Below are positions 1 to 64,000 of a stretch of DNA of 64,000 nt, piece after piece. Both the position numbers and the translations under genes were made by a program. The notes beneath the pieces are model-generated. The model saw only the letters and a list, made by a program, of their open reading frames with translations. It ran no database searches and had not been told where the DNA came from. This DNA comes from an uncultured Maribacter sp. GTDB lineage: Bacteria; Bacteroidota; Bacteroidia; Flavobacteriales; Flavobacteriaceae. The DNA lies in NCBI GenBank assembly GCA_947504045.1, contig CANNFY010000001.1, positions 496,001-560,000 of the forward strand, in the 5' to 3' direction. Numbering within the stretch: the stretch's first letter is position 1; each line of letters begins with the position of its first letter.

Positions 1-161
1 TCAACTTCTGGCGTTAGTATTTTTCCTTTTTCTGGGTTTAAGGCTTGGATATCGCCATAGCCTAAATCATCACAAATAATGTAAACAATATTAGGTTTTT
101 GTTGTGCCGATACTAAACTTGAAATGAATAGCGCTACAAAAAGTATTTTATTTAATTTCAT
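1..161 (-). CDS. Sulfatase, N-terminal fragment (truncated by window edge)
   Basis: Reverse complement from ATG at 161 reads MKLNKILFVALFISSLVSAQQKPNIVYIICDDLGYGDIQALNPEKG..., signal peptide plus sulfatase metal-binding 'CDDLGYGD' motif. Confidence 0.85.
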   Translation of the reverse strand, partial: MKLNKILFVALFISSLVSAQQKPNIVYIICDDLGYGDIQALNPEKGKILTPEV

Positions 162-162
162 A

Positions 163-2013
163 TTATTTTAATCTTATCTCTGTTATTTCTCCCAACAGTT
201 CACCTTTTTTATTGAATAATCCTGCTTTTAATAAAGACTTTGGTACTGCTTTAAAATTTTCGGTATACTTAGTTGCTTCCATTGTTGGGTTGCTACCATC
301 TAGTGTATAGTAAATATCATAACCAACAGCTTCGGTTTCTAAATACACAATAGCTTTATTATGTAATTGATCTATACCGAAAGCCGGATACACTGTAAAC
401 AAACTTTTTGCAAAGTTTACACCTTCTTTTTTTAATCTATTAAAGTGTTTAAATTCCAATGCCTTTTGAAAACGCTTCCAGTTTTTCACTTCTGGGTTAC
501 TCCAAGATACTTCTGCACTTGCCAAAGTTCTTGGGTACAACATATACTCAAAATGTTCTCCTGTTGGTGTAAATTCACCCCATAAACTGGCTTGGTTTCC
601 TAGTACTCTAGCCGCTTCTTCTTGGGTTAATTCTGCGGGAACAGGTTCGTGATTGTATACTACAGATAAAGGTAATACCGAATTAGGACCTTCTGGCTCC
701 ATAAAAGTTGGCCCTTGAACTCGGCTTATATAGGAATGTAAATAAGAGGTCATAATAGTTGGATAACCTTCTCTTGGCGCTTGTACTTCTGGGTTATATT
801 TACCTCTACGCCATGCCATAATGGTTGCTCCAGGAACACCATTACCACTCAACACTTCGTCCCAACCAATCATGGTTTTGTTTTGTTTTTCTACAATTTT
901 ATGAATACGTTGAATAAAATAACTCTGTAATTCTTCGTAATCTTTTAAACCGTTTTCTTCCATAAGAGCAGCACACATGGCACTTTTTTTCCAATCTTTT
1001 TTGCTACACTCATCGCCACCAATATGTAGATATTTTGACGGAAATAAATCGGCTATTTCTTCAATAACCCCTTCTAAAAATTCATAGGTAAATTCACTTG
1101 CAGGACAAACCGTATTGTTAGGCGCTTTACCACCAACGGCAACTTCAAAATTTACACCAGTAGTATCAATATCCGAGCAAAATAATTCTGGGTACGAAGC
1201 TACCAAAGCTTTACTATGACCAGGAACATCTATTTCTGGAATAATTTCTACATTTCTCGTTTTAGCAAATGCAATAATTTCTTTTAAATCGTCTTGGGTG
1301 TAAAATCCACCAACTGTTTTAGGCTCGCTGGCAGTTGCCGGTTTTCTGCTCCACCAATGATCGTCTCTTTCGGCTCTCCAAGCACCTTTTTCTGTTAGCT
1401 TCGGATATTTTTTAATTTCTACTCTCCAACCTTGGTCGTCGGTTAAATGCAAATGGAACACATTTACTTTGTAAGACGACAATAAATCAATCTGTTTCAT
1501 TACAAACTCTTTAGAATGAAAATGACGCGACACATCCATTAAAACTCCACGCCAACCAAATCTTGGATTATCTGTAATTGTTACATTTGGAAGCTTAATT
1601 TTGGATGTTTTTTCGATAGGAACTATTTGTCGTAAAGTTTGAAATCCATTAAAAAAACCAGCAAAACCTTTTGCTTTCACTATAATTTTTGAATCTGAAA
1701 CGTCTAAAATATAACCTTCTTCTTTTATCGATTTATCTTTTGTTTTTTGAAACGCTATATAATTCGATTTTACTTTAACTTTTCCTGTTTCAACAACAAA
1801 ATCTAAACCTGTTTCAAACTTTAATTTTTCTAAAACATAAGGTTTAAAACTTGATGCCACTTGCTTTGGCATGTAAATTTTAGTGGTATTCGATAAATTA
1901 AACACACCTTCTTTAAACACCACAGATTCTGGTTGCGGAATAAATGTATTTTCTTGTGCTTTTCCTGTTACAGAAAGCAAAATAATGGTTATAAAAATTA
2001 CTATTCTATTCAT
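163..2013 (-). CDS. GH20 beta-N-acetylhexosaminidase
   Basis: GH20 motifs 'RGVLMDVSRHFH', 'HLHLTDDQGWRVEIKKYPKLT', 'HIGGDEC', 'GWDEVL'; signal peptide. Confidence 0.95.
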   Translation of the reverse strand: MNRIVIFITIILLSVTGKAQENTFIPQPESVVFKEGVFNLSNTTKIYMPKQVASSFKPYVLEKLKFETGLDFVVETGKVKVKSNYIAFQKTKDKSIKEEGYILDVSDSKIIVKAKGFAGFFNGFQTLRQIVPIEKTSKIKLPNVTITDNPRFGWRGVLMDVSRHFHSKEFVMKQIDLLSSYKVNVFHLHLTDDQGWRVEIKKYPKLTEKGAWRAERDDHWWSRKPATASEPKTVGGFYTQDDLKEIIAFAKTRNVEIIPEIDVPGHSKALVASYPELFCSDIDTTGVNFEVAVGGKAPNNTVCPASEFTYEFLEGVIEEIADLFPSKYLHIGGDECSKKDWKKSAMCAALMEENGLKDYEELQSYFIQRIHKIVEKQNKTMIGWDEVLSGNGVPGATIMAWRRGKYNPEVQAPREGYPTIMTSYLHSYISRVQGPTFMEPEGPNSVLPLSVVYNHEPVPAELTQEEAARVLGNQASLWGEFTPTGEHFEYMLYPRTLASAEVSWSNPEVKNWKRFQKALEFKHFNRLKKEGVNFAKSLFTVYPAFGIDQLHNKAIVYLETEAVGYDIYYTLDGSNPTMEATKYTENFKAVPKSLLKAGLFNKKGELLGEITEIRLK

Positions 2014-2016
2014 AAA

Positions 2017-2805
2017 CTATAAGTTTTGGGCTATTATTTTAGCCACTTCTTTACCTTGAGCGGTTTTACCAAGCTCATTATAATGTACATTATGCGGTTT
2101 TATATACCACTCCTTTTCGTGTGGTTTTGTAAAGGCATACAAATCGTTAATTTGTATTTCAGGATAATTTGCTAAAACCTCTAATGCCGCTGTATTATAT
2201 TTAACACTATCGCCAGCAACTCTACCATCGGCACCTTCTTCTGGCACTGCAGTTGTAGTTGCAAAAATTAATTTTGCTTTAGGGTATTCCTTCATTAAAT
2301 ACTTACAGATTTCGTGCAAGTTTTCTTTGTACTTTTCTATGCTATTTACTTGCTTACCATTTTCTAAATCGAGCTTGCCGTTTTTAACATACTTTAAATC
2401 GTGTAAGCCTACATTAAAATGAATAACATCCCAAGTAAAATCCCAACCACCCTTTAAATACGGCTGAAACATGGTGGTTTTCATTTTTTCTGTAAACGGA
2501 ATAAACTTATTACTTGACTGTCCGTTTTTATGAAACCTGAACACATTGGCTTTGCCTTCTAACTCTTTTCTAACCGTAGTTGTATAGCCAATAGAAATAG
2601 AATCGCCATAAATAAATACGTTTGGTAATTTTTTATTAGGACTAACATAAGCAAAAGCAGCTTCTTTATTTGCTAAGTTTTTCCAAGCTTCTTTAGAAAT
2701 AGTTTCGTCATAACTTTTTCTAAAAATATTTGATGACCCACAAGAAATTGCACCTATATAAATAGATGTAGCTCCCATATATTTTAAAAATTTTCTTCTT
2801 TCCAA
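2017..2805 (-). CDS. SGNH/GDSL-type hydrolase, lipoprotein
   Basis: 'IYGDSISIGYT' block I; lipobox-like 'IGAISC'; C-terminal 'HNVHYNELG' Asp/His block. Confidence 0.75.
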   Translation of the reverse strand: MERRKFLKYMGATSIYIGAISCGSSNIFRKSYDETISKEAWKNLANKEAAFAYVSPNKKLPNVFIYGDSISIGYTTTVRKELEGKANVFRFHKNGQSSNKFIPFTEKMKTTMFQPYLKGGWDFTWDVIHFNVGLHDLKYVKNGKLDLENGKQVNSIEKYKENLHEICKYLMKEYPKAKLIFATTTAVPEEGADGRVAGDSVKYNTAALEVLANYPEIQINDLYAFTKPHEKEWYIKPHNVHYNELGKTAQGKEVAKIIAQNL

Positions 2806-2822
2806 TTCTTTATTGTATTTCG

Positions 2823-4298
2823 TTATTTTGTCTTTAACTGTTTTAAAAACACTTCTTCTGTTGCTAACTTCATCATATTATTTTTTCTAGCACCTTTAGG
2901 GCCACCACAACAGTTTAATTTTTCTACAGGCACATTATATAAACTATCTATAGTTTTTGAGTATTTAGGTTGCGCATCCTTATTAGGAAGACCACTAATT
3001 ATTTTCCTGAATTTTTGAAGGATTGGTTTTGCTGCCACATCATCAATAATATTTTGGGTTTCATAAGGGTCTTTTTTTAAATTAAACACTCTTACAATTT
3101 GCTTTAAGGTATCTGTATATACTTTATACTGCTCGTCTCTTAACACACGGTCTCTAAACGTAAACCAATTTTCCATTCTATTGTCATCACTTATTTTGGC
3201 TGAAAGTCCTCCCATAGATAAAATCCAATCTCTTTTAGATTCTTTGGTTTTTCCTTTCAATATTTCTGCAAAAGAATATCCACTAGCTTTGGTCTTGTTT
3301 TCAATTTCTGCTACGTCTAATAGTGTCGGATAAACATCTGTAAAATCTATTAATGCATCGGTTTTAAAATGTTGTTTGTCTGGTGTAATTACCAAAAAAG
3401 GCGCATTAATACCATTTTCTGTTAAATACGATTTTCCTCCACGTACATAAACCGAATCTCGTTTTCCAATAATACCTGGCGATGTGCCATTATCGGTAGT
3501 AAACACTAAATAGGTATTATCTTCAATATGTAATTCTTTAAGAGACTTTACTATGTTCCCGATAATAAAATCGGTATAACGAACCATAGCCTTGTGCTTT
3601 TGGTATTTGGTTTTAGCTTCTGGTTCATGCGGGGTATGCACAAAAGGTGAATGCGTTAAAACCATTGGATAATACACACACATAGGTTCGTTTTTATGCG
3701 CTGTCATAAAATCTATAATGAAGTTTGAAAAAATATCTGGCCCAAACTCGCCTTCATAAGTTTTACTTCCTTCTTTTGTGAAAATGTATGGATCCCAATA
3801 CCGTTTATCGCTTGGTTTATTACCAGATTCGTAACCTGTCCACATACAAAAGGCATCAAAACCCGCTTTTTCCATAGCATCGGGCTCTATTCTAAAATCG
3901 TTTATTTGCCACTTTCCGGCAATACAAGTTGCATAACCAGCATCTTGAAGCGCCTTTGCAAAACTTGGGTTTTTAGTAGTGTCAAAATTAACACCATGTC
4001 CCCATCTTGGTACATCATAATGGTTTATCCATCCATTAACATACGGATATTGACCAGTTAATAAAGCCACACGACTTGGTGTACATTGCGGCATAGAATA
4101 CGCATTATTAAAGGTTATTCCGTTTTCTGCTAGTGCATTAATATTAGGGGTTTCTATTTCTTCTGCCCCATAAGTTTCTACCCATTCTTTTCCCAAATCA
4201 TCTACAAGAATGAAAATGAAATTGGGCTTTTTGGATACTTTAGATTGACTGCATCCTGTAAACCAAAGAAGGGATAATATAACTAGAAACTTATTCAC
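2823..4298 (-). CDS. Sulfatase (Cys-type, lipoprotein)
   Basis: 'FILVDDLGKEW', 'CTPSRVALLTGQYP' formylglycine motif, 'GKWQ', 'TTDNGTSPG'; lipobox 'WFTGC'. Confidence 0.93.
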   Translation of the reverse strand: MNKFLVILSLLWFTGCSQSKVSKKPNFIFILVDDLGKEWVETYGAEEIETPNINALAENGITFNNAYSMPQCTPSRVALLTGQYPYVNGWINHYDVPRWGHGVNFDTTKNPSFAKALQDAGYATCIAGKWQINDFRIEPDAMEKAGFDAFCMWTGYESGNKPSDKRYWDPYIFTKEGSKTYEGEFGPDIFSNFIIDFMTAHKNEPMCVYYPMVLTHSPFVHTPHEPEAKTKYQKHKAMVRYTDFIIGNIVKSLKELHIEDNTYLVFTTDNGTSPGIIGKRDSVYVRGGKSYLTENGINAPFLVITPDKQHFKTDALIDFTDVYPTLLDVAEIENKTKASGYSFAEILKGKTKESKRDWILSMGGLSAKISDDNRMENWFTFRDRVLRDEQYKVYTDTLKQIVRVFNLKKDPYETQNIIDDVAAKPILQKFRKIISGLPNKDAQPKYSKTIDSLYNVPVEKLNCCGGPKGARKNNMMKLATEEVFLKQLKTK

Positions 4299-4331
4299 TA
4301 CTACTAACTTTTTTAAATCTATACTTACATA

Positions 4332-7013
4332 TTATTTTACATTTAAAATACCTCTAAGACGTATATCTTTTGATGAAGCACCAATCATGATTCTAAAATC
4401 ACCCGCTTCTACTACCCTATTTAAATCTTTATCTAACATAGAAAGTGCTGCAGGAGTTAACTCTAAACTTACCTTTTTAGACTCTCCTGCTTTTAAATGA
4501 ATACGAGTAAACCCTTTTAACTCTTTTATTGGTCTTGATACGGAAGCTAACTCATCTCTTATGTACAATTGTACCACCTCATCACCTGCAATTGCTCCAT
4601 TATTTTTAACGGTACAAGTAACTTGCACTGTTTCATCTGAGCTTATATTATTTTTACTGAATTCTAGATTCGAATATTCAAAATTGGTATAACTTAAACC
4701 ATAACCAAATGGAAATAATGGCTGCCCTGTTAAGTTATGGTAATTATCTCCTCTACCTGTTGGCTTATTGTTATAATATAATGGACATTGCGCCTCATCT
4801 ACAGGAAAAGTAATTGGTAAACGCCCCGCAGGATTTTCATCGCCAAAAAGAATATCTGCAAAACCATTACCGCCATTTTCTCCGGCATACCACGCCATAA
4901 TAATACTATCCACATCATTAATCCAATTTGCCATTGTAATTGCACTACCACCTACTAAAACAACTACAGTAGGTTTTCCTGTTTTAGCAACAGCCTTAAT
5001 AAGTTCTTCTTGGTGCCCTGGTAATGCTAATAATGCACGGTCTCTAAATTCTCCTTCATGAATACCTGCAAACACTACTGCAACGTCACTTTTTTCTGCC
5101 GCTATTACGGCATCTTTAATTTCTTGTTTCCAGTTATCTTGAATATCTGCATCCCAAACTAATTTAAATTTTGCATTTCCGGCAGACTCATAGAATTCAA
5201 TTTTTACATCGTACTCTTTTCCTTTTTCAAAAGAAAACTCTTTTAAAATTGTATTGTAAGATTGTTTTTGCCAATTATCAATAAGTAATTTGCCATCTAA
5301 ATACATACGGTACCCATCATTACCCTCAATACCTACATTAAAAGTTCCTGTTTTAGTAGCTTTTATTTTTCCTGTCCAACGTACCGAAAACCAATCGTAT
5401 GGTAAATCTTCATGCGGTGAAAAAAGTGTCCATCCAAAACTTACTTTTTTATCTATACGCTCTACTTTTGGGGTTCCTGTTAAGGTAATATTATCAAAAT
5501 AATCTCCTTTTAAACCTTCTACTTTTTTACCATCTTTTATGGTAGATAAGTTGGCAGAAGCAATAGGTTTATAATTTACCTCTGTTAAAGCAACACCTGG
5601 TGCATAGACAATATTTTCTTTTCCAATTTTATTAGCAACACCACTGTACATAGAAACTAAATCGTTTCCTGGTCCGCTATAACCTCCTAATCGTACCGTT
5701 TTAACATCATGGCCAATAAGTGCTACTTTTTTAGATGTTTTTTTAACTGGTAAGGTTGTATTCTCATTCTTTAATAGCACCATAGATTTTGATGCTGCTT
5801 TTTTTGCTAAAGCGCGGTGCGTTTTATGCCCATTCCAAATTGCTGCTTGTTTAGCATCTACATAAGGATCTTCAAATAAACCAAGTTCAAACTTAGCTCG
5901 TAAAATTCTACTTACAGCCTCATCAATAGCTTTAATGTCTACCATTCCTTTTTCATAAGCTTCCCAAAATAAAGGATAGTGATTGTAGTTGGTTTGGAAC
6001 ATAACATCTAACCCTGCTTCTATAGCATCTTCCGTTGCTTCTGCATAATTAGCTGCAGTAAAGTGCAATACATTTGCCCCACCAGTTGCACCAGCATCAG
6101 AAATTACAAATCCGTCAAAACCCCATTCATCTTTAAGTTTATCGCGTAACAACCAAGAGTTTGATGTACATGGCGTACCATCTAATGAGTTATACGACGT
6201 CATTACCGAGCGTGCCCCTGCTTCTTTAAAAACTGCTTTAAATGCTGGAAAATATATTTCTTCTAACAAACGCTCATTAAAACTAATTGGGTAACTATCC
6301 CGACCACCAGCACCAACATTAGCAACAAAATGTTTTGGTGTTGTAATAACTCCTGCATTTTCGAACTGACTAATAAATGACAACCCCATTTGGGTAGTTA
6401 AATACGGATCTTCGCCATAGGTTTCCTCTACACGCCCCCAACGAACATCGCGAGCAATATTTAACACTGGAGAAAGTATTTGACGAATACCTCTTGTTTT
6501 TGTTTCTTTTGTAATTGCGCCAGCAACATCGCTAACTAATTTAGTATCCCAAGTAGATGCTAGAGCAATTGCTTGCGGAAATGTTGTTGCTCCACCACGA
6601 GCTAAACCATGTAATGCCTCGTTAAATGGAATAATAGGTATACCCAAACGAGTATCTTCTATAAAGTACTTTTGTAGTGCATTAATTTCATTTGCCATAC
6701 TTTCTGCTGTACCAGCAGTACCATAATCCATAATCTGCTCTGCAGCATTATCATTTTTTCCTTTTGATGATATTTGAAAACCAAAAATGCCGTGCTTTAG
6801 TTTATCTTTTCCAATACTTAAGTCACCAGGAATCATAAACATTTGCCAGAATTTTTCTTCCAATGTCATTCTACTTAACAAATCGCTTACACGCTCTTCT
6901 ACTGGTAGTTTAGCATTTTTGTAGGGCGGTTTTTTCTTGTCAGAAAAAGACAATACACTTATTACAACTAGTGCTAAACTAACTACTTTTATTAGGCTTT
7001 TATTTTTTTTCAA
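4332..7013 (-). CDS. GH3 glycoside hydrolase with PA14 domain
   Basis: GH3 'TPKHFVANVG', 'GFVISDAGAT'; PA14-like insert 'GLKGDYFDNITLTGTP...DDLPYDWFSVRWTGKI...'; C-terminal Fn3-like domain. Confidence 0.93.
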   Translation of the reverse strand: MKKNKSLIKVVSLALVVISVLSFSDKKKPPYKNAKLPVEERVSDLLSRMTLEEKFWQMFMIPGDLSIGKDKLKHGIFGFQISSKGKNDNAAEQIMDYGTAGTAESMANEINALQKYFIEDTRLGIPIIPFNEALHGLARGGATTFPQAIALASTWDTKLVSDVAGAITKETKTRGIRQILSPVLNIARDVRWGRVEETYGEDPYLTTQMGLSFISQFENAGVITTPKHFVANVGAGGRDSYPISFNERLLEEIYFPAFKAVFKEAGARSVMTSYNSLDGTPCTSNSWLLRDKLKDEWGFDGFVISDAGATGGANVLHFTAANYAEATEDAIEAGLDVMFQTNYNHYPLFWEAYEKGMVDIKAIDEAVSRILRAKFELGLFEDPYVDAKQAAIWNGHKTHRALAKKAASKSMVLLKNENTTLPVKKTSKKVALIGHDVKTVRLGGYSGPGNDLVSMYSGVANKIGKENIVYAPGVALTEVNYKPIASANLSTIKDGKKVEGLKGDYFDNITLTGTPKVERIDKKVSFGWTLFSPHEDLPYDWFSVRWTGKIKATKTGTFNVGIEGNDGYRMYLDGKLLIDNWQKQSYNTILKEFSFEKGKEYDVKIEFYESAGNAKFKLVWDADIQDNWKQEIKDAVIAAEKSDVAVVFAGIHEGEFRDRALLALPGHQEELIKAVAKTGKPTVVVLVGGSAITMANWINDVDSIIMAWYAGENGGNGFADILFGDENPAGRLPITFPVDEAQCPLYYNNKPTGRGDNYHNLTGQPLFPFGYGLSYTNFEYSNLEFSKNNISSDETVQVTCTVKNNGAIAGDEVVQLYIRDELASVSRPIKELKGFTRIHLKAGESKKVSLELTPAALSMLDKDLNRVVEAGDFRIMIGASSKDIRLRGILNVK

Positions 7014-7025
7014 ACTGTTCTTTTT

Positions 7026-8396
7026 TTAATTATACTGATGTTGGTTTTCTTTTAAACCTGCATCAAATTCACTCATCATTTTTCCTAATTTTTTTACAAT
7101 TTTAGGATGTTGTTTTGCTAGGTTATTATTTTCAGAAATGTCTTCTTTTAAATTGTACAATTCCACATCATTTTTTTCAGTAATTCTCAGCTTCCAATCG
7201 CCTTGACGAACTGCTTCTAAAGTAGATTCTTTATAATAATAAAACCCGTCTTTTTTATGTGGAGATTTACTTTTTTTACCAGAAAGTATTTTCCAAATAT
7301 TTTTTCCATCAATTTCTTTTTCTGGTAAATTAGAATTAGTTAGGTGGGCAATTGTTGGTAAAAAGTCTATTGTTGATGCTACTTTATTTGTAACAATTCC
7401 TTTCTTTATTTTTCCGGGCCATTTTGCAATCATTGGCACGCGCATACCTCCTTCATAAGTTAAAAATTTACCTCCTTTTAATGGTAATGCACTACCACCT
7501 TTATCTCCTTTTGATGTCCAAGGCCCATTATCTGATGTGAAAATAACTAGAGTATTTTCATCAATATTTAAATTTTCAAGTGTTTTTATAATTTCTCCAA
7601 CTCCCCAATCAATCTCTTCTATAACATCGCCATACAATCCTCTTGCGCTTTCTCCTTTAAATTTTGGGGAGGCATATAAAGGCACATGCGGCATTGAATG
7701 TGCTATATATAAAAAGAAAGGATCTTCTTTATTTTCTTTAATAAAATTAATTGCTTCTAGTGTATACCTTTGCGTTAATGTTGTTTGATCTACTGGGTAT
7801 TCTACAACTTCGTCTTGCTTTAATAATGGAACCCTTCTTCCTCTCCATTTTTTTTCTCGTAGACTATCTAGAGTCATCCCTTCTCTAAAAAGTATATTAT
7901 TTGCAACTTTAGAATTTGGATTTACAGACATATCATTACTAAAAGGTATACCATAATAAAAATCAAAACCCTGTGTAGTTGGTAAATACTGCGGTTCATC
8001 TCCTAGATGCCATTTTCCTATACATGCTGTAGAATACCCTTTAGTTTTAAGCATATCTGCAATGGTAGTTTCTTGGTTATTTAAACCTCCGGGTTTATTT
8101 GGCCACAATACTTTAGGAACGCCTACACGTGGAGGATAAGAGCCAGTTAATAGGGCTGCTCTTGAAGGAGAACAAACTGGTGATGCGGAATAAAAATCTG
8201 TGAATTTTATTCCGTCCATTGCCATTTTATCTAAGTTAGGCGTTTTAATTAAGGGCGAACCAAATACACCCACATCTTGGTATCCTTGATCGTCTGTAAA
8301 TATAATTATAACATTAGGTTTCGCCTGTTTTTCTTGCGCTAATAAAGGCAAATTATAGCTTAAGATAATGGTTATAACACATAGTATCTTCTTCAT
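7026..8396 (-). CDS. Sulfatase (Cys-type)
   Basis: 'FTDDQGYQDVG', 'CSPSRAALLTGSYP', 'GKWHLGD', 'TSDNGPW'. Confidence 0.95.
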   Translation of the reverse strand: MKKILCVITIILSYNLPLLAQEKQAKPNVIIIFTDDQGYQDVGVFGSPLIKTPNLDKMAMDGIKFTDFYSASPVCSPSRAALLTGSYPPRVGVPKVLWPNKPGGLNNQETTIADMLKTKGYSTACIGKWHLGDEPQYLPTTQGFDFYYGIPFSNDMSVNPNSKVANNILFREGMTLDSLREKKWRGRRVPLLKQDEVVEYPVDQTTLTQRYTLEAINFIKENKEDPFFLYIAHSMPHVPLYASPKFKGESARGLYGDVIEEIDWGVGEIIKTLENLNIDENTLVIFTSDNGPWTSKGDKGGSALPLKGGKFLTYEGGMRVPMIAKWPGKIKKGIVTNKVASTIDFLPTIAHLTNSNLPEKEIDGKNIWKILSGKKSKSPHKKDGFYYYKESTLEAVRQGDWKLRITEKNDVELYNLKEDISENNNLAKQHPKIVKKLGKMMSEFDAGLKENQHQYN

Positions 8397-8417
8397 ATTT
8401 ACGGTTCTTTTAACTTC

Positions 8418-10751
8418 TTATTTTTTATTTAATGCACTGTTAAAAACATAGCTTTTTCCTGGTTCTGTTTCAAACTCTATTTCCTTATTCTTATATACTA
8501 GTTTACAAGATTGTCCTTTTTTAGAAAGTACTTTTACAGATATTAATTCTGAGTTTTCCCAATTAAAAGACAACTCAAAACCACCTCTTGCAACTATACC
8601 AGAAACATTACCTTGTGGTAAAGCTTTAGGTAATGCTGGTAATATTTCTATTTTATCTAGATGACTTTGGAGAATCATTTCTAAAATTCCTGAAGCACCG
8701 CCAAAATTTCCATCTATTTGAAATGGCGGATGCGCATCAAAAAGATTTAAATAAGAACCACCGCCAACTTTTCCGTTAGGTTTTTCTGCTGGGCTTAACA
8801 ATTTATGAACTAGTTTATAAGCATGGTCTCCATCTTTAAAACGCGACCAAAAATTAATTTTCCAAGCTAAACTCCAACCAGTACCATTATCTCCTCTATA
8901 TTCTAAAGATTGTTTTGCTGCTTCCATTAAATCTGGCGTATCCTCAAAATTAATTTCGTTTCCTGGGTGCACCGCCCAAAGGTGCGATACATGCCTATGA
9001 TGATTTTCTGGGTTATCTTTATCTTCCATCCACTCTTGTAATTGCCCGTGTTTACCTATTTGGTTTGGTGCAATTTTATCAATCATGGGTTGAAGGGTAG
9101 CTGTAAACTCCGCATCTTGATCTAGAATTTTTGCAGCTGTAATAGTTGTTCTAAATAAAGCTCGAATTAATTGATGATCCATAGTTGGACCAGCAACTAA
9201 ACCACCTATTTCTGGTGAATTTGAAGGGGAACTAATTAAATAACCGGTATTGGGGTCTTCATATAAAAACTGACTGTAAAATAATGCCGCATTACGCAAT
9301 AGCGGATAACGTTTTTTTAAGAATTCTTTATCTTGTGTAAATAAGTAATGTTCCCAGATGTGAGATGATAACCACGCAGCACCACCTAACCAAATACCGT
9401 GGTGTGATGCATTTACCGGAGCTGCTCCTCGCCAAATATCTACATTATGGTGTACAATCCAGCCATCGGCATTATAGTGTGTTTTAGCAACTTTGGCTCC
9501 TGTAGTTGATAAATCTTCTATTAGATCAAAAAGTGGCTCATGGCATTCACTTAAGTTATACATTTCTACCGGCCAATAATTCATTTCTAAATTAATATTG
9601 GTAGTATAACTACTAAACCAAGGCGGCGTTAACTTATCATTCCAAATACCTTGTAATGTTGCTGCTTTTGTTCCTGGTCTGCTACTTGCAATGGTTAAAT
9701 AACGAGCATATTCTACATATAATGCTACTAATTGTGGATCATTAGGATTTTTCCAAAAATCTAGAATTCTTTGATCTGTTGTATTTTTAGATTTTCCGTT
9801 GTCTCCAAAACTTATTTGAAAACGGTTGTAAAGCAACTGGTAATCAGAAACATGTGTTTCTTTTATTGTTTCAAAACTTTTGCTTTCTACATTAGCTAAA
9901 ATTTCTGGAACATTTTTTTCTGGTGTTCCGGTTACATCGTTAAAATCGACATAATTTGTAGCTGCAGCTAAGTAAACCGTAGCGTTTGAGGCATCTGTTA
10001 TTTGTAATTTACCATTGGTAGTAGTAACCGTACCATTGGTTTTAATTTTCAAGGTTGAAACTCCCCGTAACACACCATTTTTCACTTTAACTACAAGGGT
10101 TTGTGTATTATTTGAAGTAACAACCGATTTATCTTCATGTATGGCATCTAACCATAAATCAAAATTTAAAGCTTTCTCTTTACTTGCCGATACATTTATT
10201 GCTATAATTTGATTAGGAAAACTAGATAATACTTCGCGTTTATATGCTACATCCTCTATTGTGTAAGAAACCGAGCTTACTGCATTATTTAAATTAAGTT
10301 CTCGTTTGTAATTTTTATAGTTTTCGTGATTTTTAAAATCGAAATAAATATCTCCGAACGGTTGGTAATGAATTTGCTTTATTGGATCGCTCATAAAATG
10401 TTCTTGAGCTATTTTTTGTGCTTCTAGTTGCTCTCCAGTAGCCAGCAAGTTTCTAATTTCATCTAAATATTCACCAGCACCTTCGTGTGCATAATCGTGA
10501 GGTTGACCACGCCATAACGTTTCTTCATTAAACTGAATGTGTTCTTGAGAAACACCACCATAAACCATTGCTCCTAAACTACCATTACCAATAGGCAATG
10601 CGTCTGTCCATTTTTGAGCTGGTTTGTTATATTGTAATTTAAATTTTTCTTTGGGTGAATCTACTTTAGAATCTGCACAATTTGCAAGGGTAATTCCTAA
10701 AGCTAAAACACAAAGCTTTTTTATAATGTTATGTGCTATTTTTTTCTTCAT
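8418..10751 (-). CDS. GH95 alpha-L-fucosidase-like
   Basis: 'WTDALPIGNGSLGAMVYGG', 'NEETLWRGQPHDY', 'GIWNDKLTPPWFSSYTTNINLEMNYWPVE', 'QIDGNFGGASGILEMILQSH'. Confidence 0.94.
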   Translation of the reverse strand: MKKKIAHNIIKKLCVLALGITLANCADSKVDSPKEKFKLQYNKPAQKWTDALPIGNGSLGAMVYGGVSQEHIQFNEETLWRGQPHDYAHEGAGEYLDEIRNLLATGEQLEAQKIAQEHFMSDPIKQIHYQPFGDIYFDFKNHENYKNYKRELNLNNAVSSVSYTIEDVAYKREVLSSFPNQIIAINVSASKEKALNFDLWLDAIHEDKSVVTSNNTQTLVVKVKNGVLRGVSTLKIKTNGTVTTTNGKLQITDASNATVYLAAATNYVDFNDVTGTPEKNVPEILANVESKSFETIKETHVSDYQLLYNRFQISFGDNGKSKNTTDQRILDFWKNPNDPQLVALYVEYARYLTIASSRPGTKAATLQGIWNDKLTPPWFSSYTTNINLEMNYWPVEMYNLSECHEPLFDLIEDLSTTGAKVAKTHYNADGWIVHHNVDIWRGAAPVNASHHGIWLGGAAWLSSHIWEHYLFTQDKEFLKKRYPLLRNAALFYSQFLYEDPNTGYLISSPSNSPEIGGLVAGPTMDHQLIRALFRTTITAAKILDQDAEFTATLQPMIDKIAPNQIGKHGQLQEWMEDKDNPENHHRHVSHLWAVHPGNEINFEDTPDLMEAAKQSLEYRGDNGTGWSLAWKINFWSRFKDGDHAYKLVHKLLSPAEKPNGKVGGGSYLNLFDAHPPFQIDGNFGGASGILEMILQSHLDKIEILPALPKALPQGNVSGIVARGGFELSFNWENSELISVKVLSKKGQSCKLVYKNKEIEFETEPGKSYVFNSALNKK

Positions 10752-10765
10752 TTAAATCCTTCTGA

Positions 10766-12562
10766 TTATCCTTTTATTTCAATGTAAAATGGATAGGCAT
10801 ATTTTAACTCGCCTTTTCTTTTTAAATAGGTTTTAGGCATTATAGTTACTTTGCCTTTTGGTAATTCTATAGTATTAAAACGGAAACTTGTTTGTCCGTT
10901 AGCTTCAATTTTTACTGTTTTGGTTTGCGAACCTAAATCTAATTCTAACTCTCCTGTAGTATTTATAGGTGCATCAAAATGTACTATTATATCAAAAGTT
11001 TTTGCTTCATCTACAATAACATCCCAGTAAATAAATTCTTTTTTAACCCCTTCTTTTTTAAAGAAAAGGGCATCGTTTTGGTTTAACATTACAGGGTTTT
11101 CATAAACTGTACCAATTATTGGCATTGGCGAGTTTACTATATGTTCTGATGTTTCCATGGTATTTAACCAAGTATCCATTTCAGCTTTTAATTCTGAAAC
11201 TAAAGCAGGATGCTCTTCTGAAATATTATTTTGCTCGTAAGGATCTTCATTTAAATTAAATAATTCAAACTTATTGTTACCTTCTTCATCTTTACCAACA
11301 CCAACTAATTTTATTTCGCCTTTTCTTGTTGATACATTTCTGTAATGCACTGGCGCTGTTCTTGCCCAATAACGGTTAATAATACGCTCTGGTAAGCTAT
11401 CTTCTTTTTTGGTTAATAATGGTAACAAACTTTCGCCTTCAATTTTTAGATCTTCGGGTAGTGTAGCTCCTGTAAGTTCTACTAATGTTGGCAAAATATC
11501 GTAATGTGCAGCTGGCGTTTTTATATCTCTAGCTTCTTTAAACGCCTTTGGATAATACCAAAAACTTGGTACACGTACGCCACCTTGAAAAACAGACCCT
11601 TTTTTACCGCGCATACCTGCAATGTATCTTGGGTGTTGTGGCCCATTATCTGTCATGAAAATAACTAGTGTATTTTCATCAATGCCTAAATCTTCTAACT
11701 TTTTAAATAATAATCTTAAGTTATCATCAATATTAGTTACCATTCCGTAAACCTTTCTAGAGTTTTCTCTACTATGGTCGGTAACATTTGGGTAAGGTTT
11801 TTCTTGGTTAATTAAGCCAGCATCAATATCTACACCTTTGTACATATCATAATACTTTTTAGGTAATTGTAGCGGTCCATGTGGTGCATTGTATGATAAG
11901 TATAAGAAAAACGGATTTTCTTTATTGTCTTCTACATAATCCATTGCCGCTTCGGTTAAAACATCGGTACAATAACCTTTGGTTTGTACTTGTTTACCAT
12001 TTTTCCATAAAATTGGATTAAAGTAACTACTGTCTCTTTTTAAGGTATTTGGCCAATCGCCGTATTGCCCAATTCCGCCAGATAAATGATTTAATGTATA
12101 CTCAAAACCTTGATCTTGTGGACGCATTGGGTAATTATCGCCTAAATGCCACTTTCCAATCATTCCGGTTTTATAACCTGCTTCTTTTAAAATTTCGGCA
12201 ATGGTAACTTCACTTGGCGCCATCATTGCACCACCTCTGTACGTATCATGTACACCAGTTTCCATAGCATACTTTCCCGTCATGATCGCCGAACGTGTAG
12301 GCGCACACACTGGGTTTACCGAAAAATCGTCGAAACGCACACTTTTACTTGCTAAACTATCTAAAACCGGAGTTTTTATATGTGGATTACCATAATACCC
12401 AATATCGCCAAAACCCTGATCGTCTGTTAGTATTAAAATAACATTTGGCTTTTTTTGCGGTTGTTCTTTTTTTTCAGCACAGGAAATTTGTCCTAATAAA
12501 ACCAAAATAAAAATTGATTTTACTATTAGTTTTAATGTTCCTCTGTGCTTTAAAAATTTCAT
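10766..12562 (-). CDS. Sulfatase (Cys-type) with C-terminal beta-rich extension, lipoprotein
   Basis: 'LTDDQGFGDIGYYGNP', 'CAPTRSAIMTGKYAMETG', 'GKWHLGDNYP'; lipobox 'LGQISC'; extra ~110 aa C-terminal region. Confidence 0.94.
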   Translation of the reverse strand: MKFLKHRGTLKLIVKSIFILVLLGQISCAEKKEQPQKKPNVILILTDDQGFGDIGYYGNPHIKTPVLDSLASKSVRFDDFSVNPVCAPTRSAIMTGKYAMETGVHDTYRGGAMMAPSEVTIAEILKEAGYKTGMIGKWHLGDNYPMRPQDQGFEYTLNHLSGGIGQYGDWPNTLKRDSSYFNPILWKNGKQVQTKGYCTDVLTEAAMDYVEDNKENPFFLYLSYNAPHGPLQLPKKYYDMYKGVDIDAGLINQEKPYPNVTDHSRENSRKVYGMVTNIDDNLRLLFKKLEDLGIDENTLVIFMTDNGPQHPRYIAGMRGKKGSVFQGGVRVPSFWYYPKAFKEARDIKTPAAHYDILPTLVELTGATLPEDLKIEGESLLPLLTKKEDSLPERIINRYWARTAPVHYRNVSTRKGEIKLVGVGKDEEGNNKFELFNLNEDPYEQNNISEEHPALVSELKAEMDTWLNTMETSEHIVNSPMPIIGTVYENPVMLNQNDALFFKKEGVKKEFIYWDVIVDEAKTFDIIVHFDAPINTTGELELDLGSQTKTVKIEANGQTSFRFNTIELPKGKVTIMPKTYLKRKGELKYAYPFYIEIKG

Positions 12563-12575
12563 TTAGTATATTATT

Positions 12576-14141
12576 TTAATTGTCCCAATACTTTTCTATA
12601 ATTTGTAATACTTCTTGGTTATTTTCATCTGTATCTCCAAGTGCTTTTCTTTTCTTTATAATTTCCGCTTTCATTTCTTTAATAATGCCTTGATATTCTT
12701 CATCATTATATGCATTATGTAATTCCTTAGGGTCTTTTTCTAAATCGTAAAAATCCCAAAACTGCTTTTGCGCAGCACCTTTAAAACCGTTACCATAGAA
12801 AAATGCGAGTTTGTAACGTTTTCCTTTAATACCAAAATGACCAGGTCTATCTTTGGAGTGATCCCAATATCGATAATAACCATATTCTCTCCAATTATTT
12901 GGTGTATTTCCTTTTAAATTTTCACGAAAACTTTTCCCTTGCATGTCCTTCGGATAGTCAATGTCAGCATAATCTGCAAAAAGCGCAGAAAAATCAACAT
13001 TTTCTATTACGTCTTTATTTCTTGCACCAGCTCTAATTTCTTTTGGATATCGAATTACAAATGGCATTCGAATAGATTCTTCAAAAATTAAGCGCTTATC
13101 AAACCAGCCATGTTCTCCTAAAAAATATCCTTGGTCTGCGGTATAAATAACTACTGTGTTTTCTGCTAGGCCTGCGTCTTCTAAATAATTTAATAATCTT
13201 CCAATATTGTCATCTACCCCTGCGCCAGAACGCATAAAATCTTTTATCATTTTTTGGTAGGTTTTATACCTTGCTTCTTCTTTAGTTAAACCGTCTACAG
13301 AAAAAGGAAGACCTGGATAATTCATAAAATCTTTTCTTAATTCTGGGTTTGCAGTAGCATCTAAATAACGCTGCATAAGGTTATCCATAGATTGGCCTAA
13401 AAAAGAACGTCCGGTTGTAGATGCACTATTATCATAAAAAGAATCTGGAACAGGTATTTCTTGGTCCTTGTATAAATGTGCAAACCTTTCTGGATAATCA
13501 TAAGGCTCGTGTGTAGCTTTAAAATGACACATTGCCATAAAAGGTTTTTTGGTATCTCTATTCTTTATCCAATCTATAGTCATGTTTGTAACAACATCTG
13601 TACTATACCCTTCGTATTGTTTACCGCCTTCATAATAATCTTGCCAATTATCTTTTGTTTTTATTATTGGATTATGGTATTCCCCTTGCCCAGGAAGTAC
13701 GGCATAATAATCAAAACCAGCTGGTTCTTGTTTTAGGTGCCATTTTCCAACTATGGAAGTTTGATACCCACCTTTTTGCAATTCTTTTGCAATATTATTA
13801 TACTGTGGTGATAGGCCTGCATCTAAAATTTTTACGCCATTAATATGGCTGTATTGACCTGTTAAAATAGTAGCTCTACTTGGAGTACAAATAGAATTAG
13901 ACACCAAACAGTTATCTAAAACGGTACCTTCTGCCGCTAATTTTTTTAAGTTAGGATTATGTACATAGTCTTCTAATATGCCACCATAAAGCCCCCAAGC
14001 TTGTGCCGTATGATCATCTGACATTATAAATAAAATATTGGGCCTTTCTGGTTTTATTTCTTCTACTACTTTATTCTTACAACTACTTACAGACAAAGTA
14101 AATAGCATACTTATTAAACCTAATGGAAGTAATTTTTTCAT
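12576..14141 (-). CDS. Sulfatase (Cys-type; 'LGEHGWFDKR' subgroup), lipoprotein
   Basis: 'MSDDHTAQAW', 'CTPSRATILTGQYSH', 'GKWHL', 'TADQGYFLGEHGWFDKRLIFEES'; lipobox 'VSSC'. Confidence 0.94.
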   Translation of the reverse strand: MKKLLPLGLISMLFTLSVSSCKNKVVEEIKPERPNILFIMSDDHTAQAWGLYGGILEDYVHNPNLKKLAAEGTVLDNCLVSNSICTPSRATILTGQYSHINGVKILDAGLSPQYNNIAKELQKGGYQTSIVGKWHLKQEPAGFDYYAVLPGQGEYHNPIIKTKDNWQDYYEGGKQYEGYSTDVVTNMTIDWIKNRDTKKPFMAMCHFKATHEPYDYPERFAHLYKDQEIPVPDSFYDNSASTTGRSFLGQSMDNLMQRYLDATANPELRKDFMNYPGLPFSVDGLTKEEARYKTYQKMIKDFMRSGAGVDDNIGRLLNYLEDAGLAENTVVIYTADQGYFLGEHGWFDKRLIFEESIRMPFVIRYPKEIRAGARNKDVIENVDFSALFADYADIDYPKDMQGKSFRENLKGNTPNNWREYGYYRYWDHSKDRPGHFGIKGKRYKLAFFYGNGFKGAAQKQFWDFYDLEKDPKELHNAYNDEEYQGIIKEMKAEIIKKRKALGDTDENNQEVLQIIEKYWDN

Positions 14142-14151
14142 TCTTTAGTAT

Positions 14152-16740
14152 TTAATTTATAACTTCAAGATGTACTGTTTTGTAACTATTTGACCCAGAA
14201 CCTATACCTATTTCAAAAATTCCTGGTTCTACTATTTTTTTATGTAATTCTGTATCAAAATAAGATAAGTCTTCCTGGGTAATTTTAAACGTTACTGTTG
14301 TAGACTTGCCTTGTTTTAAAGAAATTCTTTTTATTCCTCTTAAACTTTTTAGTGGTCTTTTTACTTTACTTTTTACATCTTTAATATAAAGTTGTGCAAC
14401 TTCGTCTCCATTATATGCACCTGTATTTTTAATTTTTACAGATACTGTAGTTTCTTCTGTAGGTTTAATTTTATTTTTTGATAATTTTAATTTTTCATAT
14501 TTAAATTGGGTATAACTTAACCCATACCCGAAAGGATATAAAGCTTCCCCTTCAAAATAGCGATAGGTTCTACCCTTCATACTATAATTTACAAAGGGAG
14601 ATAACTCTTTTATAGATTTATAAAAAGTTACTGGTAATCTTCCTGAAGGGTTATAGTCTCCAAAAAGTACATCTGCTATTGCATTACCACCAAGCTCTCC
14701 TGGATACCAAGCCTCTACAATTGCTGGTAAATTATTCTGCTCCCAATTAACGGCTAGCGCACTACCATTTAATAAAACTAATACTATTGGTTTTCCTGTT
14801 GCATGTAATGCTTTTAGTAATTCTTTTTGTACCTCTGGCAATTCAATATTGGTTTTATCTCCTCCATCAAAACCTTTAGAATTTACAGGCATTTGTTCTC
14901 CTTCTACCCCTGGCGAAATACCACCAACAAAAACAACTACTTCTGATTTTTTTGCTTTATCTATTGCTTTTTCAAAGGATGTTTTTTCTGGTGTTGCCCA
15001 TAATAATTTTAATTTAGCCGGATACCCTTTATGAAAATAATTAATTTCAATTTGGTACTCTTTTCCTTTTTCTAAATAAATAGTTTCTTTTACAACACGT
15101 CTTCTTAATTTTTCATTATTATCAACTAATACTTTACCGTTAATTGATAATGTATAACCTCTGTGACTTTGAAGTCCTAAATCGTAATTTCCTGTAACAG
15201 CAACTTTAATTTTTCCTGAATAAGCTATTCCAAATTCTGTTTCGTTTAAGCCCTTTACAGGGTTTGAGTTCCAATTAGAATTTATTGTTTTTTCTACCCT
15301 TGTTACTATTGGGCTCTCAGAAAAATTATGTGTATTATAATATTTTGCCTGCAAACCTTGTTGGCCATTATAACTTAAAAACTCTGCCGGTATTAAAGAC
15401 ATTGTAGGTTCTTTAGATATTAATTCGGTACCAGCTTCATAATACACTTTAGTATCTTTTGATACTTTATTTTTAATACCTTCTAAAGGAGTGAAATATT
15501 GAGACGGAAATCCATTATAGTTTCCTAAAAGCACTTCTAAATCATTTGCATTAGGCCCAATAATAGCAATAGACTTTAGCTCTTTTTTTAAAGGCAATGT
15601 ATTACTTTCATTTTTTAATAAAACAATAGATTTTTGCGCTGTTTCTAACGCTAATGCTCTATGTTTATCGGAACTTACCACACTTATTGGTGTACTTGCA
15701 TAAGGTACCATTTCTGCTGGATCAAACATTCCTAGTTTAAAACGTGCTTTTAAAATTCTTTTTAAAGAAACCTCTATTTCTTCTTCTGAAATTATTCCTT
15801 CTTTAACAGCGCTTTTTAGATACTCGTAACGCGAACCACAATTTAAATCGGTACCTGCTAAAACAGCAACTGCTGCTGCTTCCTCTTTAGAGTCTACATA
15901 ATTATGATAATCATGTATATCTCTAATAGCATTACAATCTGAAACCACATACCCTTTAAAGCCCCAATCTTTTCTTAAAATATCTTCTAACAATTGGTGG
16001 CTTGCACAACATGGTTTACCCATATACCTATTATACGCTGCCATTATAGAATATGCTTTACCCTCTACAACTGTAGCCTCAAAAGCTGGTAAATACGTAT
16101 CATACAAATCTCTTTCTGTTGTAGTTGCATCAAAAAAATGCCTTTCTGGTTCTGGCCCACTATGTACCGCAAAATGTTTAGGTGTTGCAACTAGTTTTAA
16201 ATACTTGGGATCATCGCCTTGCATACCCTTTACAAAATTAACTCCCATACGTGAAGTTAAATAAGGATCCTCGCCATAGGTTTCTTGACCACGACCCCAA
16301 CGTGGATCGCGAAAAATATTTACGTTTGGAGTCCAATATGTTAATCCTTCATAGCGTTTAAAAGAATTATTTCTTAATGCTTCATGGTGTTTTGCACGAG
16401 CTTCATCTGAAATTACCACAGCATCTTTATAAATTAACTCTGTATCAAAAGTGGCAGCTAAACCTATTGCTTGAGGGAAAACTGTTGCTTTACCCGCTCT
16501 AGCTACACCATGTAAGCACTCATTCCAATATTCATGCGCAGGTACTTTTAAACGAGGAATAGCTGGTGCATTATTCATCATTTGCCCAACTTTCTCTTCT
16601 AATGTCATTCTTGACACTAAATCATTAACTCTTTGATCAAAAGACAGGGAAGGATTTAAATAAGGTAGATTTTCTTGCGCATAACTTACACTAATTTGCG
16701 CTATTAAAATACCAGAAAACAATAGTCTACGGATAAACAT
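14152..16740 (-). CDS. GH3 glycoside hydrolase with PA14 domain, beta-xylosidase-like
   Basis: GH3 motifs 'TPKHFAVHSGPE', 'GYVVSDCNAI', 'AGTDLNCGS' (typical of xylosidase-type GH3); PA14 'GLQAKYYNTHNFSE'. Confidence 0.92.
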   Translation of the reverse strand: MFIRRLLFSGILIAQISVSYAQENLPYLNPSLSFDQRVNDLVSRMTLEEKVGQMMNNAPAIPRLKVPAHEYWNECLHGVARAGKATVFPQAIGLAATFDTELIYKDAVVISDEARAKHHEALRNNSFKRYEGLTYWTPNVNIFRDPRWGRGQETYGEDPYLTSRMGVNFVKGMQGDDPKYLKLVATPKHFAVHSGPEPERHFFDATTTERDLYDTYLPAFEATVVEGKAYSIMAAYNRYMGKPCCASHQLLEDILRKDWGFKGYVVSDCNAIRDIHDYHNYVDSKEEAAAVAVLAGTDLNCGSRYEYLKSAVKEGIISEEEIEVSLKRILKARFKLGMFDPAEMVPYASTPISVVSSDKHRALALETAQKSIVLLKNESNTLPLKKELKSIAIIGPNANDLEVLLGNYNGFPSQYFTPLEGIKNKVSKDTKVYYEAGTELISKEPTMSLIPAEFLSYNGQQGLQAKYYNTHNFSESPIVTRVEKTINSNWNSNPVKGLNETEFGIAYSGKIKVAVTGNYDLGLQSHRGYTLSINGKVLVDNNEKLRRRVVKETIYLEKGKEYQIEINYFHKGYPAKLKLLWATPEKTSFEKAIDKAKKSEVVVFVGGISPGVEGEQMPVNSKGFDGGDKTNIELPEVQKELLKALHATGKPIVLVLLNGSALAVNWEQNNLPAIVEAWYPGELGGNAIADVLFGDYNPSGRLPVTFYKSIKELSPFVNYSMKGRTYRYFEGEALYPFGYGLSYTQFKYEKLKLSKNKIKPTEETTVSVKIKNTGAYNGDEVAQLYIKDVKSKVKRPLKSLRGIKRISLKQGKSTTVTFKITQEDLSYFDTELHKKIVEPGIFEIGIGSGSNSYKTVHLEVIN

Positions 16741-16882
16741 ATATTATTAGTTAGTTTAATTTACAATCTTACCTTACAGCTATACTAAGCGTAAAGTATA
16801 TTGTGGTTTGGTTGTTTATTTTTGGAATTGATGCAAATAGTAATCCTATTTACCTTTCTTCCATTTACTTTATAATCTTCTA

Positions 16883-18514
16883 TTACTTGAAGTTGGCTTT
16901 TAAAACCACTGGATAACTATTTCCATTTACTGCAGGCATGGTAACAATTAATCCTTTATCTGTTTGTTTAAATAAAACTTTTCGTCCATCATACAGTTGT
17001 GTTACTTTTTTAAGTTTACCAGGGCTTACACTACTTAACTTTCCTAAAGACGGAATTGTAAACTCCCCTCCTTTAGGGTTCATAACTACAATGTAAAAAT
17101 TGTCTTCCTTTGTTGTAAACCTAACTTCATCATTTGCAAAAGCAGGAGTTGCGGTAGTACGCTGATTAAAATGCTCCCCGTGTTTTTGGTTTGCTGTAGC
17201 GTTTCTAAGTTCTCCTTCAACGGTTTCTATTGCTTCCCCTCGTACACTTTTTCCATCACCATATACCTTCCAAGGCCTTGTACCGTATATAGCTTCGCCA
17301 TTTATTTTAAGCCAATCGCCAACAATTTTTACGCTTTTTTTAATTTCATGCGGTATGGTTCCATCAGGATTAAGTTCCATACTTAAAAGTAAGTTTCCGT
17401 TTTTACTAACTGCTTCTACCAGCATTTCTAAGATGGTACGTGCATTATGCGTTAAATGGCGGTCTTTTTTATAAAACCAATCTGTAAAAGTAATTTCAGA
17501 CTGCCAAGGGTATTCTCTTAAGGTATTACTACCTCCAGATTCTACCTCATTAACAGTTCCTTTTGCTTTTCTTTTTAAAAGCATAACAGCATTAATAGTA
17601 CCGTTATCTCTTAAACTATTGTTGTAAAGTTTACGAGTAACTTCTTTACCATAATCTCCGTATGTAAAATTAAAACCATCGTTATACAGCAGGTCTGGTT
17701 TATAATTATTCACCAATTCTAAATGACGTTTTAACCAGTTTTTTTTGATATTTTCTATAACCTCAGGCGTACGGTCTTCTGGAGCCGGACCATATAGATC
17801 TTTAGGATCTAAACCTTCCCACCAAAGTCCTTTACCATCTTCTTTAGTTAAACGAGCATCATATGGAACACCTGCATATTTTCCTTCTTTATCGGAACCA
17901 AAAGCAGGTTTCCACCAGTTTAAAAAACGATCATCATGGCTGGTAACACCAAATTTTAATCCTGCATTAGTAGTTGCTTTTTTAAACTCTCCAATAATAT
18001 CTTTTTTAGGACCAACATTTACAGAGTTCCATGAATGGTGGGTAGAATTAAACAAATCGAAATGATCATGATGATTTGCTAATGCAACAATATATTTTGC
18101 TCCGTTTTCTTTTGAAAAATTAATTAGAGCTTGAGCGTCAAAGTTTTCTGCTTTCCACTCGTTAATTACATCTTTATAGCCAAATTCTGAAGGGTGTCCG
18201 TAAGTTTGTAAATGATACGGGTTTGCCATTTTACCAAATTTTTGACGACCAACATCTTTCATATACATATGGCGTGCATACCAACCGCCACCTTGCTCTG
18301 GTTGCGTTTGTGGCCCCCAATGAAACCAAACACCAAACTTTGCGTCTCTAAACCATTCTGGACATTCATACTGATCCGCAAGCTGTTCCCAAGACAATTC
18401 TTTTTCTTGCGCACTAGTTTTATTGGTAGTAAAAACAAATAAAACCCCAACCAAAAACAGATTTGAAAAAATTGTTTTAAATACTCTACTGTTATGTTTT
18501 AAAGATGGAAACAT
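16883..18514 (-). CDS. GH29 alpha-L-fucosidase-like
   Basis: 'WFRDAKFGVWFHWGPQTQPE', 'YIVALANHHDHFDLF', 'LLYNDGFNF'. Start moved from ORF-track M (18595) to MFPSLKHNSR at 18514 to fit signal peptide and neighbouring gene end at 18522. Confidence 0.9.
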   Translation of the reverse strand: MFPSLKHNSRVFKTIFSNLFLVGVLFVFTTNKTSAQEKELSWEQLADQYECPEWFRDAKFGVWFHWGPQTQPEQGGGWYARHMYMKDVGRQKFGKMANPYHLQTYGHPSEFGYKDVINEWKAENFDAQALINFSKENGAKYIVALANHHDHFDLFNSTHHSWNSVNVGPKKDIIGEFKKATTNAGLKFGVTSHDDRFLNWWKPAFGSDKEGKYAGVPYDARLTKEDGKGLWWEGLDPKDLYGPAPEDRTPEVIENIKKNWLKRHLELVNNYKPDLLYNDGFNFTYGDYGKEVTRKLYNNSLRDNGTINAVMLLKRKAKGTVNEVESGGSNTLREYPWQSEITFTDWFYKKDRHLTHNARTILEMLVEAVSKNGNLLLSMELNPDGTIPHEIKKSVKIVGDWLKINGEAIYGTRPWKVYGDGKSVRGEAIETVEGELRNATANQKHGEHFNQRTTATPAFANDEVRFTTKEDNFYIVVMNPKGGEFTIPSLGKLSSVSPGKLKKVTQLYDGRKVLFKQTDKGLIVTMPAVNGNSYPVVLKANFK

Positions 18515-18521
18515 TATAGTC

Positions 18522-20036
18522 TTATTTTTTAAAGTTATAGTCCTCTGGATTATCAAAAATTCCGAATTCTTTTTTAGATAAATCTGCAGGATCACCTACT
18601 TCTTTTATTAAATTTTCTAACTCTAGAGTTAATTCTTCTTTTACATTTTTATAGTTTTCATCTTCTATAAGATTTACTAGTTCCCAAGGGTCCTTTTTAA
18701 GATTAAATAACTGGTAGGTATACACGTCTTTTTTTGCACTTACAATTAGTTTAAAATCACCCTTACGTACTGCTCTATGGCCACCTCCATTATTTATATT
18801 TGGTCTTGTTACCTCTCCTGGCCAAGAATTATAGGCATAAAACATACTTTTACGTACTTCTTTTACATCGCCATTTATTACTGGTGTTAAGTCTTTTGTT
18901 TGAATAGATTCTGGAATATCTAATCCTGTAAGTCCGCATAATGTTGGAAATACATCATGTAAATATGCTAAAGCGCTATTCTTTTGATTTTTAGGAATAT
19001 TTGGTCCAGAAAATACTAAAGGCACGCTAACACTATGTTCATATACATTTTGTTTTCCTAACAAACCGTGTTGCCCTAAAGCCAACCCATTATCGCCTGC
19101 TAATATGATAATGGTATTTTCTGCTTGTCCAGATGCCTCTAATGCTTTTAATATTCTACCAATTTGTGCATCAGTAGCAGTAATCATAGCATAGTAATCT
19201 GATATTTCTTTTTGCACAATAGCTTCTGTTCTTGGAAAAGGTGCTAAAACCTCATCTCTAATTTTCTCGTCTGCTAGCTCAAAAGGGTGCTTTGGCATAA
19301 AATTTTCTGGCACCGTAATATCTTTAGCCGGATACATATCATGAAATTCTTGTGGTGCAGTACGTGGATCATGAGGAGCTGTAAATGCTACATACATTAA
19401 AAAAGGATTTTCCTCTTTATAAGAGTTTAAAAAGCCAACTGCTGCATCTGCAAATACTTCGCTACTAAATTTTTTATCGTCCTTATAGCCTTCAGACCAT
19501 CCTGCTTCTGGTGTATAATCTTTTACTTTTGTTCCAAAATGCCTTGTCATTCCTCCTAAAAAAGCAGACTTAACATAAGTAAATCCTCTTTCTACCCATT
19601 GCTCGCCATTATGTTGTTTTCCTGTAGCAAAAGTTTTATACCCGTTAGATTTAAAATATTCTGGAAACGTTAGTTTATCACTTTTTCCTTTTTCTTCTTT
19701 AGGAAAAGCAAATTGTGCATATACATTTGGCTCTATATTAAAATAATGACGCCCGGTCATTAACATTGCTCTACTTGGTGAACAAACAGCGGCAGTTGTA
19801 GCTCCTAAAATATAAGAATTTGTAAAAGATGTGCCGGTCTCTACCAATTTATCCATATTTGGCGTTTGCACATTATACTTGTGCATTGCACCTATGGTTC
19901 CTCCACGTTGGTCATCTGTAAATAAGAAAAGAATGTTGGGTTTTTTCTCTTGTTTTTCTTGAGGCTTAGTTTCTTTACAACCAACTATGGTTAAACCTAA
20001 AAATGCTATACTGTATATTATTTTTTTTACACCCAT
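18522..20036 (-). CDS. Sulfatase (Cys-type), lipoprotein
   Basis: 'FTDDQRGGTIGA', 'CSPSRAMLMTGRHYF', 'TGKQHNGE', 'AGDNGLALGQHGLLGKQNVYEHS'; lipobox 'TIVGC'. Confidence 0.94.
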   Translation of the reverse strand: MGVKKIIYSIAFLGLTIVGCKETKPQEKQEKKPNILFLFTDDQRGGTIGAMHKYNVQTPNMDKLVETGTSFTNSYILGATTAAVCSPSRAMLMTGRHYFNIEPNVYAQFAFPKEEKGKSDKLTFPEYFKSNGYKTFATGKQHNGEQWVERGFTYVKSAFLGGMTRHFGTKVKDYTPEAGWSEGYKDDKKFSSEVFADAAVGFLNSYKEENPFLMYVAFTAPHDPRTAPQEFHDMYPAKDITVPENFMPKHPFELADEKIRDEVLAPFPRTEAIVQKEISDYYAMITATDAQIGRILKALEASGQAENTIIILAGDNGLALGQHGLLGKQNVYEHSVSVPLVFSGPNIPKNQKNSALAYLHDVFPTLCGLTGLDIPESIQTKDLTPVINGDVKEVRKSMFYAYNSWPGEVTRPNINNGGGHRAVRKGDFKLIVSAKKDVYTYQLFNLKKDPWELVNLIEDENYKNVKEELTLELENLIKEVGDPADLSKKEFGIFDNPEDYNFKK

Positions 20037-20043
20037 CTTAAAC

Positions 20044-21093
20044 CTATTTTCTTTCTTCCTTTGCTAACTTTTTTCCAACTTTCTTTAAGATTTTTACAGA
20101 TTTTTTTGGCACATTACCGTTACCATCTGGCCCTATGTTTAATAAAAAATTTCCTCCTTTACCGTTAATGTCTTTTAGCTTTGCGTATACTTCTTCTGGA
20201 GTTTTCCAATCGGTATCTTTTATTTTAAAGCCCCAAGAGTCGTTCATAGTATAACATGCTTCCCAGTAATAATCTACCTTATCTTCTAAATGAAATTGTT
20301 CTGGTGTTCCAAAATCTTTTTTAAATAGTTTTCTTTTAGAAACACGATTATTTATAATAATACTTGGCTTTAATTCTCTTATGTATTGGTACAAATCGTT
20401 ACCATCTTCTAATGTCCACCAGTCTACCCAGTCTCCATCAAACCAAATAATATTGGTATCGTAGTTTTCTATTAACTCTTTAATTTGATTTTTTAAATAG
20501 GTAACATACTCTTGTTTTCTTCCTTCATGCATTAACATCATTCCCCAACCTTTACCTTCTTCTACATATTGTGATCCTTGGTGCCAATCTGTAATACTGT
20601 AATAGGTTCCAAAAACAATACCTTCTTTTTTACAAGCAACTTCTAATTCTTTAATTAGGTCTCTGCCTTTCATTGGAGAATTTGCTATATCAAAATCGGT
20701 ATATTTAGAATCCCACAAACAAAAACCTTCATGGTGTTTTGTGGTTATAACCAAATACTTCATGCCCGCCTTTTTTGCTAGCTTAACAATTTCATCAGCA
20801 TCAAAATCTTGCGGGTTCCAAGTATTAATTAGTTTTGCATATTCTTCTGAAGGTATATTTTGGTTTCCTTGTATCCATTCTGCATAACGTCCTTTATCAT
20901 TTCCTTTATAAATACCTCCTAATTGGCTATACAATCCAAAATGGATAAACATACCATATTTAGCATCGTTAAACCATTGCATTCTCTCTTTAAAATCTGC
21001 TTTAGATTCTTCTAAATAATTAATTTTTTCTTGAGAAAACCCTACGTTTATTAGTAACAAAAAGGTTAGGATTGTTAGTAAGTTATTTTTCAT
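20044..21093 (-). CDS. GH29 alpha-L-fucosidase-like (short form)
   Basis: 'WFNDAKYGMFIHFGLYSQLGG', 'YLVITTKHHEGFCLWDSKYTDFD', 'IIWFDGDWVDWW', 'NGKGGNFLLNIGPDGNG'. Confidence 0.93.
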   Translation of the reverse strand: MKNNLLTILTFLLLINVGFSQEKINYLEESKADFKERMQWFNDAKYGMFIHFGLYSQLGGIYKGNDKGRYAEWIQGNQNIPSEEYAKLINTWNPQDFDADEIVKLAKKAGMKYLVITTKHHEGFCLWDSKYTDFDIANSPMKGRDLIKELEVACKKEGIVFGTYYSITDWHQGSQYVEEGKGWGMMLMHEGRKQEYVTYLKNQIKELIENYDTNIIWFDGDWVDWWTLEDGNDLYQYIRELKPSIIINNRVSKRKLFKKDFGTPEQFHLEDKVDYYWEACYTMNDSWGFKIKDTDWKTPEEVYAKLKDINGKGGNFLLNIGPDGNGNVPKKSVKILKKVGKKLAKEERK

Positions 21094-21110
21094 TTGGTTG
21101 GTTCTTTTTA

Positions 21111-22739
21111 TTAGTGTTTTATGTTTTTGGCTTTTAAAAATCTATCTAGATTTTCTTGGTTTAATGCATCACTATCTCCATATTTTGCTCTCATTTTTTC
21201 TAGTTGTACATGCATATTTTCTTTTACACTTGCATAAGAGGCATCTTCATAAAGGTTATGCATTTCTGTGGGGTCTTTTTCTAGATCGTACAATTCCCAC
21301 TTATCAATATCATGATAAAAATGAATAAGCTTATACCTATCTGTTCTTACTCCGTAATGGCGTTTTACTTTATGCTCTGCAGGGTATTCATAAAAAGTAT
21401 AATAAATAGCGTTTCGCCACTCGCTTGTTTCGCCACTTACTAATTTTCTTAAAGATTCCCCTTGTATACTTTCGTCAATTTCTACATTGGCATAATCTAA
21501 AAATGTTGGTGCAAAATCTATATTCTGTACTAACTCTTCTATAACCGTACCGGGTTTAATTTCTTTAGGATATTTCATTAAAATAGGGGTTCTAAAAGAC
21601 TCTTCATACATAAAGCGCTTATCAAACCAACCGTGTTCTCCTAAATAAAAACCTTGGTCTGATGTGTATACGACAATTGTATTTTCTTCTAACCCATTTT
21701 CTTTTAAATAATCTAAAACCTGTCCAACACCATCATCTACAGATTGTATGGTTCTAAGATAATCGTGCATGTATCTATTATATTTCCAAATTGCTAGATC
21801 TTTTCCTTTTAAGTTTTTAGATTTAAAATCTGTAATAATAGGATCATAATAGGCATCCCAAGCTGCTTTTTGCTCCTCGGTCATTCTATCATACTTTCTT
21901 TGGAACATACCTCTGTATTTGGTTTTAAGCTCGCCTTCTTTATCTAGCATTTTTAAATCATAAACCAAATCCATGTCTTTATAAATACTCATTTCTTGGG
22001 CAGCTGCAGCAGGCCTATCTTTATAATCATCAAAGAAATTGGCAGGAGGATCAAAGGTGATGCTATCCATTAATGTTAAGTATTTTTCTTCTGGCATCCA
22101 GGTTCTATGCGGAGCTTTTTGATGATACATTAACATAAATGGTTTTTCTTTATTACGCTTTGTATCTAACCAATCTAAAGCAATATCTGTAGTAACATGG
22201 GTTATATAACCCGGATATGTTTTTTTAACCCCATTTTCTATAAAGTCTGGAGAATAGTACTGCCCTTGACCTGGAAGCACATTAGAATAATTAAATCCTT
22301 GTGGTAAACCATCTAGGTGTATTTTACCAACTAAAGCCGTTTCGTAGCCATTTTTTTGTAAGGCTTTAGCAAAATTATCTTGATCCCAATTAAAAGGACG
22401 AATATTATCTACTTTACCATTAACAAAACTATGTTTACCTGTAAGCATTGCAGCTCTACTTGGTGCACATATAGAGTTATTTACAAACCCTTTATTAAAA
22501 ATTGCACCCTCTTTAGCTATCCTATCTATATTTGGGGTGTTATTTAGTCCATGCCCATAAGCACTAATAGCTTGGTATGCATGATCGTCGCTCATTATAA
22601 ATATAATGTTAGGTTGCTTTGTTTCGCCTACTTCTTCTTTTTTGGCTTGTTTACAACTATATACTAATAGCAATATTCCTAATAATAGACAAAGACTAAA
22701 GTTTGCTCTTAAATTCATAATTAATTTTATTCTTTTCAT
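21111..22739 (-). CDS. Sulfatase (Cys-type; 'LGEHGWFDKR' subgroup), lipoprotein
   Basis: 'MSDDHAYQAISAYGHG', 'CAPSRAAMLTGKHSF', 'TSDQGFYLGEHGWFDKRFMYEES'; lipobox 'VYSC'. Confidence 0.94.
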   Translation of the reverse strand: MKRIKLIMNLRANFSLCLLLGILLLVYSCKQAKKEEVGETKQPNIIFIMSDDHAYQAISAYGHGLNNTPNIDRIAKEGAIFNKGFVNNSICAPSRAAMLTGKHSFVNGKVDNIRPFNWDQDNFAKALQKNGYETALVGKIHLDGLPQGFNYSNVLPGQGQYYSPDFIENGVKKTYPGYITHVTTDIALDWLDTKRNKEKPFMLMYHQKAPHRTWMPEEKYLTLMDSITFDPPANFFDDYKDRPAAAAQEMSIYKDMDLVYDLKMLDKEGELKTKYRGMFQRKYDRMTEEQKAAWDAYYDPIITDFKSKNLKGKDLAIWKYNRYMHDYLRTIQSVDDGVGQVLDYLKENGLEENTIVVYTSDQGFYLGEHGWFDKRFMYEESFRTPILMKYPKEIKPGTVIEELVQNIDFAPTFLDYANVEIDESIQGESLRKLVSGETSEWRNAIYYTFYEYPAEHKVKRHYGVRTDRYKLIHFYHDIDKWELYDLEKDPTEMHNLYEDASYASVKENMHVQLEKMRAKYGDSDALNQENLDRFLKAKNIKH

Positions 22740-22899
22740 AAATTGAATATTACATTAAAGGGAGGACCTTATTAAGATTCTCCCTTTTTAATACTAACAT
22801 AACTCTAACTTAATCACTTAATAAAGTAAATAACATATAAGAAGAGGATGAAATTAATTCGACCAATAACAAATCTAAAAAGGCGTTGGTGAAAAATTT

Positions 22900-24087
22900 C
22901 TAATTGTCATAAGTTAAATACGCAGAAACCAACCAGTGGTTGGCTTTTCCTTTTTCCATTTTTGTAGCTGGAATACGTATTTTTAAGTTTTGTTCTCCTT
23001 TAGATAAGTCTCCTAAAGAAACTACATAAGGTTCTACTTTTGAGCCAGGACACCAATTAGATCTAGATAAATCAGATGATGCTAGTCTTTCTTTTATTTC
23101 TATTAATTCTCTCTCTTTAGTTTCGCGGTTTCTAGTATACGCAGAGTCTTTACGAATCCAAACACCAGAATGTGGATTAAACCTCCTAAAAGAAGCACAA
23201 TCATCTCGCCAAGGAATGGTATCTAACACCAATTTGGTATTAAAATAAACACTATTTTTTATTTTAATAAATTCATCTCCTCCGCTATGTCCTCCATGAC
23301 CTGTAGTAATGTAATGTAGTTTTGCATTTTTAATGTTTTTGTCTAATTTAAAATCAAACTCTAATGCTTTTTCGGCAAAAAAATGTGGTAGCCCTTGCCC
23401 TTTTACATAGTTAATTGCATTTACCAAAGGCATTACTTTTTGCTTCTTTTTTGCTCTTCCACTATAGTTTAAGCTAAGATCTACTTTATACCCTTTTTTT
23501 ACCCAACAGTCTATAAAAACTCCTACATAAAAAGTACCTGTTGTTATTTCTTCTAAATGTGAAATATCTTGATTCCAAACTACTTCTTTTTCCCATTTAG
23601 GAATATACACAGGTCTTCGGTACTTAACTTTATTATCGCTATAATAACCTACTCCGAAAGGAGTCATAAAACGTAATAATTCTACAGGTGCTTTATAATT
23701 ATCTGTAGACAAAACACCACCATGCTTTTCTGTTATAAATGATGCCTCAGGAAATTTTTTATCTCCTTTTGATGCATCTATTATTGAGATTAACTCTGGA
23801 TTTGTTACCACAAAACAGGAACCAGATTTATCCCATTTATCGCCATTAGATCTTAAAACCATTTTTAAATTTACATCGGTTCCATTTGGAAAAAGAGGTG
23901 CTGTAACTTTTTTTAAAACCACTCTTCCGCCTTGCAACCTTATAACATCTGGATCTACATTAGTACTATCTGGTTTTCCAAAATTTATTAATTGGTTTGT
24001 AAATACTTTTTTCTGAATAGCTTTTTGAGAAATTGCAGTTGTACATGTAATTACAAATAGCACTAAAAATAATCCGCCTTTTTTCAT
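22900..24087 (-). CDS. PNGase F-like peptide-N-glycosidase
   Basis: 'YITTGHGGHSGGDEFIKIKNSVYFN', 'IPWRDDCASFRRFNPHSGVW', 'SSDLSRSNWCPGSKVEPYVVSLGDL' match the known PNGase F core; signal peptide. Confidence 0.9.
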   Translation of the reverse strand: MKKGGLFLVLFVITCTTAISQKAIQKKVFTNQLINFGKPDSTNVDPDVIRLQGGRVVLKKVTAPLFPNGTDVNLKMVLRSNGDKWDKSGSCFVVTNPELISIIDASKGDKKFPEASFITEKHGGVLSTDNYKAPVELLRFMTPFGVGYYSDNKVKYRRPVYIPKWEKEVVWNQDISHLEEITTGTFYVGVFIDCWVKKGYKVDLSLNYSGRAKKKQKVMPLVNAINYVKGQGLPHFFAEKALEFDFKLDKNIKNAKLHYITTGHGGHSGGDEFIKIKNSVYFNTKLVLDTIPWRDDCASFRRFNPHSGVWIRKDSAYTRNRETKERELIEIKERLASSDLSRSNWCPGSKVEPYVVSLGDLSKGEQNLKIRIPATKMEKGKANHWLVSAYLTYDN

Positions 24088-26303
24088 TTTAAATGTATAT
24101 TTAATGTTGCTCCGTTAATTAAATCTGAATGGTTTATAAAATAACTTTTATGTTCTTTGCCGTTTCTTTGAATAGTAGAAATTACCCCTTCTTTAGCACC
24201 TGTTCTAGTTATTACTAACTCTTTACCATTGTAGTATTTTTGATCAAGAGCAATTGTAACTTTATCAAACATAGGAGCTGTTATCGTATAAAAAGGTTCT
24301 CCTGGAGAAATTGGGTAAATTCCCATCATACTATAAATTAACCAAGCAGACATAGTTCCTGTATCATCATTACCCGGTAAACCATCTGGGGTATTTTTAA
24401 AATATTTTTTTACCAGCTCTCTTACCTTATTTTGACTGCGCCATTCTTCTCCTTGCACATAATTAAATAAATACGGGTATCCTATATCTGGTTCATTAGC
24501 CATATCAAACTGGTTGGTACTAAATACTTTTTGTAATTGACTACTAAATTTTCTTTTTCCTCCCATAAGTTTTATCAACCCTTTAGTGTCATGTGATACC
24601 ATAAATGCGTATTGCCAAGCATTGCCTTCTATAAAACCAATGTTTTTTGTAAAGTTTGCTCCTGCTAAAGGATCAAAAGGCTCATACCAAGAGCCATCTA
24701 TTTTCTTTGGGCGTAACAGTTTTAAATTTTTATCATATAAATTTCTGTAGGTAAATGCTTGTTTTGAAAACCTTTTATAGTCTTCCTTTTTGCCAAGTTC
24801 TTTTGCTAATAACGCAATGGAATAATCGCTAATATTATATTCTTGAGTTGTAGAAACAGACCCATTATTTTTGGTAGTTAAATACCCATTAGTTACATAT
24901 TCTTTTATTCCAGGTCGTAATGGATTATTCTCTAATTGCGTAGCACTTTTACGCATAGCCTCATAGGCTTTTTCTATATCAAAATCTTTAATCCCTTTTA
25001 AATAAGTATCTACCAATACAATACCTGCAGGATCCCCAACCATGGTTGTGGTTTCTGTTGCATTTAACTCCCATTTTGGTAACCAACCACTTTCATCATA
25101 TATATTAAGCATACTTTTTACCATATTAGATTGTTGCTTAGGGTATATTAATGACATAAGAGCATGTAGGTTTCTATACGTATCCCAAAAAGAAAAAACT
25201 GTAAAACGAGTACCTTCTGTTTTTAAAGTTTCTCTTGTGGCCATACTTGGATATTCCCCATTATAATCATTCAGGGTATTTGGATGTATTAAGGTATGAT
25301 ATAAAGCAGTATAAAAAATAGTTTTATCATCCTCTGAACCGCCTTCTACCTTAATTTTTTGTAGTAATGTATTCCAGTTTAATGCTGTTTTGCTATACAC
25401 CTCTTCAAAAGACAAATCTTTTGTTTCTTTTTCTAAATTTTCTCTTGCATTTTCTATGCTTATATATGACACTCCAACTTTTACCTCTACAGTAGTTGGT
25501 TTACTAAAATTATATTTAAAATAAGCTCCAATACTATCGCCAACTACCTCTTTACGATAGCCTTTTAGTATTCTTGTTTTTCCATTATAAGGCATCCATT
25601 CTGCCTCTACACCTTTGTATGTTTTAGGTGTTTTCCAAACTCCATATTCCTTTGCTGGCTTACTAAATTTAGCTACAAAATATACCGGATACGCTTCTTC
25701 TGGTTTGTAATAACAAAAAGTACCTACATTACGAACTCCTTCTATTTCCGTTGCAGATACAATTTTAACTGTTGCCCCTTGCTCATTAGTTAAACCTACA
25801 CCTAGGTTTAATAAAATATTAGATTCTCCTTCTGGAAAAGAATATCTAGAAACTCCTGTTCTGGTAGATGCAGTAGTTTCTACATTTATATTATACTTTT
25901 CTAATTTTGTACTATAATAACCAGCCTTTGCAACTTCATTTGTATAGGTACTACCGTATTTTAAATGATTAGTTTCTAACTTTCCAGTAGTAGGCATCAT
26001 AAGTATTACCCCTAAATCTGGACAACCTACTCCACTTAAATTAACATGAGAAAAACCGGTTAAAAATGTATTTTCTTTTACATACGGGTTAGACAACCAC
26101 CTACTATCTTTTTCTAATACATTTTGCTTGCCTGAAACATTAAAGGGCGATACACTTACCATTCCTCTTGGAGCAATTGCCCCTGGATTTGTTGCGCCAA
26201 AATTAGATGTTCCTATAAATGGGTTTACATAATTAGAAAATTCTTGCGCATTTAAAGCAACGCCGTATAGTAAAACAATGTATAAAAAGATTTTTTTTTT
26301 CAT
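24084..26303 (-). CDS. GH92 alpha-mannosidase
   Basis: 'YVNPFIGTSNFGATNPGAIAPRGMVSVSPF', 'GFSHVNLSGVGCPDLG', 'FWDTYRNLHALMSL', 'GNDDTGTMSAWLIYSMMGIYPISPG'. Confidence 0.95.
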   Translation of the reverse strand: MKKKIFLYIVLLYGVALNAQEFSNYVNPFIGTSNFGATNPGAIAPRGMVSVSPFNVSGKQNVLEKDSRWLSNPYVKENTFLTGFSHVNLSGVGCPDLGVILMMPTTGKLETNHLKYGSTYTNEVAKAGYYSTKLEKYNINVETTASTRTGVSRYSFPEGESNILLNLGVGLTNEQGATVKIVSATEIEGVRNVGTFCYYKPEEAYPVYFVAKFSKPAKEYGVWKTPKTYKGVEAEWMPYNGKTRILKGYRKEVVGDSIGAYFKYNFSKPTTVEVKVGVSYISIENARENLEKETKDLSFEEVYSKTALNWNTLLQKIKVEGGSEDDKTIFYTALYHTLIHPNTLNDYNGEYPSMATRETLKTEGTRFTVFSFWDTYRNLHALMSLIYPKQQSNMVKSMLNIYDESGWLPKWELNATETTTMVGDPAGIVLVDTYLKGIKDFDIEKAYEAMRKSATQLENNPLRPGIKEYVTNGYLTTKNNGSVSTTQEYNISDYSIALLAKELGKKEDYKRFSKQAFTYRNLYDKNLKLLRPKKIDGSWYEPFDPLAGANFTKNIGFIEGNAWQYAFMVSHDTKGLIKLMGGKRKFSSQLQKVFSTNQFDMANEPDIGYPYLFNYVQGEEWRSQNKVRELVKKYFKNTPDGLPGNDDTGTMSAWLIYSMMGIYPISPGEPFYTITAPMFDKVTIALDQKYYNGKELVITRTGAKEGVISTIQRNGKEHKSYFINHSDLINGATLNIHLK

Positions 26304-26409
26304 AGGTAACTATTCATCTTAGGGTATTAAGTACTCCTAAAATATTAATTTAACTTCTAAATTAAACCCAATAAAAAACTTTAACGCTTTACCGTTTTTA
26401 TATTTATTG

Positions 26410-28752
26410 CTAATTAATTAGAATTTCATCTAAAAAAAGCCAACGTTCTTTAGCATTTTTAGCGTTTTGTGCTATACTAGTATTTATTTTTACAAAACGT
26501 ACTTTTCTACTTTTAAAGCTTAGTTTAAAATCTTTTAATTCCGGTTCTTCTGTTTCTGAAAAAGGTCTTTTAAACTCTGTTACTTTTTCAAAATTAATCC
26601 CATCTGCAGAAACAAAAACTTGCATTAAGGTTGGAAAATAAATTCCGTTTTTTTGATTTTCCATACTTCCAACAGTAACCTTACTTATTGGTTTTGGCTC
26701 TTCTAAATCTATAATTATTTCTGCTGATGTGTTTAACCAAGCCTGCCACCTACCATCTCTAAAGTTTTTTGTGCCACGCATAGTATTTACCAAATTATAT
26801 GCACCAGAACCCTGATATTTTTGATGATATGCGGTTTTATAATCTACTTGGTTTGAAACGGCTTTATGAAAAGTAATTGTATCGTAAAAAACTCTACCAA
26901 CAGCTTGCTCATTTTTAAACAAACTAGCTTTTAGTGTTGTGGTTTTATTTATGGTAATTGGCTCTGAAAATTTAGTAGCATTTGCACTTAACTCATTTTT
27001 ATCTAGAACATATCTAATATCTGAATTTGAATATTCATTCTGTAATGTTAATGCTATAGATTTATTATTACTATTCACCTCAGCTTTAGAACCTATTACA
27101 AATGTACTTTTTGCATAATTAATATCTAGCAAATTATAACGTGTTAACATAGTTTGTAAACGCTCCGAAAAATTATCCCAATTTCTAGATTCTTTGGTAC
27201 TCCAAACCGTTTCTGATAATGCAGTAATACGAGGAAAAATCATGTATTGCGAATGCTTTTCTGTAGGTATATGCTCTGACCAAAGATTAGCTTGCCCCCC
27301 TAAAATATGCTTCGCTTGATCTGCTGTTAAATCTTCTACAATAGGATCAAATTTATAAACTTTACTAACAGATAAAACACTACCGCCTGCAATAGGCTCA
27401 AACTCTGGTGGCCCTTGATAATAATCAAAATAACAAAAGCCAACTGGTGTCATTACAACATCATTACCATGTTTTGCAGCTTCTATACCACCTTTAACAC
27501 CGCGCCAGCTCATAACCGTTGCATCTGGTGCTAAACCTCCCTCTAAAATTTCATCCCAACCAATAAGTTTTTTTCCTTTAGAATTAATGAACTTCTCCAT
27601 TCTTTTTATAAAGTAACTCTGCAGTTCTTCTACATTTTCTAAACCTTCACTAGCAATTCTTTTTTTACAAAAAGGGCACTTTTCCCAATTGGTTTTGGTA
27701 GCTTCATCTCCTCCTATATGAATGTATTTAGATGGAAATATTTCCATCACTTCTAAAAGCACATTTTCTAAAAATTCGAAAGTAGTTTCTTTGCCTGCAC
27801 AATAAATATCGGTTATTGGCCAAAGAGCACCAGAGGGTACTCCAATTTGCTTAGGGGTATCAAAACAAGCTAATTCTGGATATGCAGCAATAGCACTAGA
27901 TACATGTGCAGGCATTTCAATTTCTGGTACTACCTCTACTCCTTTTAAAGTAGCGTAGGCAACAATTTCTTTTAATTCTTCTTGAGTTAAGAATCCTCCA
28001 TAAGTTCCTTTTGCATTAGGACTATTTTCGGTTCTAGAATTCCAAGGAATATCTTCTTGGTCTACTCTCCAAGCACCAACCTCGGTTAATTTTGGATATT
28101 TTTTAATCTCTATACGCCAACCTTGGTCATCTACTAAGTGTAAATGCAAAATATTCATCTTATGCATAGACAAGGCATCTATAGTTTCCTTTATATATTC
28201 TTTATCAAAAAAATGACGAGATAAATCTAACATTAAGCCGCGCCACGGAAACCTAGGACCATCCTTTATGCTAACACTTGGCACTTGCCAAACAATATTT
28301 TCTACCCTTTTGGAACTTTCAATCTCTACGGGTAATAACTGTCTAAGACTTTGTATAGCATATAAAAACCCTGCAGAACTAGATGCAGATATAGTCACTT
28401 CTTTTTTAGTAACATTTATTTCGTAAGCCTCTTTTTTAAGGTCTTTATTGGTTTTAAATATTACTTTATTTTCTTTTGGTGATTTTGCATTTGACACAAG
28501 CTCCAAATTCCAGCCTGTAACATTTTTAAATTTTTTAATTAACAGTTCTGATGCTATCTTTTGTGCATCAGTAGAAGTAACAAATTTGGTGTTCTTATTA
28601 AAGAAAAATACTCCTGAGTTAATTTGTAAAGAGGCAACTTTAGGTATTATTTGTATATCAGATTCTTTGTATACTTTTTCTTGTTGATTACAAGAGCTTA
28701 TAACCAAACTAAAAAAAAGAATCCAACCTAATTTTATTTTAACCCTTGCCAT
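26410..28752 (-). CDS. GH20 beta-N-acetylhexosaminidase with C-terminal F5/8-like domain, lipoprotein
   Basis: 'RGLMLDLSRHFFDK', 'HLHLVDDQGWRIEIKKYPKLTE', 'HIGGDEATK', 'GWDEIL'; lipobox 'VISSC'; C-terminal discoidin-like 'KPISKVTVGSMENQKNGIYFPTLMQVFVSADG'. Confidence 0.94.
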   Translation of the reverse strand: MARVKIKLGWILFFSLVISSCNQQEKVYKESDIQIIPKVASLQINSGVFFFNKNTKFVTSTDAQKIASELLIKKFKNVTGWNLELVSNAKSPKENKVIFKTNKDLKKEAYEINVTKKEVTISASSSAGFLYAIQSLRQLLPVEIESSKRVENIVWQVPSVSIKDGPRFPWRGLMLDLSRHFFDKEYIKETIDALSMHKMNILHLHLVDDQGWRIEIKKYPKLTEVGAWRVDQEDIPWNSRTENSPNAKGTYGGFLTQEELKEIVAYATLKGVEVVPEIEMPAHVSSAIAAYPELACFDTPKQIGVPSGALWPITDIYCAGKETTFEFLENVLLEVMEIFPSKYIHIGGDEATKTNWEKCPFCKKRIASEGLENVEELQSYFIKRMEKFINSKGKKLIGWDEILEGGLAPDATVMSWRGVKGGIEAAKHGNDVVMTPVGFCYFDYYQGPPEFEPIAGGSVLSVSKVYKFDPIVEDLTADQAKHILGGQANLWSEHIPTEKHSQYMIFPRITALSETVWSTKESRNWDNFSERLQTMLTRYNLLDINYAKSTFVIGSKAEVNSNNKSIALTLQNEYSNSDIRYVLDKNELSANATKFSEPITINKTTTLKASLFKNEQAVGRVFYDTITFHKAVSNQVDYKTAYHQKYQGSGAYNLVNTMRGTKNFRDGRWQAWLNTSAEIIIDLEEPKPISKVTVGSMENQKNGIYFPTLMQVFVSADGINFEKVTEFKRPFSETEEPELKDFKLSFKSRKVRFVKINTSIAQNAKNAKERWLFLDEILIN

Positions 28753-28764
28753 GTAAAGAAATTA

Positions 28765-29859
28765 TTACTTAGATATCTTAATTACTTCAAATTGCTCATC
28801 TGTCATATGATAATCATCAAAAAAGGCAACACCAGAGGCGCCATTATCTTTTGCTAATTTAATTGCAAACTTTAATGCATCAGGTGTTAATTTTGGGGTA
28901 TATAAGCCTGTATGTACTTCCGTTGGCTTACCTTCTAAATCTTGTACGCCTTGAGCAGTTGCATAACCAATCCAATCTAACTCTTCATTATAAAAGTTAT
29001 AATATATCATAGGTAAAACCATATCTATTTTCCATTTATCCCAACGCTGACGTACCATATGATCTGCCATTTCTGGATAAGGGAATACTGCTGCACTTAA
29101 TTTTTTATCGTGTTTATGAACTATATCATAAGCTTCATCTACTAAAGATTTAATTTCATTTAAACGGAAATTTTTCCACTCAATATCTATTGCTGGGTTT
29201 TCCATTTTTCTAGGATCTTTATGATGAAGTGCTATAAATTTATTTACACTAGCGTCTGAATAATCAAAATCATAGTCTGGTAATTCTTCTTCTTGTTTTA
29301 AATTATATTTAGGAAGTAACCCTATAGGCAAATACACATCTGGATAGCGTATATAATCTAAATGTACACTTGTAACCCCTTCTACTTTTGCTAAACCTTC
29401 TACTAAACTTAAAATATGTTTTCTTGCATCCGGATGACTAGGAGAAAGCCATTGGTAGTAACCAACATAAGGGCGCTCATCAAAACAAGATTTTCCGCTT
29501 CTACTAACCATATACCAGTCTGGGTGTTGTTGTGCTATAGAATCGCCAGGTCTATTTGTTGTAAACATCCACGCGTGTACTTCTAAACCTGCTTTAGTAG
29601 CAATTGGAGCAACTCTTTTAAGTAATTCTGGATCTGCACCTGTGTTAATTAAAACAGCATCAATACCGTTATTCTTTAATTTATTAAAATGTGCAGCATA
29701 GGAAGAGTCTGATTTTTTATGCCCTGCAGTAATCCAATTCCAATATTTAAAATCCGATTTTTCAGGTACCGTTTCTTTTGCTTCTTTTTCTTTAACCGTA
29801 TTATAACAAGATACTAATGCTAATAACACGACTAAAAAAACTACACTTAACTTTTTCAT
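28765..29859 (-). CDS. GHL10 (DUF187)-like putative glycoside hydrolase, lipoprotein
   Basis: 'GLEVHAWMFTTNRPG', 'QWLSPSHPDARKHILSLVEGLAKVEGVTSVHLDYIRYPD', 'VLPMIYYNFYNEELDW'; lipobox 'ALVSC'. Confidence 0.8.
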   Translation of the reverse strand: MKKLSVVFLVVLLALVSCYNTVKEKEAKETVPEKSDFKYWNWITAGHKKSDSSYAAHFNKLKNNGIDAVLINTGADPELLKRVAPIATKAGLEVHAWMFTTNRPGDSIAQQHPDWYMVSRSGKSCFDERPYVGYYQWLSPSHPDARKHILSLVEGLAKVEGVTSVHLDYIRYPDVYLPIGLLPKYNLKQEEELPDYDFDYSDASVNKFIALHHKDPRKMENPAIDIEWKNFRLNEIKSLVDEAYDIVHKHDKKLSAAVFPYPEMADHMVRQRWDKWKIDMVLPMIYYNFYNEELDWIGYATAQGVQDLEGKPTEVHTGLYTPKLTPDALKFAIKLAKDNGASGVAFFDDYHMTDEQFEVIKISK

Positions 29860-29865
29860 AATAGT

Positions 29866-30927
29866 TTATTTTAATAAAAATTTTCCGTCTTCTCTAATAC
29901 TTAATTTTTTTCCAGAAAAAGGACTTGTAACAACTACATTCCACCCCATACTATGATTTTCTAGTTTTGGTTTAAGTATTTTATTTTCTACTTTAATTTC
30001 TTTAATATCTAACTCTTCTAATGTAGTTGCCCATTTTGTATTCTTTTCTAAATAGGCTTTTTGTTTTCTGTATATTTCAAATAACTTCCATTTTATTTTT
30101 TCGTCATTAGAAATATTAAAATCAAACTTTTCTCCTGCTGTTTTAGATGTGAAATACACATAACCCCATTTTTCTGGTTCGTGCATATTTACCACATGCA
30201 TTGGGCTCCACACCCAATTATACTCATGTAAAAGTTTTCCTTTTTTATCTTTTTTTCTTTGATAAACACCATTAGTTACTTGATGATCCCAATTAACTCT
30301 AGAAAAATTTACTCTCCAGAATTTATCTTTTGGAACATTTTTATGATAATAACCTGCTTTATATGCTGCCCATGGAATGGCCATTTCTAAAACCCAACCC
30401 TTATCTACATCTTGTGGATTGTTTAGTGTTCCGTCTACTTTTACAGCAGATTTTAAACCTGTTAAAGTCCAATCATTCAACACCACATTTTTTTCTCTGT
30501 ACGGTTTATTTACAAATAAATCCCAAACTGTATTTAGAGCATTTATTTCTAACTCGTAGTAATTATAGGTGTCGCCATCGGGATCAATAAAAACTTCAAA
30601 ATCGTTATTATGAAAAACAATAGTATCCCGTTTTTTTAAATTGCCCCAAACATGTGGTTCTTCTAATTTAGCTAGGATATAAAAATAGGTGTTGTCCCAA
30701 AGCATTTTTACCTGTGTTTTATATTTAGGTTGCTTTGTTCCTTCAATATCTATAAATGGTTCTGACCACGCCACTTTACCCCAAGAAGGGTCGTTTTCTT
30801 CGCCATCTATTATAATAGTTTCGGGGGTTTGGTAGGCTACATAACTTTTAGGCACTACACTAGGTTGTTGTGCGCAACTAAAGGTTGATATTACAAAAAC
30901 TCCTAAAACTAAAATTTTAATATTCAT
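29866..30927 (-). CDS. CBM9-like (family 9 carbohydrate-binding) lipoprotein
   Basis: 'IIIDGEENDPSWGKVAWSEPF', 'VKMLWDNTYFYILAKLEEPHVWG', 'NNDFEVFIDPDGDTYNYYELEINALNTVWDL', 'WVLEMAIPWAAY'; lipobox 'STFSC'. Confidence 0.82.
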   Translation of the reverse strand: MNIKILVLGVFVISTFSCAQQPSVVPKSYVAYQTPETIIIDGEENDPSWGKVAWSEPFIDIEGTKQPKYKTQVKMLWDNTYFYILAKLEEPHVWGNLKKRDTIVFHNNDFEVFIDPDGDTYNYYELEINALNTVWDLFVNKPYREKNVVLNDWTLTGLKSAVKVDGTLNNPQDVDKGWVLEMAIPWAAYKAGYYHKNVPKDKFWRVNFSRVNWDHQVTNGVYQRKKDKKGKLLHEYNWVWSPMHVVNMHEPEKWGYVYFTSKTAGEKFDFNISNDEKIKWKLFEIYRKQKAYLEKNTKWATTLEELDIKEIKVENKILKPKLENHSMGWNVVVTSPFSGKKLSIREDGKFLLK

Positions 30928-30939
30928 CTATTTTACTAA

Positions 30940-31911
30940 TTACAAACTATTGTTTTTTGTAAATTCTACCACCTCACTAAGTTTTCCGAATGCTAAAGCA
31001 ACTACCGTGTCTGCTGCACCATAATATACAGCTAATTTGTCTTCTTCAACATCATGTAAGGCCGCACAAGGGAAAACTACATTAGGAACATCGCCAACTT
31101 GTTCATAAATCTCAGCCGGACCTAATAAATAAGGCTGTGTTCTATATTTTACTTTGTCTGGGCTATTCTCGTCTAAAAGTGATGCACCCATAGCATATCT
31201 AAATCCATTACACGTATTAATTACACCATGGTAAAGCATTAACCAACCGCTATCTGTAAGAATTGGAATAGGGCCTGCTCCTATTTTTGTACATTGCCAT
31301 GCACTATCTACAAAGTCTGATGCTTTCATTACACAACGGTGCTCTCCCCAATACTTCATATCTGGACTGTAGCTTATGTAAATATCTCCAAAAGGTGTAT
31401 GTCCATTATCACTTGGTCTGCTTAACATAGCATATTTACCATTTATTTTTTGAGGAAATAATACTCCGTTTCTATTAAATGGTAAAAAAGCATTTTCGCA
31501 TTGAAAAAACTCTTTAAAATCAAAAGTATACCCAATACCAATGGTTGGACCATGATACCCATTACACCAAGTAATCCAATACCTATCTTCTATAAATACT
31601 ACTCTTGGGTCGTACTTATAATCAGACTCTATCATTTCGGTATTTCCTGCCATCATCTCTATTGGGTCATGGTTTATGTCCCAATTTATACCGTCTTTAC
31701 TAAAGCCTGCAAAAATATTCATTTGCACTGCTTTATTATCACACCTAAAAACACCTGCAAAACCATCTTTAAAAGGTACAACTGCACTATTAAATATGCT
31801 GTTAGAGGATGGTATAGCGTATCTATCAATTATAGGGTTTTTACTATACCTCCACATAACATCCTTACAGTTATCTGGTTTTTCTTGCCAAGGTATGCTC
31901 TTCATTTTCAT
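30940..31911 (-). CDS. GH130 glycoside phosphorylase (beta-mannoside type), no signal peptide
   Basis: '[32 protein letters not shown]', '[27 protein letters not shown]', '[26 protein letters not shown]'. Confidence 0.9.
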
Positions 31912-31944
31912 TTTTTTATTAATTAATATCTACTGTAAAAAAAA

Positions 31945-33822
31945 TTAGTTTGGTATTTTTTTTACTTTATCTAACCAAGTAAATTTTAAAATTACGGTGG
32001 TAATTATAAAGACTACTAGGGTAGTAAGTGTTTTTGGATAATCTCTTATCATAAAATATATAGGCAACAAAATCATACTAGATTGCCAAATAATACCAAC
32101 AACACAATTTAACATGTCTTCTATAAAACCTTTGTTTTTTGTTATGGTTTGGTCTTCTCTTTTAAGAGCTTTATAAACTGGTGTCCACCAACCCCACGGT
32201 CTAACATTAGCATAAAACTTTTTTAAGGTGCTTAAATTTGTAGCTGGTGTTAAAAAAGTACCCAAAAAAGAACCTGTTAAAGAGACTACAAATATGATTG
32301 GGAAATTATAGATTACTGGAATATGAGAAAAATCATAAAGCCAAGTACCAATTTCAAAACTAGCTTTATTTTGATCTATTAAATATTGAAGTGTAGCTAT
32401 TATTAATCCGGAAGTCATTCCCCAAAAATATCCCCAACCATTAAAACGCCACCAAATCCATTTTAAAAAATTAGAAGCTACATAACCTCCATAAAGTGCA
32501 CTGGTAATCCACAATGTTATAGAGTTAATAGAGTCTGCAAAAAAGCCCATTATTATACCTAATATTACTATAGCAAAAGAAGCAATATGGCTTGCTTTAA
32601 TATAATGCTTAGGCGTTTCTGATGGTTTGTAATATTTTTTATAAATATCATTTACAATATATGCTGGGCCCGAATTTACAAATGCAGAAAAGGTAGACAT
32701 AAATGCTGCCAAAAGGCCAGCTAACAATAACCCTTTAATACCTACTGGCACATGGTTATTAATAACGTTTGGCAAAATAATTTCTAAATCTGCAAGGCTT
32801 AAATTATTAGAAACCGCCATTGAAGGTGCTAAATAGACTAGAGCCAAAACCACAATTCCGGAGATAAGTAAATACCTTGGTATAAATAATATTAGGTTTG
32901 TAAATCCACTCATATATGCTGCTTCTTTTACAGACCTGGTAGATAAAATACGTTGCATGTCGTAACTTGGAGTTGGCCCTGCAACACTAGCAAAAAAGCC
33001 TTTAAAAAGACACATACCTATAAAAGCACCAAACATTTTATAGCCTTGGGTATCTATAAGGCTATTAAACGTGGCAAATTGCCCTGTCCAGGAGCCTTCT
33101 AATTTATTACCAAAAAATATGGTGCTCCATTCTGTTGATAGTATCGAATTTATTTCTACATCGGATACCGTAACAAATGCATAAACTGCAATTAAAATTC
33201 CTGCTACAACCATAATACCATATTGCAATACCTCTGTAGCAACTACAGAAAACATACCCCCTTTTATGGTATAAATAGTGGTTAAAAATATAATTAACAA
33301 AGCATAACTTTGACTTGAGGTTAGTAGCACTGCATCATTTAAAATAAGAGCAGCATCCCAAGGTAAAATTACAGTCATAAATTTACCAACACCTTCAAAA
33401 AAATAGGCTATAAAACCTATAGAAGCTACTATAGCAAATATAGCTACAATTAAGTGCGATGCTCTGCCTGCTTTATCATCACCAAAACGAGTTAATATCC
33501 ATTCAGACCCCGTCATAATATTAGAACGCCTAATCCAAATGGCTAAAAACACCATGATAAAAACTTGGTTCCATATAGGCCACATCCACATAAACATAAA
33601 ACTTTTTGCTCCGTATAGAAACAGAAGTCCTACCATCCACGCGGTTCCAGAAACATCGAACATTCCTGATCCATTACTTAATCCTAAATAGTACCATTTT
33701 ATAGTTTTTCCTCCTAAAAAATAAGAGTCTAATCCTTTTGAAGCTTGTTTAGATACCCATACACCAACACCAACAGTTATTACAATATAGAGTACTATTA
33801 TTAAAATATCTATAGTATCCAT
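31945..33822 (-). CDS. Sodium:solute symporter (SSS family)
   Basis: Many TM segments, 'LDSYFLGGKTIKWYYLGLSNGSGMFDVSGTAWMVGLLFLYG'. Start placed at MDTIDILIIV (33822); the ORF-track M at 33849 would overlap the GH92 gene. Confidence 0.92.
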   Translation of the reverse strand: MDTIDILIIVLYIVITVGVGVWVSKQASKGLDSYFLGGKTIKWYYLGLSNGSGMFDVSGTAWMVGLLFLYGAKSFMFMWMWPIWNQVFIMVFLAIWIRRSNIMTGSEWILTRFGDDKAGRASHLIVAIFAIVASIGFIAYFFEGVGKFMTVILPWDAALILNDAVLLTSSQSYALLIIFLTTIYTIKGGMFSVVATEVLQYGIMVVAGILIAVYAFVTVSDVEINSILSTEWSTIFFGNKLEGSWTGQFATFNSLIDTQGYKMFGAFIGMCLFKGFFASVAGPTPSYDMQRILSTRSVKEAAYMSGFTNLILFIPRYLLISGIVVLALVYLAPSMAVSNNLSLADLEIILPNVINNHVPVGIKGLLLAGLLAAFMSTFSAFVNSGPAYIVNDIYKKYYKPSETPKHYIKASHIASFAIVILGIIMGFFADSINSITLWITSALYGGYVASNFLKWIWWRFNGWGYFWGMTSGLIIATLQYLIDQNKASFEIGTWLYDFSHIPVIYNFPIIFVVSLTGSFLGTFLTPATNLSTLKKFYANVRPWGWWTPVYKALKREDQTITKNKGFIEDMLNCVVGIIWQSSMILLPIYFMIRDYPKTLTTLVVFIITTVILKFTWLDKVKKIPN

Positions 33823-36077
33823 TAGTCTTGTTTTTGGTTTATCCCCCAATTTTTATTTGGAGTATTCCCCATTACAAAATGAAGTGTACCACCATTTAAA
33901 ATTGCTTTATGAGAAAGTGTTGTTTTATTAAATTCTTTACTATTAAGAGTAGCAGATTGAATGTAGATATTTTTATCTGAAACATTTTCTGCTTCTATAG
34001 TAAAATCTACACCCTCTTGAAGATGTATTGTAGCGTTTTCAAAAATTGGGCTTCCAATTTCATATTCTGTAGAAGCTGGATTTAAAGGATACAATCCTAT
34101 AGAACTTAATATATACCATGCACTCATTTGTCCACAATCTTCATTACCACTTAATCCGTTTGGTGTAGTATTATATTGCGTGTCCATTATATGGCGAGAC
34201 CAATATTGGGTTCGCCAGGGTTTTTCGGCATGGTTAAACATATAAGCTATATGGTGGCTTGGCTCATTACCATGCGCATATTGCCCAATTAAACCAGAAA
34301 TATCTGCAGAAATATTGTCTCCAGTAATTTCTGAGCTTTCTGTAAATAGTTGCTCTAACCTATCGGCAAAAATTGTATTTCCTCCGTGTAACTTTATTAC
34401 TTTATCTACATTATGCGGTACAAACCAACTATGTTGCCATGCGTTACCCTCGGTATAATCTGTATGCTCTCTATGATTAGAATACTTAGGATCAAAAGGC
34501 GTATGCCAAGTTTTACCATCATCGGCTTTACCACGCATAAAACCAGTTTCAAAATCAAATAAATGCTGGTATGCTGTAGATCGGTTTAAAAAATAATAAT
34601 AGTCTTCTTCTTTATTTAAGGCTTTTGCCATTTGTGCAATACACCAATCGTCATAAGCATACTCAAGAGTTATAGTTACAGACTCATCTAACAAATTATA
34701 AGGTATATAACCATACTTTTTGTAATAATTTAATCCTCGCTCATCATTATTTAACATTGTATTTTTCATGGCTTCATAGGCTACTTCAGCATCAAAACCT
34801 CCAATACCCTTTAAGTATGCTTCTACAATTACAGGAATAGAGTGGTAACCTGTCATTGTATTTGTTTCGTTACCATACAATGTCCATACTGGTAATATTT
34901 CTTTTGTTTTATAAAATTCTAACATTGTATTTGTAATGTCTGAAACCTTATCTGGAGCAATTAATGTTAATAATGGATGTTCTGCTCTAAAAGTATCCCA
35001 AAGAGAAAGGGTAGAATAAGCGGTATAGGAATTTGCCGTAACTATAGTATCATTTTCTTTTCTAAACTGCCCATTTTTATCACCAAATGTTACTGGAGCT
35101 AGTTGAGAATGATACAAGGCTGTGTAAAAAATTGTTTTAAGAGAGTCTACACTTGTTTCTACTTTAATTTTAGACAATGCTGTATTCCAATCTTCTTCGG
35201 CTTTATTTTTTACAACATCAAAATTAAAATCTCCATTATCTAAATTATCTTTTGCATTTGCAACACTTACAGAAGACAAAGCTACTTTTACTAAAAGTTC
35301 TTTATTTTCTTCCGAATTAAAAAATAATTGAGCCGCAGTTTTTGTTCCTGTAGACACCGAGTTTTCAATAATTTTATTGTCCGAAACTAAGTTATACTCC
35401 GTAATTGGTTTTGAAAATTTTGCCACAAAAAATACTTTCTGATTTTTTGCCCAACCTTTACTAAAACGATAACCTGATACCGTATAAGCATCTTCAAAAT
35501 GTAAAGAGGTATGTATTGCTTTGTCCCAATTTATTCCAAAACCTAAATCTATAATTATTGCTTGAGGGTCTTTTTTAGTAAATGTATATTTGTGTAACGC
35601 ACTTCTTAAAGAGGTAGTAACTTCTGCATTTATATTATGGTCTTCTAAAAAAACTTGATAATAACCAGGTGTTGCTTTTTCGTTTTTATGGCTGTATTTA
35701 GAAGCATAGGCAAGAGAATCTCTAGAACTTGGCGTTATAGTTAAATCTACTTTCTTATTAATAGGCATTATTAAAACATCTGCCAAATCTCCAATACCTG
35801 TTCCACTTAAACTTAAATGACTAAAACCTACCATAACAGAATCGGAATAATGGTAGCCAGAACACCAATCCCATTTACTAATTCCATTAATAGGGCTAAC
35901 CTGTAACATACCAAAAGGAACAGTTGCTCCTGGATAAGTATGCCCATGACCTCCGGTTCCTATAAAGGGATCCACATAACTACTTAATGCTTTTTTATTT
36001 ACATTATTTTCTTTTTGTGTTGTAGTGCAACTAACAACACAAAATACAAGCAGATATAGTAGTGTATTGGTCTTCAT
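33822..36077 (-). CDS. GH92 alpha-mannosidase, lipoprotein
   Basis: 'YVDPFIGTGGHGHTYPGATVPFGMLQVSP', 'GFSHLSLSGTGIGDLADVL', 'SLWDTFRAEHPLLTL', 'GNEDCGQMSAWYILSSIGLYPLNP'. Start MKTNTLLYLLVFCVVSC at 36077 gives a proper lipoprotein signal. Confidence 0.94.
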   Translation of the reverse strand: MKTNTLLYLLVFCVVSCTTTQKENNVNKKALSSYVDPFIGTGGHGHTYPGATVPFGMLQVSPINGISKWDWCSGYHYSDSVMVGFSHLSLSGTGIGDLADVLIMPINKKVDLTITPSSRDSLAYASKYSHKNEKATPGYYQVFLEDHNINAEVTTSLRSALHKYTFTKKDPQAIIIDLGFGINWDKAIHTSLHFEDAYTVSGYRFSKGWAKNQKVFFVAKFSKPITEYNLVSDNKIIENSVSTGTKTAAQLFFNSEENKELLVKVALSSVSVANAKDNLDNGDFNFDVVKNKAEEDWNTALSKIKVETSVDSLKTIFYTALYHSQLAPVTFGDKNGQFRKENDTIVTANSYTAYSTLSLWDTFRAEHPLLTLIAPDKVSDITNTMLEFYKTKEILPVWTLYGNETNTMTGYHSIPVIVEAYLKGIGGFDAEVAYEAMKNTMLNNDERGLNYYKKYGYIPYNLLDESVTITLEYAYDDWCIAQMAKALNKEEDYYYFLNRSTAYQHLFDFETGFMRGKADDGKTWHTPFDPKYSNHREHTDYTEGNAWQHSWFVPHNVDKVIKLHGGNTIFADRLEQLFTESSEITGDNISADISGLIGQYAHGNEPSHHIAYMFNHAEKPWRTQYWSRHIMDTQYNTTPNGLSGNEDCGQMSAWYILSSIGLYPLNPASTEYEIGSPIFENATIHLQEGVDFTIEAENVSDKNIYIQSATLNSKEFNKTTLSHKAILNGGTLHFVMGNTPNKNWGINQKQD

Positions 36078-36115
36078 ATAGTGGTTTGGTAGATTAACTA
36101 TATAAAAATTCATAA

Positions 36116-36146
36116 ATTTAAACGGTAATGAAAGTTATTTAGACGG
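36116..36146. promoter_or_regulatory. Candidate LytTR-type direct repeat (ATTTAAACGG-N11-ATTTAGACGG, 21-bp period)
   Basis: Two near-identical 10-mers at 36116-36125 and 36137-36146, exactly 21 bp apart, between the divergent GH92 and histidine kinase genes. Confidence 0.6.
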
Positions 36147-36177
36147 ATGACATCTTAACAAAGCTAAACATCAAAAA

Positions 36178-37266
36178 ATGAAATTTATCACAAATAATTT
36201 ATATAAGGTTTCGATAAAACACCATATTCTTTTTTGGTTAGTATACTTTACACTTAATACATTAAGGTGGGGAAGCTATTTTGATGATGATTCTTTTGAA
36301 AATTATTTTCTTTCTCCATACTTCTATTCTTTTAAAACAAACTTACTGGGTTTCTTAATTCATATTGCATTAACTTATTTTAATATTTACTTTTTAATGC
36401 CAAAGTTTGTTTTTAAAAAAAGATACCTTTCTTACGTAGTAATTATTCTTTCTGCAATTTTTTTAATGGTAGTTTTTAAATTTAATGTTACCTATTTTTT
36501 TGTAAGTCAGAATGTATGGCCAGAAGGCCCAGAAGCTACAAATACCATGACTCTTAACTACATTATACAAATGATGTTTGGAGAACTTTACGTAATAACT
36601 TTTGCCACAGCAATTAAAATAACTTTAGATTTTTTAAAAGAACACCAACGTGTAGCAAATCTGGAAAAAGCTCAATTAGAAACCGAACTTCTATTTCTTA
36701 AAACACAAATATCTCCGCACTTTTTCTTTAACACTCTTAATAACATTTACTCTTTGTCTGTTGAAAAATCTAAAAAAACGCCTAAAATAATACTAATGCT
36801 TTCTGAGCTAATGCGCTATTTACTATATGAAACAAAAAACAAAAGGCAGTCTTTAGAAAAGGAAATACTTTGCATACAAAACTATTTAGACTTAGAACGA
36901 ATTAGGCATAATGATGAGTTAGAAATAGACATGTCAATCTCCGGAGAAATTCAAGATAAAGAGATTGCTCCCATTTTATTATTATCCTTTATAGAAAATG
37001 CATTTAAACATGGCGTAAATAAAAACATTGGAGAAGTAAAAATAGATATTGATTTTTCTATTAAAAATGACTATCTTTTTTTCACAATAACCAATCCTAT
37101 GCCCAAAAAATCTAAAATTGAAGATAAATTAAACAAATCTAGCGGCATAGGATTAGAAAACGTAAAAAAAAGGCTAGCTTTAGGCTATAATAAAAACGAC
37201 TATAACCTTAGTATTAGCAACAACAACGATATGTTTATCGTAAAACTCAAAATTAAAGTATCATGA
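36178..37266 (+). CDS. LytS/YehU-type sensor histidine kinase
   Basis: Four N-terminal TM segments; 'FLKTQISPHFFFNTLNNIYSL' His_kinase motif; 'IENAFKHGVNK' and 'GIGLENVKKRL' ATPase boxes. Confidence 0.95.
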   Translation: MKFITNNLYKVSIKHHILFWLVYFTLNTLRWGSYFDDDSFENYFLSPYFYSFKTNLLGFLIHIALTYFNIYFLMPKFVFKKRYLSYVVIILSAIFLMVVFKFNVTYFFVSQNVWPEGPEATNTMTLNYIIQMMFGELYVITFATAIKITLDFLKEHQRVANLEKAQLETELLFLKTQISPHFFFNTLNNIYSLSVEKSKKTPKIILMLSELMRYLLYETKNKRQSLEKEILCIQNYLDLERIRHNDELEIDMSISGEIQDKEIAPILLLSFIENAFKHGVNKNIGEVKIDIDFSIKNDYLFFTITNPMPKKSKIEDKLNKSSGIGLENVKKRLALGYNKNDYNLSISNNNDMFIVKLKIKVS

Positions 37267-37973
37267 AAATAAATTCCCTAATTATTGATGATGAGCCTTT
37301 AGCTATTAATGTAATTAAAAACTATTTACAACAAATAGACGATTTTGAGATTTCGAATACATTTAATAATGCCATAGAAGCTTTAAATTTTTTAAAAAGC
37401 AACACTGTTGACCTTATTTTTTTAGACATAAACATGCCTGTATTAGACGGCATAAACTTTATAAAAAGTTTAGAAAAACCACCGTTAATAATTATAACTA
37501 GTGCCTATGACGAGTTTGCGCTAGAAACATACGAACTAGATGTTTTAGACTATTTAATAAAACCTATTGAGTTTCCAAGGTTTATGAAAGCTCTTAATAA
37601 GGTTAATAGAAGATTAGAGAATAATACAAGCTTACATAAAAGTACTAAAGACAGACCTTATATTTTTGTTAAGATTGACAAAAAGAAAATGAAAAAAATA
37701 TTCTTAGATGAAATTTTAATAATTAAGTCTTTAAAAGATTATTTAAACATTAACACTACAACAGGAAAGTATATAATACACAGTACCTTATCCGATTTTA
37801 CAGACTTACTACCTTCCGATGATTTTATAAGAATACACCGCTCTTATACGGTGGCCATAAAAAAAATTGACACTGTTGAAGGAAACAGTGTAGAAATTGA
37901 TGGTTTTAGATACGTAATTGGAAGATCATACATTGAAGAAGTAAAAGAAAAAATACTTAACTCTGCAATTTAA
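37263..37973 (+). CDS. LytTR-family response regulator
   Basis: Receiver 'IIDDEPLAINVI', 'DLIFLDINMPVLDGI', 'DYLIKPIEFPRF'; LytTR 'FVKIDKKKMKKIFLDEILIIKSLKDYLNI', 'FIRIHRSYTVAIKKI'; overlaps HK stop (ATGA). Confidence 0.95.
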   Translation: MKINSLIIDDEPLAINVIKNYLQQIDDFEISNTFNNAIEALNFLKSNTVDLIFLDINMPVLDGINFIKSLEKPPLIIITSAYDEFALETYELDVLDYLIKPIEFPRFMKALNKVNRRLENNTSLHKSTKDRPYIFVKIDKKKMKKIFLDEILIIKSLKDYLNINTTTGKYIIHSTLSDFTDLLPSDDFIRIHRSYTVAIKKIDTVEGNSVEIDGFRYVIGRSYIEEVKEKILNSAI

Positions 37974-38038
37974 ACTTTCGTTAAATATTACTTAATTAGT
38001 ATATTTTTTAGAAATATATAATGTTTATCCACATATTC

Positions 38039-38058
38039 GTTCATTTACGTATATGAAC
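38039..38058. repeat. 20-bp near-perfect palindrome GTTCATTTACGTATATGAAC
   Basis: Inverted repeat GTTCAT-T-TACGTA-T-ATGAAC with a single mismatched pair, in the RR-SusC intergenic region. Confidence 0.6.
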
Positions 38059-38120
38059 AACCCTTTTTATTGCATTATAAGCTATTAATACACCTTTTTG
38101 TTACATAGTTTTTAATAATT

Positions 38121-38188
38121 ATTAGTCGAAGTCCTGAAGTTACTGGTCGAAATTTTTGATTCTTTAACATTTAGAATATATAAGTTTA
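38121..38188 (+). promoter_or_regulatory. Candidate LytTR direct repeat abutting a Bacteroidetes-type promoter upstream of SusC
   Basis: ATTAGTCGAA (38121-38130) and ACTGGTCGAA (38142-38151), 21-bp period, followed by TTTG (38155-38158)-N22-TAAGTTTA (38181-38188) resembling TTTG/TAnnTTTG. Confidence 0.55.
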
Positions 38189-38335
38189 AGAATTAATTAA
38201 CCAAAACTCATACAATATATTTTTTAAAAAAATTTAAATGCCAATGAAAGAAAAACTAACTAACAAAAAAACATTTAATAAAAAAACAATTCATTTTTTA
38301 TTAAAAAAACAATAACTAATTAATACCAAACATTT

Positions 38336-41300
38336 ATGAAAATTAAAATAAAGAACAATTTTTTTTCATGTAACAAAAAGGTTTTCTCACTCGTATTAAA
38401 AACCTTTATTTTTTCAAGTATTATTGCAATATATGGGTATACACCAAATATGTATAGTGCTTCAAAAAAAGTAACTGCAATTTGGCAAGAACAAATTAGT
38501 GGTACAGTTACAGACAATAATGGTATTCCAATACCAGGAGTTAACATTCTTGTAAAAGGAACTACTAATGGAGTACAGACAGACTTTGATGGAAACTTTA
38601 CCATATCTTCTTCACAAGAGGATACTATATTAATTTTCTCTTATATAGGGTATGCAACAAAAGAAGTTAGTACAAACAACCAAACTAATATTACCGTTGT
38701 TTTAGAAGAAGATATTTCTGAGCTAGATGAGGTTATAGTAGTAGGTTATGGTACTCAGAAAAAAGTAAACTTAACTGCAGCAGTTTCTCAAGTAGGTGCA
38801 GAAGTTTTTGAAAACAGAGCTACTGCAAATGCATTTAGATCATTACAAGGTACTGTACCTGGTTTAGTAATATCTAACTCTGTATCTGGTGGAGAACCAG
38901 GAGCTGAATCTGAAATTAACATTCGTGGTTTTGTTACTGTAAATTCTGATGGAAATATAGATGACGCTGGACCACTAGTACTTGTAGATGGTATAGAAAT
39001 GAGTTTAAATGATATTGATCCAGAAGATATAGAATCTGTTTCTGTATTAAAAGATGCGGCAGCAGCTTCTATTTATGGTTCTCGTGCAGCTGGTGGTGCT
39101 GTTTTAGTAACTACTAAAAGCGGTAAAAATTCCAATGGAAAAGTAAGAATTAATTATAGTAATAATTTTTCGCTTACAAAACCTACCAAATGGCCTAAAA
39201 GTGCGAGCCCTATAGACTTTGCATATACAATAAACGATGCACGTACAAATAACTTACAAAATCCATATTATGATGAAACCGATTTAGCAAATATTAGAGC
39301 TAATATGGCAGATCCAGGTAGTGCGCCATCTATACAAGGTAATGCCGCTGGAACAAACTGGGCATATGGTACTATTGGAATAGAAGGTACAGGTGCTACA
39401 AACTGGGATGAAATAGTATTTAAAGATTGGGCAGAAAGACACAAACATAACTTAAGTATAAGTGGTGGAACCGAAGATTTAAATTATTATCTTTCTGGTG
39501 GTATTTATGATGAAGGTGGTTTATTAGCTGTAGGGAATGAATCTTACCAAAGATATAATTTAGACGCTAAACTATCTGCAAAAGCTAATAATTGGTTAAC
39601 CTTAGAGTTATTAACTAAAGTACGTAAAAGTAATAGTGATTTTCCAACAGAAACAAATGTAAATACTGTTTTTTGGAATAAATCTAGAGTTCTTGATTTA
39701 ATTACCAAGTTAAAACCAACTTTACCACAAGTTGACCCTATTTATGGAGAAGAGTTATTACAACACTCTTACTACCCATTCTGGGATAACCAAAGAGTAA
39801 AAGCTACCAATAACCAATTAGTTATTATCCCTAAAGTAATTATTGAGCCTATAAAAGACTTAAAATTAACAGCTCAGTTTAATTACAAGAGAGATAATAA
39901 TTTACAAGAAATAATTATTAAATCTAGCCAAATTGTTGTGCCAAATGGTTTAGTAGATAGAATTGCACAAGAAAACACAAGGTACAGACCAACCTTTATA
40001 CAACAAGATTATTTTTCTCCAAACATTTATGCTACCTATGATAAATCTATAAACGGTCATAATTTTAATGCTACTGTAGGATACCAAAGCGAATTAAATG
40101 AATATCGTTCCTTAGGTGGAGATACCGATTATTTAATTACAGATAATGTTGTATCTATAAATTCATCTTTAGATGATGATCAATTAGTTAATGAAGAAAT
40201 AACTCATTGGGCTCTTCAGAGTGTATTTAGTAGATTTAGATATAACTACAAAGAAAAGTATTTATTTGAAGTTAGCTATCGTAGAGATGGATCTTCAAGA
40301 TTTGCACCAGATGATAGATGGGCAGGATTCCCAAGTTATTCTGTAGGATATAATGTAGCAAAAGAAGATTTTTGGCCTTTAGACGCTGTTAGTACCTTTA
40401 AGCTTAGAGGTTCTTATGGTACCTTAGGAAACCAGAACGTTCAAAACTATTTATATCTTAATACTATAGATATTAACACTTCTTCTTTTTTAATAGATGG
40501 TGTTAGAGAAAACCAATCTTCAACTCCAGGTATTGGAACAGAGTCCTTAACTTGGGAAACCGTTAAAACAACCGATATTGGTTTTGATTTAACTGCATTT
40601 AATCGCAAATTAGATGTTGGTTTCTCTTGGTATAGAACAGACATAGAAGGTATGGCTGCCCAAGGGGTAGATTTACCAGCACAATTAGGAACAACTGCAC
40701 CATTTACAAACATAGGTACCTCTAGAGTACAAGGTTGGGAAGTAGAAGCAACATGGAGACAACAATTAGGTGATGATTTAAGTTTTAGCTTAAGAGGTGT
40801 ATTATCGGATTATAAAAGAACTATTGTAGAATATCCTAATGAAAATAATAGCCTAGCTTTAGCACATTATTCTGGTAAAGATTTAGGAGAAATTTGGGGA
40901 TACCAAACAGATGGTTTATTCCAAACTAATGAAGAAGCTACAGCCTATACAGAAGCAGTAGACCAGTCTTTTATTAATGGTTTTGCATATGTAGCTGGAG
41001 ATTTAAAATATGTTGATACAGATAACAGTGGGGATATTAATAGAGGAGAAAACACAGTAGATGATTCTGGAGATTTACAAATTATTGGTAATTCTACTCC
41101 ACGATATCAATATTCTGGAAATTTAGCTGTAAACTATAAAAACTGGGATTTTAACGCTTTAGTACAAGGTGTTGGTAAAAGAGATGTACAGTTAAGAAGC
41201 CAAGGTTTTAGAGGGCCATCTAACGGGCCGTTCCATGCCTTTGTTTGGGAAGGTCATTTAGATTACTTTAGACCAGAAGATACTACAAACCCTTTAGGAG

Positions 41301-41626
41301 CAAATACAGATGCTTATTTTCCTAATCCATATTTAAATGGTGGAGGTAGAACTAACAAAAACTATAGTGTAAACACAACTCACTTTTTACAAAGTGCAGC
41401 TTACTTTAGACTTAAAAGTTTATCTATTGGTTATACCATACCTAGAGATGTTACTCGTAAAAGCAATATTGATAAAATACGTCTTTTCGCAACAGGAGAA
41501 AATTTATTTACCCAAACTGACTTGATGTTTTATGATCCAGAAGCTATTACATCGGGCTTAACGGGTAGTGCACAATCTTATCCACTATCTAAGATAGTAT
41601 CACTAGGATTAAATGTATCATTCTAA
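38336..41626 (+). CDS. SusC-like TonB-dependent outer membrane transporter
   Basis: 'ISGTVTDNNGIPIPGVNILVKGTTNGVQTDFDGNFTI', 'LDEVIVVGYGTQKKVNLTAAV', plug 'SVLKDAAAASIYGSRAAGGAVLVTTK'. Confidence 0.97.
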   Translation: MKIKIKNNFFSCNKKVFSLVLKTFIFSSIIAIYGYTPNMYSASKKVTAIWQEQISGTVTDNNGIPIPGVNILVKGTTNGVQTDFDGNFTISSSQEDTILIFSYIGYATKEVSTNNQTNITVVLEEDISELDEVIVVGYGTQKKVNLTAAVSQVGAEVFENRATANAFRSLQGTVPGLVISNSVSGGEPGAESEINIRGFVTVNSDGNIDDAGPLVLVDGIEMSLNDIDPEDIESVSVLKDAAAASIYGSRAAGGAVLVTTKSGKNSNGKVRINYSNNFSLTKPTKWPKSASPIDFAYTINDARTNNLQNPYYDETDLANIRANMADPGSAPSIQGNAAGTNWAYGTIGIEGTGATNWDEIVFKDWAERHKHNLSISGGTEDLNYYLSGGIYDEGGLLAVGNESYQRYNLDAKLSAKANNWLTLELLTKVRKSNSDFPTETNVNTVFWNKSRVLDLITKLKPTLPQVDPIYGEELLQHSYYPFWDNQRVKATNNQLVIIPKVIIEPIKDLKLTAQFNYKRDNNLQEIIIKSSQIVVPNGLVDRIAQENTRYRPTFIQQDYFSPNIYATYDKSINGHNFNATVGYQSELNEYRSLGGDTDYLITDNVVSINSSLDDDQLVNEEITHWALQSVFSRFRYNYKEKYLFEVSYRRDGSSRFAPDDRWAGFPSYSVGYNVAKEDFWPLDAVSTFKLRGSYGTLGNQNVQNYLYLNTIDINTSSFLIDGVRENQSSTPGIGTESLTWETVKTTDIGFDLTAFNRKLDVGFSWYRTDIEGMAAQGVDLPAQLGTTAPFTNIGTSRVQGWEVEATWRQQLGDDLSFSLRGVLSDYKRTIVEYPNENNSLALAHYSGKDLGEIWGYQTDGLFQTNEEATAYTEAVDQSFINGFAYVAGDLKYVDTDNSGDINRGENTVDDSGDLQIIGNSTPRYQYSGNLAVNYKNWDFNALVQGVGKRDVQLRSQGFRGPSNGPFHAFVWEGHLDYFRPEDTTNPLGANTDAYFPNPYLNGGGRTNKNYSVNTTHFLQSAAYFRLKSLSIGYTIPRDVTRKSNIDKIRLFATGENLFTQTDLMFYDPEAITSGLTGSAQSYPLSKIVSLGLNVSF

Positions 41627-41644
41627 ACAAAAAAAGAAAGAATT

Positions 41645-43363
41645 ATGAAAAAAATATTTAAGTTATCTATTCTTAGTTTGATGATTTTTCTATCATCTTG
41701 CGACGATTATTTGGATAGAACTCCTTTAGACACTATAACCGAAGCAGATTTTTACAAAACTCCTGCAGATTTAAGAGCCGCAGTTAACTCGTTTTATAAT
41801 GACTTCCCTAACTGGAACACTTTAGGCGTTGGTTTTAATATACTTCCGGATAGTTCTACAGACATGGGAACATCAGAAAGCCCAAGTAATAGAATTAGTG
41901 GTCTAGATTATACTACAACTACTTCTGCTAGTGCTGCCAACTGGAGTTTTGATGAGGTTAGAGAAACAAACTGGTTCTTAGATCATGTAGACCAAGCAGA
42001 AGGTGATGAAACAGAAATTAACCAATACATTGGTGAAGGTTATTTCTTTAGAGCATACTACTACTTTAATCTTTTAATAAGATATGGTGATGTGCCAATT
42101 TTTGACACCTATTTTGATGATAAAGACACTGAATTAATCTTTAAAGGACAAGACCCAAGAAACGAGGTTGCAGAATTTATTATTTCTGATTTAACTACTG
42201 CAGCTACCTTATTACAATCTTTTCCAGATATAGCTTCTTCACCACGTGTAAGTAGAGAAGTTGCACAACTTCTTATGGCTAGAGTAGCACTTTACGAAGG
42301 AACTTGGGAAAGATACCATGCAGGAACCGTATTTGGCGTAGATGGATCAGACGGCTCTGCATTCTTACAAATAGCTGCTGATGCTGCTGAAGATGTAATG
42401 AATAGTGGTGTATTTTCTTTACATAGCGACTATTCTACTTTGTTTAACACTGTAGGCCTTAGTGGTAATAGCGAGGTAATGCTATGGAGAGATTATAGTG
42501 TAGAAGAAAGCCAAACTAATGTATTACAACTTTCTTGGCCTAATAGATGTGGGTACACAAGATTTGCAGTTCGTAGTTACTTATGTGATGACGGTCTACC
42601 AATTTCTGTTAGCCCTAACTATGTTGGTGATCAAGATTTATCTACTATAGAAACTAATAGAGACCCAAGATTAGCCGCTACCATAATGACACCTGGTGAT
42701 TTTATTTTGGATGAACCAGATGACGCTAATGATGTACTTTGGGAAAATGCAGATTTTTCATCAGCTAACGCAGGTAATACTGCATATGAATCTCAAAAAT
42801 ACAGAAACCCAGTTATAGATGATTCTAATGATGGTGATTTCTCTATCCTAACTTCTAGAATAATTATGCGTTACGCAGAAGCATTATTAATTTTTGCAGA
42901 AGCTAAAGCTGAATTAGGTACTATTACACAAGGAGACTTAGATAGATCTATTAACTTATTACGTGCTCGTGTAAGTATGCCAGGTATTACTTTAGGTAGT
43001 ATAACACCAGATACTGAATGGCCAGATTATGGTTATAGTTTATCTGATATATTATATGAAGTTCGTAGAGAACGTTCTGTAGAATTAATGGCAGAAGGTT
43101 TTAGAGCAGATGATTTATACAGATGGAGAGCGCACAACTTATTTGATGGTGATCAACCAAGAGGTGCTTACTATGATGACCCTGTAGTAAATGCAGAATT
43201 ACCTACTACAAATGTAACTTTAGATGCAGATGGATATATTTTACCTTTTGCTAGTACAGGAGATTATAATTTTGATGAAGGTAGAGCATATTTATTACCA
43301 GTACCTTTAGATGAACTAATACTTAATCCTAACTTGGTACAAAACCCAGGATGGGATCAGTAA
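41645..43363 (+). CDS. SusD-like outer membrane lipoprotein (RagB/SusD)
   Basis: Lipobox 'FLSSCDDYLDRTPLDTITEADFY'; 'YRFRAYYYFNLLIRYGDVP'-type motif; 'EVRRERSVELMAEGFRADDLYRW'. Confidence 0.97.
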   Translation: MKKIFKLSILSLMIFLSSCDDYLDRTPLDTITEADFYKTPADLRAAVNSFYNDFPNWNTLGVGFNILPDSSTDMGTSESPSNRISGLDYTTTTSASAANWSFDEVRETNWFLDHVDQAEGDETEINQYIGEGYFFRAYYYFNLLIRYGDVPIFDTYFDDKDTELIFKGQDPRNEVAEFIISDLTTAATLLQSFPDIASSPRVSREVAQLLMARVALYEGTWERYHAGTVFGVDGSDGSAFLQIAADAAEDVMNSGVFSLHSDYSTLFNTVGLSGNSEVMLWRDYSVEESQTNVLQLSWPNRCGYTRFAVRSYLCDDGLPISVSPNYVGDQDLSTIETNRDPRLAATIMTPGDFILDEPDDANDVLWENADFSSANAGNTAYESQKYRNPVIDDSNDGDFSILTSRIIMRYAEALLIFAEAKAELGTITQGDLDRSINLLRARVSMPGITLGSITPDTEWPDYGYSLSDILYEVRRERSVELMAEGFRADDLYRWRAHNLFDGDQPRGAYYDDPVVNAELPTTNVTLDADGYILPFASTGDYNFDEGRAYLLPVPLDELILNPNLVQNPGWDQ

Positions 43364-43389
43364 TATAATTTTAATGTTTGTTTACAAAA

Positions 43390-43423
43390 TAAGCCCTGTT
43401 GGTGTATAACCAACAGGGCTTAT
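43390..43423. terminator. Rho-independent (bidirectional) terminator after SusD
   Basis: AAGCCCTGTTGGT...ACCAACAGGGCTTA hairpin between convergent genes. Confidence 0.85.
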
Positions 43424-43454
43424 TTATTAGTATAATCTTAGTAAACAGTTACTA

Positions 43455-44444
43455 TTATTTATTTACACTAATACTTACTGCTTCACAACTTTTTAAATCA
43501 GAATTTAAAATAATATCTTCCGAAGTTGTAGTGCCATCGGTAATTTTTAAAGAAACCGTATTTGGTGGTGCGCTACCTAAGTTGTGGGCATATAAAAACA
43601 AATCGTTTACTTTGTTTGGGTCTATTTTTATCTTAATTTCTTTCTTCCAATAGGTTAAATAGTATTTAGTTAATACTGGTTCTCCATTTAAAAATATAGA
43701 AACTATATCTCCGTCTTGTCTACCATGGTCCCATATATATACACTAATTTCAGTTCCATCAAAAGCTAAATCGTTTACATAAGTAATGTTTCTACCTACA
43801 AACTCTGATCGTAATTTAGGTTTTTCTGGAGTATCCGTTTCTGTTACCGTAGCCGCAGTTTTCTGCGCTTTAGTTTTAGAAGCTTTTTGCAAATTCTTTG
43901 TTTCTTCTTTCTTTTTGGCCTCTGCAAGCTTGGTAGCTTTACGCTCTTCTTTTTTTAATTTTCTTATTTCTTTTTTTGATAACGCATCTGTCTTATTTGT
44001 TTTTGGTTCTACAGATACAACTGCCTGTTCCGGAACTGCAGAAGGTAATTTAGGTTCTTTAACTATAGAATAGAAAGGAGATACAAATTTTGCAATATTA
44101 TACTTATCATCCGGAAATAATTCTATTCCCATTACTTGATAATGGCTACCTGCACCAATATTTTTTGCTAACTTAATATTAGTAGCAGAACCCGTATTTG
44201 GAAAAATACCTAATTCTTGTGCAACCATTTCATCTCTTACCAAAAAAAAGCGAATGTTTTTTTCTGAGCCAATATTTTGGGTAGACCATTCTAAAGTAAC
44301 TGTTTCCGATACCAACCACGCTGTATTTGCATTTGGGCTAGTAATAGTTAAAACAGATTTTTCTTGCGCATAAATTGTATTGGAAAATACGGTTATAAAC
44401 GTATAAATCAAGAAACTAAAAAAGGGGGTTAATTTAATTCTCAT
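43455..44444 (-). CDS. Secreted protein with Kre9/KNH-type Ig-like N-terminal domain and Lys/Glu-rich linker
   Basis: Signal peptide; 'LTITSPNANTAWLVSETVTLEWSTQNIGSEKNIRFFLVRDE'; charged linker 'KKEIRKLKKEERKATKLAEAKKKEE'. Confidence 0.65.
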   Translation of the reverse strand: MRIKLTPFFSFLIYTFITVFSNTIYAQEKSVLTITSPNANTAWLVSETVTLEWSTQNIGSEKNIRFFLVRDEMVAQELGIFPNTGSATNIKLAKNIGAGSHYQVMGIELFPDDKYNIAKFVSPFYSIVKEPKLPSAVPEQAVVSVEPKTNKTDALSKKEIRKLKKEERKATKLAEAKKKEETKNLQKASKTKAQKTAATVTETDTPEKPKLRSEFVGRNITYVNDLAFDGTEISVYIWDHGRQDGDIVSIFLNGEPVLTKYYLTYWKKEIKIKIDPNKVNDLFLYAHNLGSAPPNTVSLKITDGTTTSEDIILNSDLKSCEAVSISVNK

Positions 44445-44869
44445 TACTACTTGGTTATAGATAATCTTTAGTGTTTAGAATATACTAACGTTTTTATGGT
44501 CTAAATGTTTGATTTATGGGTAATTATTTAACTATAAGTCACCAAAAAACATTAGCATTTATTACTACATTTTAAACACATTATATATTTAATATGCAGC
44601 AAGATTAGTATTAAATATATAAATAGGTAACAATCCCATTAAAAAGCAGAAGTCATCGTTAAAAAGCCTATCCTATTACAAAATTCACTTTTAAATACTC
44701 CAATTCTATAGCTAATACTAGTTTTATTTATCATAAAAAATAAAGTTTTTTTAAAAGTATAGGGCGATAAAAAAATGCTGCTAAATTTTAAAATCATAAA
44801 AAAAACTAAAAAGTGTAATTAATTCCTAAAAAGGTGTACTAATAAGTATAGCGCTTAAAAATTAAATTA

Positions 44870-45796
44870 TTGGGTTTAACTATTACTTATCGGACTATAT
44901 TTTTACTTGTAGTTTTTTATATGCCATTAAACGCATATACCCAAGATATTAAACAAAAAATAGGTTTTGTTTTGAGTAATGATAAGTTTGCAGATAATGA
45001 CAAATATTTTACCAATGGCATTTATCTAAACTATTCTAAATTGTTACCTAAATCTTTTATTCTTACTAAAAAAGAGGATACGAAACTACAACTAAGCCTT
45101 AGTCTGGGTAACGAAATTTATTCCCCAGAAAATTTATCTTCTACCAAAAGTTCAGATTTTGACAGGCCATATGCTGGTTGGCTTTTTGGTACTTTTCAAA
45201 TAGGTTCTATAAATAAAAACATAGCCAATTTTATTTCGTTAGAAACGGGTATTACAGGACCAGAATCTTATGCTGGCAAATTACAAGTTGCTATTCATAA
45301 TACTTTTGACATTGCACCAATACCCACTTGGACCGATGAAATTGCATACAAATGGCTTTTTAATTTTAAAACAAAACATATTTTTAATATACTAGCTACT
45401 ACAAAAAATGCATTGCATTATAGTATTTCGCCAAGTTTAGGAACAAAAGATATTTATGTAGAAAATAATATTAGCTACTATTTTGGAAAACTAAATACAT
45501 TTCAAAATAGCTCAAGAGTTACTATGGTAGATAATAGTGCTGCAAAAGAAATTTTTGGTTACTTAGCTATAGGTCATACCTATGTAGCACATAATACTCT
45601 AATAGAAGGTGCCATTTATTCTAGTAACGATCCCTATACCATTGCAGCTTCTAAAAATGTTTTAAGGGTAGAAATTGGCGCTGTTTTACATGCTAAAAAA
45701 AACACCTTTAAAATTTATTACAACTACAACAGTAAAGAAACAGACATAGCTACATCACACGTGTATGGAAGTTTAGCATACTCTAGAAGTTTTTAA
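44870..45796 (+). CDS. LpxR-like lipid A deacylase family (DUF2219)
   Basis: 'GFVLSNDKFADNDKYFTNGIYLNYSK', 'DFDRPYAGWLFGTFQIG', 'ETGITGPESYAGKLQ'; N-terminal signal; TTG start as tracked, ATG alternatives downstream. Confidence 0.75.
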   Translation: MGLTITYRTIFLLVVFYMPLNAYTQDIKQKIGFVLSNDKFADNDKYFTNGIYLNYSKLLPKSFILTKKEDTKLQLSLSLGNEIYSPENLSSTKSSDFDRPYAGWLFGTFQIGSINKNIANFISLETGITGPESYAGKLQVAIHNTFDIAPIPTWTDEIAYKWLFNFKTKHIFNILATTKNALHYSISPSLGTKDIYVENNISYYFGKLNTFQNSSRVTMVDNSAAKEIFGYLAIGHTYVAHNTLIEGAIYSSNDPYTIAASKNVLRVEIGAVLHAKKNTFKIYYNYNSKETDIATSHVYGSLAYSRSF

Positions 45797-45846
45797 AAAC
45801 TAAACCATACAGATTATATTAGCACATGCTTTTTATTTTTTAATTG

Positions 45847-46356
45847 TTAAACAACCAATCTTAAATCAAAACGTCTTTCTTTTAGCTGTTTTCCAAAAGA
45901 TTCTGAACTAATTTCTTTTGTAAGTTCAAACCCATGTCTATGGTATAAAGCTGCAGCAGTAGGAAGCTCATTTGTAGTCCATAAATATGCAGATTTGTAT
46001 TTTCTTTCTTTTAGACAATTCATAAAAAGCTTCATCAAATGTTTACCAAGACCTGTACCCCTAAATTCAGGTAATATTAAGAAATATCTTAATTGAGCGG
46101 TTTTATTTTCTCGATGCATTAAGAACAATAATCCAACTATTTTATCATTTTTTTCTGCAATCCAAACACCATCTTTATTTGCATCAAACTGGTCATAAAA
46201 TTCACACAAACCTTTAGCTACATATTTTTCAAAAGCAATGCCATAATTCAATTCTTTCTTATACAAAATACCATGAAGATAAATTGCATAACCTAAATCT
46301 CCAGACTGTAATTCAGTTCGTATTGTAAGGTCTTTAAATTTACTTTTATTAGTCAT
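45847..46356 (-). CDS. GNAT family N-acetyltransferase
   Basis: 'LRYFLILPEFRGTGLGKHLMKLFMNC' acetyl-CoA loop; 'AALYHRHGFE'. Confidence 0.88.
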   Translation of the reverse strand: MTNKSKFKDLTIRTELQSGDLGYAIYLHGILYKKELNYGIAFEKYVAKGLCEFYDQFDANKDGVWIAEKNDKIVGLLFLMHRENKTAQLRYFLILPEFRGTGLGKHLMKLFMNCLKERKYKSAYLWTTNELPTAAALYHRHGFELTKEISSESFGKQLKERRFDLRLVV

Positions 46357-46359
46357 ATA

Positions 46360-46794
46360 CTACTTTCCTGTTAAAATTTTTTCAATTGAAATCATGTGAT
46401 TTATTAATGCATTGACTTTCTCTTTTTCTATATTTTCAATTATTGACAAAACTTGAGAATTTGACGCACTATTTAATTTTTCAAATTCAAGTATTCCAGT
46501 TTTTGAAAGTTTTAAATAAGAATGCCTTTTATCTTTATCAGAAACATTTTTTACAATAAGTTTAAGATTGGATAATTTTTTTAAAACCCTACTCAAATAC
46601 CCTTTATCAAATTTTAAAGTTGTAGTCAATTCTTTAGCTGTAATTTCATTACTATTATAAATTTCATACATAATTCTTACTTCGGTTAAAGTATACTCGC
46701 TATCTAAAAGGTGCTTATCTAATAACCCTAGAACATTAGTATAAAACCTATTAAATGAACGTATTTTATTTATTTCCTCTAAATTCATATACAA
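46360..46794 (-). CDS. MarR family transcriptional regulator
   Basis: wHTH 'EITAKELTTTLKFDKGYLSRVLKKLSNLKLIVKNVSDKDKRHSYLKLSKTG'. Confidence 0.88.
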   Translation of the reverse strand: MYMNLEEINKIRSFNRFYTNVLGLLDKHLLDSEYTLTEVRIMYEIYNSNEITAKELTTTLKFDKGYLSRVLKKLSNLKLIVKNVSDKDKRHSYLKLSKTGILEFEKLNSASNSQVLSIIENIEKEKVNALINHMISIEKILTGK

Positions 46795-46805
46795 ATATAT
46801 GTGAT

Positions 46806-46828
46806 AATAGTTGACAAAAGCAACTATT
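46806..46828. promoter_or_regulatory. Candidate MarR operator (AATAGTTG-acaaaag-CAACTATT)
   Basis: Perfect 8-bp inverted repeat 12 bp upstream of the marR-like start codon. Confidence 0.6.
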
Positions 46829-46884
46829 TATACGTTTTCAAACGACTACAAACGTTTACAAACGAAAGTAAATATTTTACAACC

Positions 46885-46909
46885 GGCATCTATATACGTG
46901 TTGGGACAA
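46885..46909 (+). repeat. Left terminal inverted repeat of transposon
   Basis: Exact reverse complement of 50837-50861. Confidence 0.95.
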
Positions 46910-47198
46910 AAAAGTAAAGTAAAAATAAAAGATACCTTTTAAGTATTTTTTTTGATGGATATTTTAAGCGTACGGGCAAAAACGCAACTCGCTTCTTAGG
47001 GCTATTGACTTAAAAACTCCACAATATGAAAGAACTTTTGCGGTTATCGCTGCCTTGTTTACAAGCACCACGATTATACTACCAAAATAGAGCCGCTATT
47101 TTTTTAAAGACTTTATAAAATCGTCTTCTTTTTGACCCAATGGCATAAGAACATGATACCACATACAGTTAAAACCGTATCGTATCAATCTAAACCAT

Positions 47199-47333
47199 CT
47201 AGGAGCTTTTTTTCTCATTACCTTTAGGAATAGATACTTTTAATACATCATCAAGAGTAGTGTTAATCTTTAACTTCTCTTCGTACTTCTTAGCACGTTC
47301 CTTTTTTTCTTTTATGGGTTGTTTCTTTTCCAT
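47199..47333 (-). CDS. Small 44-aa charged protein inside transposon
   Basis: Reverse strand ORF MEKKQPIKEKKERAKKYEEKLKINTTLDDVLKVSIPKGNEKKSS*; no family assigned. Confidence 0.45.
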   Translation of the reverse strand: MEKKQPIKEKKERAKKYEEKLKINTTLDDVLKVSIPKGNEKKSS

Positions 47334-47388
47334 GTTTACAAAGATAACGATAATAGCTACATATAATCGATACTTGTGTATAATGTAG

Positions 47389-47417
47389 TTGATTTTTGTA
47401 GGAAAAATTTATATTTG
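47389..47417 (+). promoter_or_regulatory. Bacteroidetes-type promoter for the passenger membrane protein
   Basis: TTG (47389-47391)-N18-TATATTTG (47410-47417), matching TTG/TAnnTTTG; ATG 28 bp downstream. Confidence 0.5.
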
Positions 47418-47444
47418 TTATCCCCTTTAATTTTACAAATAAAT

Positions 47445-48056
47445 ATGAAAACAAGTTTTAAAATCAATTTTAGGGTAAGTTATGTTATATTAGGTCTTTT
47501 AATAGTGACTTTATTAGGGTTGTGGATATTTTTTAATTATTACCCTAGTAATGAATGGACACCTAGTATGTTGGACGTTATGGCGTATTGCACAGGTAGT
47601 GTTGCAATTCTCACTTTAATTTATCATTCTTTAAATCTGCAAAGCTCTCAAAATATGCATAAGCAGAACTTAAAAATAAGAAAAAATCAATATTCTTTTG
47701 ATATAGTATCTAAAGTTCATGAGACCGAAATGGCTAATAATTTAAATGAACTTAGGAAAATGAAGGTTGCCCAATCTCAAAACCTAAAAGAAAAAAATAT
47801 TAAAGAATTTGTTAAGTTTTTAGATGAAAACCCGACTATAAATTCAAAAGTATCCCAACTTTTAAATTATTTCGAGCACGTAAGTATATTGATAGAGGTG
47901 CAACATGTAGATGAAATTATAATAAAATCCGCTTTTAAAACGTTATTTACTAGCACATATTCAATGCTAAAGTTCTATATTGATGAAAAACAACTACAAC
48001 ATAGGACTACTTGGATTACTTATGAAAATCTATCTAAAAAATGGAGTGTTGAATAA
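47445..48056 (+). CDS. Two-TM membrane protein, DUF4760-like, transposon passenger
   Basis: MKTSFKINFRVSYVILGLLIVTLLGLWIFF...; helical C-terminus 'VSQLLNYFEHVSILIEVQHVDEIIIKSAFKTLF'. Start at 47445 lies just downstream of TTG-N18-TATATTTG (47389-47417), so the ORF-track start at 47376 is unlikely. Confidence 0.65.
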   Translation: MKTSFKINFRVSYVILGLLIVTLLGLWIFFNYYPSNEWTPSMLDVMAYCTGSVAILTLIYHSLNLQSSQNMHKQNLKIRKNQYSFDIVSKVHETEMANNLNELRKMKVAQSQNLKEKNIKEFVKFLDENPTINSKVSQLLNYFEHVSILIEVQHVDEIIIKSAFKTLFTSTYSMLKFYIDEKQLQHRTTWITYENLSKKWSVE

Positions 48057-48203
48057 GTTAAAAAATTGGTATAAATTTTGTATATTAATAATTGTAGGTT
48101 ACATTTGATACGTAACCTTTTAAAACTAAATAAATATGAATGCTGTAAATTTAATTATTAGAGACTTAGAAGGAGTGTAAACTTAATAAACAATAAAATA
48201 TAT

Positions 48204-48232
48204 AGCCCCTATTTAAAGGGGCTTTTTTATTT
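48204..48232. terminator. Rho-independent terminator between passenger gene and transposase
   Basis: AGCCCCT-atttaa-AGGGGCT followed by TTTTTT, in convergent intergenic region. Confidence 0.85.
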
Positions 48233-48238
48233 AATAAA

Positions 48239-49171
48239 TTAATCCACTAATTTTCTATAAGTCAACACACTTTCCGACCCCTCTAAAAACTGATTAAACC
48301 TTTCATTAGAAGTTAAAGTACGATTATTATATCTAGCAGCATATTCATCTAAATAACGGCTAATATGCTTATCGCTTACTTGATGATATACTCCATATAA
48401 CCCACGTTTTAACACACTCCAAAAACTTTCTATTGTATTTGTGTGTACTTGTCCATCAACATAAATATTTAATGCGTGTTTTACATTATCATGCTTATAA
48501 GTTCTTTTCAACTGCTTATATGCAGGTGCTTCATCTGAATAGATTGTAGCATCTTGCGGTACATGAGTTTTAACGAACTCTAACATATTTTGTGTAGTTT
48601 CTCCTGACACATACTTTAAAGCAACCTTACCGTTTCTTTCAATGATACCAATAACGGTTTTCTTTGCCTTGTACGGCTTGCCTTCATTGGTCAACGATAA
48701 ATCATCTTTAGAACGTCTTTTTTTAAGGTGCTTGTTTTTTTCTTTACCACCAATATAAGTAGCATCAGTTTCAACCATTTTATCTTCTCCTAACATTTGC
48801 GGAGCTTTTTCTTTTAGCATTTCTCTAATTCTATGAAGTACGAACCATGCTGTTTTCTGTGTAATACCTAAATCAATTGCAAGTTGTACAGAACTAATAC
48901 CTTTTTTATGCTCCGTACATAACCATATTGCAGCAAACCATATACGAAAAGGTATTTTAGAGTTTTCAAAAATAGTTCCAACTTTTACAGTAAACTTTTT
49001 ATGACACTCTTTTTCTCTACATTTATAACCTCTATTAGTTTTATAAGGCTTCCCACAACCACAATGAGGACAATGTGGATCATTACCCCAACGTATATTT
49101 TCGTAATACTCTATACAGGTACTTTCTTCTTTAAAATAATCTAATAATTGTGGTAATGACTTGAATTGCAT
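48239..49171 (-). CDS. IS1595-family transposase (ISXO2-like DDE domain, N-terminal zinc ribbon)
   Basis: 'CPHCGCGKPYKTNRGYKCREKECHKKFTVKVGTIFENSKIPFRIWFAAIWL', 'VETDATYIGGKEKNKH', 'IYSDEAPAYKQL', 'HTNTIESFWSVLKRGLYGVYHQV'. Confidence 0.95.
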   Translation of the reverse strand: MQFKSLPQLLDYFKEESTCIEYYENIRWGNDPHCPHCGCGKPYKTNRGYKCREKECHKKFTVKVGTIFENSKIPFRIWFAAIWLCTEHKKGISSVQLAIDLGITQKTAWFVLHRIREMLKEKAPQMLGEDKMVETDATYIGGKEKNKHLKKRRSKDDLSLTNEGKPYKAKKTVIGIIERNGKVALKYVSGETTQNMLEFVKTHVPQDATIYSDEAPAYKQLKRTYKHDNVKHALNIYVDGQVHTNTIESFWSVLKRGLYGVYHQVSDKHISRYLDEYAARYNNRTLTSNERFNQFLEGSESVLTYRKLVD

Positions 49172-49616
49172 GGTGTTTTATTTAGATAGTCAAATATACA
49201 TCTTGTCCCACTAACTACCTAATATTTTTGATTATTTATTTTTTTATATAGTAATTAATTGATTAAAGATTAAAAAAATAGATTCAATAGGTCTTTTTTG
49301 TATTTTTTTGTTTTCTAAAAAAAATTACAAGATTCTATAACCTTAATGTTTATGGAGGGTTCAGACAAAACATAAAAAAAAATACATTTTTTAAATCACA
49401 AGTATATTAATCTTGACTACTTGACAATCAAGAACTTACGGGTTTTACTTAAAGAATTAACACGATATTGTTAATAACTATGTTAAAACGTGCGAGATTT
49501 TAATAGAAATTATGATCTGAGATCTTATACATTTGACCTGTAGAAATAAAAAAAAGTCACCGAGGGTCGAAACTAGATGACTTATTTATTTTTAAAATGT
49601 AGTAACAAAATAAGAG

Positions 49617-49682
49617 GGGGCTGTCTGGCGATGTTACGGAGTTCCTATTCTTAAACAGAGGGTTCGATACCCTCCAGCTCCA
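49617..49682 (+). ncRNA. tmRNA/tRNA-like domain (possible ssrA relic or minimal tRNA-like RNA)
   Basis: GGGGCTG (49617-49623) pairs with CAGCTCC (49675-49681) as a 7-bp acceptor stem; canonical T arm GAGGG-TTCGATA-CCCTC (49658-49674); ends match the tmRNA GGGGCTG...CAGCTCCA signature; no anticodon arm seen. Confidence 0.55.
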
Positions 49683-49740
49683 CTTTTTTGTTATGCAAAT
49701 ATAACTAATAACCGTTAAATACGGTAATAATATGCATATT

Positions 49741-50235
49741 ATGTCAAATATTTCTTTGTTAAATCTAAAAAAAGAGAAGGCTTCATTAGAGAGAAAGTTG
49801 ACGATTATTAATTTAATGATAGATGCTTACTCGGAAGATGAAGTTATAGTAAAAGAAGAGCAAATTTCAATGTCCTTTCAGTCAGCTATATCCGATATAG
49901 TAGTGAGTCTAGATGATGATTTTCCGATTAATAAAAAATGGCTTGACCAAATACTATATTTATTAGATGATAAGGAAAGGTTTTTAAGTAATCATGAATT
50001 AGCAGAATCCTTAATGTTGTATCATAGAGACTGTAATATTGATAAACTAAAAAGAAAAGTATCTGTAATAATATCGGCAGCTTTTAAAAATCAAACTATA
50101 AAGGACTTAATAAAGGTTAGAGTTTCTAAATTGCCACAGGGAAATGTTTGGGGGTATAAAAAATGGTTAGATGAAGATGGTAATATAATAAAAAGACATA
50201 AGCCATACATGGAAGATAAAATTCTTAAAGAATGA
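49741..50235 (+). CDS. Uncharacterized ~164-aa protein, transposon passenger
   Basis: Open frame MSNISLLNLKKEKASLERKLTIINLMIDAY...; N-terminal coiled coil then likely helical/winged-helix region; no family confidently assigned. Confidence 0.6.
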   Translation: MSNISLLNLKKEKASLERKLTIINLMIDAYSEDEVIVKEEQISMSFQSAISDIVVSLDDDFPINKKWLDQILYLLDDKERFLSNHELAESLMLYHRDCNIDKLKRKVSVIISAAFKNQTIKDLIKVRVSKLPQGNVWGYKKWLDEDGNIIKRHKPYMEDKILKE

Positions 50236-50247
50236 TATTGATAAAAT

Positions 50248-50569
50248 AAAGTGGCACTATAAAGATAAGTCCAGATTCGAGGTTTGCGCAACAGAACTGT
50301 ACATTGCTTGAAGTGCCATTTTAAAGTATCTAAGGGAAAAGATTTTCGTTTTGCTTGGTCAGGCTTAAAAGCTTCCAAAACTTTTAAGAGTAGCTAAAAT
50401 GATTTTCCGAATCGGCTTCCAAAACCGATTCCCCTTTTTTTAAATATATACTCCGCATCATTAGCGGACAAACAGACGAGAAAATTAAAGTGTGCCGTCT
50501 CTCATTAGGATAGGGCTTTAAATAATTACCGTCGAAAAAGGGGTAAACTTAGCGGTGAGCCCCTTTTTT
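50248..50569 (+). ncRNA. Multi-hairpin structured region, candidate ncRNA
   Basis: Successive perfect stems: 50248-50258/50312-50322 (one G-U), 50364-50371/50381-50388, 50409-50415/50425-50431, 50452-50456/50464-50468, 50474-50478/50496-50500, 50535-50543/50560-50568. Confidence 0.45.
50409..50441 (+). terminator. Rho-independent terminator-like hairpin
   Basis: GAATCGG-CTTCCAAAA-CCGATTC followed by CCCTTTTTTT. Confidence 0.6.
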
Positions 50570-50836
50570 CATTTTTCAAATCTATGAAATATACTAATCC
50601 GATCCAAATATTTGATGCAATATTAGATGACATACCTTGTCAAGAACTGTTTTTATTTTAAATAATACTTTATTTAACTTATAAAATTAAAGTATTTTAA
50701 TAGACCTAATATTATTACAACAACAATTACAATCCTTACGATTCTATTTCCAACAGTAGAATTAAAGAACCAAAACCTAGAATCGTTTTTGTATCTATTT
50801 TTAAAATCCATCAGATAAATATAAGTGTTTTTAATC

Positions 50837-50861
50837 TTGTCCCAACACGTATATAGATGCC
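50837..50861 (-). repeat. Right terminal inverted repeat of transposon
   Basis: Exact reverse complement of 46885-46909. Confidence 0.95.
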
Positions 50862-50979
50862 TTACAACCGAATATCTTTTCAGAGCCTATATATGTTTGC
50901 AATGTGGCAGCAATAAAACGCCATAGTATTAACTGTTTAACCACGTTTGTCATACTGGCAGACATTAAATTTAAAACAT

Positions 50980-51312
50980 ATGAACGCACTTAAAAACAAA
51001 GTACAGTTGATTGGACATTTAGGGCAAGACCCAGAAATTGTAACCCTAGACGGTGTAAAAAAATTAGCTAAATTTTCTATGGCAACTACAGACCATTACA
51101 AAAATGCAAATGGTGAAAAAGTAGAAGATACCCAATGGCACAATATTGTTGTTTGGGGAAAAACGGCAGATATTGTAGAAAACTATTTAGTAAAAGGAAA
51201 GCAAGTTGCAATAGAAGGCAAACTAACCCACCGTAGTTATGACACTAAAGAAGGAGAAAAAAGATACATTACTGAAATTCGTTGTAATGAGTTGTTATTA
51301 TTAGGAAAATAA
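50980..51312 (+). CDS. ssb: Single-stranded DNA-binding protein
   Basis: MNALKNKVQLIGHLGQDPEIVTLDGVKKLAKFSMATTDHY...EDTQWHNIVVWGKTADIVENYLVKGKQVAIEGKLTHRSY; start at 50980 fits the family N-terminus better than 50947. Confidence 0.92.
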   Translation: MNALKNKVQLIGHLGQDPEIVTLDGVKKLAKFSMATTDHYKNANGEKVEDTQWHNIVVWGKTADIVENYLVKGKQVAIEGKLTHRSYDTKEGEKRYITEIRCNELLLLGK

Positions 51313-51330
51313 ATATCTACTACCTAAAAC

Positions 51331-51368
51331 AAAAAACTGTTCCTCTAAACTAGAAGAACAGTTTTTTT
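51331..51368 (+). terminator. Rho-independent terminator after ssb
   Basis: AAAAAACTGTTC...GAACAGTTTTTTT hairpin. Confidence 0.85.
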
Positions 51369-51380
51369 GTTTTGTAACCA

Positions 51381-53513
51381 ATGCAGCAAACTGTAACTTT
51401 ACTTTCTATGCTACAAAAAGAACAAAAACAACATTTACTTCGTCTTTTAAAAACTCATTTTGGATACGATTCTTTTAGACCAAACCAGCTAGAGATTATT
51501 AGCAATGTATTACATAAAAAAGATGTAATGGCAATTATGCCTACAGGTGGAGGTAAATCTCTCTGTTACCAATTACCAGCTTTGGCATTAAAAGGCACAA
51601 CAGTGGTTATTTCTCCACTTATTGCACTCATGAAAGACCAGGTAGATGTCTTACGTGCTAATGGAGTTTCGGTAGCATATTATAACAGCTCGCAACCTAC
51701 AGAAGAACAACAACAAATAGTAGAAAATTTAGTAAAAGGCAAATTAAAACTATTCTATGTGGCACCAGAAAGTTTAGGGCTTATAGAACAACACTTAAAA
51801 CAAATTACTGTAGACCTTTTTGCGGTAGACGAAGCACATTGTATTTCTTCTTGGGGACATGATTTTAGACCTGCATACACCCAATTAGGACGCTTAAAAA
51901 ACGAGTACCCAAACACCCCAATAATTGCACTTACAGCAACTGCTGATCGTGCTACACAAGACGATATTTTAAATCAACTTTCTATTCCGCATGCAGAACG
52001 CCATTTGGCTTCTTTTAACAGACCAAATCTTTATTTAGAGGTAAGACCTGGGCAAAATAGAATGCAGCAAATACAAGGCTTTTTAGAAGACAAAACTGCT
52101 GAAAGTGGTATTATTTATTGCCTTAGCAGAAAAAGCACTGAAAAAATTGCAGAACAACTATGCAAACAAGGGTTTAAAGCAAAAGCATACCATGCAGGAA
52201 TACAAGCAGAGGAACGCTCTTCTATACAAGAAGATTTTATAAATGACCGTACTCCAATTATAGTGGCAACCATTGCATTTGGAATGGGAATAGACAAAAG
52301 TAATGTGCGTTGGGTTATACACTATAATATGCCAAAAAACCTAGAAGGGTATTACCAAGAAATTGGTAGAGCAGGTAGAGATGGCATTGATGCTAACACC
52401 CTACTTTTCTATAGCTATTCAGATGTATTACAACTTAGAAAATTTATAGATAATAGTGCCAATACAGAAGTACAAACAGCAAAACTAGAACGTATGCAAC
52501 AGTTTTCTGAAGCATTAAGCTGTAGAAGAATTGCACTGTTAAATTACTTTGGAGAACACACTACAAAAAATTGTAATAATTGCGATATATGCAAACGTCC
52601 GCCTGCCTATTTTGATGCTACCATACTTGCTCAAAAAGTATGCTCTGCTGTAGCTCGCCTAAAAGAACAAGAAGCCATGGGTGTGGTAATAGATGTTCTA
52701 AGAGGTTCTCAAAATGCAATGATTTATGAAAAAGGATACCAACACATAAAAACCTATGGCGCATTAAAAGAAATATCTTGGCAAGATTTACAACAATACA
52801 TAATACAGTTACTTAACCAAGGTGTGTTACAAATAAACTTTAAAGAACATTCTAAATTAGAACTTACTCCACTTGCAAAAGCTATTTTATTTGATAAACA
52901 AACGGTACAACTAGCTACACTAGTTACTGTAAAAGAAAGAGCAACAGAAAAGTCTACCGCAGCTAAAAAACAAAGTGCCTTATTTGAAAAACTAAAAGTT
53001 TTACGACAAAAAATAGCTGCCGAAGAAAATGTTCCTGCTTACGTTGTTTTTACTGATGCTAGTTTAAAAGATATGGAAGCAAAAAAACCTACAACCGTAG
53101 AAGCCTTTGAAAAAGTGTCTGGTGTAGGAGCTGCCAAACTAAAAAAATACGCTAAGGTTTTTATGGATGAAATAGTTACCCATTTAAAAACTAAGAAGAC
53201 TAAAAAAAATAACAGCAAAACACCTACACACCAAATTTCTTTTGGAATGTATAAAGAGGGTATTACTATTGCAGAAATTGCTAAGGAAAGAGGATTAACA
53301 GAGAATACTATTTATGGTCATTTACAAAAAATACATGAAAATGGTGAAACCATAGATTTTGAACAATTTATTTCTTCCGAAGAGATACAAAAAATAGAAA
53401 AAGCAAAAGAAGCACTCACCGAAGAAGATGGCCTAAAAGCATATTTTACCTATTTTGAAGAAAAAATACCCTACTGGAAAATTAAAATGGGATTGTATTT
53501 GTTAGATAATTAA
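51381..53513 (+). CDS. recQ: ATP-dependent DNA helicase RecQ
   Basis: 'FRPNQLEIISNVLHKKDVMAIMPTGGGKSLCYQLPAL', 'DEAHCISSWGHDFRP', 'GRAGRDG', Zn-binding 'CRRIALLNYFGE...CNNCDICK', HRDC domain. Confidence 0.97.
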   Translation: MQQTVTLLSMLQKEQKQHLLRLLKTHFGYDSFRPNQLEIISNVLHKKDVMAIMPTGGGKSLCYQLPALALKGTTVVISPLIALMKDQVDVLRANGVSVAYYNSSQPTEEQQQIVENLVKGKLKLFYVAPESLGLIEQHLKQITVDLFAVDEAHCISSWGHDFRPAYTQLGRLKNEYPNTPIIALTATADRATQDDILNQLSIPHAERHLASFNRPNLYLEVRPGQNRMQQIQGFLEDKTAESGIIYCLSRKSTEKIAEQLCKQGFKAKAYHAGIQAEERSSIQEDFINDRTPIIVATIAFGMGIDKSNVRWVIHYNMPKNLEGYYQEIGRAGRDGIDANTLLFYSYSDVLQLRKFIDNSANTEVQTAKLERMQQFSEALSCRRIALLNYFGEHTTKNCNNCDICKRPPAYFDATILAQKVCSAVARLKEQEAMGVVIDVLRGSQNAMIYEKGYQHIKTYGALKEISWQDLQQYIIQLLNQGVLQINFKEHSKLELTPLAKAILFDKQTVQLATLVTVKERATEKSTAAKKQSALFEKLKVLRQKIAAEENVPAYVVFTDASLKDMEAKKPTTVEAFEKVSGVGAAKLKKYAKVFMDEIVTHLKTKKTKKNNSKTPTHQISFGMYKEGITIAEIAKERGLTENTIYGHLQKIHENGETIDFEQFISSEEIQKIEKAKEALTEEDGLKAYFTYFEEKIPYWKIKMGLYLLDN

Positions 53514-53555
53514 TTCCGAATCTTAAAGCATGAGAGTACTCTTTTTAGAAGTATT

Positions 53556-53912
53556 TTAATAGCCTGCTTTTTTTATATTCGCCTCCATTTGTGTTATCCA
53601 AATTAAAGCTCCTTCTTTTGTCACTTGAGAACTACTTCCAGTTTCTCCTGTTGCAATAGAGTTTAAACCTTGTCTTGCTTTTTTAAGCTCCATTTTCCAT
53701 AGCCTAATCTTATATAAATCTTGCTTGTTTATCGCATTTGCGATTTCATAATGAGCCATGCCAAGCATATCAAAATACGGTTTAGAATCTTTATTCCATA
53801 TACTGCTTTTTAGGTAATCTACTTCTTCCTGAATTAAAGTATTTGTTATGCCAGAGAAAAGTATTCGTTGTAGTTTTTTCTTATTACGATTTGCTTCGTC
53901 TAGAGTACTCAT
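53556..53912 (-). CDS. Hypothetical protein (118 aa)
   Basis: Open frame overlapping upstream gene by ATGA; no recognised motif. Confidence 0.6.
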   Translation of the reverse strand: MSTLDEANRNKKKLQRILFSGITNTLIQEEVDYLKSSIWNKDSKPYFDMLGMAHYEIANAINKQDLYKIRLWKMELKKARQGLNSIATGETGSSSQVTKEGALIWITQMEANIKKAGY

Positions 53913-54640
53913 TTCTGAAATAGAATCTCGATAATTATAATCCCTTTGTCTTTAAGATTTAAAAATTCCTTTCTTTCAAATTGTCTATTTGTTATAGGAT
54001 TGTCTAAAAATTGCCATATAGGATCAAAAGGCATATGGTCTTTTATAAAATCCTGAGGCGAAACTAGAAAGTAATTATCTTTAAATAGATAATCAAACTC
54101 TCCTTCTTCATCTATATCCCCAGCATCCCATGTGGTATCAATTAAAAAATAATTGCCCTTAATTTTCACAGCATTCCATGCATGGGAATCTTCTGCAATT
54201 TTATACCGATCTAATTCTTGAGTGTAACCAGAAATCACATAAGATTCTATTCCTATAGACGTACACATTTCCTTAAAAATTTCAGAATAATCGCCACAAA
54301 TCCCTTTTCGAGAACGGAGTATTATATTTATGTCTTGGTCGAAAGGCTTATAAAGAGAATCATTTACTAAACTATCAGCTTTTTTTAGCTTATCTAACTC
54401 CCTTAATTCCCTTAGTTTTTCTACATCGTATGCAATATTATGTGTAATCCACACATAAAGAGCACGTATTTTTTCTTCTTCCTTTTCTACATCTGAAGTT
54501 AAATATTTTGCTATTTCTGAAGCCGTTATACAAGAATCGGGAACATGTTTAGAATTCTCATCTATCTGTTCATATTGCGTATTTTTTTTAGGGTTGTTAC
54601 ATGACAGAAAAAAAAATAGTAAACATAAATATTTTGCCAT
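53909..54640 (-). CDS. Transglutaminase-like domain lipoprotein
   Basis: 'KIRALYVWITHNIAYD', 'RKGICGDYSEIFKEMCTSIGIESYVISGYTQ', 'SHAWNAVKIKGNYFLIDTTWDAG' (Cys-His-Asp). Confidence 0.88.
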   Translation of the reverse strand: MAKYLCLLFFFLSCNNPKKNTQYEQIDENSKHVPDSCITASEIAKYLTSDVEKEEEKIRALYVWITHNIAYDVEKLRELRELDKLKKADSLVNDSLYKPFDQDINIILRSRKGICGDYSEIFKEMCTSIGIESYVISGYTQELDRYKIAEDSHAWNAVKIKGNYFLIDTTWDAGDIDEEGEFDYLFKDNYFLVSPQDFIKDHMPFDPIWQFLDNPITNRQFERKEFLNLKDKGIIIIEILFQK

Positions 54641-54657
54641 GTGTTTTTGGTTTACAA

Positions 54658-55947
54658 CTACCCTCTCCTATCAATTACCGTTACAGGTTTTCTTCCTAAC
54701 ATAGAACTTCTGAGTTTTTGAATTTCTGCATTATTACAAAATTCAATTTTTGGAGCTACTCTAAGTTTAGATCTAAAATGGTCACGAATTTCGTTTTGTA
54801 ATTCTTCGGATTGGTTATTAGATGCTATTTTTATTCCTATCTCATCGGTACCAATATCGTTATGATAAATTTCTATAACGTGACTTTCTACCTCTGTAAA
54901 ATCGTTTAAAAGATTATCCATTGCTGGCGGATAAAGCGTAGTTCCCTTATACTTTACCATTTGCTTTTTTCTACCTACCAAAGGTCCTATTCTAACCGTA
55001 TTTCTACCACAAGCACAAGGCTGGTTATGCGCAACTACAATATCACCCGTTTTAAAACGTAAAAGTGGCATTGCCTCTACTCCCAATGTTGTGATGGTTA
55101 ATTCTCCTTCTATACCTGCTGGCACGGGTTGGTTATTATCATCTAAAACTTCTACAATAATTAGTTCTGGATGTTGGTGTCCGCCTTGCATTTCGGAACA
55201 TTCTGTAAATGCAGTACTCATTTCTGTAGAAGCGTAGGTAGAAAACAAATCTATATCCCACTTTTCTTTAATTTTATTTCCTAAAATATTCAAAGAAAAA
55301 TCTTGGTTACGTAACGACTCTCCAATACAAACTGCTCCTTTAATACCCGAATTTTTATAATCTATACCATGCTCCTCAGCATAACTAACTAGCTTTAATA
55401 GAAAAGAAGGCACTACTATTAAATACGAAGGTTTAAATTTTACAATAGTATCCCATTGCAATTCTGGAATACCTGCTCCTACTCTTATAATTCCTGCTCC
55501 CAATTTTCTAGCACCTAAGAAATACGCTAGACCTGCAATAAAACGCCTATCCATTGTAGTAGTAAGCTGTAAAACATCTTCCTTTGTAATACCTGCACAG
55601 GCAAAAGAAATAGACTCGTTATAAGCCAAACGCTCCAAATCTGCATCGGTCAAAGCAATAGTAACAGGATCTCCTAAAGTACCCGATGTGGTTACATAAT
55701 CTACAACATCGGTATTAGAAACACATAAAAAATCGGTATTATGCTTTTGCAACTCTTCTTTGGTAGTTGGGGTAATTTTTACCAAATCTTCTAAGGTCTG
55801 AATATCATCCGCAACAATTTTATGGCTCTTAAACAAACGCCTATAGTACGGAGATTTTTCCTGTAAATAGGCAATAAGTTCTCTTAGTTTTTCTTCTTGA
55901 AAAGCCTTTATAGTTTGCTGATCTGCTTTTTCTATTTCAGGAATCAT
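54658..55947 (-). CDS. Phenylacetate-CoA ligase-like (PaaK-type) adenylate-forming enzyme
   Basis: 'YVTTSGTLGDPVTIALTDADLERLAYNES', 'STYASTEMSTAFTEC', 'PLLRFKTGDIVV', 'GRKKQMVKYKGTTLYPPAMDNLL'. Confidence 0.9.
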   Translation of the reverse strand: MIPEIEKADQQTIKAFQEEKLRELIAYLQEKSPYYRRLFKSHKIVADDIQTLEDLVKITPTTKEELQKHNTDFLCVSNTDVVDYVTTSGTLGDPVTIALTDADLERLAYNESISFACAGITKEDVLQLTTTMDRRFIAGLAYFLGARKLGAGIIRVGAGIPELQWDTIVKFKPSYLIVVPSFLLKLVSYAEEHGIDYKNSGIKGAVCIGESLRNQDFSLNILGNKIKEKWDIDLFSTYASTEMSTAFTECSEMQGGHQHPELIIVEVLDDNNQPVPAGIEGELTITTLGVEAMPLLRFKTGDIVVAHNQPCACGRNTVRIGPLVGRKKQMVKYKGTTLYPPAMDNLLNDFTEVESHVIEIYHNDIGTDEIGIKIASNNQSEELQNEIRDHFRSKLRVAPKIEFCNNAEIQKLRSSMLGRKPVTVIDRRG

Positions 55948-57629
55948 GTGTCTATTTTCCGTTTTATTTTACGAATATACTGGTCTATATTTTCTTGATC
56001 TACAAGCGTGGTAATTTCTTTTGTATTTGCTTTATTAAATTCTAGCAAAGCAGCTCTTAAATATCCTTGTTCATATAAATATTTGCCACTAAAATAATAG
56101 GTTTCCCAATGTTCTGGGTTTTTATTTTGCAACTCTTTAAACAACTGTAAATCTACTTTTTCTTTTTGGTTTATTGCTTTTTCAATTTTACTTTTTAAAG
56201 TTCTATACGCTTCATATTTTATATATTCAGTAGTAAATTGAAAAGTATCTTTTGCAATACTTAAACTAGTATTTGCTAATTGCTTTGGAAGTAAACGTTC
56301 TGATTTTTTTTTAAAGATGGTGTTTAAATCATATGCCACAAACTCTCCTAATTGGTATGGGTTAGCAGATACCCATACTAGTAGTTCTTCGGGTTTAAAT
56401 ACAATACCATGATGCGCCAATAACTGGTTTAAGGCTTTTTCATTTCCATAACCAATTTTTTTATTATCTAAACCTTCTTTGTTTCTAAGAATATCTACTG
56501 CAATTTTTGGTGTTACTTTCGGGTTTTCTTCTAAAAGCTCTTCCATACGTTCATAACGATATTGGGAATGACTCTCTACTATATGTTTTTGATTTTTTTC
56601 ATCATTAGCATAAGCTGCACTTTGAAAATGATTAGAGCAAACTAAAGCGTTTTGATTTTCTACTGTGTATACTCCAAAATTTTTAGGTGAAACTTCTATC
56701 AACACTACTTTTTTATCTTTTGCACTACCCACAAAAATAGATTCAGAAACAAAAACCTCTTTACTCTTGGCTATAGCAATAGCCTCTTCTATAGTGCTAG
56801 CATATTGTAAAATTTCTCTGGTTACTAAAGATATTGGTGTTTTTGCTACTAAAGGAAATTTAGATTTTCCGGCATTAATTGTAACGGTTAACCCTGTATT
56901 ATTCATTCCAGAAACTACCCCTAGCATTCCGCCCCAAGTAACAGACATAAAAGGGTGCCCTTTATCTGGTTCTATAAACGCAATTATTTTATCTTCTGCA
57001 AAAGTATCCCCTGCATAGAAATCTAAATTACGTCCAATTATAAGTTTTCCGTCTTCTGTTTTATTTCCCCAAGCGGCAAAAGAAGAGCAACCCACCAATG
57101 CTAAATCTTGCAGTGCATGCCCTATATCATGCGCACCATGTAAATATAATATTCTAGGGTATGGCTCTGCTATATGTTGGTATTTTGGAGATGCGTATTG
57201 TGCCAAACCATATATTTCTGCTTTAAAGTCTTCGTTTATATTCAGGTACATTTTACGGTTAAACCATGCTAAAAATTTTCGCAGTAAATACTGTTTAGTT
57301 TTAGATGGCACCATTTCATCTACTTTAGAGAGTAATGCATTTTCTTGCTTATGAAAAAGTTCTTGGGTTAATGCTCCTGTTGCTAAACCTAGTTGCATAG
57401 GGTTTCCTTTTACATACAGTTCCCATTGTCCAAATTTGTTCTTATTTAAAAATCCGTTTTGCGTACTATAACTAGTATCTGATATTTTAATACGTTCTGG
57501 CTTTTCTAAAGAATAATTACTAACATCTGGCACATTCTTTAACGATTTAGAAACTCCGCAAGAAGATACTAAAATGCCTATTGTACATACCACTAGAATA
57601 GTAGAAAAAGATTTTTTTATAAAGTTCAT
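55944..57629 (-). CDS. C45 family autoproteolytic acyltransferase/hydrolase-like
   Basis: 'ALVGCSSFAAWGNKTEDGKLIIGRNLDFYAGD' with candidate nucleophile Cys; 'GGMLGVVSGMNNTGLTVTINAGKS'; signal peptide/lipobox 'VSSC'. Confidence 0.8.
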   Translation of the reverse strand: MNFIKKSFSTILVVCTIGILVSSCGVSKSLKNVPDVSNYSLEKPERIKISDTSYSTQNGFLNKNKFGQWELYVKGNPMQLGLATGALTQELFHKQENALLSKVDEMVPSKTKQYLLRKFLAWFNRKMYLNINEDFKAEIYGLAQYASPKYQHIAEPYPRILYLHGAHDIGHALQDLALVGCSSFAAWGNKTEDGKLIIGRNLDFYAGDTFAEDKIIAFIEPDKGHPFMSVTWGGMLGVVSGMNNTGLTVTINAGKSKFPLVAKTPISLVTREILQYASTIEEAIAIAKSKEVFVSESIFVGSAKDKKVVLIEVSPKNFGVYTVENQNALVCSNHFQSAAYANDEKNQKHIVESHSQYRYERMEELLEENPKVTPKIAVDILRNKEGLDNKKIGYGNEKALNQLLAHHGIVFKPEELLVWVSANPYQLGEFVAYDLNTIFKKKSERLLPKQLANTSLSIAKDTFQFTTEYIKYEAYRTLKSKIEKAINQKEKVDLQLFKELQNKNPEHWETYYFSGKYLYEQGYLRAALLEFNKANTKEITTLVDQENIDQYIRKIKRKIDT

Positions 57630-57630
57630 T

Positions 57631-58503
57631 CTAGCGCTTATCTATATTTTTATGCGTTTTTTTAATAGCAAGTTCTTCTTTATAGTTTAACCATTTTTGT
57701 CCCCAAAACTTACGTGTAAAATTATCAAAATGACGCATAATTGCTACATTATAAAGCATATTTAAAAAACGCTTTGGAGTCCTTGGCAACGCACGTAAAG
57801 TCATAGAAAAACCACCATTAAGGTATTTTATATAATGCCAATATCCACTTGGCATATACAAAGCATCGCCATGCTTCATCTGCACCTGTATACCTTCTGC
57901 ATACTGCAATGCTGGGTATTTTTCAAAATCTGGATTATCCATATCTATCTTATCAATATTGTGTATTGAAAAAGGTACTTTATATAAATATTTGGTTTGC
58001 TCAGGAGAAAACAGAGTTACACTTTTATCGCCATGAAAATGAAAATGCATACTGTCTGGCAAATCAATATCATAATGCATAAAAACTTTAGAATCTCCAC
58101 CTCCAAAAAACAAAGCAGGTAATCTTTTAAAGAATTTTAACCCAATATCTGGGTACTTAAAATCTTTTAATAACTCGGGCATACTTTTTAAAATGTCATA
58201 AAAGAAAATTCGTAAATCGGTAGGTTTGGTTTTTAAGATTTCTATATAATCGTATAGCTTAAGTTCTTTTACTGGAGCATATACACTCTCTTTATCTTTT
58301 GCAGGCTCATTATTGTAAAGTGGTACAATTTGCTCCCCTGCTCTTTCTTGAATATAATCTAGCGTCCATTTTTCATAGGCAGGCCAATCTTTAGTTAGGC
58401 CTTCTATTAAAACTGGACGTTGCGGCTTGTAGTACTTTTCTATAAAATCTGCTTTGGTTATATTTTTCACTCTTTCTATAGGAGTAGTTTTAAATTTTCC
58501 CAT
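57631..58503 (-). CDS. Cupin-like (JmjC-fold) domain protein
   Basis: 'YYKPQRPVLIEGLTKDWPAYEKWTLDYIQERAG', 'FMHYDIDLPDSMHFHFHGDKSVTLFSPEQTKYLYKVP', 'MKHGDALYMPSGYWHYIKYL'. Confidence 0.88.
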   Translation of the reverse strand: MGKFKTTPIERVKNITKADFIEKYYKPQRPVLIEGLTKDWPAYEKWTLDYIQERAGEQIVPLYNNEPAKDKESVYAPVKELKLYDYIEILKTKPTDLRIFFYDILKSMPELLKDFKYPDIGLKFFKRLPALFFGGGDSKVFMHYDIDLPDSMHFHFHGDKSVTLFSPEQTKYLYKVPFSIHNIDKIDMDNPDFEKYPALQYAEGIQVQMKHGDALYMPSGYWHYIKYLNGGFSMTLRALPRTPKRFLNMLYNVAIMRHFDNFTRKFWGQKWLNYKEELAIKKTHKNIDKR

Positions 58504-60053
58504 TACGCATCTACTTTTATACTGTTTTCTTTTGCGGTAGGCTCTATAATTTTATTTAACAAATACTCCCGCCCTAAAATTTCGGAACAGGTAACTATTC
58601 CACTAATAGTTACTCCTAAAATACCATGCATATTTAAACTTTGCCCCGTAAATAATAAATTTCTAATTTTTGTTCTTGGCGATAACACCGATTTTAATGG
58701 GTTATTTACATCTTTTACATACCCATACATAGAACCTTCATTACAGGCAATATAATCTCTATAAGAAAGTGGTGTAGAGGTGTACACCGTTTGTATACAC
58801 TCTCTAATATTTGGAAATTTTTTCTGTATTTCTTTTATTAATTGTTCCGCCTTATTTTTTTTAAACTCTTCATAAGTTTCTCCTCGGCTATTCTTATCTG
58901 AAACAGTGTTAAATGTTGTATCCCATTGTCTTACCTCATCATATTTCATATAGGTAATTGCGGTTAATTGGTCTGCCCATTCTCCTAGCCCTTTTTTTAC
59001 TCCCATAGAAACCATATACCCTAATGGCCAATTTTCTTGGGTATAATTATGGCAGTTCCAAACTGCTTCTGGCGTTTTATAATGGTAGTAGTTTTTATTT
59101 AAATATTTTACCTTTTCTGGTTTTAATACTAAATGTATACTAAAGGCTGATATGGTACTGTCTATATCTTTAATACGGTTACTATAGGCTTTTCTAAAAT
59201 TTGTTTCGCCAACTAATTTTAAAGTTAGCTTTGGTTCTATGTTAGATATAAAAAGGTCTCCTTTTATAATTGTACCGTCTTTGGTATGTGCAGCTACAAT
59301 CTTTTTATCTTTATATTCTAATTGGGTTACTTCTTTATGTTTATAAGCTTTGCCGCCATTTTCTATTAATTTTCTAATTAATAGTTTTGTTATTTGGCTA
59401 CCACCATTTACACAACGGTACGAGCTTTCTATATACGAATTAACCGAAAGGGCATGTACATAAAATGGTGTTTTTTCTGATTCTCCAGCGTATAGTAAAT
59501 TAGAACCCGCTAGTACTGCTTGTAATTTTTTATTAGAGGTAAAAGAATTTATATGTGCTTTAGCCGGAAGCGAAAATAGCTCGGTATCATCATAATAAGG
59601 CTTTCCTAATTTTAAATTATAAAGCGGAAATTTATCGCACGTTTCTTTTAAATCTTTACAATAGGCTCTAATACCTTCTTCTTCTTCTGGAAATTGGTCT
59701 ATTAAAGATTGCTGAAAATTTTCATACCCTTGGGCATGGCTGTATTCGTTTTCATCCCCATCAAAAGTGATAATATCAAAACCATCTACATCCATTTTTT
59801 TTAAATTTAGCCCATCAAAAATGCCTAAATATTTAAAATAACGATACAGATTTTGTCCTTTAGATAATCCGCCTATATAATGCACTCCGGTATCAAAAAT
59901 GGTTTTTTCGCGTACAAAGGTTTGTAGATTACCGCCGTATTGGTTGTTTTTTTCTAAAACACAAACACTTTTACCTTCTTTTGCTAAAATAATAGCAGAA
60001 ACAAGTCCTCCCATACCACTACCAACAATTACAACATCATACTTCTTATCCAT
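58503..60053 (-). CDS. Phytoene desaturase-like FAD-dependent oxidoreductase
   Basis: 'YDVVIVGSGMGGLVSAIILAKEGKSVCVLEKNNQYGGNLQTF' FAD-binding motif; C-terminal 'NLLFTGQSLNMHGILGVTISG'. Confidence 0.92.
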   Translation of the reverse strand: MDKKYDVVIVGSGMGGLVSAIILAKEGKSVCVLEKNNQYGGNLQTFVREKTIFDTGVHYIGGLSKGQNLYRYFKYLGIFDGLNLKKMDVDGFDIITFDGDENEYSHAQGYENFQQSLIDQFPEEEEGIRAYCKDLKETCDKFPLYNLKLGKPYYDDTELFSLPAKAHINSFTSNKKLQAVLAGSNLLYAGESEKTPFYVHALSVNSYIESSYRCVNGGSQITKLLIRKLIENGGKAYKHKEVTQLEYKDKKIVAAHTKDGTIIKGDLFISNIEPKLTLKLVGETNFRKAYSNRIKDIDSTISAFSIHLVLKPEKVKYLNKNYYHYKTPEAVWNCHNYTQENWPLGYMVSMGVKKGLGEWADQLTAITYMKYDEVRQWDTTFNTVSDKNSRGETYEEFKKNKAEQLIKEIQKKFPNIRECIQTVYTSTPLSYRDYIACNEGSMYGYVKDVNNPLKSVLSPRTKIRNLLFTGQSLNMHGILGVTISGIVTCSEILGREYLLNKIIEPTAKENSIKVDA

Positions 60054-60061
60054 TTTTTAAT

Positions 60062-63000
60062 TTATCGTTTTAAAAATAGGGCTTCTGGCAATTCTTTATC
60101 AATAGTAAATCCGTTTTCTAGAACATTATCTATATGTAAAGATTTACTTTCTTTTAAAAGGATTAAGATAGTAATTTCAGATTTTAAAAGTGCTATGACT
60201 TCTTCAGAATTAAAAGAATCTAAATTTACTATAGCCACATTTGCTGTGTCTTTTAAGGCTTCTAATACCGTATTTGAAAAATTATATTTTTTATAATTAT
60301 ATGTAATGTAGCTATTAGCAACAATTTTTCTGGCCTCAGAATCTTTAATATATGTGGTTATTTTTCTGTCTGGGGCATCTAATTTTAATAAAAAATCTAA
60401 TTGCCCAAAATCTTTAGACAAATGTATAATTGATGCTTTAGAGTCTAAATAATCTATAATTTTTTTATACGTAGTAGCATATAATTTTAAATCTGACTTA
60501 ACGGTATTGTATATAGTATTTCCTTTATATCTATATTCTAGTAACACTAAAGAATGAAAATATGTAACATCTTCTACATTTTTTCGAATTGCATTAAACT
60601 CTTTTCTAAAATATGTACTTATTTGTTTGGTTTTTTCTCTTGTAGTTTCTCCATAAGAAGAATCTTGAATTCCTATTTTATCTAAAACTTTAATTGTTAT
60701 ACTACCATCTCGTATAATAAAACTTCCTTTTGGAAGTACTTCTGAATTACCATGAATAAGAATTGGCACAATATCTAACTCTAATTTATCTGCCAAATAA
60801 AAAGCTCCTTTATGAAATCTTTTTATCTTATTTGTTCTTGAGCGCGTACCTTCTGGAAACGTAATAAGAGAATACCCTTGTGCTACTTTTTTACGTAGAT
60901 GTGCCTCGCCATTTTCTACTCCTTTAGAAACCGGATAAAAACCTGCCGCTTGTACTGCCTTACCAAATACAGGAGAATTATACACCCAATCGTTCACTAA
61001 AAAAACAATTTTTGGATGTAACATTCCTATTGCTAAAATGTCTAAGAAAGAGGTATGGTTTGCAATAATCATAACCGGTTTTTTTAAAGTCTCTTTCTTT
61101 AAACCAATTACTTTTTTAGAAACAAAGCCGTTGGTATACAGTACAGAACCCATAAGCTTAGAAATAGCTTTATGAAACCATCCCATTTTTATTTTTTTTG
61201 AAACCGGTATTATTTTAAGCAGTATACTAAAAAAAGAAAGTGCCAAACCACCTAATCCAAAATAGGTAAAAGACAAAATAGAATGTATAAAAAGGCGAAA
61301 AGAAATTGGTCTTTTAGTTTTATTGCCGATAAACAATTTAAATAATAACGGTTGTACCGTAAATGCTATAAGCACCGCAGATAGTATACCTACTAAAGAA
61401 ACTACCGAAATAGTATATAATGCAGGGTGTTTTGCAAAAACAAGAACCCCAACACCCAATATAGTTGTTATAACAGATAGTAAAATAGAAGTTTTATGTG
61501 TAGGCAACGCTTTTTCGCCTGTTCTACTTTCTGCAAGAAGACCGTTGGTAATAAAAATGCTATAATCTACCCCTAAACCAAAAATAAACGTAGAAATAAT
61601 AATGTTAAAAATATTAAACTCTATACCCAAAAGCCCCATAATACCAATGGTTAAAAACCAGGTTAAGAATATTGGAATTCCTGTTACCAAGGTTAAAGAA
61701 AAGCTTTTGTAAAAAAGAAGCAATAACACTAAAACTGCAAGTACCGAGTAACCTATTAGGCGATTAAAATCGTTTTTTAGGTTACCCAAAAATGCCTCAT
61801 TCATTCCTTGGCGATCAATTAAAATTGTTTGCTTATTCTTTAGGGTTTCCTTAATAATTTGCGCATTTTCTGGAGTTTCTACTTTTAGTAAAGAAGTTAC
61901 TGCAGTAAAGTCCTCTTTAGTACCAATAAAATCTTCTATAGCTAAAACATTAATTTTTTTAAATGCGTCTAAAGAAAGGGAGCTAAAGTCTTTTTCTAAA
62001 AGGTTGTAAAACGAACTAAAAATTTGTGGTTTAAAGCCTAATGCATTTCCAAATTCTATGAGGTTTTTTTGAGTATCTAGGTGTTTATTATTTCCCCAGA
62101 ATGTTTTCCAACGTTTAATCTTTTGTTTTTGTTTTTTCTGAGACGCAACAAGAGCACCTATAGAGCTGTAATTTTTAAGTACACCTTTATTTTTGTTCTC
62201 TTTTAAAAGGCCATAAATACTATCATTTATTTGTAATGCACTTTCTAAATTATTACCGTAAGCAGCTGCATAGATAGATTTTGAACCAATATCTGTTAGT
62301 GCTTCTAAATTATTTCGAGCATTTAATAATACTTTAGGTTCGTAGTTCATCTTAGCAATATCTGTATTAAACAACACCTTATTATAGGTAAAAATGCTAA
62401 CAACTAATGCTAAAGCTATACCAGAAAGAACAATTTTATTTTTATGAATTTGATATGATGCTACACGGTCTAAAATATTCTTTTTAGAAACCTTTTCTTT
62501 CTTAGCCTTATATATTTGCGGAATTAATAGCAGAGCAAAAAACGATGCTCCTAAAACACTTATAGCTGCAAAAATACCAAGGTCTTGTAATGCTTGCGAT
62601 TTTATAAATAGCAAACACAAAAAAGCACTAGCCGTAGTTACACTACTCATTAAAATTGATGGAGCAACATCTACATACAAACTTTTTATACTCTTATTGT
62701 TTCTTATATGTGTAAGTATATGTAAAGAATAATCTAAGGTTACTCCTAAAAGCACAGAACCTATGCCTAATGATATTGCTGAAATTTTACCGCGCAATAA
62801 ATATAAAATTGCAATAGATACTAATCCTCCAAAAACAGTTGGCAAAAAAAGAACAATAGGAACTGTAAGTTTACGATAAAAGAAAATAAGTATAACCAAA
62901 AGTAGCGTTAATGCTATTCCTACTGTAAATTGAATATCTTTTTTAATTTGATTAGCATTTGCTACTGCAACTAAGGCTGCTCCAAAATATTCGCTGCTTA

Positions 63001-63736
63001 CTTTGCCTTTAAATTGTGCATTTAAATGGTCTTGTATTTTATATAACGATTTAGAAAAAACAGTGTTTTTATCTGTTTCACTAGAAGGATATTTTGGGGT
63101 TACAAAAAGTAATATATGCTGTTCATCTTTACTTAGTAAAAAACCGTCTTTTAATACAAAATCATCGCCAACACCTAAACTCTGTAGTTTTTTCATTGCT
63201 ATAAAAGAAAGGCCTAATGGGTCTTTTAAAATTGTTTTCTTAGCAACTATTCCTGTAGGAGAAATAAGGGTTTTATAATTTTGCTTAGTTATACTTTCTA
63301 AGCTATCTCTTGTAATTTTTTGTTCTATTATTTTATAATCCGATTCCTCTAAAAAAAGTGGTAAGTTTTCGTAAATAAAATCAATAGTATTAAAAATTGT
63401 AGTGTCCGAAATTTTGCCTTGAATATTTTTTATATAATCAGACTCCTTAGCTAAACTATCTAAAAAAGTGTTTGCATAGGCAGTAATATCAGAAACCTTA
63501 CTATTGGGTTCTCTTTTTATGTTTATGATAATTTTATCTGTAAACTTTACGGTCTGTAATACTTTTTGGTAGTCTTTATTATCGGTATTTACAGGAATAA
63601 GCTTTGTAATATCTTCCTCAAAAGTAATTTTACTTGCTACATACCCAAAAGCAACTAAAACAAATAATAAGACTATTAAGCCCACCACTTTATGGTTACG
63701 TATTTGTTTGTATATGTTGTATAGAAATTTACCCAT
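60062..63736 (-). CDS. MMPL-type exporter fused to PlsC-like acyltransferase
   Basis: RND/MMPL TM blocks in two halves ('SLGIGSVLLGVTLDYSLHILTHIRNN', 'FIFGLGVDYSIFITNGLL') then 'MIIANHTSFLDILAIG' (HX4D) and 'ITFPEGTRSR'. Confidence 0.93.
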   Translation of the reverse strand: MGKFLYNIYKQIRNHKVVGLIVLLFVLVAFGYVASKITFEEDITKLIPVNTDNKDYQKVLQTVKFTDKIIINIKREPNSKVSDITAYANTFLDSLAKESDYIKNIQGKISDTTIFNTIDFIYENLPLFLEESDYKIIEQKITRDSLESITKQNYKTLISPTGIVAKKTILKDPLGLSFIAMKKLQSLGVGDDFVLKDGFLLSKDEQHILLFVTPKYPSSETDKNTVFSKSLYKIQDHLNAQFKGKVSSEYFGAALVAVANANQIKKDIQFTVGIALTLLLVILIFFYRKLTVPIVLFLPTVFGGLVSIAILYLLRGKISAISLGIGSVLLGVTLDYSLHILTHIRNNKSIKSLYVDVAPSILMSSVTTASAFLCLLFIKSQALQDLGIFAAISVLGASFFALLLIPQIYKAKKEKVSKKNILDRVASYQIHKNKIVLSGIALALVVSIFTYNKVLFNTDIAKMNYEPKVLLNARNNLEALTDIGSKSIYAAAYGNNLESALQINDSIYGLLKENKNKGVLKNYSSIGALVASQKKQKQKIKRWKTFWGNNKHLDTQKNLIEFGNALGFKPQIFSSFYNLLEKDFSSLSLDAFKKINVLAIEDFIGTKEDFTAVTSLLKVETPENAQIIKETLKNKQTILIDRQGMNEAFLGNLKNDFNRLIGYSVLAVLVLLLLFYKSFSLTLVTGIPIFLTWFLTIGIMGLLGIEFNIFNIIISTFIFGLGVDYSIFITNGLLAESRTGEKALPTHKTSILLSVITTILGVGVLVFAKHPALYTISVVSLVGILSAVLIAFTVQPLLFKLFIGNKTKRPISFRLFIHSILSFTYFGLGGLALSFFSILLKIIPVSKKIKMGWFHKAISKLMGSVLYTNGFVSKKVIGLKKETLKKPVMIIANHTSFLDILAIGMLHPKIVFLVNDWVYNSPVFGKAVQAAGFYPVSKGVENGEAHLRKKVAQGYSLITFPEGTRSRTNKIKRFHKGAFYLADKLELDIVPILIHGNSEVLPKGSFIIRDGSITIKVLDKIGIQDSSYGETTREKTKQISTYFRKEFNAIRKNVEDVTYFHSLVLLEYRYKGNTIYNTVKSDLKLYATTYKKIIDYLDSKASIIHLSKDFGQLDFLLKLDAPDRKITTYIKDSEARKIVANSYITYNYKKYNFSNTVLEALKDTANVAIVNLDSFNSEEVIALLKSEITILILLKESKSLHIDNVLENGFTIDKELPEALFLKR

Positions 63737-64000
63737 TATGGCTTACCAACTTTTTTTTCTCAAAAACAGTTAAAAATAAATATGCTGATAATCCAAATAA
63801 AATTGCACCTATAGTAGCTAAAGTTAAACTACCTACTATATAGGTTTTTAAATGCTTTAAACCTTCAAAATTAGTAGTCATTTCTTCTAAAGTGTAAGAA
63901 TAATATTCTCCTAACATAAATTGACCAACCTTAGAACTTGCATATAATACAAAAGGTATAAAAGGTGGCAAACTAATATTAGAAAAGGTAAATGCCAACA
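63729..64000 (-). CDS. DUF2062-like membrane protein fragment (gene continues past window edge)
   Basis: 'SNISLPPFIPFVLYASSKVGQFMLGE' plus C-terminal TM; frame open to window end. Confidence 0.6.
   Translation of the reverse strand, partial: LAFTFSNISLPPFIPFVLYASSKVGQFMLGEYYSYTLEEMTTNFEGLKHLKTYIVGSLTLATIGAILFGLSAYLFLTVFEKKKLVSHNG

Follow-up and report, generated by a model that had tools for sequence, protein, structure and literature searches.

What switches on a SusC/SusD-type uptake system that lies beside its own LytTR regulator? We addressed this question in a 64,000-nucleotide stretch of the genome of an uncultured Maribacter sp. (contig CANNFY010000001.1, positions 496,001 to 560,000; the window), in which genes for a LytS-type histidine kinase (HK, 36178-37266, + strand; PF06580) and a LytTR response regulator (RR, 37263-37973, +; Response_reg and LytTR domains, PF04397 E=3.4e-18) are followed by genes for a SusC/RagA TonB-dependent transporter (38336-41626, +; TIGR04056, 840 bits, and Pfam) and a SusD-like lipoprotein (41645-43363, +; Pfam SusD_RagB and SusD-like_3). 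The membrane domain of the kinase is short, and the protein has no recognisable periplasmic sensor domain. The operon divergent from HK is led by a gene encoding a GH92 alpha-mannosidase with a lipoprotein-type start (33822-36077, -; ATG in the 36079-36077 region); the start of the longest open reading frame, at 36113, is too early, and the lipoprotein-type signal MKTNTLLYLLVFCVVSC starts at the ATG near 36077.

Pfam matches between 163 and 36113 of the window and beside it comprise PNGase F, GH20 (two), GH130, GH95, alpha-L-fucosidase, GH3 (two) and six sulfatases, and GH92 genes occur twice in the window and a third time just outside it. By this gene content, the left half of the window and its flank are predicted to be an N-glycan utilization locus, and the presence of sulfatases and fucosidases hints at N-glycans that are sulfated and fucosylated.

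A repeat pair next to the predicted susC promoter

The original prediction placed a pair of repeats and a promoter in the 362-nt intergenic region upstream of susC. Direct reading bore out the coordinates and the 21-bp start-to-start spacing of GTCGAAGT (38125-38132, +) and GTCGAAAT (38146-38153, +), which form the left half-site and the core of the right half-site of a predicted SusC operator; the extended right half-site, GTTACTGGTCGAAAT (38139-38153, +), is its best-conserved part. The promoter letters were also found as claimed, TTTG (38155-38158, +), put forward as a -33 element, being followed after 22 bases by the -7 box TAAGTTTA (38181-38188, +), which has one mismatch to the flavobacterial sigma-A -7 box TAnnTTTG (final G to A). 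Because the flavobacterial convention places the -7 box at -12 to -5 (PMC9723704), the predicted start site falls at about 38193, which puts the left half-site at about -68 to -61, the right core at about -47 to -40 and the centre of the operator at about -54. With the ATG at 38336, the predicted susC 5' leader would be about 143 nt long (38193-38335, +), in agreement with the roughly 140 nt proposed.

It had further been argued that finding the same geometry in both intergenic regions flanking the regulator genes is unlikely to be trivial. The 21-bp geometry alone is weak evidence, because the window holds, at this spacing, 149 pairs of 8-mers that agree in at least 7 of their 8 positions. 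The pattern GTYKAART-N13-GTYKAART does occur only twice in the 3.46-Mb genome, both copies flanking the HK/RR genes, but the reversed control pattern occurs four times and the consensus was fitted to the very two copies counted, so that this number does not rise above chance. Both observations would be compatible with repeats that pair up by chance in AT-rich intergenic DNA. In our reading of the sequences, the significance of the repeats comes from their conservation among orthologues, described below, and not from such counts.

Conservation of the predicted operator and -7 box in orthologous SusC promoters

Using the SusC and RR proteins as queries against 400 Flavobacteriaceae genomes, we assembled nine promoters, that of the window SusC and those of eight orthologues with 51-67% identity from other Flavobacteriaceae. 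A search of the flanks of RR orthologues had found no near-exact copies of the pair, because SusC lies elsewhere in many genomes, a problem that the search with the SusC protein solved. Every one of the nine promoters has the two half-sites at 21 bp as well as the -7 box, and they align in register over operator and -7 box, barring 1 bp in two of them. Their consensus reads GTCGAAG, a variable stretch, GTTGTTSGTCGAAWT with a T-run, about 20 variable bases and TAAGTTTA. The left half-site is kept as (G/A)TCGA and the -7 box as TA[AG]GTTTA throughout (9/9 each), and the distance from the right half-site to the -7 box is 34 bp in two promoters and 35 bp in the other seven. Over the half-sites, 8-bp bins have a mean pairwise identity of 0.68-0.84, and over the -7 box of 0.61-0.76, compared with 0.3-0.4 in most neighbouring bins. 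The site is also kept where 10-63 kb separate SusC from the regulator genes (about 60 kb in G443, 12 kb in G383 and 10 kb in G372) and is thus not a carry-over of adjacent sequence; such retention far from RR should be expected for the site of a trans-acting protein.

The proposed -33 element did not survive this comparison. TTTG is found in the window's promoter only (1/9) and TTG in two of the nine, and at this position most orthologues have a T-rich run next to the right half-site. Because the right half-site and, mostly, the T-run are conserved in place of TTTG, the susC promoter looks activator-dependent.

The motif and its spacing were also followed across the 400 genomes, with numbers that are descriptive, because the motif was derived from these same promoters and the nine species are related, so that matches are not independent: the exact motif TCGAA-N8-GTTRYYSGTCKAAW has nine matches in seven genomes, all of which have RR orthologues at 78-100% identity; with one extra spacer base (22 bp) it matches in none of the 400; the reversed control gives single matches spread over about ten genomes, nearly all outside the RR-orthologue set; and when pairs of GTCGAA and a following GTCGAAW with 3-27 bases between them were counted in the nine genomes, 8 of 24 were exactly 21 bp apart (binomial 2.7e-6), each of the eight upstream of a SusC gene. 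A chance origin, to which we assign a negligible probability, is already contradicted by the nine promoters that keep the pair at an almost constant distance from the -7 box, and by nine matches at 21 bp as opposed to none at 22 bp.

Two SusC homologues (59% identity; L086 and L088), from genomes that have no close RR orthologue, lack the operator. The L086 protein has an STN domain, as do ECF-controlled receptors, and for L088 no Pfam STN match was reported; the one protein, L086, suggests a swap from LytTR to ECF control. At the N-terminus of the window SusC, where an STN domain would point to an ECF sigma/anti-sigma system, Pfam gave no match to this domain.

The right half-site recurs in the N-glycan locus

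A less circular test is the prediction of new places by the right half-site alone (GTYRYYSGTCKAAW). In the genome of the window, this sequence has four matches only, all in or near the N-glycan locus and together spanning G000:C1 479-534 kb: upstream of susC, between GH92 and HK, upstream of a sulfatase gene by the PNGase F gene, and at G000:C1:478969. The third of these, GTTATTGGTCGAATT (22856-22870, -), lies just downstream of the PNGase F gene and 124 bp upstream of the sulfatase gene (21111-22739, -), and has no clear left half. The fourth (L163:15976, -), 17 kb to the left of the window, is a complete predicted 21-bp operator, having both a left half (ATCGAAGC, 21 bp away) and TAAGTTTA (35 bp away); the gene 68 bp past it encodes a 550-aa protein without a Pfam match, a candidate new N-glycan protein, and is followed by a GH92 gene.

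Across the genomes, 13 of 32 right half-site matches lie within 60 kb of RR where about one is expected, in a count that omits the SusC and HK sites by which the half-site was defined and with a binomial that assumes independence. The further sites inspected precede GH92, GH20-like, NagB-like, sulfatase, SusC or unassigned genes, those in the other genomes GH92, GH20-like, NagB-like and SusC genes, and the distance from the right half-site to the -7 box before other N-glycan-locus genes is about the same as at susC. Two sites in G369 (L169) also have no left half at 21 bp and have the upstream sequence AACAAGGCTTTAGAAG in common.

The HK/GH92 intergenic region keeps one half-site and a different spacing

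Of the pair originally proposed beside HK, ATTTAGAC (36137-36144) is conserved and ATTTAAAC (36116-36123) is not, at least not as a half-site. The former lies within the extended right half-site GTCATCCGTCTAAAT (36137-36151, -) of a second predicted operator, which faces the GH92 operon and is matched on the minus strand in 31 of the 34 regions upstream of HK orthologues, for example as GTTATCCGTCTAAAT or GTTGTTGGTCTAAAA; the TTTA of a -7 box follows 38-41 bp downstream in the GH92 direction, as at susC. The latter overlaps the predicted HK -7 box TAAATTTA (36113-36120, +), which reads TAnnTTTA in the HK direction in most orthologues. We therefore rejected 36116/36137 as a conserved pair and retain a single true half-site.

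The partner of this half-site is instead a GTTTAGC element (36163-36169, -) 25 bp upstream of it. In the 31 orthologues, the column consensus of the element is GTTtAg and the best partner offset is -25, an offset of -21 being outside the ten best. The expectation of one geometry in both intergenic regions consequently fails on the HK/GH92 side, which keeps its partner at 25 bp and not 21, and this spacing, together with the site at 22856-22870, speaks against universal 21-bp pairing in the proposed regulon. GTTTAGC followed 25 bp later by GTCTAAA (36137-36144, -) is seen in 31 of 34 divergent GH92/HK loci of the RR clade. The arrangement may serve the HK/RR transcript as an autorepression element.

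The adjacent LytTR regulator is the probable binding protein

The classic LytTR consensus is GTTN(A/G)(T/G), which GTCGAA and GTCTAA (GTCKAA) fit only loosely. LytTR sites have been described as two repeats of 9-11 nt with spacers of 11-13 nt and no common consensus (PMC4847170), and LytTR regulatory systems as having similar repeats just upstream of promoters (PMC6193735). The SusC sites share this format, with 8-bp cores that start 21 bp apart and leave a 13-bp spacer, and lie immediately upstream of the promoter, the right half-site being 34-35 bp from the -7 box in 9/9; the neighbouring RR (37263-37973) carries the LytTR domain. The layout of a regulator next to polymerase, as first proposed, is thus upheld by features kept in nine species.

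The repeats are conserved in sequence, spacing and position, co-occur with RR and recur in the locus, and on these grounds we consider them very probably to be the operator of the adjacent RR, through which it would activate susCD beside RNA polymerase; binding, activation and the nature of the signal are what we infer from the comparison. Since 27 other regions of the genome match RR, its identification as the LytTR protein that would bind draws on neighbourhood and co-occurrence. The best NCBIfam relative of RR is BtsR, below the cut-off.

The operator could in principle belong to another regulator, such as an AraC-type hybrid two-component system (HTCS). Operators of HTCS and SusR in Bacteroides polysaccharide loci are likewise direct repeats before susC-type genes, with an average spacing of 21 bp predicted for 16 HTCS regulons (PMC3878776), and HTCS proteins occur in the genomes analysed here. 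Those operators are bound by AraC-type or SusR-type proteins, however, whereas the protein encoded beside susC is of the LytTR type and no HTCS is found close to the loci: the stretch of G000:C1 from about 393 to 629 kb, in which the right half-sites lie at 479-534 kb, encodes no Y_Y_Y or HTH_18 protein, and no HTCS or AraC-type protein is encoded near the sites in G443, G369, G372 and G222. The exact motif, moreover, co-occurs with close orthologues of the LytTR RR. We rejected an HTCS as the binding protein on account of this absence from the loci and regard a regulator other than RR as distinctly improbable.

Nor is it at all probable that the element acts as RNA, with transcription starting further upstream and the repeats lying within a regulatory leader. 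The 362-nt intergenic region would have room for an upstream start and the susC leader is long either way, but the repeats are direct rather than inverted, their 21-bp spacing corresponds to about two turns of the DNA helix, the conserved -7 box lies downstream of them at a nearly fixed distance, and unrelated genes have the half-site upstream of their -7 boxes as well.

If RR is the binding protein, it might repress, or need another factor, instead of simply activating. In the HK direction, the 36137-36144 site would occupy about +13 to +20 of the predicted kinase transcript, a repressor-like position downstream of the start, and for bsaA, AgrA likewise acts as a repressor from a site downstream of the promoter (PMC4227749). 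At susC and the sister sites, by contrast, the site precedes the -7 box, which is the position of LytTR activators (PMC6193735). In the chitin utilization locus of Flavobacterium johnsoniae, deletion of cusS-cusR (Fjoh_4563/4564) abolishes growth on chitin and leads to loss of ChiA, which is consistent with activation in a sister system (PMC5127042). We consider repression or dependence on a further factor unlikely.

Activation of susCD by RR would then proceed as follows. The kinase (36178-37266) would phosphorylate RR in the presence of breakdown products of N-glycans, or of a signal to which these give rise; two RR subunits would bind next to each other as a tandem dimer on the same face of the DNA, covering about -68 to -40, immediately upstream of RNA polymerase; and RR would recruit polymerase to a promoter that has a good -7 box and no conserved -33 element, turning on susCD. 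From the sister sites, RR would also switch on the divergent GH92 operon, the sulfatase gene, and the unassigned gene and GH92 gene near G000:C1:479000. With less certainty, the location of the HK/GH92 site within the start of the kinase transcript means that activated RR may dampen its own synthesis by acting on HK/RR transcription.

Relation to characterised LytTR systems

The closest characterised relative is CusSR of the Flavobacterium chitin locus. In a sister clade of RRs, about 45-52% identical to the window RR, the HK-RR genes adjoin a predicted MFS-type sugar transporter gene, divergent from SusC, and this order of HK-RR, MFS-type sugar transporter and SusC genes matches that of CusSR. 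When eight SusC upstream regions of the sister clade were scanned, five had 21-bp repeats of one pattern (e.g. TGTTGTCTATGT / TGTCGTTTATAT) and a sixth had a 21-bp pair slightly further upstream. Upstream of SusC in the CusR-like clade (L046 and L047), an apparent third tandem half-site, TCGYTTATCG, is seen a further 21 bp upstream in some species. The two systems differ in substrate, chitin as opposed to N-glycans, and in half-site, TGTYGTYTRT in the sister clade as opposed to GTCGAA; the excerpt of the CusSR report mentions no binding site (PMC5127042).

More distant systems resemble the predicted operator in part. In Staphylococcus aureus, the AgrA sites at agr P2/P3 have their centres near -60 (PMC4227749), compared with the predicted -54 or so here, but AgrA differs in half-site, sigma factor, promoter type, signal and targets. 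YpdB (with a GGCATTTCAT repeat at yhjX) and BtsR of Escherichia coli are LytS/LytTR systems that control transporter genes, as proposed here, and the YpdB half-sites are likewise 21 bp apart in the printed oligonucleotide (PMC4847170); these systems differ in sensing pyruvate, in the kind of transporter and in the motif. Neither the motif nor an N-glycan regulon under LytTR control was found described in the open-access papers to which the literature search extended (subscription journals fall outside it). What appears to be new is this motif with its N-glycan regulon, the form of the LytTR operator being known already.

Taken further, and quite tentatively, these comparisons raise the possibility that LytS/LytTR systems form a class of polysaccharide-locus regulators in Flavobacteriaceae, divided into two or more specificity groups (GTCKAA for N-glycans, TGTYGTYTRT for chitin). 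Their operators, set at a constant distance from the -7 box, would replace the -33 element, and a 25-bp variant at the divergent promoter would activate the GH92 operon while damping the system's own kinase and regulator genes; we hold this scheme as a whole to be possible rather than probable.

Significance for glycan utilization

The regulators proposed for Bacteroides glycan loci are SusR-like proteins, HTCS and ECF sigma/anti-sigma systems (PMC3878776). With a LytTR operator that is conserved, a further class of glycan-locus regulator would gain a predictive DNA motif, by which members of the regulon can be found from sequence. The shared control would tie a SusC of unknown substrate to the N-glycan enzymes, and the operator would offer an exact, mutable target for studying how glycoprotein foraging is switched on.
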